Shown one piece after another: positions 1 to 64,000 of a stretch of DNA of 64,000 nucleotides (position 1 is its first letter; every line of letters begins with the position of its first letter). The DNA is taken from contig DATNQD010000086.1 in assembly GCA_036702865.1 (NCBI GenBank), forward strand, positions 62,001 through 126,000, in the 5' to 3' direction. A program made the position numbers and the translations under genes. Origin of the DNA: Trichocoleus sp. Lineage in GTDB: Bacteria > Cyanobacteriota > Cyanobacteriia > Elainellales > Elainellaceae. Under the pieces are notes generated by a model. The model saw only the letters and a program-made list of their open reading frames with translations, was not told where the DNA came from and did no database searches.

Positions 1-777
1 CAAAATTCCTGATTGTGCACTGATGCTTTCGCGTTAGTGCATTTGCTTCCTCAGTATCAGCATAAGCAAGCCATGACGTTTCGCCAACCTGAAGATTCCA
101 GAAAAAAGGAAATTCTGTCTCCTTCTTCTATACTGACTTGGCTGCAATAAAAATAGTGATCATAAAGATCAGGTAAACCTTCCTCAAATAAAGGCTTGCG
201 TATTCTAAACATGGCTGCAATACGGAGGAAGCGATCGTCCGTATCTGTTCTCTTTTTTACACAAAAGCAATAATTGCAGAAATTAAGACCAGATTTTCAA
301 ACTCAATCTTTATATATCAAAAACCTATTTCTTAATTAAAAACTCGCCATGCGAAAAACTTGGTGCTAGGCTTGTATCTGGTTAACTGTGGGACTGTGTC
401 ATCTACCGCTACTCCATAAGAATGAAATGTTCTTATTAAGTTCCACGCTATGCAACCAAATTGTTCTGCATAGTATAGGCTGAATAAAAAGGTCAGCTTG
501 GTGCGCTTTTTGAAGTGGGTATCTACCGCTCATGCTGTATCGTCACACAGTTTCAACAAGAGCTGTGTACCATTAGGGAAATTTGGGTGCGATCATTATC
601 GTTATTTTGCCAAAGCTTGCATTGAGTTTTTTCTGTGCAAGTCAGAGCTTATGCAGACAAAGAAGTGTTCCCTGGTCTAAATTCTGAGTCTGACATAACG
701 TAATGTCAGGGAGCGTGTTGCTGTTTGAGGAACGCGCCGATCGCGGAAACCATCTGGTGCATTGAAGGAACACTAGT
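1..777. other. Leading intergenic region, no supported gene
   Basis: No open frame here resembles a known protein. The only frame of note (498-680, plus) encodes 60 residues of mixed composition with no recognisable motif and no good ribosome-binding site. A purine-rich GAAGGA sits about 9 bases before the ATG at 778 and is the likely ribosome-binding site of the downstream isomerase gene. The promoter of the secretion locus is presumably in the last 300 bases, but I cannot place -10/-35 elements with confidence. Confidence 0.5.
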
Positions 778-1542
778 ATGAATAATTGTCTCAAAATTGG
801 AAATCGCCGATTCGACAGCGATCAAATTATTGCTGCCTTAGTTCAGTACAATCTACTCAAAACATTGGTCGGACAAGTTCTTTTGGATGAGGTATTGAAA
901 GAAATTACCTTGTCCAAACAGGAGCTATTTCATACCTTGATTGGTTCGGCGGATATTCCCATTCCAGAAGACTTCGAGAACTTTCTCAACCAATGGTGCC
1001 AACATCGCGGCATCACGATGGACTATTTCAAGACGGTTCTGCTGCGAAATCTGCGCTTAGAAAAATTCAAGCAGCTTTATTTCGAGCATCGAATTGAGTC
1101 AGAATTTCTGCAAACCAAGTCTGCTTTTGATCAGGTTGAGTATTCCCTGGTCCAGGTGAATGAATTCTCTCTTGCACAAGAACTGTACTTTTTGTTGCGA
1201 GATGACAAAGTGAGTTTTACCCACATTGCCCGCCAATATTCGCTTGGTAGTGAAAACCGAACGGGCGGCTGGATGGGGCCAGTTCCCTTATCAACACTTC
1301 CATCTGCAATTGCCACATTGTTCCGCAATGGCCAAGCTGGTGAAATTTATGGTCCCGTTGCAGTTGCAGAACGATTTTGGATTGTGCGCCTCGACCAGAT
1401 CAGCATGGCTCGTCTGACCGAAACCACGCGCACTCATCTCATCAATCGGCTCTTTGATCGCTGGCTAGAAACACAAGTACAATCCTTGATTGCGACACCC
1501 GGAACAATCGAAGTCCAAACATTGAACTATCAATCAGTCTAG
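778..1542 (+). CDS. Parvulin-type peptidylprolyl isomerase of a type I secretion locus
   Basis: This is a 254-residue protein. Its C-terminal half (about residues 118-210) matches the PpiC/rotamase fold: a FTHIARQYS helix, a GGWMGPV segment and a late GPV...FWIVRLD strand. The N-terminal half is helical and resembles the SurA-like chaperone part of cyanobacterial isomerases. There is no signal peptide or membrane segment, so it probably acts in the cytoplasm or at the inner face of the membrane. It lies 312 bp upstream of a HetC-like ABC exporter and a HlyD-type adaptor. This isomerase-exporter-adaptor order is common in cyanobacteria and suggests that it keeps the cargo export-competent or assists folding. 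The family and fold are clear; the link to export is inferred from the neighbourhood. Confidence 0.85.
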   Translation: MNNCLKIGNRRFDSDQIIAALVQYNLLKTLVGQVLLDEVLKEITLSKQELFHTLIGSADIPIPEDFENFLNQWCQHRGITMDYFKTVLLRNLRLEKFKQLYFEHRIESEFLQTKSAFDQVEYSLVQVNEFSLAQELYFLLRDDKVSFTHIARQYSLGSENRTGGWMGPVPLSTLPSAIATLFRNGQAGEIYGPVAVAERFWIVRLDQISMARLTETTRTHLINRLFDRWLETQVQSLIATPGTIEVQTLNYQSV

Positions 1543-1854
1543 CGATGAAGCGATGGGGGGTCAGATACGGCATTCATGCTGTAGTTCATCCTGATTCTCT
1601 CAACTCAAAACTCACTGTAATCTATCTAATCTAAGGGCATAGATGACCCTGCGGGATGGCTAAACTGACAGACTGCTTCCTCCCTTCTGTCATTTTATTC
1701 CGTCTGTAGCAGTCATTGAAGCGATAAGGACAAGACAGAGTAATTCCGAGAGTAGACCTGCAATCTACTCATCATTCTCTCGCGCCTGTCGCTTATCGCT
1801 TGCCCTGTCAAACATTTTCTGCCTCATCGAAAAAGGTATTAAGGACCTCACAAG
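1543..1854 (+). promoter_or_regulatory. Intergenic leader with nested inverted repeats before the ABC exporter
   Basis: The 312-bp spacer holds a long-range inverted repeat: AGCGATAAG at 1720-1728 against CTTATCGCT at 1792-1800. Inside it are two alternative stems that share bases: GAGTAGA/TCTACTC (1750-1756 and 1764-1770) and CGAGAG/CTCTCG (1747-1752 and 1777-1782). The inner stems cannot form together. No T-run follows, so this is not a standard terminator. It may be a structured leader or a processing site between the isomerase and exporter genes. AAGGAC at about 1840 could be the ribosome-binding site for the ATG at 1855. The structure is read directly from the sequence; the function is unknown. 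Confidence 0.4.
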
Positions 1855-4800
1855 ATGGCTTATGTTGATACGTCAATCCAGACGTTTCTGCCCGATTTTT
1901 TTCAGGCTTGGCCCTTTAACCATCTCCCTGCCAAATTACAAAAACAAATTGCTGCAAAAGTGCAGTTATGTTCCTTTCAGCCAGGAGAGTTAATCTATCC
2001 ATCTCAAGAATTGCCTTCTGTCGTTCACTATGTTGTACAAGAGCGCGTTCGGATTCTTGGACCAGCAGACTATCAGAACCCTACACTAGCAGTTCTAGAA
2101 AAAGGATCTGTGATTGGATGGGACAGTTTAATTCGACGTGTTGCAGTGGGTTCAGTCAGAGCAAGCATTCTTGCTTCATCTGAAGAGCAAAAAATTCTGA
2201 CACTGGCACTCGCTGCTGATGAATTTGAATCGATCGCGCTGCAATATCTGTTGCCAACTCTGATGCAGCAAGTCAGCGCTGTTGAAGTGTTTGATACGCT
2301 GTCGCGCTTCTTAGCAGTTGCGGCACATCATCTATCAGCACCTTATCTCAGAGAGCATCTTAAAGATTGGGTACAGCAAATTATCCAAAACCAACTGGCT
2401 GTTGCTCAGCACTGGTATCCCAACACGGTCTCATTCAACCATTTTCGAGATCAACTGCCCACCGATCGCATCTGGATTGTCAGTGGCGGAGAAGCTTTAG
2501 CGGTTCCCATTGGCACAGAAATTGCTGTCAATTCGCCGCTCCATTCACTCTGTTCCAGCCGTTCTCCCTTATTTCCAGTCCGTCTACTCGGCATTGATCA
2601 AGCCTGGATGTCATCGCTAATTTCAGGCAATTCTCATCATTTCGGCTTAGAAAAAGCATCTGTTCAATTCCATCTGTCGCCCCAAACCTCATCACCCTCC
2701 ATTTCTTTTGATGCTCCGCCAGTTTCTGCCCCTGCCAAGCACTATCCCATTTGGCGATCGCCCCTTGCCGATACAGCCGAAGATATTGTGGCTTGCTTTG
2801 GCATGATCTGTGAACGGTTCCAGGTTCCTTATCGTCCGGATTCTTTACGCCGTTGGTTAAGACAGCGATCGATTGATCCAGCAGATTTGTTTGATCTTTG
2901 TCCTCGCATTGCCGAAGCAGTAGGTTTTAATGCGCCACTTGTCCGGTTTACCCCAACTGCTGGTGGAATTAATCGCCTCACGACACCCGCTCTCGTTCAG
3001 TGCGGTAATGTTCTCACCGTCTTGCATGAAGTGTCTCCTGATCTGGCGATCGTGGGATCACCGCGAACCGGATTACTGCGTCTTACTCCAACAGAACTGG
3101 CGTCTTATCTCACTGGGAACGATGGGGAAACCTGTCAGGCAATCATCTTAGAACGACTGCCACAAACGCCAATCAAACAGTTTGGCTTTCACTGGTTTAT
3201 TCCCATTCTCATCACTCAACGCAGCATTCTGGTGCAGGTTTTAGTTGCCTCCCTGTTTGTGCAACTTCTGGGTTTAGCAAATCCATTGCTCATCCAGCAG
3301 GTCGTTGATAGTGTCATCGTGGGGGCAAATCCGGGAGCCATGACCATGTTTGGGGTCTTGATGCTCCTTTGCGCCTTCTTCGAGGGAGGGCTAACCATTC
3401 TCCGCATGTATTTATTTGCCAGTACTGCCAACCGAATTGATTTGCATCTGGGCATTGAAATCGTTCGCCACTTATTACATCTGCCGCTGCAATTTTTTGA
3501 GAAGCGCCCAGTCGGTGAATTATCATCGCGGCTTTCTGAGCTAGAGAACATCCGTCAGTTTTTAACGGGAACCGCTTTAACCGCAGTATTAGATGTCATC
3601 TTCTCGGTGTTTTACATCGGCGTCATGTTTCTTTATAGTGCTCGCCTGACAATTTGTGTTCTCCTGACTGTTCCCATTATTGTTGGTTCAACTCTTCTTG
3701 TCGTCACAATTCAGCGGCAAATGCTGCGTGATCGAGCTGATTTTGGGGCAAAGGTACAGTCTTATTTAGTTGAGATATTGGGAGGCGTTTTTACCGTTAA
3801 AGCCCAGCATATTGAATCACTGGTAGAGGCAACCTGGCGCGATCGATATGTTCAGTACCTTACCAGTGGTTTTAAAACCTCAACGGTGAGCACTGTCTTC
3901 TCCTCATTCAATTCCTTTCTCAATACTGTGAGCAGCCTATTAGTGCTGTGGATTGGGGCACAGTCTGTGCTGGAAGGCACGCTATCACTGGGCGGACTGA
4001 TCGCCTTTCGGATCTTGGCTGGCTATGTCACTGGTCCTCTGCTGCGGTTAGCCGGGCTCTGGCAGCAGTTTCAAGAAACCTCGCTATCGATGGAGCTTTT
4101 AGCGGATATTGCAGACTCTCCCACAGAAGAATCTCCTCAGAGCCAGGGTAATCTTCAGATGCCACAAATTCAGGGAGAGGTGCGCTACCAGGAGGTGAGT
4201 TTTGCATTTAGGCCGGGGCAACTTCAGCTCATGAATGTCAGTTTGCAGATTCCGCCACGATCGTTCGTTGGAATTGTAGGGCAGAGTGGTTCTGGCAAAA
4301 GTACGCTGATGAAGCTGCTGCCGCGCTTATATTTACCGCAGTCGGGGCAAATTTACATCGATAACTATGATATTGGCAAAGTGAGCCTCGGTTCGCTGCG
4401 TCAGCAAATTGGCATTGTGCCGCAAGATGCAGTGTTATTTGACGGCACCATTCGAGACAATATTACGCTGTTTGAGAATCTATCAGATGATGCGGTGATT
4501 GAAGCGGCAAAGGTTGCTGAAGCACATGATTTCATTATGCAGTTAGCGGATGGTTACAATACCCCTGTCGGGGAACGGGGTTCTTCTCTGTCAGGCGGAC
4601 AGCGGCAGCGTATTGCAATTGCGCGGGTTGTAGCCCGTAAACCACGCCTGCTAATTTTTGATGAAGCGACCAGTGCCCTTGACTATGACACGGAACGGCG
4701 AGTCTGCGAAAACCTGATTCAGCGATTCCACGATCGCACCTGTTTTTTCATCACGCATCGTCTCAACAGCATTACTCATGCCGACTGGATTTTATTTATG

Positions 4801-4896
4801 CAGTCAGGTGTGATTGCAGAACAGGGAACGCATGAAGAACTAATAGCGCGTCGCCAGCTCTATTACTGTTTATACACGCAACAGTCTCGAACTTAG
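1855..4896 (+). CDS. HetC-like type I secretion ABC exporter with N-terminal cNMP-binding-like domain
   Basis: This 1013-residue fused exporter has four parts. A cyclic-nucleotide-binding-like barrel lies at about 20-140. A peptidase C39-like domain follows at about 295-425, with several predicted membrane helices at about 450-715. The ATPase domain has Walker A GQSGSGKST at 809-817, signature LSGGQ at 912-916, Walker B LLIFDE at 932-937 and a later THRL switch histidine. The C39-like part lacks a cysteine in the catalytic position (the segment reads EDIVACFGMI), so it probably binds cargo rather than cleaving a leader, as the HlyB C39-like domain does. The cNMP fold's phosphate-binding cassette is also atypical (GSVIGWDSL, no Glu after the Gly). 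The architecture matches HetC-like cyanobacterial exporters. It is followed by the HlyD-type adaptor after 48 bp. Confidence 0.92.
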   Translation: MAYVDTSIQTFLPDFFQAWPFNHLPAKLQKQIAAKVQLCSFQPGELIYPSQELPSVVHYVVQERVRILGPADYQNPTLAVLEKGSVIGWDSLIRRVAVGSVRASILASSEEQKILTLALAADEFESIALQYLLPTLMQQVSAVEVFDTLSRFLAVAAHHLSAPYLREHLKDWVQQIIQNQLAVAQHWYPNTVSFNHFRDQLPTDRIWIVSGGEALAVPIGTEIAVNSPLHSLCSSRSPLFPVRLLGIDQAWMSSLISGNSHHFGLEKASVQFHLSPQTSSPSISFDAPPVSAPAKHYPIWRSPLADTAEDIVACFGMICERFQVPYRPDSLRRWLRQRSIDPADLFDLCPRIAEAVGFNAPLVRFTPTAGGINRLTTPALVQCGNVLTVLHEVSPDLAIVGSPRTGLLRLTPTELASYLTGNDGETCQAIILERLPQTPIKQFGFHWFIPILITQRSILVQVLVASLFVQLLGLANPLLIQQVVDSVIVGANPGAMTMFGVLMLLCAFFEGGLTILRMYLFASTANRIDLHLGIEIVRHLLHLPLQFFEKRPVGELSSRLSELENIRQFLTGTALTAVLDVIFSVFYIGVMFLYSARLTICVLLTVPIIVGSTLLVVTIQRQMLRDRADFGAKVQSYLVEILGGVFTVKAQHIESLVEATWRDRYVQYLTSGFKTSTVSTVFSSFNSFLNTVSSLLVLWIGAQSVLEGTLSLGGLIAFRILAGYVTGPLLRLAGLWQQFQETSLSMELLADIADSPTEESPQSQGNLQMPQIQGEVRYQEVSFAFRPGQLQLMNVSLQIPPRSFVGIVGQSGSGKSTLMKLLPRLYLPQSGQIYIDNYDIGKVSLGSLRQQIGIVPQDAVLFDGTIRDNITLFENLSDDAVIEAAKVAEAHDFIMQLADGYNTPVGERGSSLSGGQRQRIAIARVVARKPRLLIFDEATSALDYDTERRVCENLIQRFHDRTCFFITHRLNSITHADWILFMQSGVIAEQGTHEELIARRQLYYCLYTQQSRT

Positions 4897-4944
4897 CTCC
4901 AAATATATCTCAGTTGTTAGCCAAAATAATTCCTTAGAGGTTCT

Positions 4945-6417
4945 ATGCAGCCAAAACGTTGGTCTTTGAATCCATTCACCCTTTTGAAAAAACAGTATCA
5001 AATTTCTCTAAAACAGGTTGAACAAGACCTGACTCAAGAAGCAATCAGTTTACCTGCTCCAGCTGCCTGGACTAAACGCTTAACGCTAATCATTTTAGTT
5101 GGGTTAACGGCTGGAGCCGCTTGGTCAGTACTGGTGCGAATTGATGTCGTTATTGATGCTCAAGGAAAGCTAGAACCCCTTTCTCAGTCACAGGCAGTTC
5201 AATCAAAAGTGGGCGGTGTCGTCACGAGCGTTCTGGTGCGCGACGGTCAGCAGATTAAGCAAGGACAATTGCTCATGCAGCTTGATAAGACACCGCTATT
5301 AAACCAGCTACAGGCTTTGTTACTCCAGCGTGATCAAATGATCAAAGAAACAGCAGTGCTGCGAATGGCTCGACAAGGGGCATCCGTGGGAACAGTCCGG
5401 CAGCAGGTCACGCTCTCTCCAGAACTCACGAATCGAGTCCAGACTCGCCGCTTGCTCATCGCTCAGTTATCAGGGGATTCCAGCGATCTTGCTCCAACCC
5501 AACAGCGACAATATGATTTATTCCAGCAGCAGTTAAGGGATCGTCTTGCGGTCAACCAGCTAGAAGGATCAAATCTGGAAACTCAAATTTCTGGAATGAA
5601 TGCTCAACTCTCAAAAACCGATTTTCAGTTCAAAGTGGAACAAGAGCTGCTGTCGAACCTAAAGCCCTTGATGGAAGAAGGCGCAATTCCTCGAACGATT
5701 TTCTTGCAGCGAGTAGTTGATGTCAATACGCTTCAGAACCAATTGCAGCAAGATCAGCTTCAGAAAAGACAATTGCAGTTGAATCATCTTCAGTCTCAAG
5801 CAAAAGGGAGGCAGGCAGTCACCGAACTTTATCAAGATCTACAGCAGCAGTTAGCAGCATTGGATGCTGAGTTTGATAATACGATCGAGAAAAACCAACG
5901 AGAGCTCATTCAACTCAACGCCCAACTGAATCAGATTCAGCTTGATCTGAAGAGTCAGGACTTGCGTGCCTCTGTAGATGGCATTATTTTTAATTTGGGG
6001 CCTAAATTACCGGGCGTTGTTGCAGAACCAGGACAGATATTGCTGCAAATTGTTCCTAATGAATCCCTGATTGCGCGAGTTCAGGTTGCTAATGCTGATA
6101 TTGCCAATTTACGGGTTGGTATGCCCGTTGATGTTCGCATTGATGCTTATCCCTTTACCGAGTTTGGGTCAGTATCCGGTGTTGTGGCAAAAGTGGGTAG
6201 GGAAGCGCTAAAAGTCGATGGCGCTAGTTTTGGACAAACTGTTTTTCCAGTCGAAATTCGATTAAATCAGCAGTTTCTTGAACGAAGAAATCAGCGCTTT
6301 AATCTAGTTCCAGGCATGAGCTTAGTGGCAAATATCAAAGTACGAGAACGTGCCCCAATCAGCTATGTTTCAGAAGAACTCATCAAGGCACTCGACGCGA
6401 TGCGATCGGTACGCTAA
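4945..6417 (+). CDS. HlyD-family membrane fusion (periplasmic adaptor) protein
   Basis: This 490-residue adaptor would bridge the inner-membrane exporter to an outer-membrane channel. It has a short cytoplasmic N-terminus, one membrane helix (about 46-66), a first half-lipoyl/beta domain (VGGVVTSVLVRDGQ and GQLLMQLD near 90-115), a long glutamine/leucine-rich coiled-coil hairpin (about 180-330), a second half-lipoyl segment (SVDGIIFNLGP) and a C-terminal beta-barrel. The length and order are normal for HlyD adaptors. It lies 48 bp downstream of the ABC exporter on the same strand and is probably co-transcribed with it. No TolC-type outer-membrane channel is in the window, so a channel encoded elsewhere must be used. 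Confidence 0.92.
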   Translation: MQPKRWSLNPFTLLKKQYQISLKQVEQDLTQEAISLPAPAAWTKRLTLIILVGLTAGAAWSVLVRIDVVIDAQGKLEPLSQSQAVQSKVGGVVTSVLVRDGQQIKQGQLLMQLDKTPLLNQLQALLLQRDQMIKETAVLRMARQGASVGTVRQQVTLSPELTNRVQTRRLLIAQLSGDSSDLAPTQQRQYDLFQQQLRDRLAVNQLEGSNLETQISGMNAQLSKTDFQFKVEQELLSNLKPLMEEGAIPRTIFLQRVVDVNTLQNQLQQDQLQKRQLQLNHLQSQAKGRQAVTELYQDLQQQLAALDAEFDNTIEKNQRELIQLNAQLNQIQLDLKSQDLRASVDGIIFNLGPKLPGVVAEPGQILLQIVPNESLIARVQVANADIANLRVGMPVDVRIDAYPFTEFGSVSGVVAKVGREALKVDGASFGQTVFPVEIRLNQQFLERRNQRFNLVPGMSLVANIKVRERAPISYVSEELIKALDAMRSVR

Positions 6418-7043
6418 CCTGAATCAATAGAATAGAAAATGCATCCTTAAGCGTTGCCTAAGCAACAAAAAGGATTGAAAGGATTGGAGTATACCTGGTT
6501 TCTTGAATGCTGCTAAAAGTTTTTGAGAAGCCAGAAATGGTTAATTCTCTCTTTAGCTCCTGTTTGGCAGAGAATTTTGAGGGTTCAAAACCTTTTTAAA
6601 GAGATCTAGAGGTTTGACAACCTGAAAATGTTGTCGCTAAACCGCTTAAACATCCTTTCAAAAAGGCTGACTGTTTGATGCCAAAAAATAACATTATTTC
6701 AAGAGCCTGGCTTCAAGGCTCCAATTTTCCATTGGAAATTTAACTAAAAATTTGAAATATAAAATTTGAGGCAAATCTATTGGCAATTCAATAAATTTTC
6801 TCGTATGTTGGAAACAAGAAGAGGCAATGTTGAATCTTATATTGATTTGAGCTTCTGAAAGTTCTAGCAATCGCTTCCTCCTTGCTAAAACTCAGCATTC
6901 AAAATAGATTTGTTGCCGTCAAAAGCCGATATTGGCTAAGCAATTTTTCTACAATTCACCCTTCTCTATCGATCACTTCAAAGCTCAAAGATCGAGATAA
7001 TTCATTGCTACTCTTCAGATTTTTGTCAATTTAAGGAGACATC
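6418..7043 (+). promoter_or_regulatory. AT-rich 626-bp spacer before the CHRD protein gene
   Basis: No coding frame is supported. The spacer contains small hairpins: GTTGC-CTAA-GCAAC at 6453-6466, a bulged stem at 6611-6643 (GGTTT GACAAC against GTTGTC gct AAACC), and GAGCC/GGCTC at 6703-6721. None has a T-run, so none is a convincing terminator. The length and high A+T content suggest that the downstream gene has its own promoter. A strong AAGGAGA ribosome-binding site (about 7034-7040) precedes the ATG at 7044. Confidence 0.4.
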
Positions 7044-8369
7044 ATGGAAGGACTTAATCACAAACATGAAGATCACAAGCCACATTCGATTGGCGCTGAT
7101 CTAACAACCACTGCTTCCAGTTCAAATTCTCGCTCCAAAGGTGCAAAAGGTTCTTCAATCCATGACACTGAACTGAATCGAGCTTTGAATCAAGCAGCTG
7201 AACCATCGCTGAAACTGAACGATGAACACAACCACGAGAAGCCAGCGAACGCAGGTAACTTCTCTTTTCATGCTCCGCTCAGCAGCGTTGCTGATGTAAA
7301 AGGGCTAAGCAATAATAATATTAAGGGAGAGTTTTCGCTCAGTGAAAATCTGGGTAACAGAGGCGATTTCCTCGATCCAGGTGCAGGTAAGAATACGGTG
7401 ATTGGCTCAGGAGACGATGATGTGATTATGGGAACAGGTGGCGGGTTTAACACCATCACGACAGGCAACGGGAAGGATACTGTTGTTCTGGGTGCTGAGA
7501 CCACTAACCGCATTTTTGACTTCAATCCGGCAGAAGATCGATTTCTTTTAGCCAAGAACCTCAAACCCAACGACATCATCATTGCTCAAGGTAAAAATCA
7601 AGGGAAGGGTGGCATTGACCAACCGCTAGATTCAGTCAGCAACACACTGATCATTGATAAATCCACAGAACATATTCTGGCATCTATGACCTTTGTAAAA
7701 TCGGCTGATGTGTCCGATCGCCACTTTGCAAAACTGGAAGACAAGGCGTTGAAGTCTCTGGATTTCATAAAATTCAATACAAAGGAGGGTAACGGTCAGA
7801 TAACTGGCACGCGGGAGCACGATAAGCTCATCGGTGGTGGAGGCGATGATTTTCTCTACTTGGGTGATGATGGCTTTAGCTTTGGAACCGCTAAGGGCAC
7901 AGGACCCGGAGAGTTTCCCTTCCCAAACACCAGCGCTGGCACGACAGAACTGAATCTGAATCTGAAAAGCGGTGTCCTGACTATTGACGGCTCCTACAAA
8001 GACTTCGAAGGGCTACCGCTATTTAGTGATGGAGTACAGGACGTTGCCCCAGATGCTTTTATTCCCAATGGGGCTGATGCAAAAGGATTGATCGACAACT
8101 TTCTCAAAGTTCCTCAAGACTCTGAAGGCAATCCGCTCAGTGGTTTCCACCTCCATTTCAGCCGCGAGAATTTTGCCGATGCAACGGTAGAGCGTTATTT
8201 GACAGTTAACCGCAAAGACGATCGCTCTGGAACGGTCAGTGCTCAGTTTGAACTCAATTCAGAAGAACAAGCTGCATTGCTGGCAAGAAACATTTATGCG
8301 AACTTGCACTCCACAAAACATCCGGTAGGTGAGAATCGTGTAGAGCTTAGCACCATCAATTTTGCTTAG
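7044..8369 (+). CDS. Gly/Asp-rich RTX-like protein with C-terminal CHRD domain, probable type I secretion cargo
   Basis: This 441-residue protein has a hydrophilic, disordered N-terminus (about 1-110) without a Sec signal peptide. Two calcium-binding-like glycine/aspartate-rich segments follow: GSGDDDVIMGTGGG with GNGKDTVVLG near 127-150, and GTREHDKLIGGGGDD near 253-267. The C-terminal part (about 300-435) resembles a CHRD domain, with LNLKSGVLTIDG, FHLHFSREN and a closing GTVSAQFEL strand. RTX-type repeats without a Sec signal are typical of type I secretion substrates, and the gene follows the exporter and adaptor genes on the same strand. It has few RTX repeats compared with classical toxins, so it may be a cell-surface or matrix protein. 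The fold assignments are fairly secure; export by this machine is an inference. Confidence 0.75.
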   Translation: MEGLNHKHEDHKPHSIGADLTTTASSSNSRSKGAKGSSIHDTELNRALNQAAEPSLKLNDEHNHEKPANAGNFSFHAPLSSVADVKGLSNNNIKGEFSLSENLGNRGDFLDPGAGKNTVIGSGDDDVIMGTGGGFNTITTGNGKDTVVLGAETTNRIFDFNPAEDRFLLAKNLKPNDIIIAQGKNQGKGGIDQPLDSVSNTLIIDKSTEHILASMTFVKSADVSDRHFAKLEDKALKSLDFIKFNTKEGNGQITGTREHDKLIGGGGDDFLYLGDDGFSFGTAKGTGPGEFPFPNTSAGTTELNLNLKSGVLTIDGSYKDFEGLPLFSDGVQDVAPDAFIPNGADAKGLIDNFLKVPQDSEGNPLSGFHLHFSRENFADATVERYLTVNRKDDRSGTVSAQFELNSEEQAALLARNIYANLHSTKHPVGENRVELSTINFA

Positions 8370-8424
8370 ATTTGCTTAGATGATTTAACGATTTGACTGC
8401 TCCACTCCTTTTAAGTAGGGTTCC

Positions 8425-8475
8425 GGGCTGAGATACTTTATCAGGTTTTCTGGATAGAGGTCTCAGCTCTTTTTG
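8425..8475 (+). terminator. Intrinsic terminator after the CHRD protein gene
   Basis: GGGCTGAGA at 8425-8433 (part of it read as GCTGAGA 8427-8433) pairs with TCTCAGCTC at 8461-8469, including one G-U pair. Inside the loop TATC and GATA can extend the stem. A T-rich TCTTTTTG tract follows directly. It lies 55 bp past the stop codon of the CHRD gene and separates the secretion locus from ruvC. Confidence 0.7.
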
Positions 8476-8640
8476 TCTGAATATTGCAAGGGCAAGAGAC
8501 AGAGAACTGGAACTAGAGAATCGGTATCGCAAGAGAAACGCTAAGTTAGTATCCTTGGCAGGAAACATCAGCAGCGAGATAACATAGACTCTCTGGGCGA
8601 GTTGCGTCCTGCCCGTCTAGAAGTTTGGGTTGTGAATGTT

Positions 8641-9138
8641 ATGACTGCCTCACTTGATTTAAACGATCGCATTATTCTCGGCATTGATCCGGCAATTGCA
8701 ACGATTGGTTTTGGCGTGATTAAGGGAAACCAGGCGCTAGAGTATGGCGTGATTAAAACTCCAGCGAAAGCACCGATGTATGAACGCTTAAGCCAAATTC
8801 GTTCTGATATTCAAGATTTGTGCAATATGGTCAAGCCAGATATGGCGGCTCTAGAAATGCCGTTTTTTGGACGCGAGAACACGAATGCTGGTAAGGTGTT
8901 GCGGGCGCTTGGCGTTATTGAACTGGCGTTAGGAGACTGGGGATTAACCAATCTAGTTTTTCTGCACCAGTCTCAAGTCAAAGCCTCTGTTGCCCAATAT
9001 GGGGCAGACAAATCTGAAATAAAACTTGCCGTGATGCACATCTTTGGGCTATCTAAGCCACCATCTCCAGACGACAGCGCCGATGGATTAGCAATTGCCT
9101 ATGCGGCTCAATGTGGGGCAAGAGCAAATGTCGTTTAA
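8641..9138 (+). CDS. ruvC: Crossover junction endodeoxyribonuclease RuvC
   Basis: RuvC resolves Holliday junctions during homologous recombination as a dimer working with RuvAB. Four acidic catalytic positions are visible: Asp in GIDPA near the N-terminus, Glu in ALEMPFF, and the two Asp of the DSAD motif in PDDSADGLAIA near the C-terminus. I chose the ATG at 8641, giving 165 residues, which is close to the family norm. An upstream in-frame start at 8602 would add 13 non-homologous residues. The usual GxDPG motif reads GIDPA here, a mild deviation. It is transcribed toward chlI and ends 88 bp from it. Confidence 0.93.
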   Translation: MTASLDLNDRIILGIDPAIATIGFGVIKGNQALEYGVIKTPAKAPMYERLSQIRSDIQDLCNMVKPDMAALEMPFFGRENTNAGKVLRALGVIELALGDWGLTNLVFLHQSQVKASVAQYGADKSEIKLAVMHIFGLSKPPSPDDSADGLAIAYAAQCGARANVV

Positions 9139-9171
9139 CGAGCAGCTTTTAATGAGCGTTTAGAAAAGGGT

Positions 9172-9197
9172 AAAAAAAAGGTGGGTCATGCCCACCC
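9172..9197 (-). terminator. Intrinsic terminator of chlI
   Basis: Read on the minus strand, GGTGGG-CATGA-CCACCC-type pairing (GGTGGG/CCCACC, stem at 9180-9185 and 9191-9196) is followed by an unbroken run of eight T. It lies about 30 bp beyond the chlI stop codon. The hairpin could also stop ruvC transcripts, but the T-run is only on the chlI side. Confidence 0.85.
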
Positions 9198-9226
9198 ATC
9201 GTTCTTATCAAAGTACCGATTGAAGT

Positions 9227-10339
9227 TTATTTGCGCTGCCCAGAAGCTTGCGCCCCTTCATCAAAAGGCAGACCGAAAATTTGGCAGAAGATTTTTTGTA
9301 CCTTATAACCAGAATCGATCGACTCCAGAGGGTCTTTCCGCAGACGGTGACGCAGCGCCATCACAATCACCCGCTGAATGTCATCAACCGTTACTTCCTT
9401 CCGTCCTTCCAGGGCTGCCAGAGCCTTTGCAGTTCGGTTGGTCACAATGTCGCCGCGCAGACCATCAACATCTAACTCGGCGCAAACCTGAGAAATCTTG
9501 ATCTTGAGATCTTGATCGATCGTCACAGAAGGCAGCAGCGTTTGGGCATTGACGAGTTTCTGTTGCAGTTCAGACTGTTTCGCTTCGTAATGTTCCAGGA
9601 AAGTATCTGGATTTTGATCAAAATCCGATCGCTGTTCTACAATCTCGACGCGCAGAACCGGATCTTTCACGGTGCGAATTTCGGCGTGCAGCCCAAAGCG
9701 ATCGAGCAATTGAGGACGCAGTTCTCCCTCTTCTGGGTTGCCAGAACCAACGAGCACAAATCTTGCTGGGTGGCGAATTGAGATACCTTCCCGTTCCACC
9801 GTATTCCAGCCAGAAGCAGCCGAGTCAAGCAGCACGTCAACGAGGTGATCATCGAGCAGGTTGACCTCATCCACATAAAGGATGCCCCGATTTGCTTGTG
9901 CCAGCAGCCCCGGTTCAAAGGCTTTGACGCCCTCAGATAAGGCTTTTTCAATGTCGATCGTGCCGCACACCCGGTCTTCGGTTGCACCCAGAGGCAGGTC
10001 AATCATCGTGACTTTTTTCTTTGCCGCTTGAATGGGTTCTCCGGCTTCGACCTGTTGCTTCACCAGATCGCTCATTAAGCTGACATCAGTGGGATGGCTG
10101 TTGAAGGGATCGCCTGCAACCACGTCAATTTCGGGCAGTACGTCTGCCAGGGCGCGAATCGTGGTGGATTTGCCCGTCCCCCGATCGCCCATGATCATGA
10201 CCCCACCAATCTTGGGATCAATGACGTTCAACAGCAACGCCAGTTTCATTTCTTCTTGACCAACGATCGCCGTAAATGGGAAGACCGCACGACGGCTTGC
10301 CGTTTTTGCAGAGGGGCTGACTGAAACAGTAGGACTCAC
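9227..10339 (-). CDS. chlI: Magnesium chelatase ATPase subunit I
   Basis: ChlI is the AAA+ ATPase subunit that, with ChlD and ChlH, inserts magnesium into protoporphyrin IX at the first committed step of chlorophyll synthesis. The 370-residue length is typical of cyanobacterial ChlI. Visible features are the family start [16 protein letters not shown], Walker [10 protein letters not shown], Walker [11 protein letters not shown] and the sensor-type [19 protein letters not shown] segment with its arginine finger region. The start is a GTG. The next in-frame Met lies inside the conserved core, so no better start is available. It is a single-gene unit with its own terminator. Confidence 0.97.
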
Positions 10340-10548
10340 AGGACTACAACAAATTATGAATGACCGTTATTTATTGTGACACAACGTGAGGGGTATGAAG
10401 GACGAGAGACAAAGGATAAAGCAATATTAAGTTTCCTATCCCTACCCTTATTCCCCAATTCCCGTTCCCTACGCTCTCCCCCCACTCCCCACTACCTAAT
10501 ATAAAATTGCCTTTGTGAAAGCAGCGAGTGAAAGCAGCGAGGTGGATT

Positions 10549-11376
10549 ATGGCAAGTCAGGCTCCGATTCCAGTGGTAGTGAATGGTGCAGCAGGGAAAA
10601 TGGGTCGTGAGGTGGTCAAGGCGGTTGCGGGAGCGCCAGACATGACGCTTGTGGGGGCGATCGATCGCAACCCGGCGTTGGTCGGTCAGGATATTGGCGA
10701 AGTGATTGGCTGTGGCGCTTTAGAAGTACCAATTCTGACAGATTTGGAAGCGACGCTGGCAATGGCAGCACAGGAAAAGCAGCTTGGCGTGATGGTGGAT
10801 TTTACGCATCCTGACTCTGTGTATGACAATGTGCGGGCTGCGATCGCCTATGGAATTCGTCCGGTGATTGGCACAACAGGTCTGAGTCCAGCACAGATTA
10901 GTGAGTTGGCAGAGTTTGCTGATAAAGCGAGTACAGGTTGCTTGATTATTCCCAATTTTTCGATCGGTGTTGTTCTGCTCCAACAAGCGGCAATTCAAGC
11001 ATCCCAATATTTCGATCACGTTGAGATTATTGAACTGCATCACAACCAGAAAGCGGATGCACCCAGCGGCACAGCGATTCAAACGGCACAATTACTAGAA
11101 GAGTTTGGGAAACTGTTTAATCCGCCACAGGTCGAGGAGACTGAAAAATTACCGGGAGCGAGAGGCACATCAACCGAATCAGGTATCCGAATTCACAGCG
11201 TTCGATTACCAGGATTGATTGCTCATCAAGAAGTTCTGTTTGGTGCACCAGGGCAGCTTTATACCTTGCGGCATGATACGAGCGATCGGGCTTGCTATAT
11301 GCCAGGGGTGCTGCTGGCAATTCGGAAAGTGATTCAATTGAAACAATTGATCTATGGCTTAGAGAAGATCCTTTAG
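10549..11376 (+). CDS. dapB: 4-hydroxy-tetrahydrodipicolinate reductase
   Basis: DapB reduces 4-hydroxy-tetrahydrodipicolinate with NAD(P)H in the diaminopimelate/lysine pathway, so it feeds peptidoglycan and protein synthesis. The N-terminal Rossmann motif VNGAAGKMG binds the cofactor, and the [15 protein letters not shown] segment holds the catalytic His and Lys. I chose the ATG at 10549 (275 residues) because a GAGG lies 8 bases upstream and the protein then begins in the usual way just before the Rossmann strand. A GTG at 10528 would add seven residues. The gene stands alone between chlI (divergent) and a non-coding stretch. Confidence 0.96.
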
Positions 11377-11834
11377 TGCCTGAGTCGGGGATTGGGCAAG
11401 GAAAGTTGTACCAGTTCCCGATTAATTGTTTTGGATGTTGTTTTGGATGTTGTTTTGAATGTTTCTTTGAATGTTATGGAATGAAGATAGTAAGGAGGAA
11501 GCAGGGTTGCACGATCCAATATTTCAGTTCGAAGCAAGCATTATTTTTGCGACGATCGCTTCACGATTTCGACTCATTTTTTCCAAATTTTAATATTTTC
11601 ACGATTTATCCCAAAATTCATCCAAATCTTCAAGGCTCTTATATCATGATTAAATATTAGTTCTCTGCTTGCTCAACAACATTTTTCTCAAAACTTTTAC
11701 TTTTCAAATCTCTGTAGCATTCAGCCTCGATCGCACTCAACAGCAACCAAACTTTCTCTAGGGATTGCATTCGCTTTGAGAATTTGTTGCTTCTGACTAA
11801 GCTTCAGCACTGATCGCTCCATTCACCAGAGTTT
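11377..11834 (+). other. Non-coding spacer between dapB and the CHAT gene
   Basis: No supported gene. It begins with a 12-bp tandem repeat (annotated separately) and continues as A+T-rich DNA with scattered CGATCG sites. A promoter for the CHAT-domain gene is expected in the last 150 bases, but I cannot assign its elements. Confidence 0.4.
11429..11476 (+). repeat. 12-bp tandem repeat, four units
   Basis: Two perfect copies of TTTTGGATGTTG (11429-11440, 11441-11452) are followed by two diverged copies (TTTTGAATGTTT at 11453-11464, CTTTGAATGTTA at 11465-11476). It lies 52 bp after the dapB stop. It resembles the short tandemly repeated sequences common in cyanobacterial spacers; no function is evident. 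Confidence 0.75.
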
Positions 11835-13214
11835 ATGAAATTTCTTCGATGGATTCTAGTTTTTGTTCTCGCGATCGGCTGTACGATCGGTTTTTCACTG
11901 CCGCTTCATGCCCAAAATCCCGCTTCCCCAGTACCTTCTAGCGATGAAAGCTCACTTTCGGTGCTCCGGTTTGATCCAGAAAGATTTAAAGCAACGCTTG
12001 ATCAGGGAAGGATTGCCGAAGCAGTCGGTTTGCTAGAACGGGGATGGAATCAGCAGTATGAGACGTACTATGAGGAAAAGCTCAGAAGCCAGCTTTTAAG
12101 TACTGATGAAATTGCAACAAGTTTAACCAGAATTACAGCTTTAACTGGAAAGCGGACGGCATTAATCTACGCTATCTCACTCCCAAATGCGCTAGAGGTC
12201 ATTCTGCTGCTGCCCAACGGACAGTTAAGCCACCATCGAATTGCTGATGCGAATGAAACCGCACTAACAGAAACGCTGCGGATTTATCGTACTGGAATTG
12301 CCAACGTTAATAGTCAACCGAATGACTATTTGCCAGCAGCTCAGCAGATTTATCGCTGGCTCATTGCCCCACTACAGTCAGATTTAAAGGCACAGCAGAT
12401 CGATAACTTAATTTTCTGCCTGGGTAAAGGCTTGAGAAGCGTGCCAATGGCGGCTCTGCATGATGGTCAGCAGTTTCTCGTTGAGCAGTATAGTTTAGGC
12501 ATAATTCCGGCATTCAACTTGCTCGATCGCAACCCATCGAGGCTGTTAGGGACAAGAGTTTTGGCAATGGGTGCTTCTCAGTTTCAAACAGAGACGCCTT
12601 TGCCTGCCGTCCCGATCGAAATTAATGCAGTCCGTGATTTATGGCAGGGAGAATCCTGGTTAAATCAGTCTTTCACTGTAGAACAACTGAACGCCAGACG
12701 ATCGGTCTATCCTTTTGGCATCATTCACCTAGCAACTCATGCAGCTTTTGCACCCGGTTCAGTTCAAAAGTCTTACATCCAGTTTTGGGACCAGGAATTG
12801 CGGCTTGATCAACTGAGCGAAATGAACTTACGGTTACCCGTTGTGCAACTGCTGGTTTTGAGTGCTTGTCGGACAGCATTGGGCGATCCAAATGCAGAAC
12901 TCGGCTTCGCTGGGCTGGCAGTCCAATCAGGGGCAAAGGCAGCCTTGGCAAGCCTCTGGTCGGTCAGTGATGCGGGAACGCTAGCAATGATGGTGAGTTT
13001 CTATCAGCAGCTCAAAACAGCCCCAATCAAGGCAGAGGCTCTGCAACAAACTCAATTAGCAATGCTGCGTAGACAACTTCATATGCAGAGTGCCCCCGTT
13101 CAACGCGCGATCGAAAAAGCCCCTTTATCAGCCGACTTACAGGACGCGATCGAGAGTGACCTATCCCACCCTTATTACTGGGCAGCATTTACGATGATTG
13201 GTAATCCCTGGTAG
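11835..13214 (+). CDS. Secreted CHAT-domain (caspase-like) protein without TPR repeats
   Basis: This 459-residue protein begins with a signal peptide (basic MKFLR, a hydrophobic stretch, then LPLHAQ near residue 27). The C-terminal half is a CHAT domain with the catalytic pair in HLATHAAF (His) and LSACRTALG (Cys), followed by the family's GFAGLAVQSGAKAALASLW segment and a terminal YYWAAFTMIGNPW. Cyanobacterial CHAT proteins usually carry long TPR arrays; here the region before the CHAT domain (about 40-180) has none that I can see. It is predicted to be a cysteine-peptidase-like enzyme exported to the periplasm. Its substrate and partners are unknown, and neighbouring genes give no hint. Both catalytic residues are present, so activity is plausible. 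Confidence 0.88.
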   Translation: MKFLRWILVFVLAIGCTIGFSLPLHAQNPASPVPSSDESSLSVLRFDPERFKATLDQGRIAEAVGLLERGWNQQYETYYEEKLRSQLLSTDEIATSLTRITALTGKRTALIYAISLPNALEVILLLPNGQLSHHRIADANETALTETLRIYRTGIANVNSQPNDYLPAAQQIYRWLIAPLQSDLKAQQIDNLIFCLGKGLRSVPMAALHDGQQFLVEQYSLGIIPAFNLLDRNPSRLLGTRVLAMGASQFQTETPLPAVPIEINAVRDLWQGESWLNQSFTVEQLNARRSVYPFGIIHLATHAAFAPGSVQKSYIQFWDQELRLDQLSEMNLRLPVVQLLVLSACRTALGDPNAELGFAGLAVQSGAKAALASLWSVSDAGTLAMMVSFYQQLKTAPIKAEALQQTQLAMLRRQLHMQSAPVQRAIEKAPLSADLQDAIESDLSHPYYWAAFTMIGNPW

Positions 13215-13358
13215 TAAACCTACAGCCTACAGAGATCCGGCTATCAGCCTGAAGCCACGCTCTGAAATCGGGCTATCACGACCCCTATTTCTTGCCTTCC
13301 CCAACTTGCCTAATAACTCGCTTGCTCAGGAAGCCTTTCTATCCTGCATAAATATTCT

Positions 13359-13372
13359 GTAGCAAAATATAC
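13359..13372 (+). promoter_or_regulatory. Candidate NtcA-binding site upstream of the HPP gene
   Basis: The sequence matches the NtcA consensus GTA-N8-TAC exactly (GTA at 13359-13361, TAC at 13370-13372). A TATGAC that could serve as -10 begins 24 bases later (13397), close to the 22-23 base spacing of NtcA-activated class II promoters. The start codon of the HPP-family gene is at 13447. The motif is short and can occur by chance; its value lies in the match with the function of the downstream family. Confidence 0.5.
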
Positions 13373-13446
13373 GGTTTGTTGCTTTTTTTAAGGTTTTATG
13401 ACATTCTGTAATGAATTTGATGGGCTGTTCTAGGGTTTCTTGAGCG

Positions 13447-14043
13447 ATGCGAAATATAGTATCAAGAAGACAATCGAGGAGAACGATCGGCTTCTCTTTT
13501 ACTCGTGCTGTTTCCCTGTTGCGGCAGCGCCTAACTCATCTGCGTTCTGCCCAATTTCACGGCAGCCCAGTGTATCAACCTGCCTTTGATTTACAGCACA
13601 TCCTGTTTTCATATATCGGTAGCTTCATTGGCATTGCAGCCCTTGCCTGTTTGTCTACTAAAAGCGGCTATCCGCTCATCGCTGCTCCGTTTGGCGCAAC
13701 CGCCGTATTAGTTTTTGGGGTTCCAGATAGTCCACTCGCGCAGCCTCGGAATGTGATTGGGGGAAACTTAATTGCGGCAATTGTTTGTGTTGTCTCAATT
13801 CATTTGTTTGGGACATCGCCTTGGGTTATGGCATTTGCAGTTGCCACCGCTATTAAACTCATGCAGTTTACAAAAACTCTTCACCCACCTTCTGGTGCAG
13901 TTGCGCTTTTGGGAGTTTTGAGTCACGCATCCTGGGAATTTATTTTGACGCCAGTGTTGATAGGCTCGATCATAATTGTCCTTTGTACGATCCTGTACAA
14001 TAACCTCGTGCCGGGACGATCGTATCCGAAGCATTGGCTTTAG
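13447..14043 (+). CDS. HPP-family integral membrane protein, possible nitrite/nitrate transporter
   Basis: This 198-residue protein has a basic N-terminal tail of about 45 residues and then four to five membrane helices. The name-giving motif is present in LHPPSGAVALLG, and PFGATAVLVFGVP and QPRNVIGGN are also typical of the family. HPP proteins of cyanobacteria and chloroplasts have been shown to move nitrite across membranes. An NtcA-type box about 75 bp upstream fits nitrogen control and supports that role here. No nitrate-assimilation genes lie beside it. The family is certain; the substrate is inferred. Confidence 0.9.
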   Translation: MRNIVSRRQSRRTIGFSFTRAVSLLRQRLTHLRSAQFHGSPVYQPAFDLQHILFSYIGSFIGIAALACLSTKSGYPLIAAPFGATAVLVFGVPDSPLAQPRNVIGGNLIAAIVCVVSIHLFGTSPWVMAFAVATAIKLMQFTKTLHPPSGAVALLGVLSHASWEFILTPVLIGSIIIVLCTILYNNLVPGRSYPKHWL

Positions 14044-14129
14044 GGGCATCACTTGGTATAGGTATAGCAAGCCAAAAAAAGCGGCACGACGATTGCACCT
14101 CCCAAGCATTCATTGCTAATTTTTATCCC

Positions 14130-14435
14130 TTAAGCAAGGCAGGGAAAAGCGGCAAATTCTCGCTGACGGTGCAGTTGGATCTGCAAATCACGCCAGTGTG
14201 CCTCTGCCAGATTGGGCAGTACCAGATGGACAGAACCAACCCGCGACTCTAGACCGAAACCGATCGCCCGCATTCCTGCCCGGAGAGCAGCTTCAATCCC
14301 GGATTCCGCATCTTCAACCACGAGGCAAGTAGTCGGTTCCAGTCCAAACAGTTTTGCAGCATGAAGAAAGACATCGGGCGCGGGTTTTGAGTGAGCTACG
14401 CTATTTCCATCAGCAATTGCATCGATCGCACTCAT
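14130..14435 (-). pseudogene. C-terminal remnant of a HAD-family beta-phosphoglucomutase
   Basis: The 101 residues match only the last part of beta-phosphoglucomutase-type HAD hydrolases. [12 protein letters not shown] carries the motif III Lys, and [17 protein letters not shown] carries the motif IV acidic residue and conserved loop. The catalytic Asp-x-Asp motif I and the cap domain, about 110-120 residues, are missing. A TAA stop lies two codons before the first Met. The 590 bp upstream on this strand show no recognisable N-terminal part. The frame is otherwise intact and ends at a normal place, so the gene seems to have lost its 5' part by deletion rather than by point mutation. It cannot be an active mutase as it stands. 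Confidence 0.75.
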
Positions 14436-15025
14436 TCGTTAATTGCCTATTCGTTTTGCATCGTTACCAGTAGCGTTCCCCTTCATCAAAAACGTGAACG
14501 ATTTTAGTACTGAGCCGGGTGATCGATTGGCAGAGAAAAGATCAGCCTATACTGAGTCAGAAACTGGCTTGACGAAATCCATGTAAAGAAATTGGAGTTG
14601 GGCAGTGATTGGATTCCTGCAATAGAGCGTTTCAAGCATCTGTTTCACGGGCGTAGGGCTACCTTCAGCGATCGACATTAAGTACGGAAAGTACAAAAAT
14701 TATTACTACATCAAGTCCAACGGTGCTTAGTTCGCTGCCTATTGGTTCACTAATTGTCATGTATATTTTTTGTTCTACAAGTCTTATTTAAAACTGTTCA
14801 CAATCCATCCTGCCTAAAGTACTTTACACCTGCTGTTCTTTGGTTAATTCAGCTAAGATAGGCCCTACCTTTAGATAGATGCATTCTCGATTATTTTTAC
14901 TCGATCGACCCCGCCCCTAACGGCTCAATTTTTAGCCGCTAAGTTTTTGTCACATTTGATACTTTGCCCCATGGATCGTGAATACTGCTGGTTAGAGGTT
15001 CCACCTAAAATCCTGTTGTTGTACT
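14436..15025. other. 590-bp spacer upstream of the Cph2-like gene
   Basis: No clear gene. One 43-codon frame on the minus strand (14547-14678) is listed separately. The plus-strand promoter of the phytochrome gene must be in the right half, which is A+T-rich. No strong ribosome-binding site is visible before the ATG at 15026. Confidence 0.4.
14547..14678 (-). CDS. Possible 43-residue small ORF
   Basis: An uninterrupted frame runs from ATG (14678) to TAG (14547), starting MSIAEGSPTPVKQ and ending FVKPVSDSV. The composition looks protein-like and codon use is ordinary, but there is no good ribosome-binding site and I recognise no family. It lies upstream of the truncated phosphoglucomutase remnant on the same strand, so it could also be debris of the same decayed locus. 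Confidence 0.2.
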   Translation of the reverse strand: MSIAEGSPTPVKQMLETLYCRNPITAQLQFLYMDFVKPVSDSV

Positions 15026-18000
15026 ATGGCTCACACTCCCAATCCATCCAACTCTGATCAAGCGATCGAGCCGGGAAACTCTTTGAATCAGACAATGGAA
15101 CGAATCCGCCAGTCTTCTAATTTGCAGGAAACCCTGGAGACGACGGTTCTGGAGATTCAGCGCTTCTTAAAAGTCGATCGCGTCAAAGTGTATCGCTTTG
15201 CTCCGGACGGGACAGGCGAGGTGATTGCCGAATCAATTCAAAACGGACAACTCCCCACGCTCAAAGGGCTGCATTTCCCCGCCAGTGATATTCCACCACA
15301 AGCCAGAAACCTGTTGATTCAGGCACAGCAGCGAGTCGTGATCGATGTGGTTTCTCAGCGCAAAACGCTCAGTCGGCATAATCCCTTTGGGACAGGGACA
15401 ACCAGCAGCAATGCAGATGACATTCGCTACAGCCCAGTGGATATCTGTCATCTCAAATATCTCAATGCAATGGGGGTTGCGGCTTCGCTAACGGTGCCAA
15501 TTCTTTATCAAAACCAGCTCTGGGGGTTGCTCGCAGCTCATCACACCCAACCCCGATCGTTCTCTGAGCCAGAATTGCAGATCGTTCAAATCCTGGTGGA
15601 TCACCTGCCGATCGCAATTGCTCAATCCGAGCTATTTGAACAGACGCGCCAACAGGCTCTTCAAGAAACCGCCATTTCTGAACTGAATGCGCTACTTCAC
15701 TCAGGGGAAGCCGTAGCGGAGTTGCGTCAGGCAGCGCTTGAACAAATTACCAAATCTCTGCAAGCAACAGGCGGCAGGCTCTATTTAATGGCAGACCCGA
15801 CGGGACATCCAGCCCAGATCTACACTTGGGGCGAACAACCAGAAGGGACATACCTGGAAGAACAGATTGCCTGGCAACAGTTTTTGGGATGGCAAGCGCT
15901 TGCACCCAATCAACGTTGGGCAGAGGTTCAATGCTGTACGATCGCAGATTGGGCACAGGATCAAGCCCTACAGCCTTTAACAGTGGCATTTGAGTCAACT
16001 CGAATCAAGTCTTTATTAGTTGTGCCGTTGCAATATCAGCAGCAGCAAGTCGGTTGTTTAACCCTGTTTCGATCGGAGTTTGAAACTTCTAGGCTTTGGG
16101 CAGGTCGCTGGAGTGCTGATGAACGCAACAGGAAGCCACGGCAGTCGTTTGAAGCTTGGCGCGAACAGCAAGTTGGTCAAACGCCGCAGTGGACAGCAGG
16201 AGAAATGAGGCTGGCGCAGGCACTAGGGCTACGTTTCTATATTTCAGTCATACAGCAGCGGGTCGAAAGTCTTTTGCGGCAGCATAACTCTCACGATTTG
16301 CTCACCGGATTACCCAATCGGTTGCTCTGTGAAGAACTGCTGTCACTGTCGCTGGTCAATTTGCATCAGCAAGGCAGAATGCTTGCCGTCATCCTTCTTG
16401 ATCTCGATCGCTTCAAAACCATTAACGATACGCTGGGTCATGCTGTAGGCGATCGGCTGTTGCAGCAAGTGTCAGAGCGGCTAAAGACCTGCCTCAAAGA
16501 AGGCGATACGCTTGCCCGCTGGGGCAATGATGAGTTTACCCTGCTGCTGCCCATTCAATGCGCTGATGATGCAGTTCAGGTTGCCCAAACCCTTCTGATG
16601 ATGCTGAGCCACCCATTCCGCGTTGATAAGCAGGAGTTTCACCTCACTGCCAGTATTGGCGTCGCCCTCGCCCCCTACGACGGTGGGGATGCTGAAACGT
16701 TGCTCAAACATGCCGATGCGACCTTAAACCGCAGCAAGCAGCAGGGACAGAATAACTATCTGCTTTATACTCCAGTGATGAATACTTTGGCGCTGGAACG
16801 ATTGGTGCTTGGCAACAGCCTCTATCGGGCGATCGACCAGCAGCAGTTTTTGCTGCACTATCAGCCGCAAGTTGACCTGAAAACGGGACAGATCATCGGC
16901 ATGGAAGCCTTGGTGCGCTGGCAGCATCCAGAAATTGGGCTAGTCTCGCCCCAACAATTTATTCCATTGGCAGAAGAAACAGGATTGATTTGTGCGATCG
17001 GGGAATGGGTTTTGCAAACGGCTTGTGCCCAAAATCGTGCCTGGCAAGTTGCAGGGTTGCCCCCCATTCGCATTGCAGTTAACTTGTCTGCAAAACAGTT
17101 TCAACAGCAAGATCTGGTGCCAACGATCGTGCGGATTCTCCGAGAAACAAAACTAGAGCCGCATTATCTTGAGCTGGAAATTACGGAAAGCCTGGTGATG
17201 CAGGATATGGGCTATGCGATTACAGCTCTCCGAGAACTGCAAGCCTTGGGTGTTTCCATTGCAATTGATGATTTTGGGACAGGCTATTCTTCGCTGGCGT
17301 CACTAATGCATTTTCCGCTGAATGCGCTGAAGATTGACCGATCGTTTGTTCAGTGTTTGATCCAGCAGACCAGCAACGTGGCAATTGTTACAGCCATTAT
17401 TTCTCTAGGGCATGGGCTTAACTTGAAACTGATTGCAGAAGGCGTCGAAACGGTTGAACAACTGGAGTTTCTTCGATTGGCAAATTGCGATGTCGTTCAA
17501 GGTTACTGGTTTAGTCAGCCGCTACCGCTTGACCAGGCAACGCAGTTCTTGCAACAAAAGTTTTCTCGAACGAGCCAAGCTGCCCTTTCTACCGCTCAAG
17601 CGCTCATTCCTCTCCCTCAGAATGAACGGCAAAGAGTAGCGGCTCTCCGTCAATATCAAATTCTAGATACTCCGGCTGAAGCTGCATTTGATGATCTCAC
17701 TCATCTAGCGGCGCAAATCTGCCAAACGCCTTTTGCCTGGATCTCGTTTGTGGATGAAGAACGGCAGTGGTTAAAGTCGCGATTTGGCATTGAAATTACT
17801 GAAACACCCCGATCGATCGCCTTCTGTGCCCATACCATTCTGCACTCCACCCTTTGGATAATTCCTGATACGATCGCTGATCCCCGCTTTGCCAACCATC
17901 CTTTCGTTCTCTCTTCTCCTCACTTGCGCTTCTATGCAGCAATGCCGTTGATTGACCAACAGGGGTTTGCGATCGGAGCGCTTTGTGTTGCCGATCGGGT

Positions 18001-19717
18001 GCCTCGTACCTTAAATGCTGAACAGCAATCTGCACTGCGAGTCCTGGCTCAGCAGGTAATCACCAAACTAGAATTACGCCGCAATCGCTTCGACCAACAG
18101 CAGCTAGAAGAAAAAATTATCCATGCCCAAGTCATTGAGATCGCCCAGCAAGCTCAAGACAAAACAAGCCAAATTGCGAAAGATACTGAACCAACCCTCA
18201 TCGAACAAGTCCAGCTTGCTCAGGTCATGGCTCAGTTTGGCAGTATTCTCAGCAAACGCGAGCCGCTATCCGTTGTCCTGCAAGCTTGTGCTGACGCACT
18301 GATAGAACATTTAGAGATTGCTGTCGTCACCATTTGGATCCTCAATCCTGCAACGAATCAATTAGAGATTCAAGTTGTTGCGGAACAACCAAATCGCGGC
18401 TGCCCGCCTCTTCTCTATGACTATAAAGTTCAATCCATTTTCAAAACAGGTCGTGCCTTTTACACCAACCAGCTCAACCGTGAACCAGACATCGACAAGG
18501 CTTTAGACCTGCCAAACTTACAAGAGTTTGCTGCATTTGCTGGATATCCGTTAACGGTTGCTCAGGGAGTCACTGGCGTCATCACTTTATTTGCTCGGAA
18601 TTTCCTGTCTGACGCAACCCAAATCACACTGGCAGCAATCACCGATGGCATTGCTCGATACATTGAACATCAACAAACCGAAGACCTGCTCAGGCAGCAA
18701 GCGCAACGAGAACGGCTGGTTACCACGATCGCGCAGCGAATTCGCCAGTCGCTTGATTTGGATGAAATCCTCAATACAACAGTGCAAGAAGTCCGCCATT
18801 TTTTGCAAACCGATCGCGTCGTTATCTTCCGGTTTAAGCCAAACTGGGTCGGTGTCGTGACGGTGGAATCTGTGGCAGAAGGCTGGAAACCAATTCTTCG
18901 CAGCATTATTGATGAACCCTGCTTCCGCAATGCTTTTGTGACGCAATATCAGCAGGGACGAGTCCGGGCGATCGAAGATATTTACACTGCCGGAATCACA
19001 GATTGTCATCTCCAACTGCTGGCAGAGTTTCAGGTGCGCGCTAATTTAGTAGTGCCCATTTTGCAGGGCGATCATCTTTGGGGGTTGCTCATCGCCCATC
19101 ACTGTAGCGGGACTCGTCATTGGCGACAGATTGAAATCAACTTGCTCAGTCAACTGGCAACTCAGGTGGCAATTGCAATTCAACAAGCAGAACTTTATCA
19201 GCAGGTGCAGCGCCTAGCCACGATCGACGCCCTCACTCAACTTGCCAATCGCCGTCGTTTTGAGGAGTATTTTCAGGATACGTGGCAGCAAATGAGCCGC
19301 GCCCAATCGTCGCTTTCTCTGATCCTCTGCGATATTGATTTCTTCAAAGCTTACAACGACACCTACGGTCATCCGGCAGGCGATACTTGCTTACGCGCCG
19401 TTGCCGCAGCGATCGATCGTGGCTCGAATCGAGCAGGTGATTTGGTGGCTCGTTATGGTGGCGAAGAATTTGCGATCGTCCTGCCCAATACAGATTTAGC
19501 AGGTGCAATGCTCGTTGGTAGCCGTCTTCGAGCAGAGGTGAATCGGCTCAAGCTGCCTCACTGCCAGTCTCCCCTGAGCCAATACGTTACCGTCAGTGTT
19601 GGAGTATCTAGTCTGATTCCCACCACAAACCAATCGAAGGCTGTCTTGCTGAGCAAAGCAGATCAGGCACTTTATCAGGCGAAAGCACAAGGGCGCGATC
19701 GAGTGGTGAGTTCATAG
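15026..19717 (+). CDS. cph2: Cph2-like knotless phytochrome with GGDEF-EAL, three GAF domains and a C-terminal GGDEF
   Basis: This 1563-residue light sensor is predicted to control c-di-GMP. The N-terminal GAF has the phytochrome DIP motif (D88-I89-P90) and the bilin-attachment Cys-His pair (C141-H142). The next domain is PHY-like, with tongue motifs PRxSF (371-375) and WxE (378-380). Then come a GGDEF domain with altered signature GNDEF (500-504) and an EAL domain with EAL at 627-629, DDFGTGYSS at 748 and the other metal residues, likely an active phosphodiesterase. Two ordinary GAFs (about 870-1225) follow. A cyanobacteriochrome-like GAF (about 1235-1390) has C1327-H1328 and a second cysteine in EPCF (C1299). 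The last domain is GGEEF (1478-1482) with an RxxD inhibition site. Synechocystis Cph2 has the same order but lacks the two middle GAFs. No membrane segment is visible. Confidence 0.9.
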   Translation: MAHTPNPSNSDQAIEPGNSLNQTMERIRQSSNLQETLETTVLEIQRFLKVDRVKVYRFAPDGTGEVIAESIQNGQLPTLKGLHFPASDIPPQARNLLIQAQQRVVIDVVSQRKTLSRHNPFGTGTTSSNADDIRYSPVDICHLKYLNAMGVAASLTVPILYQNQLWGLLAAHHTQPRSFSEPELQIVQILVDHLPIAIAQSELFEQTRQQALQETAISELNALLHSGEAVAELRQAALEQITKSLQATGGRLYLMADPTGHPAQIYTWGEQPEGTYLEEQIAWQQFLGWQALAPNQRWAEVQCCTIADWAQDQALQPLTVAFESTRIKSLLVVPLQYQQQQVGCLTLFRSEFETSRLWAGRWSADERNRKPRQSFEAWREQQVGQTPQWTAGEMRLAQALGLRFYISVIQQRVESLLRQHNSHDLLTGLPNRLLCEELLSLSLVNLHQQGRMLAVILLDLDRFKTINDTLGHAVGDRLLQQVSERLKTCLKEGDTLARWGNDEFTLLLPIQCADDAVQVAQTLLMMLSHPFRVDKQEFHLTASIGVALAPYDGGDAETLLKHADATLNRSKQQGQNNYLLYTPVMNTLALERLVLGNSLYRAIDQQQFLLHYQPQVDLKTGQIIGMEALVRWQHPEIGLVSPQQFIPLAEETGLICAIGEWVLQTACAQNRAWQVAGLPPIRIAVNLSAKQFQQQDLVPTIVRILRETKLEPHYLELEITESLVMQDMGYAITALRELQALGVSIAIDDFGTGYSSLASLMHFPLNALKIDRSFVQCLIQQTSNVAIVTAIISLGHGLNLKLIAEGVETVEQLEFLRLANCDVVQGYWFSQPLPLDQATQFLQQKFSRTSQAALSTAQALIPLPQNERQRVAALRQYQILDTPAEAAFDDLTHLAAQICQTPFAWISFVDEERQWLKSRFGIEITETPRSIAFCAHTILHSTLWIIPDTIADPRFANHPFVLSSPHLRFYAAMPLIDQQGFAIGALCVADRVPRTLNAEQQSALRVLAQQVITKLELRRNRFDQQQLEEKIIHAQVIEIAQQAQDKTSQIAKDTEPTLIEQVQLAQVMAQFGSILSKREPLSVVLQACADALIEHLEIAVVTIWILNPATNQLEIQVVAEQPNRGCPPLLYDYKVQSIFKTGRAFYTNQLNREPDIDKALDLPNLQEFAAFAGYPLTVAQGVTGVITLFARNFLSDATQITLAAITDGIARYIEHQQTEDLLRQQAQRERLVTTIAQRIRQSLDLDEILNTTVQEVRHFLQTDRVVIFRFKPNWVGVVTVESVAEGWKPILRSIIDEPCFRNAFVTQYQQGRVRAIEDIYTAGITDCHLQLLAEFQVRANLVVPILQGDHLWGLLIAHHCSGTRHWRQIEINLLSQLATQVAIAIQQAELYQQVQRLATIDALTQLANRRRFEEYFQDTWQQMSRAQSSLSLILCDIDFFKAYNDTYGHPAGDTCLRAVAAAIDRGSNRAGDLVARYGGEEFAIVLPNTDLAGAMLVGSRLRAEVNRLKLPHCQSPLSQYVTVSVGVSSLIPTTNQSKAVLLSKADQALYQAKAQGRDRVVSS

Positions 19718-19772
19718 CAGGCATCCTCGTGCCTTAGAATTGGAATTTAACGCAATCTGCAACCTTAGTACC

Positions 19773-21284
19773 ATGCATTCCGACTATCTGGAGCGAATTC
19801 TGACTGCTCGCGTTTATGATGTTGCTCAGGAAACCCCCCTAGAGTATGCTCCAAATCTGTCGGCGCGGCTGGATAACCAACTGCTGCTGAAGCGAGAAGA
19901 CATGCAGTCCGTCTTTTCCTTTAAGCTGCGCGGCGCATACAACAAAATGGCAAAACTGCCTCCTGACCTGCTGGCGCAGGGTGTGATTGCGGCTTCTGCC
20001 GGAAACCATGCTCAGGGCGTCGCATTAGGGGCGCGTCAACTGGGGACAAGAGCCATTATCGTCATGCCAATCACTACACCCCAAGTGAAGATTGATGCGG
20101 TGAAAGCGAGAGGCAGTGAAGTCGTTTTGCATGGCGATACTTATGACGATGCCTATGCTCATGCGCGGCAACTGGAAGCCGAAAAAGGGCTAACCTTTAT
20201 TCACCCGTTTGATGATCCCGATGTCATTGCCGGACAGGGCACGATCGGCATGGAAATTTTGCGGCAATGCCAGCAGCCAATCCATGCAATTTTTGTGGCG
20301 ATCGGCGGCGGCGGCTTAATTTCAGGAATTGCCGCTTATGTGAAAAGGCTTCGTCCTGAGATTCGGATCATTGGCGTTGAACCCAGTGATGCAAATGCAA
20401 TGTACCAGTCTTTGCAAGCCGGAGAGCGAATTCGGCTACCCCAGGTTGGTTTATTTGCCGATGGGGTCGCAGTGCGGCAGGTTGGGGAAGAAACGTTTCG
20501 GCTCTGTCAGCAGTATGTCGATGAAATCATGCTGATCGAGACTGACGATATTTGTGCGGCGATCAAAGATGTTTTTGAAGACACGCGATCGATCTTAGAA
20601 CCTGCCGGAGCACTGGCAATTGCTGCCGCCAAAGCCTACGTTGAGCGAGAACAAATTACCGGACAAAGGCTCGTTGCTGTTGCCTGTGGCGCAAACATGA
20701 ACTTCGATCGACTCCGCTTTGTGGCAGAACGGGCAGAACTTGGGGAACGCCGCGAAGCCATCTTTGCCGTCACCATTCCCGAAGAGCGGGGCAGCCTTCG
20801 CAAGTTTTGTGAATGTATTGGCAGACGCAACCTGACGGAGTTTAACTACCGCATTGCCGATGAGCAGGCCGCCCATATCTTCGTCGGCGTTCAGATCGAA
20901 AACCGAGCTGATGGCGCAAAAATGGTTGAAACTTTCGAGGCAAACGGTTTCAAAACGCTAGATCTGACAGACAACGAACTAGCAAAACTGCACCTACGGC
21001 ATATGGTAGGCGGTCGAGCGCTCCTCGCTCACAACGAACTCCTCTATCGGTTTGAGTTTCCTGAACGTCCCGGTGCTCTGATGAAATTCGTTAATTCTAT
21101 GAGCCCGAACTGGAATATCAGCCTGTTTCACTATCGCAATCACGGTGCAGACTGCGGCAGAATCGTCGTGGGGATGCAGGTTCCTCCGCATGAAATGGCA
21201 GAGTGGCAAACCTTCCTCGACTCGCTTGGCTATCGCTATTGGGATGAGAACCAGAATCCGGCGTATGGGCTATTTTTGGGATAG
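19773..21284 (+). CDS. ilvA: Threonine ammonia-lyase, biosynthetic
   Basis: IlvA deaminates threonine to 2-oxobutanoate, the first committed step of isoleucine synthesis, using pyridoxal phosphate. Lys of SFKLRGAYNKM is the cofactor lysine, SAGNHAQGVAL is the substrate/phosphate loop and GGGGLISG binds the cofactor phosphate. Two C-terminal ACT-like regulatory repeats (about 325-500) point to feedback control by isoleucine. I chose the ATG at 19773 (503 residues, the usual length). A TTG at 19740 would add 11 unconserved residues. The gene starts 55 bp after the phytochrome gene and could be read through from it, although the functions are unrelated. Confidence 0.96.
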   Translation: MHSDYLERILTARVYDVAQETPLEYAPNLSARLDNQLLLKREDMQSVFSFKLRGAYNKMAKLPPDLLAQGVIAASAGNHAQGVALGARQLGTRAIIVMPITTPQVKIDAVKARGSEVVLHGDTYDDAYAHARQLEAEKGLTFIHPFDDPDVIAGQGTIGMEILRQCQQPIHAIFVAIGGGGLISGIAAYVKRLRPEIRIIGVEPSDANAMYQSLQAGERIRLPQVGLFADGVAVRQVGEETFRLCQQYVDEIMLIETDDICAAIKDVFEDTRSILEPAGALAIAAAKAYVEREQITGQRLVAVACGANMNFDRLRFVAERAELGERREAIFAVTIPEERGSLRKFCECIGRRNLTEFNYRIADEQAAHIFVGVQIENRADGAKMVETFEANGFKTLDLTDNELAKLHLRHMVGGRALLAHNELLYRFEFPERPGALMKFVNSMSPNWNISLFHYRNHGADCGRIVVGMQVPPHEMAEWQTFLDSLGYRYWDENQNPAYGLFLG

Positions 21285-21311
21285 AAAAGCTAGGGAGCGG
21301 AGATCAGGGAT

Positions 21312-21355
21312 CAGGCAACGCAATGATCGCAGGAAGGGTCAGAAGGCGTTGCTGA
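21312..21355. repeat. Hairpin between convergent ilvA and cysH
   Basis: GCAACGC (21315-21321) pairs with GCGTTGC (21346-21352). With one bulged base the stem extends to TCAG...TGA, about ten pairs around a 24-base loop. No T-run lies on either side, so a termination role is possible but not shown. Confidence 0.35.
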
Positions 21356-21396
21356 ATCTGAGTAGGCTTTATCCCCCAACCCCTATCCCCCGTTCT

Positions 21397-22146
21397 CTAG
21401 TCTTGCGCCTCATTAATACTGTGCAAACCGCACTCCTTCTTACCCGCATCTTCCCACCACCAGCGTCCTTCACGTTCATGCTGATTTGGTAACACGGGAC
21501 GGGTGCAGGGTTCGCAGCCAATGCTGATAAAGCCTCGCTCATGGAGCGGGTTATAGGGAACTTCGTAGGAACGAATGTACATCCAGACGTCAGCAGAAGT
21601 CCAGTTGGAGAGCGGGTTAAATTTGATGAGTGAGCGATCGGCAGAAGAAAAGGCTGTATCAACCTGAACAACAGGGACATTGCCGCGAGTCATGGGGTTT
21701 TGATCCTGTCGCTGACCCGTGATCCAGGCATCCAATGTGGAGAGCTTGCGCCGTAGTGGAGCAACTTTCCGGATACCGCAGCACTCCTGGTGTCCGTCTT
21801 CATAGAAGCTAAAGAGCCCTTTTGCCGAAACCAAAGATTCAATCTGGGCTGCATCGGGATACATCATCTCGATCGAGATCCCATAGTGCTTTCGTACCCG
21901 TTCAATGAATTGATAGGTCTCAGCATGTAGCCGTCCGGTGTCAAGGCTGAAGACTTTAACATTCGGATTGATTTTGTGAGCTATGTCAATCAAAACGACA
22001 TCTTCCGCGCCACTAAAAGAAATGGCAATGTTGTCGAACAAGCTGAGAGCACGTTGCAGAATTTTTTTTGGACTTTGGGGAGACAGTTCTGCCTCCAAAC
22101 TTGCAACATCAAGTTGAGTCGGGGTCTGCTCGGTGAGTTGAACCAT
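21397..22146 (-). CDS. cysH: Phosphoadenylyl/adenylyl-sulfate reductase
   Basis: CysH reduces activated sulfate (PAPS or APS) to sulfite in assimilatory sulfur metabolism. The 249-residue protein has the [11 protein letters not shown]-loop-like motif, the [12 protein letters not shown] segment and the C-terminal catalytic cysteine in KKECGLH. It also has both cysteine pairs that ligate a [4Fe-4S] cluster, ECCGIRK and GCEPCTRP. That set is typical of APS-using reductases, though some iron-sulfur enzymes accept PAPS too, so the substrate cannot be settled here. I start it at the ATG at 22146 (MVQLTEQ). The frame extends upstream to 22197, but those residues look non-homologous. Confidence 0.94.
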
Positions 22147-22216
22147 GCTGCTTTCTCTTAAGACAAGGAATGGGGTTGCAAACTGCCATTCTATCAAGGA
22201 GTGTGAACTACCTGCT

Positions 22217-23287
22217 TTACTGTTCGTTCTTGCCTAACAAAAAATAAGTAAACATCTCCCCTTTGCCTTTGATCTCAATCATCCCTCGTTCTTCAAAGCG
22301 GTAGTTCGATCGCAGCAGCAGATATGTTTTGTCCGTCACTTGAATTTTGCCCGGCACGCCCTGAGATTCCATGCGGCTGGCAGTGTTGACCGTATCCCCC
22401 CAAAGATCATAAGCAAACTTGGTTGTGCCGATCACGCCTGCCCCCACGGCTCCCGTATGAATGCCAATTCGCATCGTTAAAGCAGAGCTATCTCCAGAGC
22501 TTGTACGAACTTTGAAACAGGCGATCGAGGTCTGCATCGCCAGTGCCAGATCTGCAATTGCAGCCGCATGATCAGCCCTAGGTGTGGGGAGTCCACCGAC
22601 GACAAGATAGGCGTCGCCGATCGTCTTAATCTTTTCCAGCCCAAACTTTTCAACTAGCGCATCAAAGGTTGAAAAAATTTGGTTTAGCAGTTCAACCAGA
22701 TCGGTTGGCGGTAGGGCGGCGGAGAGTTGCGTAAAATTGACAATATCGGCAAACAGCACTGTGACTTCACTAAAGTTATCCGCGATCGTTCGTTGCCCTT
22801 GCTTGAGGCGATCGGCAATGGGCTTGGGTAAAACGTTGAGCAACAGGCGTTCCGATTTTTCTTGTTCTGCCTGAATTTGCTTGAGGTAGGCTTGCTCCTG
22901 GTCGCGCAGGCGCTTTTTCTCCAGGCAAGCTCCAATTCTGGCTTTTAACAGGATCGGGTTAAAGGGCTTAAATAAATAATCTTCTGCCCCCAGTTCAATA
23001 CAGCGCACGACGCTATCAATGTCATCTAGCGCCGAGATCATAATCACCGGGATATGGCGCAAATTTGGGTCGGTTTTAAGGTGCTCTAAGACCTGGTAGC
23101 CGTTCATCACTGGCATCATGATGTCAAGCAGGATCAAATCAAACTGCTCCAGGCGAAGCTGCTCTAGAGCACGCTGCCCGTCCTCAGCCATTTTCACCTG
23201 ATGCCCCTGACGCTGAAGCCGTCGCGAGAGCAAGTCTCGATTCATTTCGTTATCATCTACTACCAGTACCCGACCCTGGTCAGTCAT
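22217..23287 (-). CDS. Response regulator fused to class III adenylate cyclase
   Basis: This 356-residue protein has a receiver domain (about 5-122) with the acidic pair in VVDDN, phospho-acceptor Asp in LLDIMMP and Lys in LFKPF. A short coiled coil (about 125-155) and a class III cyclase domain (about 170-350) follow. The two metal aspartates are in LFADIVNFT and IGDAY. The adenine-selecting Lys and Asp are in IKTIGDAY and YDLWGD, and the transition-state Asn/Arg in TVNTASRM. These residues indicate cAMP rather than cGMP. Its ATG overlaps the TGA of the upstream receiver gene by 4 bp, so the two are translationally coupled. A histidine phosphorelay, probably from the kinases encoded just upstream, should gate cAMP synthesis. 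Confidence 0.93.
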
Positions 23288-23658
23288 GGCGCAGCTTTCC
23301 CCAGAAGTGCTTGAATCTTACCTAATAGTCGGGCAAATTCCACAGGTTTAGTGTCATAGTCATCACAGCCTGCCTCCAGGCACTTGTCTCGATCGCCAGC
23401 CATCGCATGAGCCGTAAGTGCAATGATCGGGATCGATTGAGTGACAGGAATCATTTTCAGTTGACGGGTTGCTGACCAACCATCGAGAACCGGAAGGCTC
23501 ATATCCATCAGAATCAAATCAGGAATCTCGGTTTGTGCCATCGTAACACCCTGCTTGCCATCTACCGCAATCAAAACCTGCAACCCCTTCCGTTCTAACC
23601 TGCGAGAAAGCATGTCCCGATTCATTTCGTTGTCTTCTACTAAGAGTATTTTAGGCAT
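23284..23658 (-). CDS. Single-domain CheY-like response regulator
   Basis: This 124-residue stand-alone receiver has VEDNEMNRD, phospho-acceptor Asp in LILMDMSLPV, Thr in ALTAHAM and Lys in DTKPVE. Its start MPKILLVEDN is the ATG at 23658; a longer reading to 23700 adds 14 unlikely residues. The sequence resembles the receivers attached to hybrid kinases (DivK/CheY-like). It is the first gene of a coupled pair with the adenylate cyclase regulator and lies 267 bp downstream of the kinase genes on the same strand. It may act as a phosphate shuttle or sink. Confidence 0.93.
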   Translation of the reverse strand: MPKILLVEDNEMNRDMLSRRLERKGLQVLIAVDGKQGVTMAQTEIPDLILMDMSLPVLDGWSATRQLKMIPVTQSIPIIALTAHAMAGDRDKCLEAGCDDYDTKPVEFARLLGKIQALLGKAAP

Positions 23659-23925
23659 TTCCCGTACTTTGAACCTAAGACAGATGAAATTGGCAGACAA
23701 ATTGTCTGTAGTGCATTTGACGTGAGCCTGGGGGCAGTGTTGCTGGTTTAAGCTACATTGCGAAATTGCCCCATTTCGGGTGATTTAGGACAGGAGGAGG
23801 AGAGCACAGCAGGTCAAAGCTTGAGTCAACTCAGGTTCGCTAAAGCCTTCAACGTGACTGTTTGCTCCCTAATACTTACCTCTGCTCCTTAACGACCTAA
23901 CCCAAAGATGCTTACCCCTGAATAC

Positions 23926-26900
23926 CTAGAGAGTGCCCTCTGCTGAAACCTTTGCTACAAGATGATGACGCACTGTCGAGAACAGATCGTCGCAGTTGTA
24001 AGCACCCTTTTCTAAAATTCGTTCAACATGCCCGCGTAGCCGCAGTTCTTCAGTCGCAGTGATATGTTTTGCTGTAAGCACAATCACCGGGATCGATCGC
24101 CAGCTTTCGTGCTGCTGAAGTTTGGTGACAAAGTCAAACCCATCCATTTCGGGCATCATTAGGTCGAGCAGCACCAATCCAGGTGAGTGCTTTTCGATCT
24201 GCTCAAGAGCAACACGCCCATTTTCTGCCTCCACCACAAGCCAGCCTTCTCGCTCCAGCATTTGACGGGTCAATTCGCGAGTCAGTGGATCATCCTCTAC
24301 TAATAGAATCGTCTGAGATGGACGATCGCAGCAGTGCTTATTTAAAACTTTAACAAGGCGCGATCGATCGATGGGCTTTGTTAAATAATCGGCTGCACCG
24401 AGCGTATAGCCAATCTGCTGATCATCCACGATCGTCAGCATGATGACTGGGATATCTGCCAGTTCTGGGTCGCTCTTAAGCCGCGATAGCACTGCCCACC
24501 CGTCCATACTGGGCATCATTACATCCAGCGTGATTGCCGCCGGACGGATCTCTTTGGCTCGCTGTAGCCCTTGTTCTGCGCTCAAAGCACTCTCAATAAA
24601 AAAGCCTTGTTTGTCCAGAAAGCGGTGCATCAACGTGTGAACCGTTGGATCATCATCAATGACCAGAATTACCTTACTCTCCGGCAATGGATTGGCTTCC
24701 CGCAGCGGCAACGACTCCGCGCTCGGCAATTGTGCCATTTTGGGATTTTGCACCTGTTCTGGAAGGCGCATCAAAAAGGTACTGCCGACCCCAACCTGAC
24801 TTGTCACCGTAATCTCACCGCCCATCATCTGACAAAACCGCTGCGCGATCGTCAGCCCTAGCCCCGTCCCGCCATACTTGCGCGTTGTTGAAGCATCTGC
24901 CTGGGTAAAAGGCTGAAAGAGCCGTTCTTGCTGCTCTTGCGTCATCCCAATCCCCGTATCAGCGACCTGAAACAGGACATCGATGCAATGAGAAAAATGA
25001 GTCTCTGTGTTTTTACCTCGCTTCGCGTCTTGTTTGGTCACCGTCAGGGTCACTATGCCATTTTCAGTAAACTTATTGGCATTGCTGAGCAGATTGAACA
25101 AATTTTGGCGAACCTTGGTGAGGTCGGCGTACATTAAACCGATCGCTGCATCACAGTGGACAACGAGCGTGTTGTGCTGTTTCTCAACGATCGGCTGAAT
25201 CGTGCTGACCACTTCTTCAACCATTACAGACACCTCAAATGGTTCGAGATAAAGGTCTACCTTGCCTGCTTCAATTTTGGAAAGGTCGAGGATATCGTTG
25301 ATGAGGGTTAGCAGATGCTTCCCAGCCCCATGAATTTTTTGCAGATCAGGCACTAAGGCTTCCTGCTCGATGTCAATCACCTCTTCTTGCAGCATTTCGC
25401 TATAGCCGATGATTGCATTGAGAGGAGTTCGCAGTTCATGGCTCATGTTGGCAAGAAATTGGCTCTTTGCCTGGTTGGCTCGCTCTGCCGTTTCTTTCGC
25501 TTTTTGCAGTTCTGCTGCCTGCTTGCGCTCGGTAATGTCACGCAGGTTGAGAATGATTCCTGCCACTGCCGGATCATGCAATCGATTATTGCTCATAACT
25601 TCCAGCACCAGCCAAGAGCCGTCTTGATGCTGAATTCGCACCTCAAAGGGGAGCGCTACGCTAGTTGTTTGAACGAGCAGCCTTAAAATGTCTTCCACAA
25701 GGGGTCGATCGCCCGGATGCACCCAGTTCAGGAGCGGTTGTCCTAGCCATTGAGCAATCGAATAGCCCAATACTGTGGTGATGGAGGGACTGCCATACTG
25801 GATCACCCCTTGTCGATCGAGAATCGTGATGATGTCAGAGGAGTTTTCAATCAGCGATCGGTAGTAGGCTTCACTGTGACGCAGAGCTTCCTTGGCTTCC
25901 TTCAAGCTTTGCTCACGCTGACAGACTTTGTGCAGCATCGTTTGAAAGACCTGTGCCAAACTTCCCAGTTCATCCTGGCGGGTCGCAATTGCATTCAGGT
26001 TGGTTGGATTTTCGCCCCGCTGCACTGCATCCGCCGCATCTGTTAGTTGAGCGATCGGGTCGGTGACTTTACGTGCCAGCAAGAGCGATGCACCTAGCCC
26101 GGACGCCAGAATTAAGCCAGAGATAATTGCCGCTTGCTCTAAGCCCTGCCACATCACGCTATGCAGCGGATTCAACGAAAGATAAAGCAGCGTTGCACCC
26201 GTAATTCGGTTCGCTTCATCTCGAATGGGAGCAACGACTTTCAGTAGATTTCCATCCTGGTAGCTGTGAGTTTCACCTGTCAATAAAACTTGTTTCAGTT
26301 GGGTATCATCAGCAGCATTGTCCAGGCTGGCAACACCGCTCAACCCAGAAGCAACCCCCCGAGCCTTATTGGTGAGATTGCGATCGACAATTCGGATCGC
26401 CACGATCGATTTGCCATCAATTAATTCATTGGCTAAGCGCACCAATCCCACCTGTTGCCGTAGCCGAGTCAGCAGATTCACTTCTTGACCAACCTGCACG
26501 ATTCGAGGCTGATCAATACCTGCTACCCCAACATATTTGAAAGTGCGGGTATCAATTTCACGCTGACGCGCATCCTGCACCACAATCGAATGTTCACCAT
26601 TTAACAACGTCCAAAATTCACTTGCCTGAGGCTGTTTTTGAGGATCAGGGCTGAAGGTAAAATCGACACCCGGCACGTTTCGCAGGTAAGCATGACCCTG
26701 GCGATCGGTAATCCAAAATTCATCAATCACCGAGTTATTTGTGATTTCCCGCAAGTGGGCATTAATCTCAGCAGGACTGTAGCCTGCAGCTTCTGCCACC
26801 GCAACAAAGTGACTCACAATCTTCGCCTGTGCCACCATTTGATCACCGATCGCTCCTTCAACCTGATTCGGAACGCGATCTGCAAATCGAGCCATCCTTG

Positions 26901-27048
26901 CCAAAAATTCGGCAACCAGCACCCCGTTAGTTTGGGTCTGATCGAGCATGGCGCGCCTTGCCCCCAGAGCCAAAATCGCCGTTGTTGCCAGAACGGTTCC
27001 CGCAACTAGCGAAGTGACCATCAGCAGAATTTTGATCCGCAGTTTCAT
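23926..27048 (-). CDS. Membrane-bound hybrid histidine kinase (sensor-HAMP-PAS-HisKA-HATPase-REC-REC)
   Basis: This 1040-residue kinase starts with a membrane helix (about 8-28), then an extracytoplasmic sensor domain of about 280 residues (DUF3365/Cache-like, with [15 protein letters not shown]), a second helix near 305-335 and a HAMP linker. A PAS domain follows (about 390-510). The kinase core has H537 in SHELRTPLN and ATP-binding boxes DTGIGM and GGTGLGL. Two receivers end the protein ([13 protein letters not shown] and [12 protein letters not shown]), both with intact acidic and Lys residues. I start at the ATG at 27048, seven bases after the stop of the upstream kinase gene; a longer frame to 27114 would overlap it. 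Third of three tandem kinase genes. The sensed signal is unknown. Confidence 0.93.
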
Positions 27049-27055
27049 CTTGGGT

Positions 27056-29203
27056 TTAGTGGGGAAGATGGGTGAAAGTATGATGTTGAATTTGGTGAAG
27101 CACCGTCTCTGCATTCAGAGTTCCCTGTTGACCCAGAAAAGTAATACAGCGGTTTAAGTATTGATAATCGGTGGAGGTGAGATCGCTGGCGATCGTACAA
27201 ACCACTGGAATGTCCTGCCATTCGGGAACCTGCCGCAAATTATATAGAAACTCAAAGCTGCTCATTTGGGGCAACATGAGATCGAGCAAAATCACATCGG
27301 GTCGCTGCGTTTGCAGCCGCACAACTGCCTCAGTACAGCGATTTACAGCCGTCACCGTCCAGCCTGTTTTCCGCAGCAGCCGCCCTAACACCTGTTGCGT
27401 CGTCTGGTCTTCCTGTATCAACAGAATTTGATTGGGAGAAGCCGCCGCTTCGGGCGATCGTTGATAGGCCTGGAGCAGTAGAGCCAATCGCTTGAAGGCA
27501 TCCGCATCCGTCAAATGTTCACAAATGCCCAGCACAAAACCGTGGAGAACAGAATCAGAGCGATCGAGCTTGGGGGTGTTCTGTACGACTACCGGAATCT
27601 GAGCCAGCAGCGGATCAGCCTTGAGCGTAGAGAGGACTGCCCAACTATCTAAAGCAGGCATCGACAGATCCAGCACGATTAGCCCCGGATAGAGTTCTCG
27701 CGCCAGCCGTAGCCCCTCCCCACCCGACCAAGTCGTGACCACACGATAGCCCTTCTGATTTAAGTGCTGCACCAGCGTATCTCGCACTGTTCGATCGTCA
27801 TCAATCACCAGCACCAAATTTGAGATTGAGGCAGACGGTGAAGCACCCATCAGCGCAAAATGATTCCCAAGTAGCCGCTCATCATCTCTGCCTGCTGTCT
27901 CTCGTTCAGCGGTGACCTGCGACTTGAGATCCTGCTGCCCTCCCTCTCCTAATTCTGACTGCACCGCGATCGCCACTTCTGCCGGAAGCTGCACCGAAAA
28001 TGTCGTACCCTGCTCTGATTCACTAGAAACGCTCAATGTCCCGCCCATAATGCGGCAAAAGTGAGAGCTAATTGCCAGCCCTAGCCCTGTCCCACCATAG
28101 CGACGCGTACTCGAATCATCCACCTGGGTAAAGGGCTGAAAAATATAGGGCTGCTTCTCCGTTGGAATCCCAATTCCTGTATCCGAAATTTGAAAGAGAA
28201 TTTGAGGCGCACCCGGGTCGGTAGCTAAATGCCCGTGAGCCTTGCCGTCTTTTCGTTCTGCGTCTCCCTCTCCCACCATCCTCGTATCTTCTTGCTGCCG
28301 CTCCACCATTAACCGAACCAATCCGCGCTCTGTAAACTTTGCAGCATTGGTTAGCAGGTTCCAGAGAATCTGACGGACTTTGGTCAGGTCGGCGTGCATG
28401 GTGCCGAGATTGGGAGCAAAGCAAACCTCTAACTGATTGCCGTTGGCTGCCATGAGTGCTTGTACTTCGTTCGCGACCTTATTGGTCAGTGAGGCAATGT
28501 CGAAGTTCTCCAGATAAAGCTCCATCCTGCCCGACTCGATCTTGGCGATATCTAGCAGGTCATCGATCAGATGTAGCAGATGTTTCCCAGACGATCGAAT
28601 TTTCTCCAGGTCAGCAACATATTCGGTACAGCCCTCATCTTGCAAATCTTCTGCCAAAATTTCGCTATAGCCAATGATCGCGTTGAGAGGCGTTCGCAGT
28701 TCATGGCTCATATTGGCAAGAAAAGCACTTTTGGCGCGGTTTGCGGCTTCTGCTTGGGCTTTTTCCTGCTGAAGTTGATGCAGGTATGCCTGTTCCTGGT
28801 CGCGCAGCCATTTCCGTTCCAGGCAGGCGTTGATCCTCGCTTTTAACAAAATGGAGTTGAGGGGTTTGGCGAGATAGTCTTCGGCTCCCTTTTCAATGCA
28901 GCGAATGGCGCGATCGAGGTCATCCACCGATGAAATCATGATGACCGGAATGGCGCGCAGGTCTGAGTCAGCTTTTAGATGCTGAAGAACCTGATATCCA
29001 TTGATTTCAGGCATTACGACATCTAGCAGCACCAGATCAAACGGTTCAGACTGGAGGTATTCCAGCGCTTCGCGTCCGTTATTTGCTAAAACGACCTGGT
29101 AATTCTGCTGTTGGAGCTGGCGCGAAATATAGAGGCGCGTCACATCGTTATCATCGACCACTAGAATTTTGACGGCAGCAGTTCTCATGGTAGTTTCCCT
29201 CAT
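27056..29203 (-). CDS. REC-HisKA-HATPase-REC-REC hybrid kinase, soluble
   Basis: This 715-residue protein has no membrane segment. An intact N-terminal receiver ([23 protein letters not shown]) is joined by a coiled coil to a kinase core (H167 in [22 protein letters not shown]). Two C-terminal receivers follow, and both look degenerate. The first keeps the Asp in VLDLSMP but lacks the conserved Lys (CEHLTD); the last keeps LLDLMLP but has lost the Thr and Lys positions. The start at 29203 overlaps the TGA of the upstream kinase gene by 4 bp (ATGA), so translation is coupled; MRTAAVK at 29188 is an alternative. As it starts with a receiver, it is probably an intermediate in a phosphorelay from the upstream kinase. 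Confidence 0.9.
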
Positions 29204-32200
29204 CTGGCTTGCCGATGTTGAATCCAACTCAAGGCGAGGTCTCGGACTTCACGCAACAGATCGTCCCGATGATACGACCCTTTCTGTAAGACTTGCTCCA
29301 CGGAGCCGGTCAGCCGCAATCGATCGCTTGGCGTTAAATCCATCGCTGTCACGACAATGATCGGCACCGATCGCCACTCCGGACGCTGACGCATGGCGTT
29401 AATAAACTGAAAGCCGTCCATTTCTGGCATCATCAGATCAAGCAAAATTAAGTGAGGGATTTGCTGGCTTAGTTGTTCCAGGGCAATCCGTCCGTTCTCT
29501 GCCTCGATGACTGCCCAGCCTTCTTTGTCCAGCATCCGGCGAAACATTTCCCGAGTCGTGCGATCGTCTTCTGCAATGAGAACCCGCCTGACCGGATGAA
29601 GCTCGCTGATGCTATCTAAAAACTCTGGCGATCGGGGCTGATATCGTTCCAAGAGACGGGCCAGCCGTTTGAAATCTACAGGCTTCGTCAAATAGTCTGA
29701 TGCACCCAGCGTGAAGCCTAATCGCTTGTCATCCACGATGCTCATGACGACAACGGGAATATCTGCCAGTTCTGGGTCAGCTTTGAGCGCAGCCAACACT
29801 TCCCAGCCGTTCATATTGGGCAGCAGCACATCCAGCGTAATTGTATCGGGGCGCAATTCTCTTGCCAGGCGCAAGCCCTCATCCCCCGTTGCTGCCGTGA
29901 TCACCCGGAAACCATCCCGTTCGAGGTGATGCATCATCAGTTGACGCACATCAGAGTCATCATCGATCACTAACACCGTGCCGATCGGGTTAAGGGCAGT
30001 TTTGACAGGCTCCAGCGTCGATCGCTCTTTAGAATCCCACACTTCTGCGGGCAGGGCGATAGTAAAGGTTGACCCTTCACCAATGTTGCTGCTCACGCTA
30101 ATATCACCGCCCATCATCTGGCAAAAATGACGAGTAATTGCCAGCCCTAAGCCTGTCCCGCCATACTTGCGCGTTGTGGATGCATCTGCCTGGGTAAATG
30201 CCTGAAAGACCCGTTGCATCTGATCCAAGGTCATGCCAATTCCAGAATCAGTGACTTGAAAGAGAATGGTGGAACGAGATAAGGAATGAGAAAAACCAAT
30301 CTCCTGATTCCCCTGTCTCTGCATCTCCGCCTCCTCCACCGCCTCTCTACTCACGGTCAGGGTAATTGTTCCATGCTCTGTAAATTTTGCGGCATTGCTG
30401 AGGAGATTAAACAGGGCTTGACGGACTTTGGTCAGGTCGGCGTGCATCATACCGAGATTGGGAGCACAGTAAATTTCGAGTCGATTATGGTTTGTTTCAA
30501 CAACGGGTTGAATTGTGCTTTCAACCTCAGCGATCAATTGCCTGATGTCAAAGGTTTCAAGGTACAACTCCATTTTGCCTGCCTCAATTTTGGAGATGTC
30601 GAGAATGTCATTGATCAGGGCAAGCAGGTGTTTTCCAGCTCCTCGAATTCTTTCCAGATCTGGCACAAGATCGGTGTAGCCCAAATCTGCGGAGTCTTCC
30701 TGGAGCATTTCGCTATAACCAATAATTGCATTAAGCGGCGTTCGCAATTCGTGGCTCATATTGGCGAGGAACTGGCTCTTGGCGCGGTTGGCTTCTTCAG
30801 CCACTTCTTTATTCTTGCGGAGAGTCGCTTCGACCTGTTTTCGATCGCTCGTATCCCGTTGTACCGAAATCCAATGGGTGATTGCGCCTTCTTCATTGGC
30901 GATCGGCACCATTTCCAGTTCCAGCCAGAATTCTGAGCCATCTTTGCGGTAGGCAATCAGTTCGGTTTGCACCGCAGCCTGGCTTGCTAGCGCCTGCGCC
31001 AACTGACCGACGACTTCCAAGTCACTATTTTCACCCAACAGGAACACAGGCGATCGATCGATCGCTTCTTCGAGGGAATAGCCTGTCATTGTCATAAATG
31101 CCTGATTCACGTAAACAATTCGTAGTTGACGTGGTTCAGTGGCAGTCGCTTCTGCAATGACAACAGAATCATTCGTGTTGACAACAACTGATTCTAGAAG
31201 CCGCAGCCTCTCTTCAGTGCGCTTGCGATCGGTGATATCAAAAATAACGCCATCCAGACAAACAACCTGTCCCTGCTCGTCTCGAATTGCCTGTCCTTTC
31301 TCATAAACCCAACGAATATTGCTGTCTGCATGACGGATCTGATATTCCAGCACATAGGGTCGGCGCTCCTGCAAAGCCTGAAGCACTTCTTGGTTGACCA
31401 TTGCCGTATCAGCAGGCGGAATAATGTCTATAAAGGAAAGGGTCTTGTTTTGGATAAAGTCTTCTGCCTGATATCCAGTGATCTCCTCGATCGCCTCACT
31501 GATGAATTCCATCGTCCACTGGTCATCATTGGAACAACGATAGACAGCCCCAGAAATATTGGTAAGAAGCGATCGAAATCGTTCTTCTCTTTCTCGTAAA
31601 ACCACTTCTGCCTGTTTACGAGCAGTGATGTCTTGCACAATACAAACCAAGCCGCCATTCTCTAAACTGGTCAGCGAAATTTCTTGTAAATAGCAGCTGC
31701 CATCTTTGCGTTTGCCCCAAGCTTCACCGCGCCAGAACCCCTGCTGGAAAAACTGCGGCATGACTTCTTGCTGAAAGCGTTGCAGTTCACGGGTGTCATA
31801 GAGACGACGCCAGGTGATGCCCATCAGTTCTGAGGGGCTGTCGTAGCCATAGACTTTAGCATAAGCCGTATTCATGTAAACGAACTGTTCCTGAGCGTTC
31901 AGAATTGCAATGCCATCTGCGGTTGCTTCGATCGCCGCCAGTTGGTGTTGCAGTGCTTCCTGTGCTCGTTTGCGTTCCGTCACATCTTCAACCGTTCCTT
32001 CAAAGTAAAGAATGCTGCCACGTTCATCCCGAATTGCAACTGCGTTCTCTGACACCCAAATAACCTGACCATCCTGCCGATAAACCTGCGATTCAAAATC
32101 GGACACTGAACCGACTTCGGTTATCCGCTGCACAAACTCATCACGGCGATTGGGGTCAACATAAAGCTGTTGTTTGATGTCGTGCAAATTGTAGATGAGA

Positions 32201-33441
32201 TCTTCAGAAGAATCATAGCCATAGATATGGGCAAGTGCCGGATTTGCGCTGAGGAACTGTCCGTCAATCGAAGACTGAAAAATTCCGGTAACGGCGTTCT
32301 CGAAGATGCTGCGATATTTTTCTTCGGCTTGGCGCAACAATCGTTCACTCGCAGCCAAGGCAATTTCCGATCGCTTTCGTTCCGTAATGTCCATTGTGAC
32401 ACCCGTCATCCGCAGCGGATTACCTTCAGCATCACGGAAGACTTTGCCCCGACTTGTCACCCAGCGGACATTGCCATTTGAGCGAATAATGCGATATTCC
32501 GGTGCATAATCTTCGCCATCCGTCAAAGAACGATGCTGAGCCGCAATCACTTTCTCCCGATCTCTGGGATGGACAAACATCAGAAACTGTTCATAGCCTC
32601 CGGTAAAAGAACCAGGCGTTAAGCCAAAAATCCGCTCTTCTTCGGCTGACCAATACTCCTCACCCGTTTGGATATTCCAATCCCATGCGCCCATTTGTGC
32701 CGCAGCTAGAGCCAACCGCTGAACTTCCTCACTCAAGCGCAACGCTTCTTCTGTATGTTGCCGATCGATAAGCTGTCCGATTTGAATGCCGATCGTCTCC
32801 ATCATGGTTAGCAAGCTGGCATCCGGAGACTGAATTTGCTGGCTAAAAAAAGTCATCACTCCCAACAGGCGATCCTGACAACGAATCGGGAAACCACAAA
32901 CCGAGTGAACCGTTGCCGGAGCGATCGTCTTTCGCACAAACTGATCATGCTTTTGAAAATCAGCAATCCAAATTGCCTCACCCTTTTGCCACACCTGCCC
33001 CGGTATGCCAACCCCTGGAGCAAAGGTCAGATTGCGCGATTGAGCTGCAAACTCAGCCATGTCAAACTCGGCTTGATGCCAAACTGCAACCCAGCGCAGC
33101 AAATCTGCCTGCTCATCAACGCACCACAGTTCTCCAAAGTTCCAGCCCAGACTCTCACAAACTGCCTGCAAAATTCGTGGGGTTGCTACTTGCAGCGATG
33201 GCGCTTCTGCCAAAACACAAGTCACTGCATATTGAGCGCTGAGCCGCCGCGTTGCCTGCTTTTGCCGCTTTAAATTCCAGCCTGTTAGGGCAAAAAGTCC
33301 CAGCGCGATCAATAAAATGAGAAACGTTATTCCCTGAGCAGCACCCAACCAATAAACTCCGATCGCTAAAGGTAACATTACAAGCAGAAGCGCAACCAGC
33401 TTCACAGACTGATTCGCAGAAACCAGGGGCAACTCTCCCAT
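29200..33441 (-). CDS. Large GAF-PAS5 hybrid histidine kinase with two receivers
   Basis: This 1413-residue kinase has two close membrane helices at the N-terminus (about 14-34 and 37-56) with almost no loop, so it is anchored but has no real external domain. A GAF domain (about 75-235) is followed by five PAS/PAC units (roughly 245-860; the PAC ends DITERK, DVTERK, DITARK, DITDRK and DTSDRK are visible). The kinase core has H897 in SHELRTPLN plus DSGIGM and GGTGLGL. Two receivers end the protein ([25 protein letters not shown]). I start at the ATG at 33441, preceded by GGAG; a GTG at 33513 would add 24 residues. First gene of the minus-strand kinase operon, divergent from sigG. Input is probably cytoplasmic (redox, light or a small ligand). 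Confidence 0.92.
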
Positions 33442-34111
33442 AGCGGTCTTCTCCGAGGTTGAAAGGCAAAGCGACCAGACGAACCGAACTGAATTAATAA
33501 CTGCAGCAGGCACCCGGCATCAAATCAGCTTTCTGCAAAAGCTAGAACTAGAATTCCCAATTCCTCCTGTTTTATGGCAAAGCAGATAGGTACTGGACGA
33601 TCGGGAATCAGAAGTCGATAGTTGCCAACCTGCAAACCGAACTCCTGCCCTCTGCCCTCAACTCCTAACACCCGATTTCTTTCCCATACCTGTAGGAAAC
33701 ACGCAGAACCCATCTCACGTCAACCGAGGTAAGCACAACCAGAGCAAGGAGACAGTTAAAAAACCGCCACAGTCGATCGGCTATTTTCAATTCAACGATT
33801 AACCGCCTGCTATCCATATCTTCTCTGCTTTTTCTACCTGTTCCCCATGCAACTGAAATGTGCGCCTGGAAAACCGTCCTACTGCTCAAGTTTGTCCCTG
33901 AGCTTTCGGCTGAGAATTTCTAACAAGGATGCATGGTCACCCGACCAACTTTTAGAGTATTATGAACGTTCAGAAATTTCTGAAACTTTAGAATATACGG
34001 ATCTCATTATCTGCCTCTGTAAAAAGGTGCAGAGCTACGACAAGTCTTTATTCAGAGCAGTGCATCAATTACCAACACCTATTCATTGTGCATTAGGGGA
34101 ACATCTTACAA
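33442..34111. promoter_or_regulatory. Divergent promoter region between the kinase operon and sigG
   Basis: This is 670 bp of non-coding DNA. Frames at 33525-33713 (minus) and 33847-34128 (plus) have no recognisable protein and look like chance frames in C-rich spacer DNA. The minus-strand promoter of the kinase operon and the plus-strand promoter of sigG should both lie here. AGGGGA at about 34096 is a possible ribosome-binding site for sigG. Confidence 0.4.
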
Positions 34112-34819
34112 ATGGCAGCGTCACCTAAATCTGGAATCCCTCAAAGTCAAGTTCTGTCCATGAGTAGCGAATCTTTACCTGTATCCTGGTCAGCAGTTGA
34201 GGCAATTGCTCCGCAAGCTACGATGCCAGCTGAAAAACTGTCTAACTTTGACTTAATCCTGCAATGTCAGAGTGGGCTGCGCCCAGGAAAAGCCTTATTT
34301 GCTGAACTGATTCGCCGCTATCACTCCCATGTGGAAAAGGTGCTCTATCACCTCGCTCCTGATTGGACCGATCGGGCAGACTTGTCTCAAGAAGTATGGA
34401 TTCGGGTCTACCGGAATATTAAGCGGCTTCAAGAACCTGCTAAGTTTCGCGGCTGGTTAAGTCGAATTGCGACCAACCTGTTCTATGACGAACTCCGCAA
34501 GCGGAAGCGGGTTAGTGCCCCCTTATCTCTGGATGCCCCCTTGAGCGTGGAAGACGGAGAAATGGATTGGGAAATTGCCTCGGATGATCCAGGTCCAGCA
34601 GAGCAACTGGCAACCCAGGAGTTCTATGACCAACTCCGAACCGCAATTGCTGATCTCCCCGAAGCCTTCCGCACAACGATCGTTCTCCGTGAGATCGAAG
34701 GCATGGCATACGAGGAAATTGCCGAAATTACAGGCGTTTCACTTGGTACGGTCAAGTCTCGAATCGCGAGAGCACGGCAACGCCTCCAGTTTCAGTTGCA
34801 GGGCTACCTGGAAGGCTAG
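34112..34819 (+). CDS. sigG: ECF-type RNA polymerase sigma factor SigG
   Basis: This 235-residue sigma factor has region 2 at about 65-130 (FAELIRRYHSHVEKVLYHL, DLSQEVWIRVYRN, FRGWLSRIATNLFYDELRKRK split over helices) and region 4 at about 175-232 (LPEAFRTTIVLREIEGMAYEEIAEITG with TVKSRIARAR as recognition helix). The N-terminal 60 residues are a loosely conserved extension. The next gene encodes a one-helix anti-sigma-like protein, the same arrangement as sigG-sapG of Synechocystis, where SigG is a cell-envelope/stress-type group 4 factor. The ATG at 34112 has a weak AGGGGA upstream; an internal ATG at 34160 is possible. Confidence 0.9.
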   Translation: MAASPKSGIPQSQVLSMSSESLPVSWSAVEAIAPQATMPAEKLSNFDLILQCQSGLRPGKALFAELIRRYHSHVEKVLYHLAPDWTDRADLSQEVWIRVYRNIKRLQEPAKFRGWLSRIATNLFYDELRKRKRVSAPLSLDAPLSVEDGEMDWEIASDDPGPAEQLATQEFYDQLRTAIADLPEAFRTTIVLREIEGMAYEEIAEITGVSLGTVKSRIARARQRLQFQLQGYLEG

Positions 34820-35001
34820 ACTGGCTATTCCGTCAAGGAATCTTAAAGTAGAGTGTAGTCAGAGTGACGATTTCCAACGTCTTCATTCGATACAGTCTTC
34901 TTATAGATGTCACCCTATGGGGTAGCGGGTTATTTAATAGAGGTGTGCTATTCAATTGAAAAGAGTAGTTAACCTTCGTTCTGATTCTAGAGACTCCGAA
35001 A

Positions 35002-35562
35002 ATGTCTAACTTTGACGAGTTCGATCACTCCAGTTCTTTCCTGCCAGAGCAAGGACAGGACAGCGGCAATGGGGTATCGTCTGCTGCACTTGATAACTTG
35101 ATGAAGCGCGATCGATTTGAGTTGTTGAGTGCCTACCTCGATGGCGAAGTAACTGCAGATGAGCGCCGACAGGTTGAAGAGTGGCTGAGATCTGATCTAA
35201 CCACCCAGCACCTCTATACCCGTTTGCTGAAGCTGCGCCAAGGGTTGCGGACTCTTCCCGTTCCTGCCTCACCACAACCTGTTGAACAAGTGGTTCAGCA
35301 AGTTTCGGCTCGACTGGAACATAAGCCGAAGCGAATCCTCTGGGGTGGGCTGGCAATTGCCGCTCTGCTTGTGGGTGCCGTCGCAGGAACCCTGCCTCGA
35401 AATGACTGGATGCCGCAACTGGCAACTGCTCCAAAGGCACAGCAGGCGATTCCTCAAAATGGTTTGATGATTGCGCTCGATCGCCCTGTCATCGAAATCC
35501 CCAAAGCGCCTGTCTCCTCGCCCCGTCCAGAAACCTATAAACCAAATAGCAGCATTCAGTAA
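35002..35562 (+). CDS. sapG: Membrane anti-sigma factor, SapG-like
   Basis: This 186-residue protein has an N-terminal anti-sigma domain (about 35-80, FELLSAYLDGEVTADERRQVEEW split, as in RsgI/RseA-like ASDs) but lacks the zinc-binding HxxxCxxC motif. One membrane helix follows (about 111-130, WGGLAIAALLVGAVAGTL) and then a proline-rich extracytoplasmic tail. It would hold SigG at the membrane until released. It begins 182 bp after sigG. Its last 7 bases overlap the 3' end of the convergent cyclotransferase-like gene. Confidence 0.85.
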   Translation: MSNFDEFDHSSSFLPEQGQDSGNGVSSAALDNLMKRDRFELLSAYLDGEVTADERRQVEEWLRSDLTTQHLYTRLLKLRQGLRTLPVPASPQPVEQVVQQVSARLEHKPKRILWGGLAIAALLVGAVAGTLPRNDWMPQLATAPKAQQAIPQNGLMIALDRPVIEIPKAPVSSPRPETYKPNSSIQ

Positions 35563-35987
35563 AGCTGCTTGTTGCTCTCTTTGCCCATCCATTTTCCGTG
35601 GGGCAACAATATCCCATTCAGACGTTCAGCCATTTCTGGAGTCATCCGGTACACCCATGCTAAACCCAAGGGTTGCCGCTCCGGGCTGAACGTTTCAATT
35701 TTTTCGCGGATATATTCATTCTGATCATCCGGACGATCGGGCTGATAATCTTCCAGTTCATCCAGGTTGAGCAAAATCGTGGGATCATCAAACGATAGCA
35801 GATAGCCATACACGCAATCTGTCCCTGCTGTCATCGCCGGGTAGCCAAACGGCAAATCATAAAGCCGCCCATAAACGATCGCTGCCTGCATCTCCACAAC
35901 CTTTGCCGCACAGTAGCGATCGAAATTGCTTTCCCCCGGCTTTAGAGTGCCATAAACAAACACTCGGATTGTTTGCTCATCCCTCAT
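35556..35987 (-). CDS. Gamma-glutamylcyclotransferase (AIG2-like) family protein
   Basis: The 143-residue protein has the family's N-terminal substrate loop FVYGTLKPGE, the GRLYDLPFGYPAM strand-turn and the catalytic-type Glu in LDELEDY. Members act on gamma-glutamyl peptides or modified amines, or have uncharacterised roles, so the substrate is unknown. Its ATG overlaps the TGA of glcF by 4 bp (ATGA), giving a coupled glcE-glcF-cyclotransferase operon. Its 3' end overlaps the end of sapG by 7 bp on the opposite strand. Confidence 0.88.
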   Translation of the reverse strand: MRDEQTIRVFVYGTLKPGESNFDRYCAAKVVEMQAAIVYGRLYDLPFGYPAMTAGTDCVYGYLLSFDDPTILLNLDELEDYQPDRPDDQNEYIREKIETFSPERQPLGLAWVYRMTPEMAERLNGILLPHGKWMGKESNKQLY

Positions 35988-37384
35988 GCCTGCAATTGCT
36001 CTCCCCGAATCGACAGATCCAGCAGCTTAATCGGATGCACGACCGGAACCGTCTTTTCTTGCAGCCCTAAGTGTTTGCCGAGTTGCATCGAACAACCCGG
36101 ATTGGAGGAAGCAATCAAGCTCGCGCCTGTGTTCAGCAGATTTTGGACTTTTTGTTGCCCTAACTCATGCGCCACTTCCGGCTGTAGCATATTGTAAACT
36201 CCGGCGCTGCCGCAGCAGAGAGCAGCATCGATCGGTTCGCGCAGCGTTACTCCTGGAATTTGCCGGAGCAGTTGACGCGGTTGCAGGCTAATTTTCTGTC
36301 CATGCAGTAGGTGGCAGGCATCTTGATAAACGATCGTCAGTGGCTCGGCTTGGAGCGGCGAGAGTTTCGCAGTCAGCCCGATCGCCCAGAGGAATTCCTG
36401 TACATCTTTGACTTTGCTGGAAAATTCCTGCGCCTTGTCACGATAGTTGGGATCACCTTGCAGCAGATGACCATATTCTTTGAGCGTATGCCCACAGCCA
36501 GCCGCGTTGATAATTACGGCATCAACCTCCGTTCCTTCAAAGCTGTCGATCATCTGGCGGGCAAGTGCCTGGGCATGGTCTTCCTCTCCCTGGTGGCTTG
36601 GCAGCGCAGCGCAGCATCCCTGACTCTTTGGAATCACCACTTCACAGCCATTAGCGCTTAAAACTCTAGCTGTTGCTTCATTCACCTCACTAAAAAAGAC
36701 CCGCTGCACACAGCCCAGAATCATGCCAACCCGATAGCGCTTTTTGCCCTGTGCTGGAACGATCGTTGGTAAATTGTCTTGAAAGCATTGGGCATTAATA
36801 TCCGGCAGCAAACTTTCCATTGCGGCGAGTCGAGGGGAAAACCGCTGGAGCAGTCCGGTTGCTCGTACCAGTTGCGGTATTCCAAGTTTCTGATAGACCA
36901 TGAGGGGAGCCAGCAGCATTCGCAGCCGATCGGGGTGAGGAAACAGCGAGAAGATTAAACCCCGGAAGAATCGATCGCCTAGATTGCGCGAGTAGTTTCG
37001 CTCGATTTGGGGTCGGGTTGCTGCAATGAGCTTGTCATATTGCACGCCAGAAGGACAGGTTGTCACGCAGGCAAGACAGCCCAAACAAGAGTCAAAATGC
37101 TGGACGATCGCAGTATTGAGGGGAGCTTCGCCTTCATTGATCGCATCCATCAAGTAGATCCGCCCTCTCGGAGAGTCAGTTTCCTTGCCTAAGACGCGAT
37201 AACTCGGACAGGTAGAAAGACAGAAGCCGCAGTGAACACAGGCATCGATTAGTTTAGGGTCAGGCGGATGATGCGAGTCAAAGGAGGGCTGAGGGATGAA
37301 GGATGAGGGATGAAGCTCAGAGGAGTTGGATGGATTGGACTGAGGCGCTGGGATTGGCGCTGGGACTGTGGATTCGGTGTTCAT
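35984..37384 (-). CDS. glcF: Glycolate dehydrogenase iron-sulfur subunit
   Basis: GlcF is the electron-transfer subunit of glycolate dehydrogenase, which oxidises photorespiratory glycolate to glyoxylate with GlcD and GlcE. This 466-residue protein has two [4Fe-4S] motifs (CVHCGFCLSTCP, CLGCLACVTTCP) and two CCG-type domains (GCCAALPSHQG, CCGSAGVYN). The first 40 residues are Pro/Ser-rich, with the underlying DNA made of short GGATGA-type repeats. That extension is not part of the conserved protein. Its ATG follows the TAG of glcE directly, with no intervening base. No glcD is in the window. Confidence 0.95.
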   Translation of the reverse strand: MNTESTVPAPIPAPQSNPSNSSELHPSSFIPQPSFDSHHPPDPKLIDACVHCGFCLSTCPSYRVLGKETDSPRGRIYLMDAINEGEAPLNTAIVQHFDSCLGCLACVTTCPSGVQYDKLIAATRPQIERNYSRNLGDRFFRGLIFSLFPHPDRLRMLLAPLMVYQKLGIPQLVRATGLLQRFSPRLAAMESLLPDINAQCFQDNLPTIVPAQGKKRYRVGMILGCVQRVFFSEVNEATARVLSANGCEVVIPKSQGCCAALPSHQGEEDHAQALARQMIDSFEGTEVDAVIINAAGCGHTLKEYGHLLQGDPNYRDKAQEFSSKVKDVQEFLWAIGLTAKLSPLQAEPLTIVYQDACHLLHGQKISLQPRQLLRQIPGVTLREPIDAALCCGSAGVYNMLQPEVAHELGQQKVQNLLNTGASLIASSNPGCSMQLGKHLGLQEKTVPVVHPIKLLDLSIRGEQLQA

Positions 37385-38701
37385 CTAAATTCCGCTTACG
37401 AACCGACCGGGACTGAGTAAGGTTTCGGGGTCAAATTGCTGTTTGATGCGTTTCATGAGATCAAGCGCGTTACCAGGGTAACCCCAAACATCAAGGGTTT
37501 GTTTGAAGGAAAGAGGAGCCGCCTGGATAGTCAGAAAGCCCTGATGGGATTGACAGAGCGATCGAACCTGTAGCAAAGCTTCTGGGGTGAAACCTTCTGA
37601 GTTGAATCGCAAAGTGCCCAGACCACTTCCAGCATGAATTCGGGCAACGGATAAGGCAGAGCTTTGTTTTTCCAGTTGGAGCAGCATTTCCACCGCTTTC
37701 GACGGTAACACTCCTATTTTGCAAGTGATCGAGGGCTGATTGGGGTCGGATTCAATTCTTTCTCGTAATTGTTGCCATAGAACCGCTTCATCTGCGCCCG
37801 ATCGGACTTCTGCCTGTAAGCCAAGGGCATGGCAAATTGCTTGCAGTTGCTCGGTTTGTTGCTCGACGGCAACTTCAAGATTCTGAAACCGAGTCATCAA
37901 TCCTAATCCTTTGCCCAAATTGAGTGCTGTCACCGTTTGAGCGTCTACCAGATCTATAGCAACCGGAGATAGCCCAGAAGCAAGCAAGGCTGCGGTGGCT
38001 TTGGCGATCGAACTCGCTTCCCCCGTCAGGATCACCGTTTGCGAAGCGGCAGGCAAAGGATAGATGCGAAAGGTAATCTGGCTTAAGCAGCCCAACGTTC
38101 CCCAAGAGCCAGTAAACAGCTTCATCAGGTCATAGCCTGCCACGTTTTTCACCACCCGACCGCCTGCTTTAGCAAGCTTGCCATCCGATCGCACAAAAGA
38201 AATGCCGAGCAGCATATCTCGGACACCGTTATAGCGTTGACGCAGAGAGCCACTATCCGCCGTTGCCACAATACCGCCCAATGTTGCCGTTTCAGCATAG
38301 GCAGGATCGATCGCCAGAAATTGCCCTTTAGCATTCAAGAGGGCTTGCAGATCGCTTAAGCGAATTCCAGCTTCAGCCGTAACAGTAAGATCACCGATCG
38401 CATGTTCAATGAGCTGATTCAGCCTTGCTGTACTAACGATCAGCTTGACCTCTTTTGCCAAACCGCCCCAGTGCAGCTTGCTCCCGCTGCCGCAAATCAA
38501 CGTTCGCCACTGATTTTGGTAGGCACAAGCAAAAACCTCTGCCAATTGCTCGATCGTCTCTGGATAGACAACTGCCTCAATTGCAGCTTCTGGATCGAGG
38601 GCTTGAGCGATTTGAGACTGAAAGGAAGAGCTGAGGGAATCCCAGGAGCAAACTGCGGCTGCTCCCAACAGGCTTTCTAGCGTTGGCGCGATCGGACTCA
38701 T
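37385..38701 (-). CDS. glcE: Glycolate dehydrogenase FAD-binding subunit
   Basis: GlcE is the second flavin-binding subunit of glycolate dehydrogenase. The 438-residue protein has the PCMH-type FAD fold with ICGSGSKLHWGG, a GDLTVTAEAG strand, GGIVATADSGSLRQRYNGVRD split over the loop, and GGRVVKNVAGYDLMKLFTGSWGTLG, also split. It ends with LLSPGRFVSGI, typical of the family. It is the first gene of the glcE-glcF-cyclotransferase operon. Together with glcF it indicates the bacterial-type glycolate route of photorespiration. Confidence 0.94.
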   Translation of the reverse strand: MSPIAPTLESLLGAAAVCSWDSLSSSFQSQIAQALDPEAAIEAVVYPETIEQLAEVFACAYQNQWRTLICGSGSKLHWGGLAKEVKLIVSTARLNQLIEHAIGDLTVTAEAGIRLSDLQALLNAKGQFLAIDPAYAETATLGGIVATADSGSLRQRYNGVRDMLLGISFVRSDGKLAKAGGRVVKNVAGYDLMKLFTGSWGTLGCLSQITFRIYPLPAASQTVILTGEASSIAKATAALLASGLSPVAIDLVDAQTVTALNLGKGLGLMTRFQNLEVAVEQQTEQLQAICHALGLQAEVRSGADEAVLWQQLRERIESDPNQPSITCKIGVLPSKAVEMLLQLEKQSSALSVARIHAGSGLGTLRFNSEGFTPEALLQVRSLCQSHQGFLTIQAAPLSFKQTLDVWGYPGNALDLMKRIKQQFDPETLLSPGRFVSGI

Positions 38702-38890
38702 TTACGTACTCATGCCGATACATTGCTGCCCAAACCTTGAGTAGGGGGCATTTCCTCAATTTAGCAGGAGAAGGGACAGGAAAAATTCCTCGCTGCTGGC
38801 AGGCTTCCCGTAGAAACGCCCAAGACAGCCTCACGCTGACTGTTTAGACTGCATTCAGAGCTTCTACTGCTGCTGGCGGTCTCATAATTT

Positions 38891-39784
38891 ATGTCTAAAG
38901 TTTTTTCTATTCTGCCTTCGGTATTATCTGTAAAAATGCCTCAGTCTTTAAAGCAAAGCCGGGGTGATCGACTCATTGATCATATCGGCAGGGTATTGAT
39001 TATCGCCTATCGAGAATCAACACTTCAGCTAGAAGCTGCCTTTGCAAGAGAAGGGATACCTTGTGAAGTGGTGCGGCAGGAAGACAACCCAGACTATCAG
39101 GGCTATGCCGCAATTTACCGCTGTATGCTCAATCACCTTCGCGGCTGGACATTTGCTGCCCAGCAAGAGCTGCCAACCCTAATTGTCGAAGCAGACTTTG
39201 TACCCGTCGTCGGGCTGGCACAGCTACCCCTGCCCTTCAACCCAGAACAGAGCAACGTCGGGATTTCCTGGCTTTATACCTGCGCCCCACAAATTTACAG
39301 CATTTCTCCCCAAGGCTACGCGGAAGGCTTCTCGACTGCCTTAGTTGCCTATATTGTCACGCCCCAGGGTGCAGCAAGCCTCTGTGGACTGGCGAACCAA
39401 ATCACAGTTCAACATGGCACGGGCTACTATAACTTCGACTCAGAGATCGACAAATATCTGCGGATTCGCGGCTTCAAGAACTACATTCCCTTCCGCAACT
39501 ACGGCGAACATGGGGGACGATCAAACCCCGAACATCGGCACAATGGCATGAGCGGCATTCACCGGGCAGACGTGCTGTTTGGCAAACTGGCTTTTCTGCC
39601 CGACTATGCAATCGGCAAAAATCAGGCTTTCTTCCTCTTCAAAGCACGCCTGAGAGCCAGAATTAAGGGCATTGGACGACTCCTCACCGGACGCTTCCTG
39701 CGCTGGAAGATCGTTAGACAGTCCTCCACCCCCAATCGTCTCTTTCAGTTTGCCCTTCAGCGTCACCTGACGATCGATCTGTAG
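38891..39784 (+). CDS. Family 25-like glycosyltransferase (LPS/cell-surface type)
   Basis: This 297-residue protein is soluble. The N-terminal part resembles glycosyltransferase family 25: a VLIIAYRES strand, an AAFAREGIPCEVVRQ helix-strand, and LIVEADFVPVVGL, where EAD stands where family 25 has its acidic metal motif. A conserved-looking HGTGYYNFDSEIDKYL and NYGEHGG follow. The C-terminal basic region (about 245-285) may touch the membrane. The likely role is sugar transfer to a cell-surface glycan. The first Met gives a 15-residue leader; MPQSLKQSR at 38936 is an alternative. Family assignment is moderate. Confidence 0.55.
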   Translation: MSKVFSILPSVLSVKMPQSLKQSRGDRLIDHIGRVLIIAYRESTLQLEAAFAREGIPCEVVRQEDNPDYQGYAAIYRCMLNHLRGWTFAAQQELPTLIVEADFVPVVGLAQLPLPFNPEQSNVGISWLYTCAPQIYSISPQGYAEGFSTALVAYIVTPQGAASLCGLANQITVQHGTGYYNFDSEIDKYLRIRGFKNYIPFRNYGEHGGRSNPEHRHNGMSGIHRADVLFGKLAFLPDYAIGKNQAFFLFKARLRARIKGIGRLLTGRFLRWKIVRQSSTPNRLFQFALQRHLTIDL

Positions 39785-39821
39785 CGCCATCCTTTTGCTC
39801 TGGCTGCCCACTGCCTCTTGT

Positions 39822-40607
39822 CTACCGTGCAACTGCCTCTAGTGCCGGATGCAGCGACAAAACCTCTACCCCATCTTCCGTCACGGCAACTGTATGTTCA
39901 AACTGGGCGGAAAGTTTGCGGTCTTTCGTGACAGCCGTCCATTTATCTGCCAAGACTTCGACCTCCCAGGTTCCTTCGTTGATCATCGGTTCGATCGTGA
40001 AGACCATGCCCGGTCGCAGTTTCTTACCCTTGCCACTCGTGCCGTAATGGGGAATTTGGGGAGCAGTGTGAAAAATTCGACCAACCCCATGCCCGACAAA
40101 ATCGCGGACAACCGAAAACCCCTGCGACTCGGCATATTCCTGAATGGCTGCGCCAATATCACCAACTTTGGCTCCAGGCTTAACGGCACGAATACCGCGC
40201 CACATCGATTCTTCTGTGACTTCGACCAGCTTTCGGGCGATCGGAGAAGGCTCTCCTACAAAAAAGGTCTTGGAAGTGTCGCCGTGATAGCCATCCACTA
40301 GCGGAGTCACATCGATGTTGATGATGTCTCCTTCGCGGAGAACTTGCTTCGCATTTGGAATGCCATGACAAACCACTTCATTGACGCTGGTGCAAATTGA
40401 CTTAGGAAAGCCATGATAGCCCAGGGGTGCACTTTTAGCGCCGCGCTTTTGTGTCCATGCCTCAGCCGCATCATTCAGTGCCAGCGTACTGACTCCAGGT
40501 TTCACCATCGGCTCCAGGTAAGCCAGCAGTTCGGCAGCCATATGGCAAGCATCGCGCATTTTGTCGATCTCCCGACTCGACAGGAGGACGATCGGTTCGT
40601 TATCCAT
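39822..40607 (-). CDS. map: Type I methionine aminopeptidase
   Basis: This enzyme removes the initiator methionine from new proteins. The 261-residue protein has all five metal ligands: Asp in NIDVTP, Asp in HGDTSKTF, His in VGHGVGR, Glu in TIEPMI and Glu in QFEHTV. The substrate His is in CTSVNEVVCHGIP. There is no N-terminal zinc-finger extension, so this is a short-form type I enzyme. It is convergent with the glycosyltransferase-like gene (37 bp apart). Cyanobacteria often have two or three map genes, so this may not be the only copy. Confidence 0.97.
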   Translation of the reverse strand: MDNEPIVLLSSREIDKMRDACHMAAELLAYLEPMVKPGVSTLALNDAAEAWTQKRGAKSAPLGYHGFPKSICTSVNEVVCHGIPNAKQVLREGDIINIDVTPLVDGYHGDTSKTFFVGEPSPIARKLVEVTEESMWRGIRAVKPGAKVGDIGAAIQEYAESQGFSVVRDFVGHGVGRIFHTAPQIPHYGTSGKGKKLRPGMVFTIEPMINEGTWEVEVLADKWTAVTKDRKLSAQFEHTVAVTEDGVEVLSLHPALEAVAR

Positions 40608-40685
40608 GGATGGGTTCTGTTTCTGTTGAATCTCCTCTTCTAATTTAGCGGTTCAGTCCAATGAGAACCAAGAAGTTCAATCCAG

Positions 40686-42344
40686 CTATTGCCAGACAAA
40701 GACTTGTGCTTCGTATTCGCCCAAATCAATCATCAAGCTGCCGTTGCCCACTTCGATGTCATAGTTCTTCGTCCACTCATGCCAGGTTCCATCCGCTGGA
40801 AAATCAGGAATTTGGTAGCCTGCCAGAAATTGATCAGAGAAATTTACAACAACAACGACTCGCGACCCTTCCTCATTCCAACGCGTATAAGCAAAGACTT
40901 TACCCTCTGGATTTTCGTGGAAGAAGTCAATGTTGTTGGTATGGAGAGCGTGATTGTTTTTGCGAAGCGAGATTAAGCCTTTGTAATACTCAAACAAGCC
41001 TTTGTTCGATTCGTTTTTCAGCAGCGTCCAGTCGATTTTAGTAGGTTCAATTGTTTTGGGTCTGTACTCCCCAAACTCCTCACCCATCCAAAGCAGCGGC
41101 ACACCTACAGCCGTCATCACCAGGGCTGCACCCAACTTCCGCCGACGGAACGCAGCATCACCGAGAATGCCTCGATCGCCAAAATCTGCCATGACATGAT
41201 TGTGGTCATGATTAGACAGGTAATTAACTGTGTTGGTTATCCCTTGATAACCGCGTCGCTTGGGATCAAGCACATCCTTGAGCTGTTCCAGGTCAAACGT
41301 ATCGCCGAGCAAATGGGGCAGAACCGTGTGATAGAAAGTGTCATGCCAGCAGCCATCCATTGGGCCATCCATGTTGGTGATGGCTGGGTCATCGGGAATA
41401 TATTCTGCAATGTTGTAGAACGGTTTCGCTCCCGCAGCATCTTTGGCTTGCTGAACGATCCAATGCATGAAGTCGAAGTTATTAATTTGTCTTGCTGCGT
41501 CGTAGCGAATTCCATCCAGGTGATATTCCGACACCCAATAGCGAACGGTATCACCGACAAAGCGTCTCGCTGGATAGGTCTGCAAGTTTTCGTCGAAATG
41601 CTCGTAGTTAAACTCAGGACCCCAATTAAATTCAGCATCTTTGGGATCGTGGTGATACCAATAATCGTGATCGATTTGCGTTAATGGGGCAGCAGAATCT
41701 GAGTGATTGTAAATTCCATCTACAATGATCCGGATACCGCGACCATGACACTCGTCCACAAATTGCTTCAGTTCAGCCGTTGAACCATAGCTGCTTTCGG
41801 GTGCAAAGAAGTGACGCGGATTGTAGCCCCAACTGTAGCTGCCTGGATACTCTTTAATCGGCATCAATTCGATCGCATTTATCCCTAACTCACAGAGATA
41901 ATCCAGCTTTTCAATAACGTGCTTATATTTGCCGCGTTCGTAAGGATCATCCTCACCCCCAGAAAAATCAGCAATGTGCAGTTCGTAAATGACAAGCTCA
42001 TGATCGGCAGGGAGTGGATGATCATCATGTTGCCAAATATAAGTATCAACAATGCGTTGACCATCTTTGATGCGAACAATCCCATTTTCATCAGCACTCA
42101 TCCCATCCACATCGGTTGCGTAAGGATCAGTGACTGAAACCCATTGGTCTGCCTCAAAAAACCAGGACTGAGACTGCACCCTGAATTTGTATTGATAAAC
42201 ACCATCTTCTAAGTCAACACTGACTCGAAAATAGCCATCCTTCCCCTTTTCCATTGGAATCTCTTTCCAGTCTGAGAAAGAGCCAATTAACGCCGCGCCT
42301 TTGTTATAAGGAGCAAAAAGGTTGAACTCAATAGGGCTTGCCAT
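40686..42344 (-). CDS. CBM48-GH13 alpha-glucan enzyme (branching/debranching type)
   Basis: This 552-residue intracellular enzyme has an N-terminal CBM48/isoamylase-N domain (about 1-95, ALIGSFSDWKEIPM and DGVYQYKFRV) and a GH13 barrel. Catalytic residues are Asp in LDGIRYDAARQ (nucleophile), Glu in YNIAEYIPDD (acid/base) and Asp in YLSNHDHN (stabiliser). A small C-terminal beta domain follows. It is shorter than classical glycogen branching enzymes and resembles the GlgB/trehalohydrolase-like group; I cannot fix the exact reaction. I start at the ATG at 42344, where residues match the domain start; a frame to 42389 adds 15 residues. No signal peptide, so it acts on cytoplasmic glycogen or malto-oligosaccharides. 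Confidence 0.85.
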   Translation of the reverse strand: MASPIEFNLFAPYNKGAALIGSFSDWKEIPMEKGKDGYFRVSVDLEDGVYQYKFRVQSQSWFFEADQWVSVTDPYATDVDGMSADENGIVRIKDGQRIVDTYIWQHDDHPLPADHELVIYELHIADFSGGEDDPYERGKYKHVIEKLDYLCELGINAIELMPIKEYPGSYSWGYNPRHFFAPESSYGSTAELKQFVDECHGRGIRIIVDGIYNHSDSAAPLTQIDHDYWYHHDPKDAEFNWGPEFNYEHFDENLQTYPARRFVGDTVRYWVSEYHLDGIRYDAARQINNFDFMHWIVQQAKDAAGAKPFYNIAEYIPDDPAITNMDGPMDGCWHDTFYHTVLPHLLGDTFDLEQLKDVLDPKRRGYQGITNTVNYLSNHDHNHVMADFGDRGILGDAAFRRRKLGAALVMTAVGVPLLWMGEEFGEYRPKTIEPTKIDWTLLKNESNKGLFEYYKGLISLRKNNHALHTNNIDFFHENPEGKVFAYTRWNEEGSRVVVVVNFSDQFLAGYQIPDFPADGTWHEWTKNYDIEVGNGSLMIDLGEYEAQVFVWQ

Positions 42345-42767
42345 CTCTTTGATCTTTAAGTTTTTTATTGTCCTTGATAGTATTTTCAATTAAACAAATT
42401 CTTTTTGTAAATCCAGCTATAGAAATAGACCTTTTAACAGAGGCGAGAGAACTTAATTCGTTTTACGATATGTGGTTAAGATTTTTACATAATCTAAAGA
42501 AACTAATTGTTTGCAATTGCTTAAGTGCAGGTATTTCAAGTCTTTAAGTGAATGAGCTGATTAGACACTTAGCCGTAGGGACAATAGGCAGCAAGAAATT
42601 GAGAAATCTATCCTGCTGTAGAGGATAATGTTGGCTTGATTGCTGGAAAATTACACTTATCACAACAATTGTTTGGCTTTCTAAGCACATGCATATCTAG
42701 CTCCTAGCAGGATTACTAGGAACCGTTTGCAAAAACCCTATTTGCTCGATCGTTTGAGGAAAAAACT
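42345..42767. promoter_or_regulatory. Divergent promoter region between GH13 and small membrane protein
   Basis: This 423-bp A+T-rich spacer has no coding frame. Promoters of both divergent genes should lie here. A GAGGAAAA ribosome-binding site sits about 9 bases before the ATG at 42768. Confidence 0.4.
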
Positions 42768-43142
42768 ATGATGGGATTCTTTTTTACAACACTTGCAACC
42801 GCTCTCAGCTTGCTGATTGTTGATCTTGTTGTTCCGGGAGTAGACATTAATAACTTCCCAGCAGCGATGATTGCAGCTGTTGCAGTTGGCTTCGTCAACT
42901 CTGTTATTCGCCCTGTTCTTGCAACCTTATCCCTTCCAATCAACTTTGTAACACTGGGTCTATTCTCCCTGGTCGTCAACGGAATTTGTTTTTGGTTAGC
43001 TTCATTATTTGTACCGGGATTTGCCGTTCATGGATTAGTGGGCATCATTTTAGGACCCGTAATTCTGTCGTTCGTGAACACATTCCTAAGCAAGTATTTT
43101 GCAGAGCGCAGCCCTGAAGTCAGTGTCAAGACACAGGTTTAG
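42768..43142 (+). CDS. Phage-holin-like (YvlD/4TM) small membrane protein
   Basis: This 124-residue protein is almost wholly hydrophobic, with four predicted helices separated by short loops (PGVDINNFPAAM, RPVLATLSLPINFVTLG, VPGFAVHG). The RPVL...LPINFVTLGLF motif is typical of the 4-TM "phage holin family"/YvlD group, which is chromosomal and linked to envelope stress rather than lysis. There is no phage context here. A strong intrinsic terminator follows 63 bp downstream, so it is a single-gene unit. Confidence 0.85.
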   Translation: MMGFFFTTLATALSLLIVDLVVPGVDINNFPAAMIAAVAVGFVNSVIRPVLATLSLPINFVTLGLFSLVVNGICFWLASLFVPGFAVHGLVGIILGPVILSFVNTFLSKYFAERSPEVSVKTQV

Positions 43143-43204
43143 GCGATATGCGGTTGATTTGGAACCGTTAAGCAACCTTGATCAAGTTGGTGAATGCATT
43201 TCAG

Positions 43205-43240
43205 TGAGTACTCAAATACCGAGTACTCATTTTTTTATTT
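43205..43240 (+). terminator. Strong intrinsic terminator after the holin-like gene
   Basis: A perfect 9-bp inverted repeat, TGAGTACTC (43205-43213) and GAGTACTCA (43221-43229), surrounds a 7-base loop and is followed at once by TTTTTTTTATTT. This is the clearest terminator on the plus strand of the window. Confidence 0.92.
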
Positions 43241-43340
43241 TGCAGCAGCGATGACGAAATCTACCTTTAGATATTTGTGGTTCAGAGTTTAATTGTTCTA
43301 TGTTTGGTTGGCGAAATATTGGGTCAATTGAGGTTGAGTC

Positions 43341-44666
43341 GTGGATTTAACATTACAGCGTGCGGCAGAACTCAAACAGGCTTTAACTGATTTTGTATTG
43401 GATGCAGAAGGCGACCTAGCAACGGCACTAGAAGCTTTTAGTGCTCAACAAATGACTCGATCGAAGCAACAAGATATGCACCAAAGGAATTTGGTGGTCG
43501 ATCGATTTATTTTTGAAGGGCAGGTTGATAAACAAACGCCGATCGATTTGTTTTTGCAGGATGAGCCAGAGTTATCGGAGAGCGATCGACAGCTTCTGCA
43601 AACTTGGCGGCACAGCTTTGTTGGACTTTTTGCGGTTAGCCAGGTCTTAGAAGACGGATTTGCGCTAATGAATTGGACAACTGCAAAACATTACCTAGTT
43701 CAATTGACTTCTCCAGAAGAGGCAGCAAAAATGCTGCGCTTGAAAGAAGGAGAAATTATTCTGGCACAGATTTCACCTGTTGCAGGAAAAATTTGGATGT
43801 TTTCAAGCCCTGTGATGCAGCTTGGAAAATTGGGTAAGCCGAAATTAGCAGTGGCGATCGGTAACTTTAAAGAGAATTACAAAAATCATCTGTATAGTGA
43901 TGCACCAGAATTACTTGCAGAAGCCTGGAAATCTGTTGAGCAATATCATCAAGATTTTGTTGATTTTTTTGGCAGTAATGAAGTTACGCTACCCGGCTAT
44001 CAACTCAACAAGAAGATTCAAGAATTTCAAGAGTTGATGACAAAAAAACGTTTGGAATCGGCTGGTATTGATGAATCAAAATCATTAGAAGAACTTGCTG
44101 CCGAATCAGGTATCTCTCAAGAAGAAATTGCTGAAGCAGCAGAGTCAATGGGAGCAGACGCAAAGGAAGTCAGCCAGTTTTTTGACAGTAAAGGCAAAGC
44201 AAAGATGGTGATGCCTAAAGTTGACCTGCCTGATTCATTAAAAAAAGCAGAACAGGTTACCGTCTTAACGCACCCACGTTGGGGACAAGCGTTCTTACCA
44301 ACCTATCATCAATTCATCGCGTTGCTTGAAGCAGAAGATTGGACAACAGTTTCAAACGGAGATGTGCTGGTTCGGCGCTATTTAGAAGATCCTGAAATTC
44401 CAACTTTCGTTTGGTATCGGTTAGCAGAGCAGTATCCCGATCGATTGGAGGCTGTTTTGCAATCAGTGCTTAGCCGACCTGAGTTTGAGCTGAAACACGG
44501 TCTGGATTCTGTCTTACAAGAATTTAATAAATCTATAGAAACAGAGCTGCCAGAAATTGCGAGTGTACCAATTCATCTTCACAACCTATTTCAGGAAGCG
44601 ATTCAAGAAATTAGCAAAGATAAATCTAAGGCAAAAGTGAAGCGAAAAACTGCTGCTGGATTTTAA
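43341..44666 (+). CDS. Conserved hypothetical protein, 441 residues
   Basis: I do not recognise a characterised family. The protein is soluble, acidic and helix-rich. The N-terminal part (about 1-130) looks like a conserved alpha-helical domain (LQTWRHSFVGLFAVSQVLEDG, split). A middle segment (about 225-290) is rich in Glu/Ser/Ala and has the repeat-like SQEEIAEAAESMG. The C-terminus is lysine-rich (SKAKVKRKTAAGF). It starts with GTG, with GAGG about 8 bases before it. It stands between the holin-like and GlsB-like stress genes on the same strand, with terminators or gaps on both sides, so it is probably transcribed alone. Confidence 0.75.
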   Translation: MDLTLQRAAELKQALTDFVLDAEGDLATALEAFSAQQMTRSKQQDMHQRNLVVDRFIFEGQVDKQTPIDLFLQDEPELSESDRQLLQTWRHSFVGLFAVSQVLEDGFALMNWTTAKHYLVQLTSPEEAAKMLRLKEGEIILAQISPVAGKIWMFSSPVMQLGKLGKPKLAVAIGNFKENYKNHLYSDAPELLAEAWKSVEQYHQDFVDFFGSNEVTLPGYQLNKKIQEFQELMTKKRLESAGIDESKSLEELAAESGISQEEIAEAAESMGADAKEVSQFFDSKGKAKMVMPKVDLPDSLKKAEQVTVLTHPRWGQAFLPTYHQFIALLEAEDWTTVSNGDVLVRRYLEDPEIPTFVWYRLAEQYPDRLEAVLQSVLSRPEFELKHGLDSVLQEFNKSIETELPEIASVPIHLHNLFQEAIQEISKDKSKAKVKRKTAAGF

Positions 44667-44822
44667 AGCAAAAGCAAACTTTTCCTATCCAAACTTCAGT
44701 TGGTGGAGCAAGATTTATCTTTTTCAGCCACAGTGTGAGTTATACCCTTTGATAGAAAAGAAATCGCAGCAGAATTGATAACCTAGTTAGTAACAGATGA
44801 GAAAGACGTTAGAGGCTAAATC

Positions 44823-45092
44823 ATGAATATTCTTGCTTGGTTGGTTTTAGGTTTGATTGCAGGTGCGATTGCAAAGGCAATTTATCCAGGGCATCAGGGT
44901 GGCGGCATCCTGGCAACACTGATTCTGGGTGTGATTGGTGCTTTTATCGGTGGTAGCCTGTACACGCTGTTGACCACAGGAACCTTAGCCCTGACGTCAG
45001 CAGGTTTAAGCATCGGTGGTATCGTTGTTGCAGTGCTCGGCGCGATCGTCGCCATTTGGATTTGGGGTATGATGACTCGTCGTGCTGTTTAA
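44823..45092 (+). CDS. GlsB/YeaQ/YmgE-family membrane stress protein
   Basis: This 89-residue protein has three glycine-rich membrane helices. The diagnostic features are LVLGLIAGAIAK at the start, PGHQGGGILATLILGVIGAFIGG (split) and a final helix ending in WIWGMMTRR. It is also called the transglycosylase-associated protein family, and members are induced by general, acid or osmotic stress. The molecular role is unknown. It lies between two GH13 genes. Confidence 0.93.
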   Translation: MNILAWLVLGLIAGAIAKAIYPGHQGGGILATLILGVIGAFIGGSLYTLLTTGTLALTSAGLSIGGIVVAVLGAIVAIWIWGMMTRRAV

Positions 45093-45499
45093 TCTATCAT
45101 TCGTTGATTCTTAAGCAACGTAACTTGGTTGTGGTGAAGACGATAAAGCCTCACCACTTGCCAAACAGGATTCTTCAGAAAACTTAGCGAGTCACTCGAC
45201 TATTGCAATCTTTCACTTAACGCTTTGTCCCAATCCTACTGTCGTCTGTCTGCTAACCGTTTCAGCAAATACTTATGGGTTTAATTCTTTTCCAAGTAAG
45301 GAGAGAGTTAAACCCTTAAAGTTTTAAAGCGAATTAAACGAATCAAAAAATAAAATGTAGCCTCAAGAGAATATTACTTCGGGTATATAGAAAAAAGCAG
45401 GGGTTGAGTCTGATAATAATTTGAGGCGCTTAGTTGAACTAATGTAACGCGATCGACTAAGCCAAATCAAATTACTTAAATCCCTGAAGAATTGCAGTT
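45093..45499 (+). other. 407-bp spacer with a hairpin, upstream of the second GH13 gene
   Basis: No gene is supported. GTGGTGA (45131-45137) pairs with TCACCAC (45151-45157), and outer TTGG/CCAA can extend the stem. There is no T-run, so it is at best an atypical terminator of the GlsB-like gene. The rest is A+T-rich and should hold the promoter of the GH13-CBM20 gene. Confidence 0.45.
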
Positions 45500-47428
45500 A
45501 TGGTCAACACTCATTCCCAAATTGATACCTTAGCCCAGTATCAGGTTGAAGATACACAAGAAGCAGTTGAGGTGTTAATTGAGACGTCTCCTACAGAAAC
45601 AGATGTTGATCTAGAATTTCTTTATACCAGAGACATCGAATTTCGGCAGGAAACAATTTATTTCATTGTTGTCGATCGCTTTTTTGACGGTGATCCCTCC
45701 AATAGCGAAGGTCCTAACCCTGAACTGTATGATCCAACTGGACAAGCTTGGGGAAAATACTGGGGTGGAGACATTCAGGGCATTATTGAAAAACTTGATT
45801 ACCTTAAAAATCTGGGGGTGACAGCCCTCTGGCTCACTCCTTTGTTTGAGCAAATTGAAGACCTATTTATTGAAAGTGCTGCAATTCACGGTTACTGGAC
45901 AAAAGATTTTAAGCGACTGAATCCTAGATTCATTGGCAAGGATGAAAACCCATCACTGAACCAGACTCAGGAAACACGAAATACAGCTTTCGATCGCCTG
46001 ATTGAAGAACTGCACAAGCGAAACATGAAACTGGTTCTTGATATTGTTTGTAACCACAGTAATCCAGACATTAATGGACGAAAAGGTGAACTTTATGATG
46101 ATGGTGTCAAGATTGCTGATTTTAATGACGATGAAAAGAATTGGTATCACCATTATGGAATTGTTACCAATTGGGAAGATGATTGGCAAATTCAAAACTG
46201 TGAACTTGCAGGATTAGCCACCTTTAACGAAAACAATGTTGAGTATCGCAACTACATTAAGTCTGCGATCAAACAGTGGCTCGATCGCGGTGTTGACGCT
46301 CTACGTGTTGATACTGTGAAACATATGCCGATCTGGTTTTGGCAAGAATTTAACGCCGATATTCACGCTCACAAGCCAGATGTATTTGTCTTTGGTGAAT
46401 GGATCTATAGTCACCCAGATAGTCCCCAATCGGTTGAGTTTGCCAACTATTCTGGAATGACAATGCTCGACTTTGGGCTTTGTGTGGCAATTCGATCGGC
46501 ACTGGGTCAGGGTGCAGCAGATGGATTCTATTTAATTCAAAATTTATTAGATCTGGATCATCGCTATCATGGGGCAACCGAACTAATTACGTTCATCGAT
46601 AACCATGATATGCCTCGCTTTCAGTCGCTTAATCCTGATCCGGCGATGTTGAAAGTAGCAATTACGCTGATTATGACAACACGCGGCATTCCCTGCATCT
46701 ACTACGGCACAGAGCAGTATCTTCATGACGATACAAACGGCGGAGATGACCCCTACAACCGTCCAATGATGGAAAGCTGGGATACTGATTCCGACCTCTA
46801 TCGCACCATTCGCCTATTGTCTGGTTTACGACGACTCAATCCAGCCATTTCCCTAGGGAGCCAATGGCAGCGGTACATCACCCCTGATCTCTACTGCTAC
46901 GAACGCCGCTATCGGGATTCGGTCTGCTTTGTGGCTCTAAACCGAGGCGAAGCCGTGACCCTGCCAGAAGTGCAAACTGACTTACCAGATGGTGAGCATA
47001 CCTGCGTCCTCAGCCGCAACAAATATGAGGTCAAAGACGGTAAGCTTCAAAACCTGAATCTGGATACCCGTGGTGCAGTTGTTATCAGCCATGTCGGCGA
47101 TCGGGTGAAAGGGCAGACGATCGTTCGAGTTCAGCTAAATGGAGTTGAAACTCAGCCTGGCGAAACGGTTGTCGTGATTGGGGACTGCCCAGAACTGGGA
47201 AACTGGGATATCGAGAAGGCATATCCACTGGAGTACATTAACTCAAATACCTGGTTTGCAGAAATTCCCTTTGACGAGAGCGCTGGCAAACTGATTCACT
47301 ACCGCTATGCGATGTGGCGCGAAGGCAAAGCTCCGCTGCGGGAGAACATCGTTAGCCGTCGCTGGGTGGTTGCAGCCGAGGGAACGGTTAAATGGCGGGA
47401 TACCTGGGCGATGGGTAGCAACGGCTAA
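45500..47428 (+). CDS. GH13 amylase with C-terminal CBM20 (CGTase/maltogenic-amylase-like), cytoplasmic
   Basis: The 642-residue protein has a GH13 barrel (about 45-460). The nucleophile Asp is in ALRVDTVKHMP, the acid/base Glu in FGEWIYS and the stabilising Asp in FIDNHDMPRF. The last two are hallmarks of the CGTase/maltogenic amylase subfamily. A beta domain (about 460-530) and a CBM20 starch-binding module (about 535-635, VIGDCPELGNWD) follow. There is no signal peptide, unlike secreted CGTases, and the 35-residue N-terminus is acidic. It probably hydrolyses or transglycosylates internal glycogen. An Ig-like domain E of true CGTases is not evident, so hydrolysis is more likely than cyclodextrin formation. 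Confidence 0.88.
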   Translation: MVNTHSQIDTLAQYQVEDTQEAVEVLIETSPTETDVDLEFLYTRDIEFRQETIYFIVVDRFFDGDPSNSEGPNPELYDPTGQAWGKYWGGDIQGIIEKLDYLKNLGVTALWLTPLFEQIEDLFIESAAIHGYWTKDFKRLNPRFIGKDENPSLNQTQETRNTAFDRLIEELHKRNMKLVLDIVCNHSNPDINGRKGELYDDGVKIADFNDDEKNWYHHYGIVTNWEDDWQIQNCELAGLATFNENNVEYRNYIKSAIKQWLDRGVDALRVDTVKHMPIWFWQEFNADIHAHKPDVFVFGEWIYSHPDSPQSVEFANYSGMTMLDFGLCVAIRSALGQGAADGFYLIQNLLDLDHRYHGATELITFIDNHDMPRFQSLNPDPAMLKVAITLIMTTRGIPCIYYGTEQYLHDDTNGGDDPYNRPMMESWDTDSDLYRTIRLLSGLRRLNPAISLGSQWQRYITPDLYCYERRYRDSVCFVALNRGEAVTLPEVQTDLPDGEHTCVLSRNKYEVKDGKLQNLNLDTRGAVVISHVGDRVKGQTIVRVQLNGVETQPGETVVVIGDCPELGNWDIEKAYPLEYINSNTWFAEIPFDESAGKLIHYRYAMWREGKAPLRENIVSRRWVVAAEGTVKWRDTWAMGSNG

Positions 47429-47467
47429 CAGGTCACAGCTCACAAAATCGGGTTGGAGTGAAGAGAG

Positions 47468-48340
47468 ATGAGACGCAGAACGTTGCCCAGGTCAGCAGAA
47501 TGGCAACAGGAGCTTGAAGACATCATTCGTGGCATCTCAGGGGGATTTCTGTTTGGCATTCCGCTGATGTACACCATGGAAGTCTGGTGGATTGGCTCTT
47601 ATGCAACACCATTGGCAATGCTACTGGTACTGCTGTCAACGTTCTTCGTCGTCTTTCTGCTGAATCGAACGGATGGATTTCGGCAGGTTTATCCCGATCG
47701 CCCGATGCAGGCATTAATGGATAGCGTCGAGGCATTGGCGATCGGGGCAGTTTGCGTGACAGGAATGCTAATCCTGCTGCAAGAAATTCGCTGGGGCATT
47801 CCACTGAATGAAGCATTAGGCAAAATTGTGTTTGAGGGTGTGCCTTTTTCAATTGGGGTAGCCTTGGCTCGATCGTTGCTCAATGGCGAGCGAAATCAAG
47901 CGCAGGATGAGAACAGCAGCCAACCTCAGCAACAGGGCAGGTATAGTGCAACACTTGCGGATGTTGGGGCAACACTCGTTGGCAGTATCATCATTGCCTT
48001 TAGTATTGCGCCAACAGATGAGGTGCCAATGCTCGCTGCGGCAACATCTCCGCCTTGGCTACTTGCCATGCTTATTATCTCGCTGGTTCTGTCTTATTTA
48101 ATTGTGTTTGCCGCAGGATTCACGACACAGCAGCGCAGATTACAGCAGCAAGGATTATTCCAGCGTCCGATTACTGAAACGGTGCTTTCGTACTTGCTCT
48201 CACTAGGGGCAGCCGTACTGATGCTGTGGTTTTTCCAGCGTCTTGACTTTCAAGACCCCTGGATCTCCTGGCTTGAACAATCCATGTTGCTCGGTCTTCC
48301 AGCAACGATCGGCGGTGCAGCAGGACGGCTTACCGTATGA
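47468..48340 (+). CDS. TIGR02587-family integral membrane protein
   Basis: This 290-residue protein has about seven membrane helices and a hydrophilic loop near 145-160. It starts with a conserved helix (WQQELEDIIRGISGGFLFGIPLMYTMEVW, split by a turn). This matches the putative integral membrane family TIGR02587, which is almost always encoded beside TIGR02588, as here. Function unknown. Its TGA overlaps the ATG of the next gene by 4 bp, and it starts 39 bp after the GH13-CBM20 gene, so the three may form one operon. Confidence 0.88.
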   Translation: MRRRTLPRSAEWQQELEDIIRGISGGFLFGIPLMYTMEVWWIGSYATPLAMLLVLLSTFFVVFLLNRTDGFRQVYPDRPMQALMDSVEALAIGAVCVTGMLILLQEIRWGIPLNEALGKIVFEGVPFSIGVALARSLLNGERNQAQDENSSQPQQQGRYSATLADVGATLVGSIIIAFSIAPTDEVPMLAAATSPPWLLAMLIISLVLSYLIVFAAGFTTQQRRLQQQGLFQRPITETVLSYLLSLGAAVLMLWFFQRLDFQDPWISWLEQSMLLGLPATIGGAAGRLTV

Positions 48341-48750
48341 AACGAAACACTGACTATCAAACTCGATCGCGGCGACGCTTCTCCGCAGAGCAAATTACTT
48401 TCACCATTTCCTGCATCATTGTCAGTCTATTGATTGGCTTAGTGCTGCTGGTTTGGGCAACCGAAGGGGATGATCCGCCTTTGATTTCAGTCAGTAGCTC
48501 AATGAGCGAAATTCGAGAAGCGCCAGGACAGTTTTACGTGCCGTTTAGCGTTAAAAATACGGGTGGAGGAACCGCAGAAGCCGTTCATGTGATCGGAGAA
48601 CTGCGCGTCAATGGACAGGTTGCTGAATCGGGTGAACAGGAAATTGACTTTCTCTCCAGCGGGGAAGTTGCAGAGGGAGCCTTCATCTTTAGCCGCGATC
48701 CTCAAACCAATCAACTGACCATTAGAGTCTCTAGCTACAAACTGCCTTAA
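48337..48750 (+). CDS. TIGR02588-family membrane-anchored protein
   Basis: This 137-residue protein has a basic N-terminus, one membrane helix (about 22-43) and a C-terminal Ig-like beta domain (FYVPFSVKNTGGGTAEAVHV, split; ending TNQLTIRVSSYKLP). It is the constant partner of TIGR02587 proteins, and its ATGA overlap with that gene shows translational coupling. The beta domain should face the periplasm. No role is established. Confidence 0.88.
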   Translation: MKRNTDYQTRSRRRFSAEQITFTISCIIVSLLIGLVLLVWATEGDDPPLISVSSSMSEIREAPGQFYVPFSVKNTGGGTAEAVHVIGELRVNGQVAESGEQEIDFLSSGEVAEGAFIFSRDPQTNQLTIRVSSYKLP

Positions 48751-48968
48751 AAGATTTTTGGAAAAGAGCTACCTAGTCTGAGCAACGACTGCGACACAAC
48801 TCCAGCCATCTTTTTTCTGATTCAAATTTCTACAACAAAATCACCCCTATCGGAATCACCGATCGATCGCTTGTAGCTATCTGCCAGCGATGATTTTTGC
48901 TTGTAGATTGTTGTTGATCTGCAAATCGATCGCGGCTGCAAACCCGAAGCTGAATCTCCCCTATTCAG

Positions 48969-51527
48969 ATGCTTAACCAACTTTCTCAGTCTAGTAATCA
49001 GCAAGCGACTGTTGCTCAGCAGCGTCAAAAGTTCTATCAGCATCGAGGCACAATTGCCGCAGCAGGTCTCCTGGTCAGCAGTACCGTTGGCATCATTCTG
49101 GCTCTGTGGCAGCAAGCCGATTTGCGGCATCAAGCCAAAACAGCAGATGCGATGTTAGCGCAAAATCCATTTGAAAGTTTGATATTGGCAATTCAAGCAA
49201 CGGGACAAAATCGTTTAGGGCAATTTGGACAATTGCAACCAGAAGTTGAATCAAGTTTGTTGAAAGCGGTACAAACTGTAAAAGAACAAAATCGATTTAA
49301 TTTTGAGAATCGAGTTGATACAGTTGCATTTAGCCCAGATGGACAAACGATCGCAGCAGCAGGAGAAGGTAGCGTTGTTCGTTTGTGGAACATTCAGGGA
49401 AGCTCACAGCCAAACCTTGAGAGCCATCGTCGATCGATTCGGGCAATTACCTTTAGTTCAGATGGCAGAACGTTAGTCGGAACGCCACAAATCAACAGCG
49501 GAGAACTGATGCAGATGTGGGATCTGCCGAGCCGCGCTTTATACCAGACCCCACCCGAAGCACAAGTTTTATCAACAGCCTTCAGCCCCGATCGTCAGTA
49601 TGGAGTCAGCGGCACCATCGACGGCAGAGTATTTTTATGGAATCGGCAGGGTCATTCGATCGCTCAGCTCGCTCCGATTCAAAATGCAAAAGTGACAGCA
49701 GTTGTCTGGAATGGCAACACGATCGCCAGCGGCAGCGCAGACGGCACCATTAGCCTGTGGAACTTAAAAGGGGAAGCACTCGGACGATTACAAGTTGGAG
49801 CAAGCGTTGTTTCAATGAACTTGAGCCAAGACAGCCAACGGCTCATTGCCCAGACCACTCAAGGACAGCAGGCTTTTTTATGGAATGTTGCAGTTGGGCA
49901 GTGGCAACCCATTTCTATCAGTGAAGCAGGTAACACCAGTGCCGCAGACCTCAGCTCCGATGATGCCACGATCGCCAGAGGCTATCCCAACGGCAAGGTA
50001 CAGCTATTATCCCTATTGCAGCCCAATCAACCCTTCAGTCGTCCTTTCCTGGGACATCAGGGAACTGTTACGGCAGTTCAGTTTAGTCCAGATGGCAGCA
50101 AACTGTTGAGCGGGGGACAAGATGGCACCGTTCGTTTATGGGATCTGCAAGACGGGACGTTAGCCGATCGATCTCAGATTCCTGCCTGGGAAAACCCAAC
50201 CCCGACCTCGATCGCCCTCAGCACCAACGGACAGCGACTCATTCTGAGAAACCCGGATGGGTCAATTCGTCTCAGCGATAAGCAAGGAAAGGTCATCCGG
50301 CAATTCAACAATCCCACACCAGATCCAATTCACAAAACAGCAGTCAGCGGTGATGGCAAAAGCATTGCTCTCTATTCTGATTCTGGCAAGACAGCAGATC
50401 GGCAAACAACAGGACAAATTGTCCTTCTAGATACAGACACAAAAGCAATTCGTCTAAGGAAAACGCTAAGTGAACCGATAACAGCCATTGCCCTCAGCCA
50501 GAATGGCAAACAAATGGTCACTGTGAATCGATCGGGTTCTGTCTCTCTCTGGGATGCCCAAGGAAACGCGATCGGGCAGTCTCCTGATACCTTTGCTGAA
50601 GTGAGCCAGGTTGCATTCAGCCCCAAACAAACCACTGTGGCAATTGGTTCACAGCAGGGAACCGTTCGCTTCTGGAATTGGCAAACGGATCAAGTGAGTG
50701 CTCCGATTAAGGTACAGTCAGGCAGCATCACCTCGATCGCCTTCCGCCCCGATGGAAAAACAATCGTCAGCGGTAGCGCCAACGGAGCCTTACAGCTATC
50801 AAGCATTGAGGGCAAGCTCATTGGATATCCGCTTCTGGGACATCAAGCAGCAGTGCGATCGGTTGCCTTTAGCGCTGATGGCAAACAAGTGATCAGCCTC
50901 AGTCAGGATGGTGAAATTCGGATCTGGCAGGCAAATTGGGAAGCCTGGTTAACCACCGCTTGTCGTCGCTTGCAAGATCACATCCTGTTGCAAAACCCAA
51001 CTACGGCTGAAGCGCAAACTGCCAAACTGATTTGTCAGACGCAGGTATGGGGGTTGACAAATGCAAACAAGTTACTCACCCTGAGAGCAATGTCACCTTA
51101 TCTGTCATCTCTCAACTGGCGATCGTCTATTCTGTCTCAGGAAACTCGGCTGATTGTCAAGCGAGGGGAACGGCGGGTCTATGTGTATCACGGCAGCAGT
51201 CTTCAAGCAACTTACCCGATCGCAGTCGGACAACCAGGTTGGGAAACCCCAATTGGCAAATTTCACGTCACCCAAATGCTGCGCGATCCTGCCTGGACAC
51301 ACCCCATGACGCGAGAAGTCTTTCCCGCAGGGCAAGGAAACCCACTGGGCGATCGATGGATTGCATTCTGGACAGATGGCAATCTTTCTGTGGGATTTCA
51401 TGGCACACCCGATCGAGCTTCAGTCGGACAACCTGCTTCTCATGGATGTTTGCGAATGTTCAATGAGGATGTGCGTTCTTTGTACGATATCGTACAATTA
51501 GGGGCAGTTGTTACGGTCGAACCTTAA
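48969..51527 (+). CDS. Membrane-anchored WD40 double propeller fused to an L,D-transpeptidase (YkuD) domain
   Basis: This 852-residue single frame starts with one membrane helix (about 28-46). A short helical linker of the type seen after the NTPase in cyanobacterial STAND-WD40 proteins follows. About 13 WD40-like repeats come next (about 115-665; the FSPDG...VRLWN pattern recurs), enough for two propellers. The C-terminal domain (about 720-850) is an L,D-transpeptidase: VGQPGWETPIGKF, VGFHGT and the catalytic SHGCLRM with H825 and C827. L,D-transpeptidases make 3-3 peptidoglycan crosslinks or attach proteins to peptidoglycan. Helix orientation puts the propellers and enzyme in the periplasm. 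An in-frame TGA lies close upstream of the start, so there is no hidden N-terminal domain. No SH3 or LysM module is seen. Confidence 0.9.
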   Translation: MLNQLSQSSNQQATVAQQRQKFYQHRGTIAAAGLLVSSTVGIILALWQQADLRHQAKTADAMLAQNPFESLILAIQATGQNRLGQFGQLQPEVESSLLKAVQTVKEQNRFNFENRVDTVAFSPDGQTIAAAGEGSVVRLWNIQGSSQPNLESHRRSIRAITFSSDGRTLVGTPQINSGELMQMWDLPSRALYQTPPEAQVLSTAFSPDRQYGVSGTIDGRVFLWNRQGHSIAQLAPIQNAKVTAVVWNGNTIASGSADGTISLWNLKGEALGRLQVGASVVSMNLSQDSQRLIAQTTQGQQAFLWNVAVGQWQPISISEAGNTSAADLSSDDATIARGYPNGKVQLLSLLQPNQPFSRPFLGHQGTVTAVQFSPDGSKLLSGGQDGTVRLWDLQDGTLADRSQIPAWENPTPTSIALSTNGQRLILRNPDGSIRLSDKQGKVIRQFNNPTPDPIHKTAVSGDGKSIALYSDSGKTADRQTTGQIVLLDTDTKAIRLRKTLSEPITAIALSQNGKQMVTVNRSGSVSLWDAQGNAIGQSPDTFAEVSQVAFSPKQTTVAIGSQQGTVRFWNWQTDQVSAPIKVQSGSITSIAFRPDGKTIVSGSANGALQLSSIEGKLIGYPLLGHQAAVRSVAFSADGKQVISLSQDGEIRIWQANWEAWLTTACRRLQDHILLQNPTTAEAQTAKLICQTQVWGLTNANKLLTLRAMSPYLSSLNWRSSILSQETRLIVKRGERRVYVYHGSSLQATYPIAVGQPGWETPIGKFHVTQMLRDPAWTHPMTREVFPAGQGNPLGDRWIAFWTDGNLSVGFHGTPDRASVGQPASHGCLRMFNEDVRSLYDIVQLGAVVTVEP

Positions 51528-52089
51528 GTTAAAAAACTTCGTTTCAGCCAGAAAGATTCTAACCGAACGATCGCGCTAAGTGCCTCTGCTGCTGCTATGT
51601 AGTAGTAGAACTAAGATTTGTATTAAAATTTTAATAAACTTTGATAGATGATCTTGCAAGAAACCATCGATATTGTCATGATGTTAAAAAGAATACAGGG
51701 TGAAATGGTTACTGATACCATTGCGGAAGTAAAATCTAAGCAATAAGCCAAACTTCGATCGCTTTTTTAAGGATTCACAATGATTGGTTTGTCAACTAAT
51801 CAGGGATAGCATCAGTCATAATTCCATTGCGATCGAATGACTGAATGAGCGTTTACCATCAACTCATGCAGGCGATCACCCCCATTTGCAAGCAATCACT
51901 GTTCTGAACTTTAAACGCTTTCATTCCATCATCCTGGGGCTACTTTAGCGCTTTAAAGCTTTAAATAGAAGACCTGTTATTTGCTGCTAAATTATTCAGT
52001 CTATACCCTGTTTGAACAGATGTAGGCATGAATTTGAGTGTCCATATCACTTAATTACTCACCTGCACAGTTAGTGGAACTTGCATCAA
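51528..52089 (+). promoter_or_regulatory. Spacer and probable promoter region of the Pix operon
   Basis: This is 562 bp of A+T-rich non-coding DNA. Just after the upstream stop codon, AAGTT/AACTT forms only a weak stem. The promoter of the phototaxis operon is expected here, but I cannot assign elements with confidence. Confidence 0.4.
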
Positions 52090-53319
52090 ATGCTTGCCTT
52101 TTCGTCCTCTGAATCGATCGAAACGCCGATCGAAACCTTTCAGGTTAGAACTTTTGACGATATAGAGAGCAACATCCAAAAATGTATCCAGTCCTACTTT
52201 ACAGGACGGCTAGATTTAGAGGATCAAGCAACGACAACAATATATTGGAGTCTATTCTTTCGGTTAGGTCGGTTAATGGGTGGAACAAGTCCGGTGCATC
52301 CCATCCGTCGTTGGTGGCAACAGTTGTCTAAGCATTGTCCTCAGCTCAGCACTGACACTCAAGCCGGAAAATTGGAACTGTCTCAAGCTTGGAACCAAGA
52401 TGCATTGGCAGAACTGGTTAAACAGCGAAAGATCAGCTACCAACAAATGGTTGCAGTGATTGAAGGAAATCTGGCAGGGCTTGTATTTGACATTATTCAA
52501 CAGGGAAGACAGAAGCGATATACCGATGAAACAAGGCTTGCCGCCAGACCGCTTCCCGCGGAATTTTGCACTTCCAGTCCGATCCTGATTCAAACCCCTC
52601 ACGTTTTACAGAAGGCAAAGTCTACATGGGACGCATGGCAAAAAGCAGGGTTAGCTCACCATTCTCCGAATGAAGCTCCCGTAATTTGGGATGCAGAGGC
52701 GCTGCGACAACAAACTTCCTTACTGGCTTATCACCATCTCACAAAACTGGCGAATGGAGAACATAGCCTGAGAGATATTGCAGTCAAACTCAAGCAGCCT
52801 CTGGTGCCGCTGGCTCAATCGATTCAGCCCTATCTAGAAGCTGGAATCATGGGCATGGTGGCGATCAAAGACCTCAGCAGCCCACAAGCACCCAGCACCT
52901 CATCTTCTCAGCTCAGCCCAACAGCACCTTCTTCAACTGCGCGATCGAGTCCGTTGGTTGCCTATATCGAAGACAGCCGCTTTGACAGCCTCGCCATGAG
53001 CCAGATTTTGACCTCAGCTGGCTATCGTTTTATCAACGTGCGAGATCCGGTACAGGCACTCCACATCTTGCTAGAGCAAAAGCCAGACTTGATCTTCTTA
53101 GATCTGCTGATGCCCGTAACCAACGGATATGAAGTTTGTACTCAAATCCGCCGGATCTCAGCGTTCAAGGATATCCCGGTCATTATTGTGACAAGCAGAG
53201 ATGGTGTGGTCGATCGCGTTCGATCTAAGCTCATCGGAGCCTCAGGCTTTATTGCAAAGCCGATCGTGGCGGAAACTGTTTTGTCAACGCTCGAACATTA
53301 TTTACCAATTTCTCAGTAA
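52090..53319 (+). CDS. pixG: PatA/PixG-like response regulator
   Basis: This 409-residue protein has a PatA-type N-terminal domain (about 20-275, DUF4388-like: SYFTGRLDLED, LFFRLGRLMGG). A Ser/Pro linker (about 280-305) and a C-terminal receiver (about 308-405) follow, with the acidic pair in YIEDSR, phospho-acceptor Asp in LIFLDLLMP and Lys in IAKPIV. It is the first gene of a pixG-H-I-J-L type operon, in the order of the Synechocystis phototaxis genes. I start at the ATG at 52090; a TTG three codons upstream is possible. In that system it acts downstream of the CheA-like kinase in motility control. Confidence 0.88.
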   Translation: MLAFSSSESIETPIETFQVRTFDDIESNIQKCIQSYFTGRLDLEDQATTTIYWSLFFRLGRLMGGTSPVHPIRRWWQQLSKHCPQLSTDTQAGKLELSQAWNQDALAELVKQRKISYQQMVAVIEGNLAGLVFDIIQQGRQKRYTDETRLAARPLPAEFCTSSPILIQTPHVLQKAKSTWDAWQKAGLAHHSPNEAPVIWDAEALRQQTSLLAYHHLTKLANGEHSLRDIAVKLKQPLVPLAQSIQPYLEAGIMGMVAIKDLSSPQAPSTSSSQLSPTAPSSTARSSPLVAYIEDSRFDSLAMSQILTSAGYRFINVRDPVQALHILLEQKPDLIFLDLLMPVTNGYEVCTQIRRISAFKDIPVIIVTSRDGVVDRVRSKLIGASGFIAKPIVAETVLSTLEHYLPISQ

Positions 53320-53398
53320 ATTTTCTAAGAAGCGTCCGGAGGTTGGAATCGAACAATGGTTAACGTTATAGGTTTTGTATCACAAATACTGGGACGCA

Positions 53399-53764
53399 AT
53401 GACTACAGTCCTTCTCGTTGAAGATTGCCTGACAGATGCCGAACTTTTGACCCACTATCTTAGACAAGCAGGTCTTGCTGTGGTTGGAGTCACAAATTGC
53501 GAGGAGGCTCGAACTAAACTGCAACGACACAAGCCTGACTTAGTACTACTAGATGTGATTTTGCCAGGAAAAAGCGGTTTTGAACTCTGCCATGAGCTTA
53601 AAACAAATCACCTCACTGAACAAATTCCAGTCATTATCTGCTCAACCAAAGGAACAGATGTGGATAGGCTCTGGGGAGCCATGCTGGGAGCAGATGCATA
53701 CCTGGCAAAACCGATCGATCAGAATGACTTGGTGACTACAGTAATGCGACTTATTGCAGCTTAA
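53399..53764 (+). CDS. pixH: PixH-like CheY response regulator
   Basis: A 121-residue single receiver: VEDCLTDAELL at the N-terminus, phospho-acceptor Asp in LLDVILPGKSG, Thr/Ser in ICSTKG and Lys in LAKPID. The start MTTVLLVED (53399) matches the family; an upstream frame to 53375 adds eight residues. It lies second in the operon, 15 bp before the CheW gene. It is expected to accept phosphate from the hybrid CheA protein encoded downstream and to act on pilus-based motility. Confidence 0.9.
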   Translation: MTTVLLVEDCLTDAELLTHYLRQAGLAVVGVTNCEEARTKLQRHKPDLVLLDVILPGKSGFELCHELKTNHLTEQIPVIICSTKGTDVDRLWGAMLGADAYLAKPIDQNDLVTTVMRLIAA

Positions 53765-53779
53765 ATAAAGAGGATAAGT

Positions 53780-54316
53780 GTGGAGCTACCGATAGAACAG
53801 ACCGCCAGTAGTTTAAATACGCTGATCTTAGAGCCGCTGCCACCAGAGAACCGTCAACGATTCCTCCGCTTTACATTAGGCGAGGATGTTGGGCTGCTGC
53901 CACTGGAGCAAATTACAGAAGTATTCAGCCTCGAAACCGCAAACATTTTACCGGTTCCAGAAATGCCTGCCTGTATTTTGGGAATCTGTGGATGGCGTGG
54001 CGAAATGCTTTGGCTTTTGGATTTTAATGACTTCGTGGGATATCCTTCTCCGTTTCAGCAGGAGGTTATCCCCGCTTCACTAATGATTATTGTTATTCAA
54101 TCCAATCAGCAGTCGATCGGGATTGGAGTGCAGCAAGTAAACGATATCGAGTCTCATGATCCTCAGCAGCTACAGCCAGTGGCTCCTGGGCTGTTTCCCC
54201 CAGCGTTGCTTCCATTTGTCCTGGGAACGTTACCAGGCTGTTGCGATGTAGTCCTCAATATTCAAGAAATTAGTCAATCTCCCCTATGGAAAAAACACCA
54301 GGAAGAAAGCGTCTGA
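53780..54316 (+). CDS. pixI: PixI-like CheW coupling protein
   Basis: This 178-residue CheW domain links chemoreceptors to CheA. Visible features are [23 protein letters not shown] (split), the [22 protein letters not shown] segment (split) typical of CheW, and a long C-terminal extension. The start is GTG with AGAGGA directly upstream. Its 3' end overlaps the 5' end of the receptor gene by 31 bp, which couples their translation. The extra cysteine pair GCCDVV near the end is unusual but probably structural. Confidence 0.9.
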
Positions 54317-57300
54317 AGTTTTTTGGCTTAAATGCCCCATCCACTTCACCGCTTCAGCCAGAGCTTCCAGCATCAACTTCAGCACCGACTCCAGAAATTT
54401 CAGCCAACGATCGCAACCGCACCATGGAGGATGAAACTTTGTCTGCAACAGGATCATTCAAGCAGGGGAAAAACTATCCAGACCGCAACCAAACTGAATC
54501 AAACGCTAAACTGCAATCGCCATACAATTCAGATTTGAGAAACAACTCAGACTTAAAAAACAACTCAGACTTAAGAAACAATAATCCATTACTTTCCCTC
54601 CGCAGCAACAGTTTGAATGGAAATAGCCAGGGAAGTGCGCCTTTAAACTGGATCTTCTCGCTCGCCAGCCAAATGCAGCAAGCCGAAACTTTGGAAACGC
54701 TGCTACAAACTGTCATCGCAGAAGTTCAGGAACAGCTACGGGTCGATCGCACCTTGGTCTACCGTTTACAAACGGAGCGGCAGGGAATTGTGGTGGCAGA
54801 ATCTTTGGGCACTGGCTACACGCCCAGTTTAGGAGAGTCGCTGCCAACGCTCTCTTTTGGGGCGGATAATCTGGAAGCCTATCACCAACAACCTTTCGTT
54901 GCCCTCAATAGCACCACCCAACAAACGCTTGCTCCCTATCAGCTACAGCTTTTAGAACGATTTCAGGTACAGGCAAGCCTGAGTCTACCTATCTGGCTGG
55001 AAGGACAATTCTGGGGGTTACTGGTGGTGCAGCAATGTAGCGCGCCTCGTCAGTGGCAAGAGGCAGAAATTCTGCTGCTGCGTCATGTCGTCACTGAAAT
55101 GCAATTGCAAATGCAGCCGTTGGAATTTCGGAGCCAGCGCCAGCAAAAAGCCAGAATGGAAAGCGTTTTGGCACAAATTCTAGAAGCCACGACCCCGTCT
55201 TCTGATCCAACAACTGCCCTGGCAAACCTCTGCGACCAGCTGCGGCAGTTCTACAAAGCCGATCGCGTCGCGTTCTACCGCTTTTATCCAGATTGGACAG
55301 GTCAATTTGTTGCAGAATCAGTGGGTGCTGGATGGCTCTCGCTGGTTGAGGCACAAGTTCAAGACAACAGCCTCACTTCTGCCAAAATCGTTTCCTACGA
55401 TCGCTGCACAACAATGCGAACGGGAACAAGAATTGCTATTGATGATAAAGACAAAATCTTACAGGATACGCAAGGCGGCAGCTATCGCAAGCGGCAAAAA
55501 GTCAAACGGATCAACGATATTTATCAGGCTGGTTTCTCTGATTGCTACATTGAAACCCTCGAAAAATATCAGGCAAAAGCTTATTTGATTGCTCCTGTCT
55601 TTGAGAAAGATGATCTCTGGGGATTACTTGCTGTTTATGAATGTTCGGGTTCGCGGAACTGGCAGGATTCTGATGTCACGCTGCTTTCCCTCCTGAGTGA
55701 GCGGCTGAGTACGGTGCTGCGGCAACTCGATTTTGTAGCAAAACTGCAAGATAAATCTACTCAGCTAGAAAAGCAATCACAGCAGCTCGCGCGATCGGTT
55801 GAACAAGGAGCCGCCTATAGCCAGCTAATCTACAAACTTGGGACAGAAATCATTCAGGAAAACTTTTCCCTTGATCACCTGCTGCAATTTGTTGTGAGAC
55901 AAGTCCGCAGACAGTTAAACAGCGATCGACTGGTTTTGTATCGCTTTAACCCCGACTGGAGCGGCGAGTTTATGGTTGAAGCCATTAGCAGCAATGCTCG
56001 ATCGATTTTGGGCACGCAACTCCAGGAAGACCCTTTGAAGGCGGCTCAAGGGGGACGCTATCGCCAGCACAACACATTGAGCGTTAATGATATTACCAAG
56101 GGCGATCAGTCTGATTTTCCAGTCGAGCTGCTGCAAGATTGGGGCACTCAGGCATATTTAGCTGCTCCTATCTTTAAAGAAGAACAGCTATGGGGATTAA
56201 TTATTGCGTTTCAAAATGATGCTCCACGTCACTGGGAAGAAATTGATGTAAACCTGCTGGCTCAAGTGGGAGTGCAAGTAGGTCTGGCATTACAGCAAGC
56301 TGAGTATTTAAAGCAGTTGCGAGAACAATCGCAGCAGATGAGCCAATCGGCAAAACAAGGACGCTATGTGGCTTCCATTGTCGATCGCATTCGGCAATCG
56401 CTGGATTTGCAGCAGGTTTTCAGAACGACTGCGCGAGAAATTCGCAACTTTTTGGATGTCGATCGCGTTGCCATTTTCAAGTTTGAGGTGAATACACGCT
56501 ATACGGATGGTCAGACGATCGCGGAAGATGTCCGTCCGGGCTACACCTCTGCACTTGCAGTCAAGGTGACAGATCACTGCTTCAGTGAAGGCTTTGCAGA
56601 GCAGTATCAAAAGGGTCGAGTTTGGGCAGTTGCCGATATTTATAATGCCAAGCTTCAGACTTGCTACATTGAGGTACTGGCGCAGTTTCAGGTTCGTGCT
56701 AATTTGATTATTCCGCTCCTGCGAGGCGAAGAACTCTGGGGGTTGTTCTGCATTCATCAGTGCAGCGGACCGAGACAGTGGCAGGACTCAGAGATTGAAT
56801 TTGCCAAACAAATCGCAGCACAGCTCAACGTTGCGATTCAGCAAGGTGAATATCTGGAGCAATTGCAGCAACAGTCACAAAAGCTGGAAAAAACCGCTGA
56901 ACGAGAACGCCTGGTGACAAAGATCGTTGAACGGATGCGACAATCACTGGATTTGCAGCGAACCTTTAAAACCACTGCAAGAGAAATCCGTAACTTCCTC
57001 AGTGTCGATCGCGTCGCAGTCTTTAAGTTTGATTCTGGTTCCGACTATAACCAGGGTGAAACAGTGGCGGAAGATGTCCGTCCGGGCTACAGTTCGGCGA
57101 TCGGAGTCAGAATTGATGACCACTGCTTCGGAGAACGCTATGCCGAACTCTACCGCAATGGACGGATTTGGGCAGTGACAGATATTTATCAGTCAAATTT
57201 GCAGACTTGCTACATCGAAATTCTGGAGCAGTTTCAAGTTCGCGCCAATCTCATTATTCCGCTGTTTAAAGGCGAAGACCTCTGGGGGCTGTTCTGTATT

Positions 57301-58458
57301 CACCAGTGCAGCGATGCTCGCGAGTGGCAAGAGGCAGAAATTGAATTTGCCAAACAAATCGCAGCGCAACTCAACGTTGCCATCCAGCAGGGGGAGTTTG
57401 TCGAGCGATTGCAGCAGCAGTCACGACAATTAACAGAAGCGGCACAGCGCGAAAAATCGGCAAAGGAACTGCTACAGCAGGAAGTGATTCAACTCCTTTC
57501 GGCAGTTCGACCTGCCCTGGATGGAGATCTCACCGTTCGCGCTCCGATTACAGAAGATGAAGTCGGAACGATCGCCGCTGCTTATAACAATACGCTGGGC
57601 AGCCTCCGGCAGATTGTTGTCCAAATGCAGACTGCCTCAAATCAGGTAGCTCAAACTTCTCAATCGAGTGAATCGGCAATTGCCAGTCTCACTGCCCAAG
57701 CCCATACCCAGTTTCATGCGCTGAATCAGGCGTTGGAGCGAGTGCAGTATATGGCAAATGCAACCCAAGCCGTCGAGACGAATGCTCAGCAAGTGGAAGC
57801 AGCCGTGCAGCAGGCGAATCAAATTGTCCTGGCGGGAGATGCCGCGATGGATCGCACCGTGGAGGAAATGGAGGGCATTCGAGAAACCGTTGCAGAGACG
57901 AATCAGCGACTTCAGAGGCTAAGCGAATCCTCACAAAAGATCTCTAGAGTGGTCAGCCTGATTAGCAACTTTACAACGCAAACCCATTTGCTGGCGCTCA
58001 ACGCCGCGATCGAGGCAACCAGAGCCGGGGAGTATGGGCGAGGCTTCGCAGTGGTTGCGGATGAAGTTCGATCGTTGGCACGACAGTCTGCCAGGGCTGC
58101 AACGGAGATTGAACAGCTTGTGCAAGAAATTCAGGCAGGCACCGCAGAGGTTTCAGTCGCGATCGAAACGGGAATTGAGCGAGTTGTGTCTGGAACGGAT
58201 GTTGTAAACGAAGCGCGAGAAAATTTGAACGCAATCATGAACGCTACCAGCCAAATTAGCCAACTGGTTGCAGGGATTACGCAGGCAACTCAGGAACAAA
58301 CTCAACAATGCCAATCTGTGACAAAAACGGTGACAGAAGTGGCAACGATCGCGAATAAAACCTCTGAGGATTCTGTCGCAATTTCTGAGTCTTTCCAGCA
58401 ACTCCTGACAATGGCGCAGAACCTTCAGGCGAAGAGTGAGCAATTTAAGGTGGATTAG
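54286..58458 (+). CDS. pixJ: PixJ-like methyl-accepting photoreceptor with five GAF domains
   Basis: The 1390-residue receptor has a low-complexity N-terminus (about 1-120, with three NSDLKN-type repeats) and five GAF domains (about 130-280, 295-490, 515-680, 705-865, 880-1040). HAMP-like (about 1055-1110) and MCP signalling domains (ending near 1385; [20 protein letters not shown] hairpin tip) follow. GAF4 and GAF5 each have a DXCF cysteine (C765 and C947 in DHCF) and a canonical bilin cysteine followed by Tyr instead of His (C793, C975 in TCYIE). GAF2 has a lone C420-Tyr, and GAFs 1 and 3 lack the cysteine. Synechocystis PixJ has membrane helices; none is visible here, so it should be cytoplasmic. 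DXCF modules usually sense blue/green-type light. Confidence 0.88.
54526..54579 (+). repeat. 18-bp tandem repeat inside the PixJ-like gene
   Basis: Three near-identical 18-bp units (54526-54543, 54544-54561, 54562-54579; consensus AACTCAGACTTAAGAAAC) encode [12 protein letters not shown] and NSDLRN. The repeat lies in the unstructured N-terminal tail, so copy number could vary in frame without harm. Confidence 0.85.
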
Positions 58459-58767
58459 GCTCAAGCGCAACTTGCTCGCTGCTGGCGTTGGGGAAATCAA
58501 AGCTCCAAGCCTCCAAAATGGAGGAATCGAGAAGGCTCCGCGCTCAGCCGCAGTTCTAGAACGTTAATTTGACGCAGGTGGCAGATGTCAGGGAATAGGA
58601 AGCAAACCGAACGGTTATCAGGACTTCGCCCGATCGTTTGTTCTGCTTCACCCTGAAACTGCCACATCACTCATTCCAGCCATTCCAACTGTTCCAGTGT
58701 TTCAACTGTTCCAACTATTCCAACTGTTCTAACTGTTTCAACTACTCTCTACCTCCTTTCCCTTAAA
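58459..58767 (+). other. 309-bp spacer between receptor and hybrid kinase genes
   Basis: The spacer is unusually long for the middle of an operon. Its last 100 bases consist mostly of a 9-bp repeat (annotated separately). No gene or clear terminator is seen. A separate promoter for the hybrid kinase gene may be here. Confidence 0.45.
58683..58744 (+). repeat. 9-bp tandem repeat, seven units
   Basis: Units of consensus TTCCAACTG follow without a break: 58683, 58692 (8 bp, TTCCAGTG), 58700, 58709, 58718, 58727 and 58736, with single-base changes. A related CATTCCAGC lies just before. It ends 24 bases before the ATG of the hybrid kinase, so it sits in the mRNA leader. It resembles cyanobacterial short tandem repeats. 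Confidence 0.85.
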
Positions 58768-61700
58768 ATGACCGTCGATCCCAAGATTCGTGAACAAACC
58801 TATCAGTATTTTCTTCAAGAAGCCCCCGAACTGTTGCAGGCACTAGAGCAGGGCTTACTCAGCTTCAAAGAAGACCCCAACATCAACTACGTCAATAACC
58901 TGATGCGAGCAACCCACACCCTGAAAGGGGCAGCAACCAGCGTGGGGTTAGAGACGATCGCCACCGTCGCGCATTCTTTAGAAGATGTTTTTAAAGCACT
59001 TTGCCAGCCCGACCTGACCCTTGATCCAGAAGCAAAAGCATTGCTGTTTGAAGGAGTTGATTGTCTGCGACTTCCTTTAATTGCTGAACTGACAGGTGGA
59101 GCCGTCAACCATGGGGAAATTCTCGATCGGGCAGCCACAATCTTTGCGCAACTGCATGAAAAATTAGGTGATTGTTTTGGTCAAACGGCTTACCTGCCAA
59201 CCTCAACCGAATTGGGGTTTGATATTGTCCAATCTATTTTTGAAGCGGGAGTCAGCCAACGTCTGAAGCAGCTTGAAGCCGCCATAGCCGATGCTCAACC
59301 AGAAACCATTACCCCACTTCTACAAACTCAGGCAGAAATCTTTTTAGGTCTTGCTGAGTCTTTGAACCTGACCGGTTTTGCTTTGATTGCCCAAATGACG
59401 CTTGCTGCTCTCCAACAGCACCCTGAACAAGCCATCTCGATCGCACAGATGGCATTAGCCGACTTCCGAACCGGACAAATGGCAGTCTTGTCGGGCGATC
59501 GAAGCCAGGGCGGATATCCTTCGGAACCGTTGCTCCAGCTTGCAGAGATCCATACCCCTTCTGAATTTGATACTGAATTTGATACTGAATTTAATGCTGA
59601 TTCAAATCAGTCACAGAATGTTTTTGATATTTTTGATCAGCTACCAGCAGATGATTTAGAACATCTACAAAGTGAATCTCCAGAATCAGAGAATGAATCT
59701 TCTGTGCAAGCGCTTTTAGAAAATATCTGGGGCGGGCAAGCACTCGATGAGGATGCAGCAGAAAACGTTCCTTCTAGCGCAATTACGGTCGTTGAGTCTC
59801 CTGCTGAAGCACTCGAAGTCTTTCCTTATAAAATTCCGGTTTCTCAGCGAGCGGTTATTCCAACATCACCACTACCGCTCAAAGATCAAGTTCAGCCTTC
59901 TCCTCAAGTCCGAGTCAATCTTAAACATCTCGACCAGCTTAATGATTCAGTCGGTGAACTATTAACGAATCAGAATCGGCAATCGCTGCAAACCGAACAA
60001 CTGCAAAGCGCAGTTCAAACCCTTTTTACGCGGCTCAAACATCATCAACAGCTCTTAAATCGGCTGCAAAGCGGCTTAACTCAGGGAACCAGCGCTGCAA
60101 AAACCACCAAGCCAGCCAAGAAACAGTCGCGTTCAAAAACAAAGGCAAATCGAAAAAACGCTGCAAAATCACTTGTCGCTGCATCTTATCCTCAAGATCA
60201 AACTCAGTTGGTTCAATCCTTGTTTGATGATATGGTGCAGCTCACCGAAGTTGCAGAAGCGATCGATTTATTTACTCGCCAATCCAGCCAGGTTGTAGAA
60301 CAGCAGCAACAACTATTGACGAATACGCGCAGTGCATTAATTGAAGCTCGGATGCAGCCTTTGGGCGAAATTCTCAATCGTTTGCCTCCGGTACTGCAAC
60401 AGCTAGAAGCGCTCCAGGACAAGCAGGTGACGCTGGAACTGTACGGTACCGAAGTTTTGGTGGATAAAGTCGTGGGGGAAAAACTCTACGATCCGCTGCT
60501 GCACCTTGTTCGCAATGCATTTGATCATGGCATTGAGCCTGTCTCAGTGCGGCAACAGATGGGCAAAGCCGAAAAAGGAACAATCACCATTCGGGCTCAC
60601 AATCAAGGTAGACATTTGGTGATTGAAGTCCATGACAACGGCAGAGGACTGGATTTTGATCAGATCCGGCAACGAGCGATCGAACGCCAATTTGTTTCTC
60701 TAGAACAGGCAATGAGCCTGAACCAGACCCAGTTAATTGATTTTCTGTTTGAACCGGGTTTCTCAACTGCGCTACAGGTAAATGATGTATCCGGACGAGG
60801 GATTGGGTTAGATATTGTCAAAAGCCAGCTACAGGCACTTCGTGGCTCGATCAAAATTGAGACTGAACCTCGGCAAGGAACCACATTCGTCCTCCAAATT
60901 CCTTTGAGCCTGACGATCGCTCAGCTCCTCGTCTTTGAGGTGGATTCTCGCCTCTATGCCCTCCTGGATGATGCGATTGACCAAATTACACTCCCTCAAC
61001 CAAACCGCATTCAACAGCGCAATAACTGCAAAGTTCTGCAGTGCAGCAAGGGAGACACCGAGATGATGGTTCCTATCCATTCTTTGGCGACGGTTTTTCC
61101 TTATCACACAGCCAGTTCAAGGTATACCAACCCCTCATCTGCTGCTCAGGAACCGATGAAACCGATCATTGTGCTCCGTTCCCAGGACACATTTCTGGGC
61201 TTAGAGGTCGATCAACTCATTGGCGAACAGGAACTTGTGATTCGTCCTTTCGGCACCATGATCACCGCCCCAAGCTATGTTCAGGGAGCCAGTATTTTAG
61301 CCGATCGACGGTTGGCTTTGGTCATTGATGGCACAGCACTGGTACAAAAAATCTGTGGTCAGCTTCCACAACAGCCAGCCAGCAGTGAGCGCAGTTCCGC
61401 CGCTTGGATGCTGTTACCCAACGCCCCTTCCCTGCAACCCCTTCTCCAACCCCAGGCTGCTTTACCCGAACTGCCCAGTTTCTCCGCTCACTCACCTGGA
61501 AATACCAAAATTTTGGTGGTCGAAGACTCCGTTACAACTCGTCAAAGCCTGGTGCTCTTGCTGGAAAAAGCGGGCTATCAAGTGCTGCAAGCTGAAGATG
61601 GTTATGCGGCACTCGGACAACTACAGCAACGACAAGATGTGCAATTGATCATTTGTGATTTAGAAATGCCAAATATGAACGGATTTGAATTTCTGAGGCA

Positions 61701-61893
61701 GTCCCAACAAACGATGTCACTTGCAGGAATTCCAATTCTGATGTTAACGTCTCGCAGCGACGAAGCCTATCGTTTTTTAGCGCAGCAATTGGGGGCTGCT
61801 GCCTATATGACAAAGCCTTACATGGATTACAAACTCTTGACAACAGTTGCTGATTTGCTCCAACGAGCAACAGTCAGTGCCAGGATGGAATAG
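58768..61893 (+). CDS. pixL: PixL-like hybrid CheA histidine kinase
   Basis: This 1041-residue kinase starts with an Hpt domain with the phospho-histidine H50 in ATHTLKGAA. A second, less conserved helical Hpt-like segment follows (about 150-240), then an acidic linker, a dimerisation/P3 region (about 380-545) and the CheA-type ATPase (about 550-700), with N-box LLHLVRNAFDHG at about 577-588, DNGRGL and GRGIGLDIV. A CheW-like regulatory domain (about 705-850) and a C-terminal receiver (about 912-1035, D964 in ICDLEMPN, Lys in MTKPYM) end the protein. The architecture equals PixL/PilL-type kinases of cyanobacterial phototaxis systems. It probably phosphorylates PixG- and PixH-like regulators. 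It lies seven bases before a second CheW-like gene. Confidence 0.93.
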   Translation: MTVDPKIREQTYQYFLQEAPELLQALEQGLLSFKEDPNINYVNNLMRATHTLKGAATSVGLETIATVAHSLEDVFKALCQPDLTLDPEAKALLFEGVDCLRLPLIAELTGGAVNHGEILDRAATIFAQLHEKLGDCFGQTAYLPTSTELGFDIVQSIFEAGVSQRLKQLEAAIADAQPETITPLLQTQAEIFLGLAESLNLTGFALIAQMTLAALQQHPEQAISIAQMALADFRTGQMAVLSGDRSQGGYPSEPLLQLAEIHTPSEFDTEFDTEFNADSNQSQNVFDIFDQLPADDLEHLQSESPESENESSVQALLENIWGGQALDEDAAENVPSSAITVVESPAEALEVFPYKIPVSQRAVIPTSPLPLKDQVQPSPQVRVNLKHLDQLNDSVGELLTNQNRQSLQTEQLQSAVQTLFTRLKHHQQLLNRLQSGLTQGTSAAKTTKPAKKQSRSKTKANRKNAAKSLVAASYPQDQTQLVQSLFDDMVQLTEVAEAIDLFTRQSSQVVEQQQQLLTNTRSALIEARMQPLGEILNRLPPVLQQLEALQDKQVTLELYGTEVLVDKVVGEKLYDPLLHLVRNAFDHGIEPVSVRQQMGKAEKGTITIRAHNQGRHLVIEVHDNGRGLDFDQIRQRAIERQFVSLEQAMSLNQTQLIDFLFEPGFSTALQVNDVSGRGIGLDIVKSQLQALRGSIKIETEPRQGTTFVLQIPLSLTIAQLLVFEVDSRLYALLDDAIDQITLPQPNRIQQRNNCKVLQCSKGDTEMMVPIHSLATVFPYHTASSRYTNPSSAAQEPMKPIIVLRSQDTFLGLEVDQLIGEQELVIRPFGTMITAPSYVQGASILADRRLALVIDGTALVQKICGQLPQQPASSERSSAAWMLLPNAPSLQPLLQPQAALPELPSFSAHSPGNTKILVVEDSVTTRQSLVLLLEKAGYQVLQAEDGYAALGQLQQRQDVQLIICDLEMPNMNGFEFLRQSQQTMSLAGIPILMLTSRSDEAYRFLAQQLGAAAYMTKPYMDYKLLTTVADLLQRATVSARME

Positions 61894-61899
61894 AACAAA

Positions 61900-62334
61900 A
61901 TGATGAACGATGAGTCTACTCCCCATCTTGTTTTTTCGATCGCAGACTACTTCCTGGCACTCCCCCTCAAAAATGTGCTTCGTGTCGTCAATTATCCCCC
62001 TCAGAACCATCCCATTCATAACCCAACAGGATTTGTGCAGATGGGGCACCATGTCCTGCAAATTTTTGATTTGCACCAGTGGATTCAGCCCAGCCTAGAA
62101 CCCAAAGAGCAGCTTTTTTTAGTGGTGACTCAAGACAGGCAAGGAGCGCTTTTAGGCATTCCGATCGATCATCCCCCTGATCTAATGGAGTTCTCCCCAG
62201 AGGCAATCCATCCACTCCCCAAATCCCAAGTGCAATCGGGTCTTGCTGAGATTGTGAGCCATGCTGTTGTGATCCCTGAGCAGGGCATATCAACGACAAT
62301 TTTCTTGCTCAATGTATCAGGGGCTAAGAGTTAG
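61900..62334 (+). CDS. Second CheW-like protein ending the Pix operon
   Basis: This 144-residue CheW fold has HLVFSIADYFLALPLKNVLRVV (split) at the start, GHHVLQIFDLHQWI and a closing ISTTIFLLNV strand. It is more divergent than the PixI-like protein. It begins 7 bp after the hybrid kinase gene and must be co-transcribed. Two adjacent ATG codons (61900, 61903) are possible starts. It may couple the kinase to another receptor or act as a competing scaffold. No cheR or cheB gene accompanies the operon. Confidence 0.85.
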   Translation: MMNDESTPHLVFSIADYFLALPLKNVLRVVNYPPQNHPIHNPTGFVQMGHHVLQIFDLHQWIQPSLEPKEQLFLVVTQDRQGALLGIPIDHPPDLMEFSPEAIHPLPKSQVQSGLAEIVSHAVVIPEQGISTTIFLLNVSGAKS

Positions 62335-62376
62335 AGAGCAGGAATGAGCAGGTAGGAAGCAAGATATGCGATCGAA

Positions 62377-62440
62377 CCAGTGGACTGAGAGAACCTGCGA
62401 TTTGTCTTACAGTTCGCTCCCTGTCTACTGGCTCTTTGTT
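62377..62440 (+). terminator. Possible terminator at the end of the Pix operon
   Basis: CCAGTGGAC (62377-62385) pairs with GTCTACTGG (62423-62431), nine pairs with one G-U, followed by CTCTTTGTTG. The loop is long (37 bases) and the T-run is broken, so the call is tentative. It lies between the convergent Pix operon and the methyltransferase gene. Confidence 0.35.
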
Positions 62441-62459
62441 GTCTTCGACTCCCCACAAC

Positions 62460-63539
62460 TTACGATTTATAGGCAACTGCGGCGCTACAGGGACCTGCTA
62501 AATGAAACACTTCATAGCGTTTGAAGCCTGCTTCCTGACACCAATTCCAAAAGTCTGCTCCGGTAAAATCAAATGCATCCCCAAATTCAATTAACATATT
62601 CAGCGACATCATCAAGCCAAATGCATTTTCCCGACGAGCATCATCAATCAAGTTTTCGATCACAACCAATGCACCATGCTCTGGCAACGCTTCATACGCC
62701 TGACGGATCAGATGTTTCTTATTCTCTAAATTCCAGTCATGTAGAATCATGCCCATTGTGATCACGTCTGCTTGGGGCAGTGCATCTTGAAAGAAATCTC
62801 CAGAGGCGACTTGAACGCGATCGGATAATCTTGCTTGCTCAATGGCTGCCCTGGCAATCGGTTCAACCTGGGGCAGATCGAAGGTGGTACAACGCATGTG
62901 AGGGTGTTGCTGTGCAACCAACCTGGAAAGCAAACCTGAAGCACCACCAACATCACAAAGTGTTTGATAGTTTGAAAAATCGAATTTCTCTGCAAATGCC
63001 TGAAAGTTGCCGCGCGAGATTCCAGACATTGCGCCGATAAACTGCTCTAGCTTGGAACTATCCTCATACAGCACCTCAAAAATTGGCTTCTGGCTGTGCT
63101 TCACTTCATTCTGAGGCTTTCCGGTCTTGAGAGCAGGCTCCAGATCATGCCAAAACTTAAAGAGCCGATCGTTACTCATTTCGAGAATGCCGCCAACATA
63201 ACCCGGTTGATGCTTATCCAAAAACAAGGCGGTTGTCTCCGTATTGCGATAGCGCCCTTCAGAACCGTCACCTTCCCGGTATAAGAAGCCCAGAGCCACC
63301 AGCGCATCAAAGAAATCAAAAATGCCGCGAGGATGAAGATCGAGTTCTTTGCCCAGTTCCTCCCCTGTGATCGATCGATCGCCAAGCTTTGTAAAAACTT
63401 CGAGTTTCACCGCAGTTAGCAGCACTTTAGAAGCAAAAAAGCCAAACCCAACTTCAAGAATCCGGGATGGATCAGGTGCAATTCCCTCAATTGCTAGAGC
63501 AGCTTGATCCAGTTTCAGGGTTCGTTCTTGAGTTTGCAT
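62460..63539 (-). CDS. SAM-dependent O-methyltransferase (ASMT/COMT-like)
   Basis: This 359-residue protein has an N-terminal winged-helix dimerisation domain (about 10-105, VFTKLGDRSITGEELGKEL split) and a C-terminal Rossmann methyltransferase domain. The SAM motif is LCDVGGASGLLS, the acidic SAM residue follows in TFDLPQV, and the catalytic-type His is in LHDWN. This is the plant-COMT/acetylserotonin O-methyltransferase type used for small aromatic or polyketide-like substrates. The actual substrate is unknown, and no biosynthetic cluster surrounds it. I start at the ATG at 63539, with GGAG about 9 bases before it. Its promoter region carries a 15-bp triple repeat. Confidence 0.9.
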   Translation of the reverse strand: MQTQERTLKLDQAALAIEGIAPDPSRILEVGFGFFASKVLLTAVKLEVFTKLGDRSITGEELGKELDLHPRGIFDFFDALVALGFLYREGDGSEGRYRNTETTALFLDKHQPGYVGGILEMSNDRLFKFWHDLEPALKTGKPQNEVKHSQKPIFEVLYEDSSKLEQFIGAMSGISRGNFQAFAEKFDFSNYQTLCDVGGASGLLSRLVAQQHPHMRCTTFDLPQVEPIARAAIEQARLSDRVQVASGDFFQDALPQADVITMGMILHDWNLENKKHLIRQAYEALPEHGALVVIENLIDDARRENAFGLMMSLNMLIEFGDAFDFTGADFWNWCQEAGFKRYEVFHLAGPCSAAVAYKS

Positions 63540-63612
63540 TATCAAAATCTCCAGGTTCTAGATTCAATGAATTATTTTGTTCATGCCGCTATTCAGCACT
63601 GCGGCTTTGTCA

Positions 63613-63657
63613 AAGCTCTCGCAATTTAAGCTCTCGCAATTTAAGCTCTCGCAATTT
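63613..63657. repeat. 15-bp perfect triplicate repeat upstream of the methyltransferase gene
   Basis: Three exact copies of AAGCTCTCGCAATTT (63613-63627, 63628-63642, 63643-63657), followed by a degenerate fourth (AAGTCTTCACAAT). It lies 74-118 bp upstream of the methyltransferase start codon, within the likely promoter or leader, and just past the 3' end of the DUF1330 gene. Confidence 0.9.
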
Positions 63658-63675
63658 AAGTCTTCACAATGCTGA

Positions 63676-63963
63676 CTAAGATTCTTCCAGGCATCCAGCA
63701 TTCGCTTCTGACGCTTCAAACCGCCGTGACTTCAGCCAGACATAATCTTCTGAGCTATACCATTGATGAGCTTGTTCTAAGGTAGAAAATTCAATGATTA
63801 CAGGAAACGTGGGTTGCCAAGTTCCTTCAACAACATTGGGGCTGTCAATGACAACAGATCGACCGCCATGCTGCGCTACGTTGTCGAATATCTGACTGCA
63901 ATAGGCTTCCATCTTCTTAGTGTCAGTCATTTTAAGAACATCAAAAACGCAGTATGCAGACAT
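63676..63963 (-). CDS. DUF1330-family protein
   Basis: This 95-residue alpha/beta-barrel (ferredoxin-like) protein matches DUF1330: an early AYCVFDV strand, HGGRSVVIDSPN, PTFPVIIEFSTLEQAHQWYSS (split) and the usual closing helix. An AGGAG ribosome-binding site lies about 8 bases before the ATG at 63963. Members are small dimeric proteins of unknown or varied function. It is on the same strand as the methyltransferase, 136 bp upstream, and may share its transcript. Confidence 0.88.
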   Translation of the reverse strand: MSAYCVFDVLKMTDTKKMEAYCSQIFDNVAQHGGRSVVIDSPNVVEGTWQPTFPVIIEFSTLEQAHQWYSSEDYVWLKSRRFEASEANAGCLEES

Positions 63964-64000
63964 GACCCGTCTCCTAATGGCTGGGAGTAAACCTGAATCC

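Follow-up and report, generated by a model that had tools for sequence, protein, structure and literature searches.

The window analysed here, a stretch of 64,000 nucleotides from Trichocoleus sp., carries at 48969–51527 of its forward strand a single open reading frame (ORF) with an ATG start, 852 amino acids (aa) and no internal stop; the opposite strand holds many stops. The open frame reaches just five codons 5' of the ATG (857 aa in all), so no NTPase or similar domain is hidden upstream. From its N-terminus, the predicted protein consists of a short positively charged segment, a transmembrane (TM) helix, a helical linker, a WD40 array, a tail with two cysteines, a spacer and a YkuD L,D-transpeptidase (LDT) domain, located as follows:

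48969–51527, +: whole gene, TM–WD40 (7 + 6 blades)–tail–YkuD, 852 aa (ORF, Pfam, AlphaFold2 model, orthologue alignment)
48969–49049, +: N-terminal segment, residues 1–27, net charge +3 in the 15 residues preceding the TM helix
49050–49106, +: TM helix, residues 28–46 (hydropathy 2.13; helix 29–62 in the model; aligns with the TM helix of receptor L101, see below)
49107–49280, +: helical linker, residues 47–104, equivalent to the NTPase-to-WD40 segment of STAND receptors
49281–50153, +: propeller 1, seven WD40 blades, residues 105–395 (model strands, structure matches)
50154–50933, +: propeller 2, six blades, residues 396–655 (model strands)
50934–51053, +: helical tail, residues 656–695, with invariant C665 and C689 (alignment; STAND-WD40 receptors usually end so)
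51054–51134, +: low-confidence, variable spacer between the receptor-derived part and the enzyme, residues 696–722 (pLDDT < 50 at 709–723)
51135–51524, +: YkuD LDT domain, residues 723–852 (PF03734, E 3.4e-24; PDB LDT sequences)
51399–51401, +: H811 of the FHGT motif (residues 810–813), conserved in every aligned fused or standalone LDT domain
51438–51449, +: SHGC, residues 824–827, with H825 and the predicted nucleophile C827 (motif conserved in the alignment)

The top hydropathy window of the protein falls on residues 28–46, and by the positive-inside rule the segment preceding it is likely cytoplasmic. The WD40 repeats matched Pfam PF00400 with an E-value of 1.5e-59. In an AlphaFold2 model computed from a 22-row alignment (A2; mean pLDDT 81.7, pTM 0.70), helices run to residue 103 and the WD40 array extends from ~105 to 655, with 13 WD40-type blades by manual strand count. 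Residues 105–395 match seven-bladed WD40 structures (7big, Z 34.9, rmsd 2.5 over 280 residues), which leaves six blades for the remaining strands (396–655), and the best Foldseek match to both propellers together is the double propeller 2ymu (E 1.5e-38). At the other end of the protein, PF03734 covers residues 726–850 with 86.5 bits against a cut-off of 23.4, the best of the PDB LDT sequences is 9tyw (E 2.5e-18; 1y7m, E 2.6e-12), and the FHGT and SHGC motifs are kept in all 21 LDT rows of A2. These results bear out the original prediction, which had described one continuous frame joining a membrane helix, about 13 WD40-like repeats arranged as a double propeller and a YkuD domain with a full catalytic site (H825 and C827). 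A promoter and terminator scan of 48300–52200 returned no more sites than were found in shuffled sequence, and none that was helpful.

The fused LDT domain shares 51–67% identity with LDTs that stand alone in related cyanobacteria. As the window genome holds five YkuD matches, the fused one included, it represents an additional paralogue, which may be redundant given that the genome retains other LDTs. The expectation that LDTs normally come with LysM or peptidoglycan-binding modules calls for a qualification, since most cyanobacterial LDT frames in the data span only ~160–300 aa, which leaves no room for a large extra module. A listing of ~155 YkuD matches from 146 cyanobacterial genomes, which stops short of the weaker ones, includes a single frame longer than 500 aa, and this one encodes the fusion as well (in G010); a contig scan with a single-protein query recovered mostly standalone LDTs. 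Separately, G010 contains two adjacent LDT genes on opposite strands (L082) that share a long branch in the LDT tree, and adjacent LDT pairs are also present in G054 and G096.

The non-catalytic part of the protein can be traced to receptors encoded in the same genome. L102, a STAND-WD40 protein of 1179 aa, aligns with residues 1–694 at 32% identity and ends right there, and L101 (1780 aa; nSTAND1, TM helix and WD40) aligns with residues 7–682, TM helix included, at 27%; a third protein, L103, likewise aligns colinearly with the WD40 array, the STAND-type linker and the tail. No STAND NTPase was found in the fused protein among the best 25 of 66 Pfam matches, and only 104 residues precede the array. 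From the L101 and L102 alignments, the fused protein corresponds to a receptor's C-terminal half, extended by an LDT domain past the receptor's natural end. The resemblance originally proposed for the N-terminal linker thus extends to the membrane helix, the propeller array and the C-terminal tail, and the proposed capture of a transpeptidase by a WD40 array is well supported by this end-to-end alignment. Architecture and ancestry together show that the propellers of an immune-type receptor were joined to a predicted cell-wall cross-linking enzyme. The same genome also holds an orphan frame of 108 aa (L104:1586–1912) that is similar to the last WD40 blades and tail of STAND receptors, possibly a remnant.

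A query running from the last WD40 blade over tail and spacer through the LDT domain was matched over its full length in three further genomes (G023, G010 and G033; 54–57% identity, in frames of 986, 937 and 695 aa), and across 390 genomes of the class it returned, besides LDT-only matches, those three alone plus the window genome. A separate query with the N-terminal 364 residues, at E 1e-45, was matched in these four of the 390 genomes and nowhere else; both thresholds are strict, and more divergent fusions could escape them. Since queries from both ends return the same four genomes, the two halves stay together. The widespread architecture that would have made the prediction unremarkable is excluded at this sampling (4/390 genomes). 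The three orthologues, all from the same family, are colinear with the window protein over its whole length at 43–45% identity. Conservation among the orthologues is highest in the LDT domain (62–78%) and the linker (residues 63–104, 52–74%), followed by propeller 1 (42–66%), and is lowest in the spacer (4–43%), which also varies in length. The dN/dS ratio is 0.05–0.19 wherever dS could be estimated, with dS mostly near saturation. Judged from these alignments, the full-length architecture is conserved far beyond chance, and the LDT domain with its intact motifs is under purifying selection. Propeller 1 is close to 290 residues throughout and propeller 2 measures 260, 313, 301 and 84 residues across the four proteins, being longer in P0002 and P0003 than in the window protein and reduced to 84 in P0004. 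In the G033 orthologue (L045:7741–9807), from a metagenome-assembled genome, most of propeller 2 is gone, through either true contraction or assembly collapse.

In a tree of 77 LDT domains, computed without the very long branch L074, the four fused domains form one clade (99/89), which indicates that the fusion arose once. The broken fused group seen in a first tree was due to L074, and the clade was restored on its removal. Within the family the fusion is patchy (4/36 genomes, 4/21 genera), implying that losses or transfer occurred. A further candidate suggested by coverage in strain CCP2 (L046) proved to be a standalone LDT beside a kinase-WD40 gene and was rejected; the fused copy of this strain lies at G010:C33.

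In G010, G033 and G023 the fused gene has a further gene immediately 5' of it, encoding a small protein of 148–161 aa with a cysteine- and proline-rich N-terminal part, one TM helix and a C-terminal tryptophan, for which no Pfam family was found:

L045:7217–7663: small single-TM protein gene, directly upstream of the fused gene
L044:12695–13180: small single-TM protein gene, directly upstream of the fused gene
L107:1369–1827: small single-TM protein gene, directly upstream of the fused gene

A profile search detected this gene in 3/390 genomes, all of them fusion-bearing and always with the two genes adjacent; the chance of three of three falling among 4/390 genomes is ~4e-7 by simple counting that ignores relatedness. 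In the G023 protein, a collagen-like GPP stretch additionally lies close to the C-terminus. The small gene is absent from the window genome, where the 218-bp upstream gap showed no remnant by eye. The upstream neighbours there encode a DUF2391 membrane protein (47468–48340) and a small protein with one TM helix that matches CARDB weakly, below the cut-off (48337–48750). Downstream, at 52081–58458, response regulators are grouped with a CheW-like protein and a large GAF-domain protein resembling chemoreceptors; they probably form a phototaxis or pilus cluster without relation to the fusion.

LDTs act on peptidoglycan, and the LDT domain should therefore be periplasmic. Positive charge before the TM helix exceeds that after it in three of four orthologues (P0004 shows the reverse, with two before and three after), which agrees with an N-in/C-out orientation that would place the LDT on the peptidoglycan side. 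The non-catalytic cysteines located outside the TM helix are even in number, which could point to periplasmic disulphides, but the STAND receptors of the same genome have the tail cysteines too. We favour, with a confidence somewhat above even, a membrane-anchored periplasmic LDT whose receptor-derived propellers would dock or recruit a partner or substrate, or position the enzyme. The role originally proposed, wall crosslinking by an enzyme scaffolded through protein–protein contacts, would suit this layout. In the ancestor, the C-terminal half of a cyanobacterial nSTAND1-TM-WD40 receptor was joined to an LDT domain placed behind the receptor tail, with the NTPase absent. The N-terminus would lie in the cytoplasm and the helix would anchor the protein in the inner membrane, with propellers and enzyme in the periplasm, where the LDT may form 3-3 peptidoglycan cross-links or attach a protein to peptidoglycan via C827. 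The propellers would act as the docking platform, and the foremost candidate for their partner is the small single-TM protein whose gene sits immediately 5' of the fused one in three of the four genomes. Of the two propellers, the first is more likely to do the docking, because propeller 2 varies in length while propeller 1 is steady, and a fixed double-propeller platform appears inessential, since P0004 keeps just 84 residues of propeller 2. The window genome, which lacks the small upstream gene, counts against the partnership with the small protein. The most economical reading is an inner-membrane-anchored LDT that would be placed by a protein-docking propeller and perhaps partnered by a small membrane protein.

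Other readings of the same architecture can be weighed against this one. The C-terminal array of STAND receptors is generally held to be the sensor, and a propeller module derived from such receptors, together with the well-conserved membrane-proximal linker (52–74%), would suit an enzyme switched on when its propellers sense an envelope or foreign ligand, reinforcing the wall upon stress or attack. We consider such gating unlikely, as the NTPase switch that converts ligand binding to signal is gone and the low-confidence, variable spacer that joins the enzyme is a poor allosteric conduit; the variability of the spacer favours tethering over tight allosteric gating. LDTs often carry wall-binding modules, and the WD40 array might substitute for LysM or peptidoglycan-binding modules as a peptidoglycan or polysaccharide adhesin that holds the enzyme to the sacculus, a reading that we regard as distinctly improbable: WD40 propellers usually bind proteins or peptides, and the closest structures, found mainly with propeller 1, include no carbohydrate-binding relative, even though there are cyanobacterial chitinases that carry propellers at the N-terminus (PMC9218822). 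STAND-WD40 proteins count as candidates for conflict systems of multicellular bacteria (PMC7159879), and the fused protein might be a receptor-derived conflict effector whose LDT serves as a wall-modifying toxin against invaders or kin; its only secretion signal is the membrane anchor, no immunity gene was identified, and its LDT closely resembles the common standalone LDTs of cyanobacteria (51–67% identity), all of which makes this very improbable. Finally, a sequencing or assembly error that fused two neighbouring genes, a concern already voiced with the original prediction, has nothing for it beyond the odd architecture and is set aside by the three colinear orthologues, whose independent assemblies share the junction and the order of parts, leaving it a negligible probability.

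The fusion links bacterial NLR-like receptors with peptidoglycan cross-linking, two fields usually studied separately. The architecture suggests a wall enzyme that would be steered by a receptor-like docking platform, and the fusion provides a conserved natural experiment of single origin in which the ligand-binding module of a receptor is reused within an enzyme; the small membrane protein to which it is genetically linked offers itself as a candidate partner. Since LDTs have peptidoglycan as their substrate, it also makes a testable statement on the topology of TM-containing STAND-WD40 receptors. A bolder extension, which we hold to be rather doubtful, is that the arrays of cyanobacterial nSTAND1-TM-WD40 receptors face the periplasm and that one of these immune-type arrays was rewired with a small lineage-specific membrane partner so as to steer cross-linking of the wall when an envelope ligand is sensed. 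A search for WD40, YkuD and cyanobacteria together returned no paper in the literature searched, which covers few subscription journals; YkuD and WD40 were co-mentioned there in a secretome list and nothing else, and the retrieved portions of papers on d-transpeptidases with propellers or cyanobacteria contained no description of the fusion. The LDT and propeller families themselves are well known; what appears to be new is that WD40 and YkuD are combined, that this combination has a single origin and that a small gene is linked to it.

Among these known families, the YkuD-type LDTs (PF03734; B. subtilis YkuD, 1y7m, and LdtE-type enzymes) share the catalytic domain and SHGC site of the fused protein, but are encoded in short open frames. 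The cyanobacterial nSTAND1-TM-WD40 receptors (PF20703 plus WD40; e.g., L101) have the order of TM helix, linker, array and tail in common with it, whereas the fused protein lacks both the NTPase and an upstream effector domain and carries an LDT after the tail. A WD40 double propeller is also found in 2ymu, which we take to be the structure of WRAP (Npun_R6612). WRAP is almost repeat-identical and part of a STAND ATPase protein (PMC9218822). Unlike those of WRAP, the blades of the fused protein have diverged and carry an enzyme.
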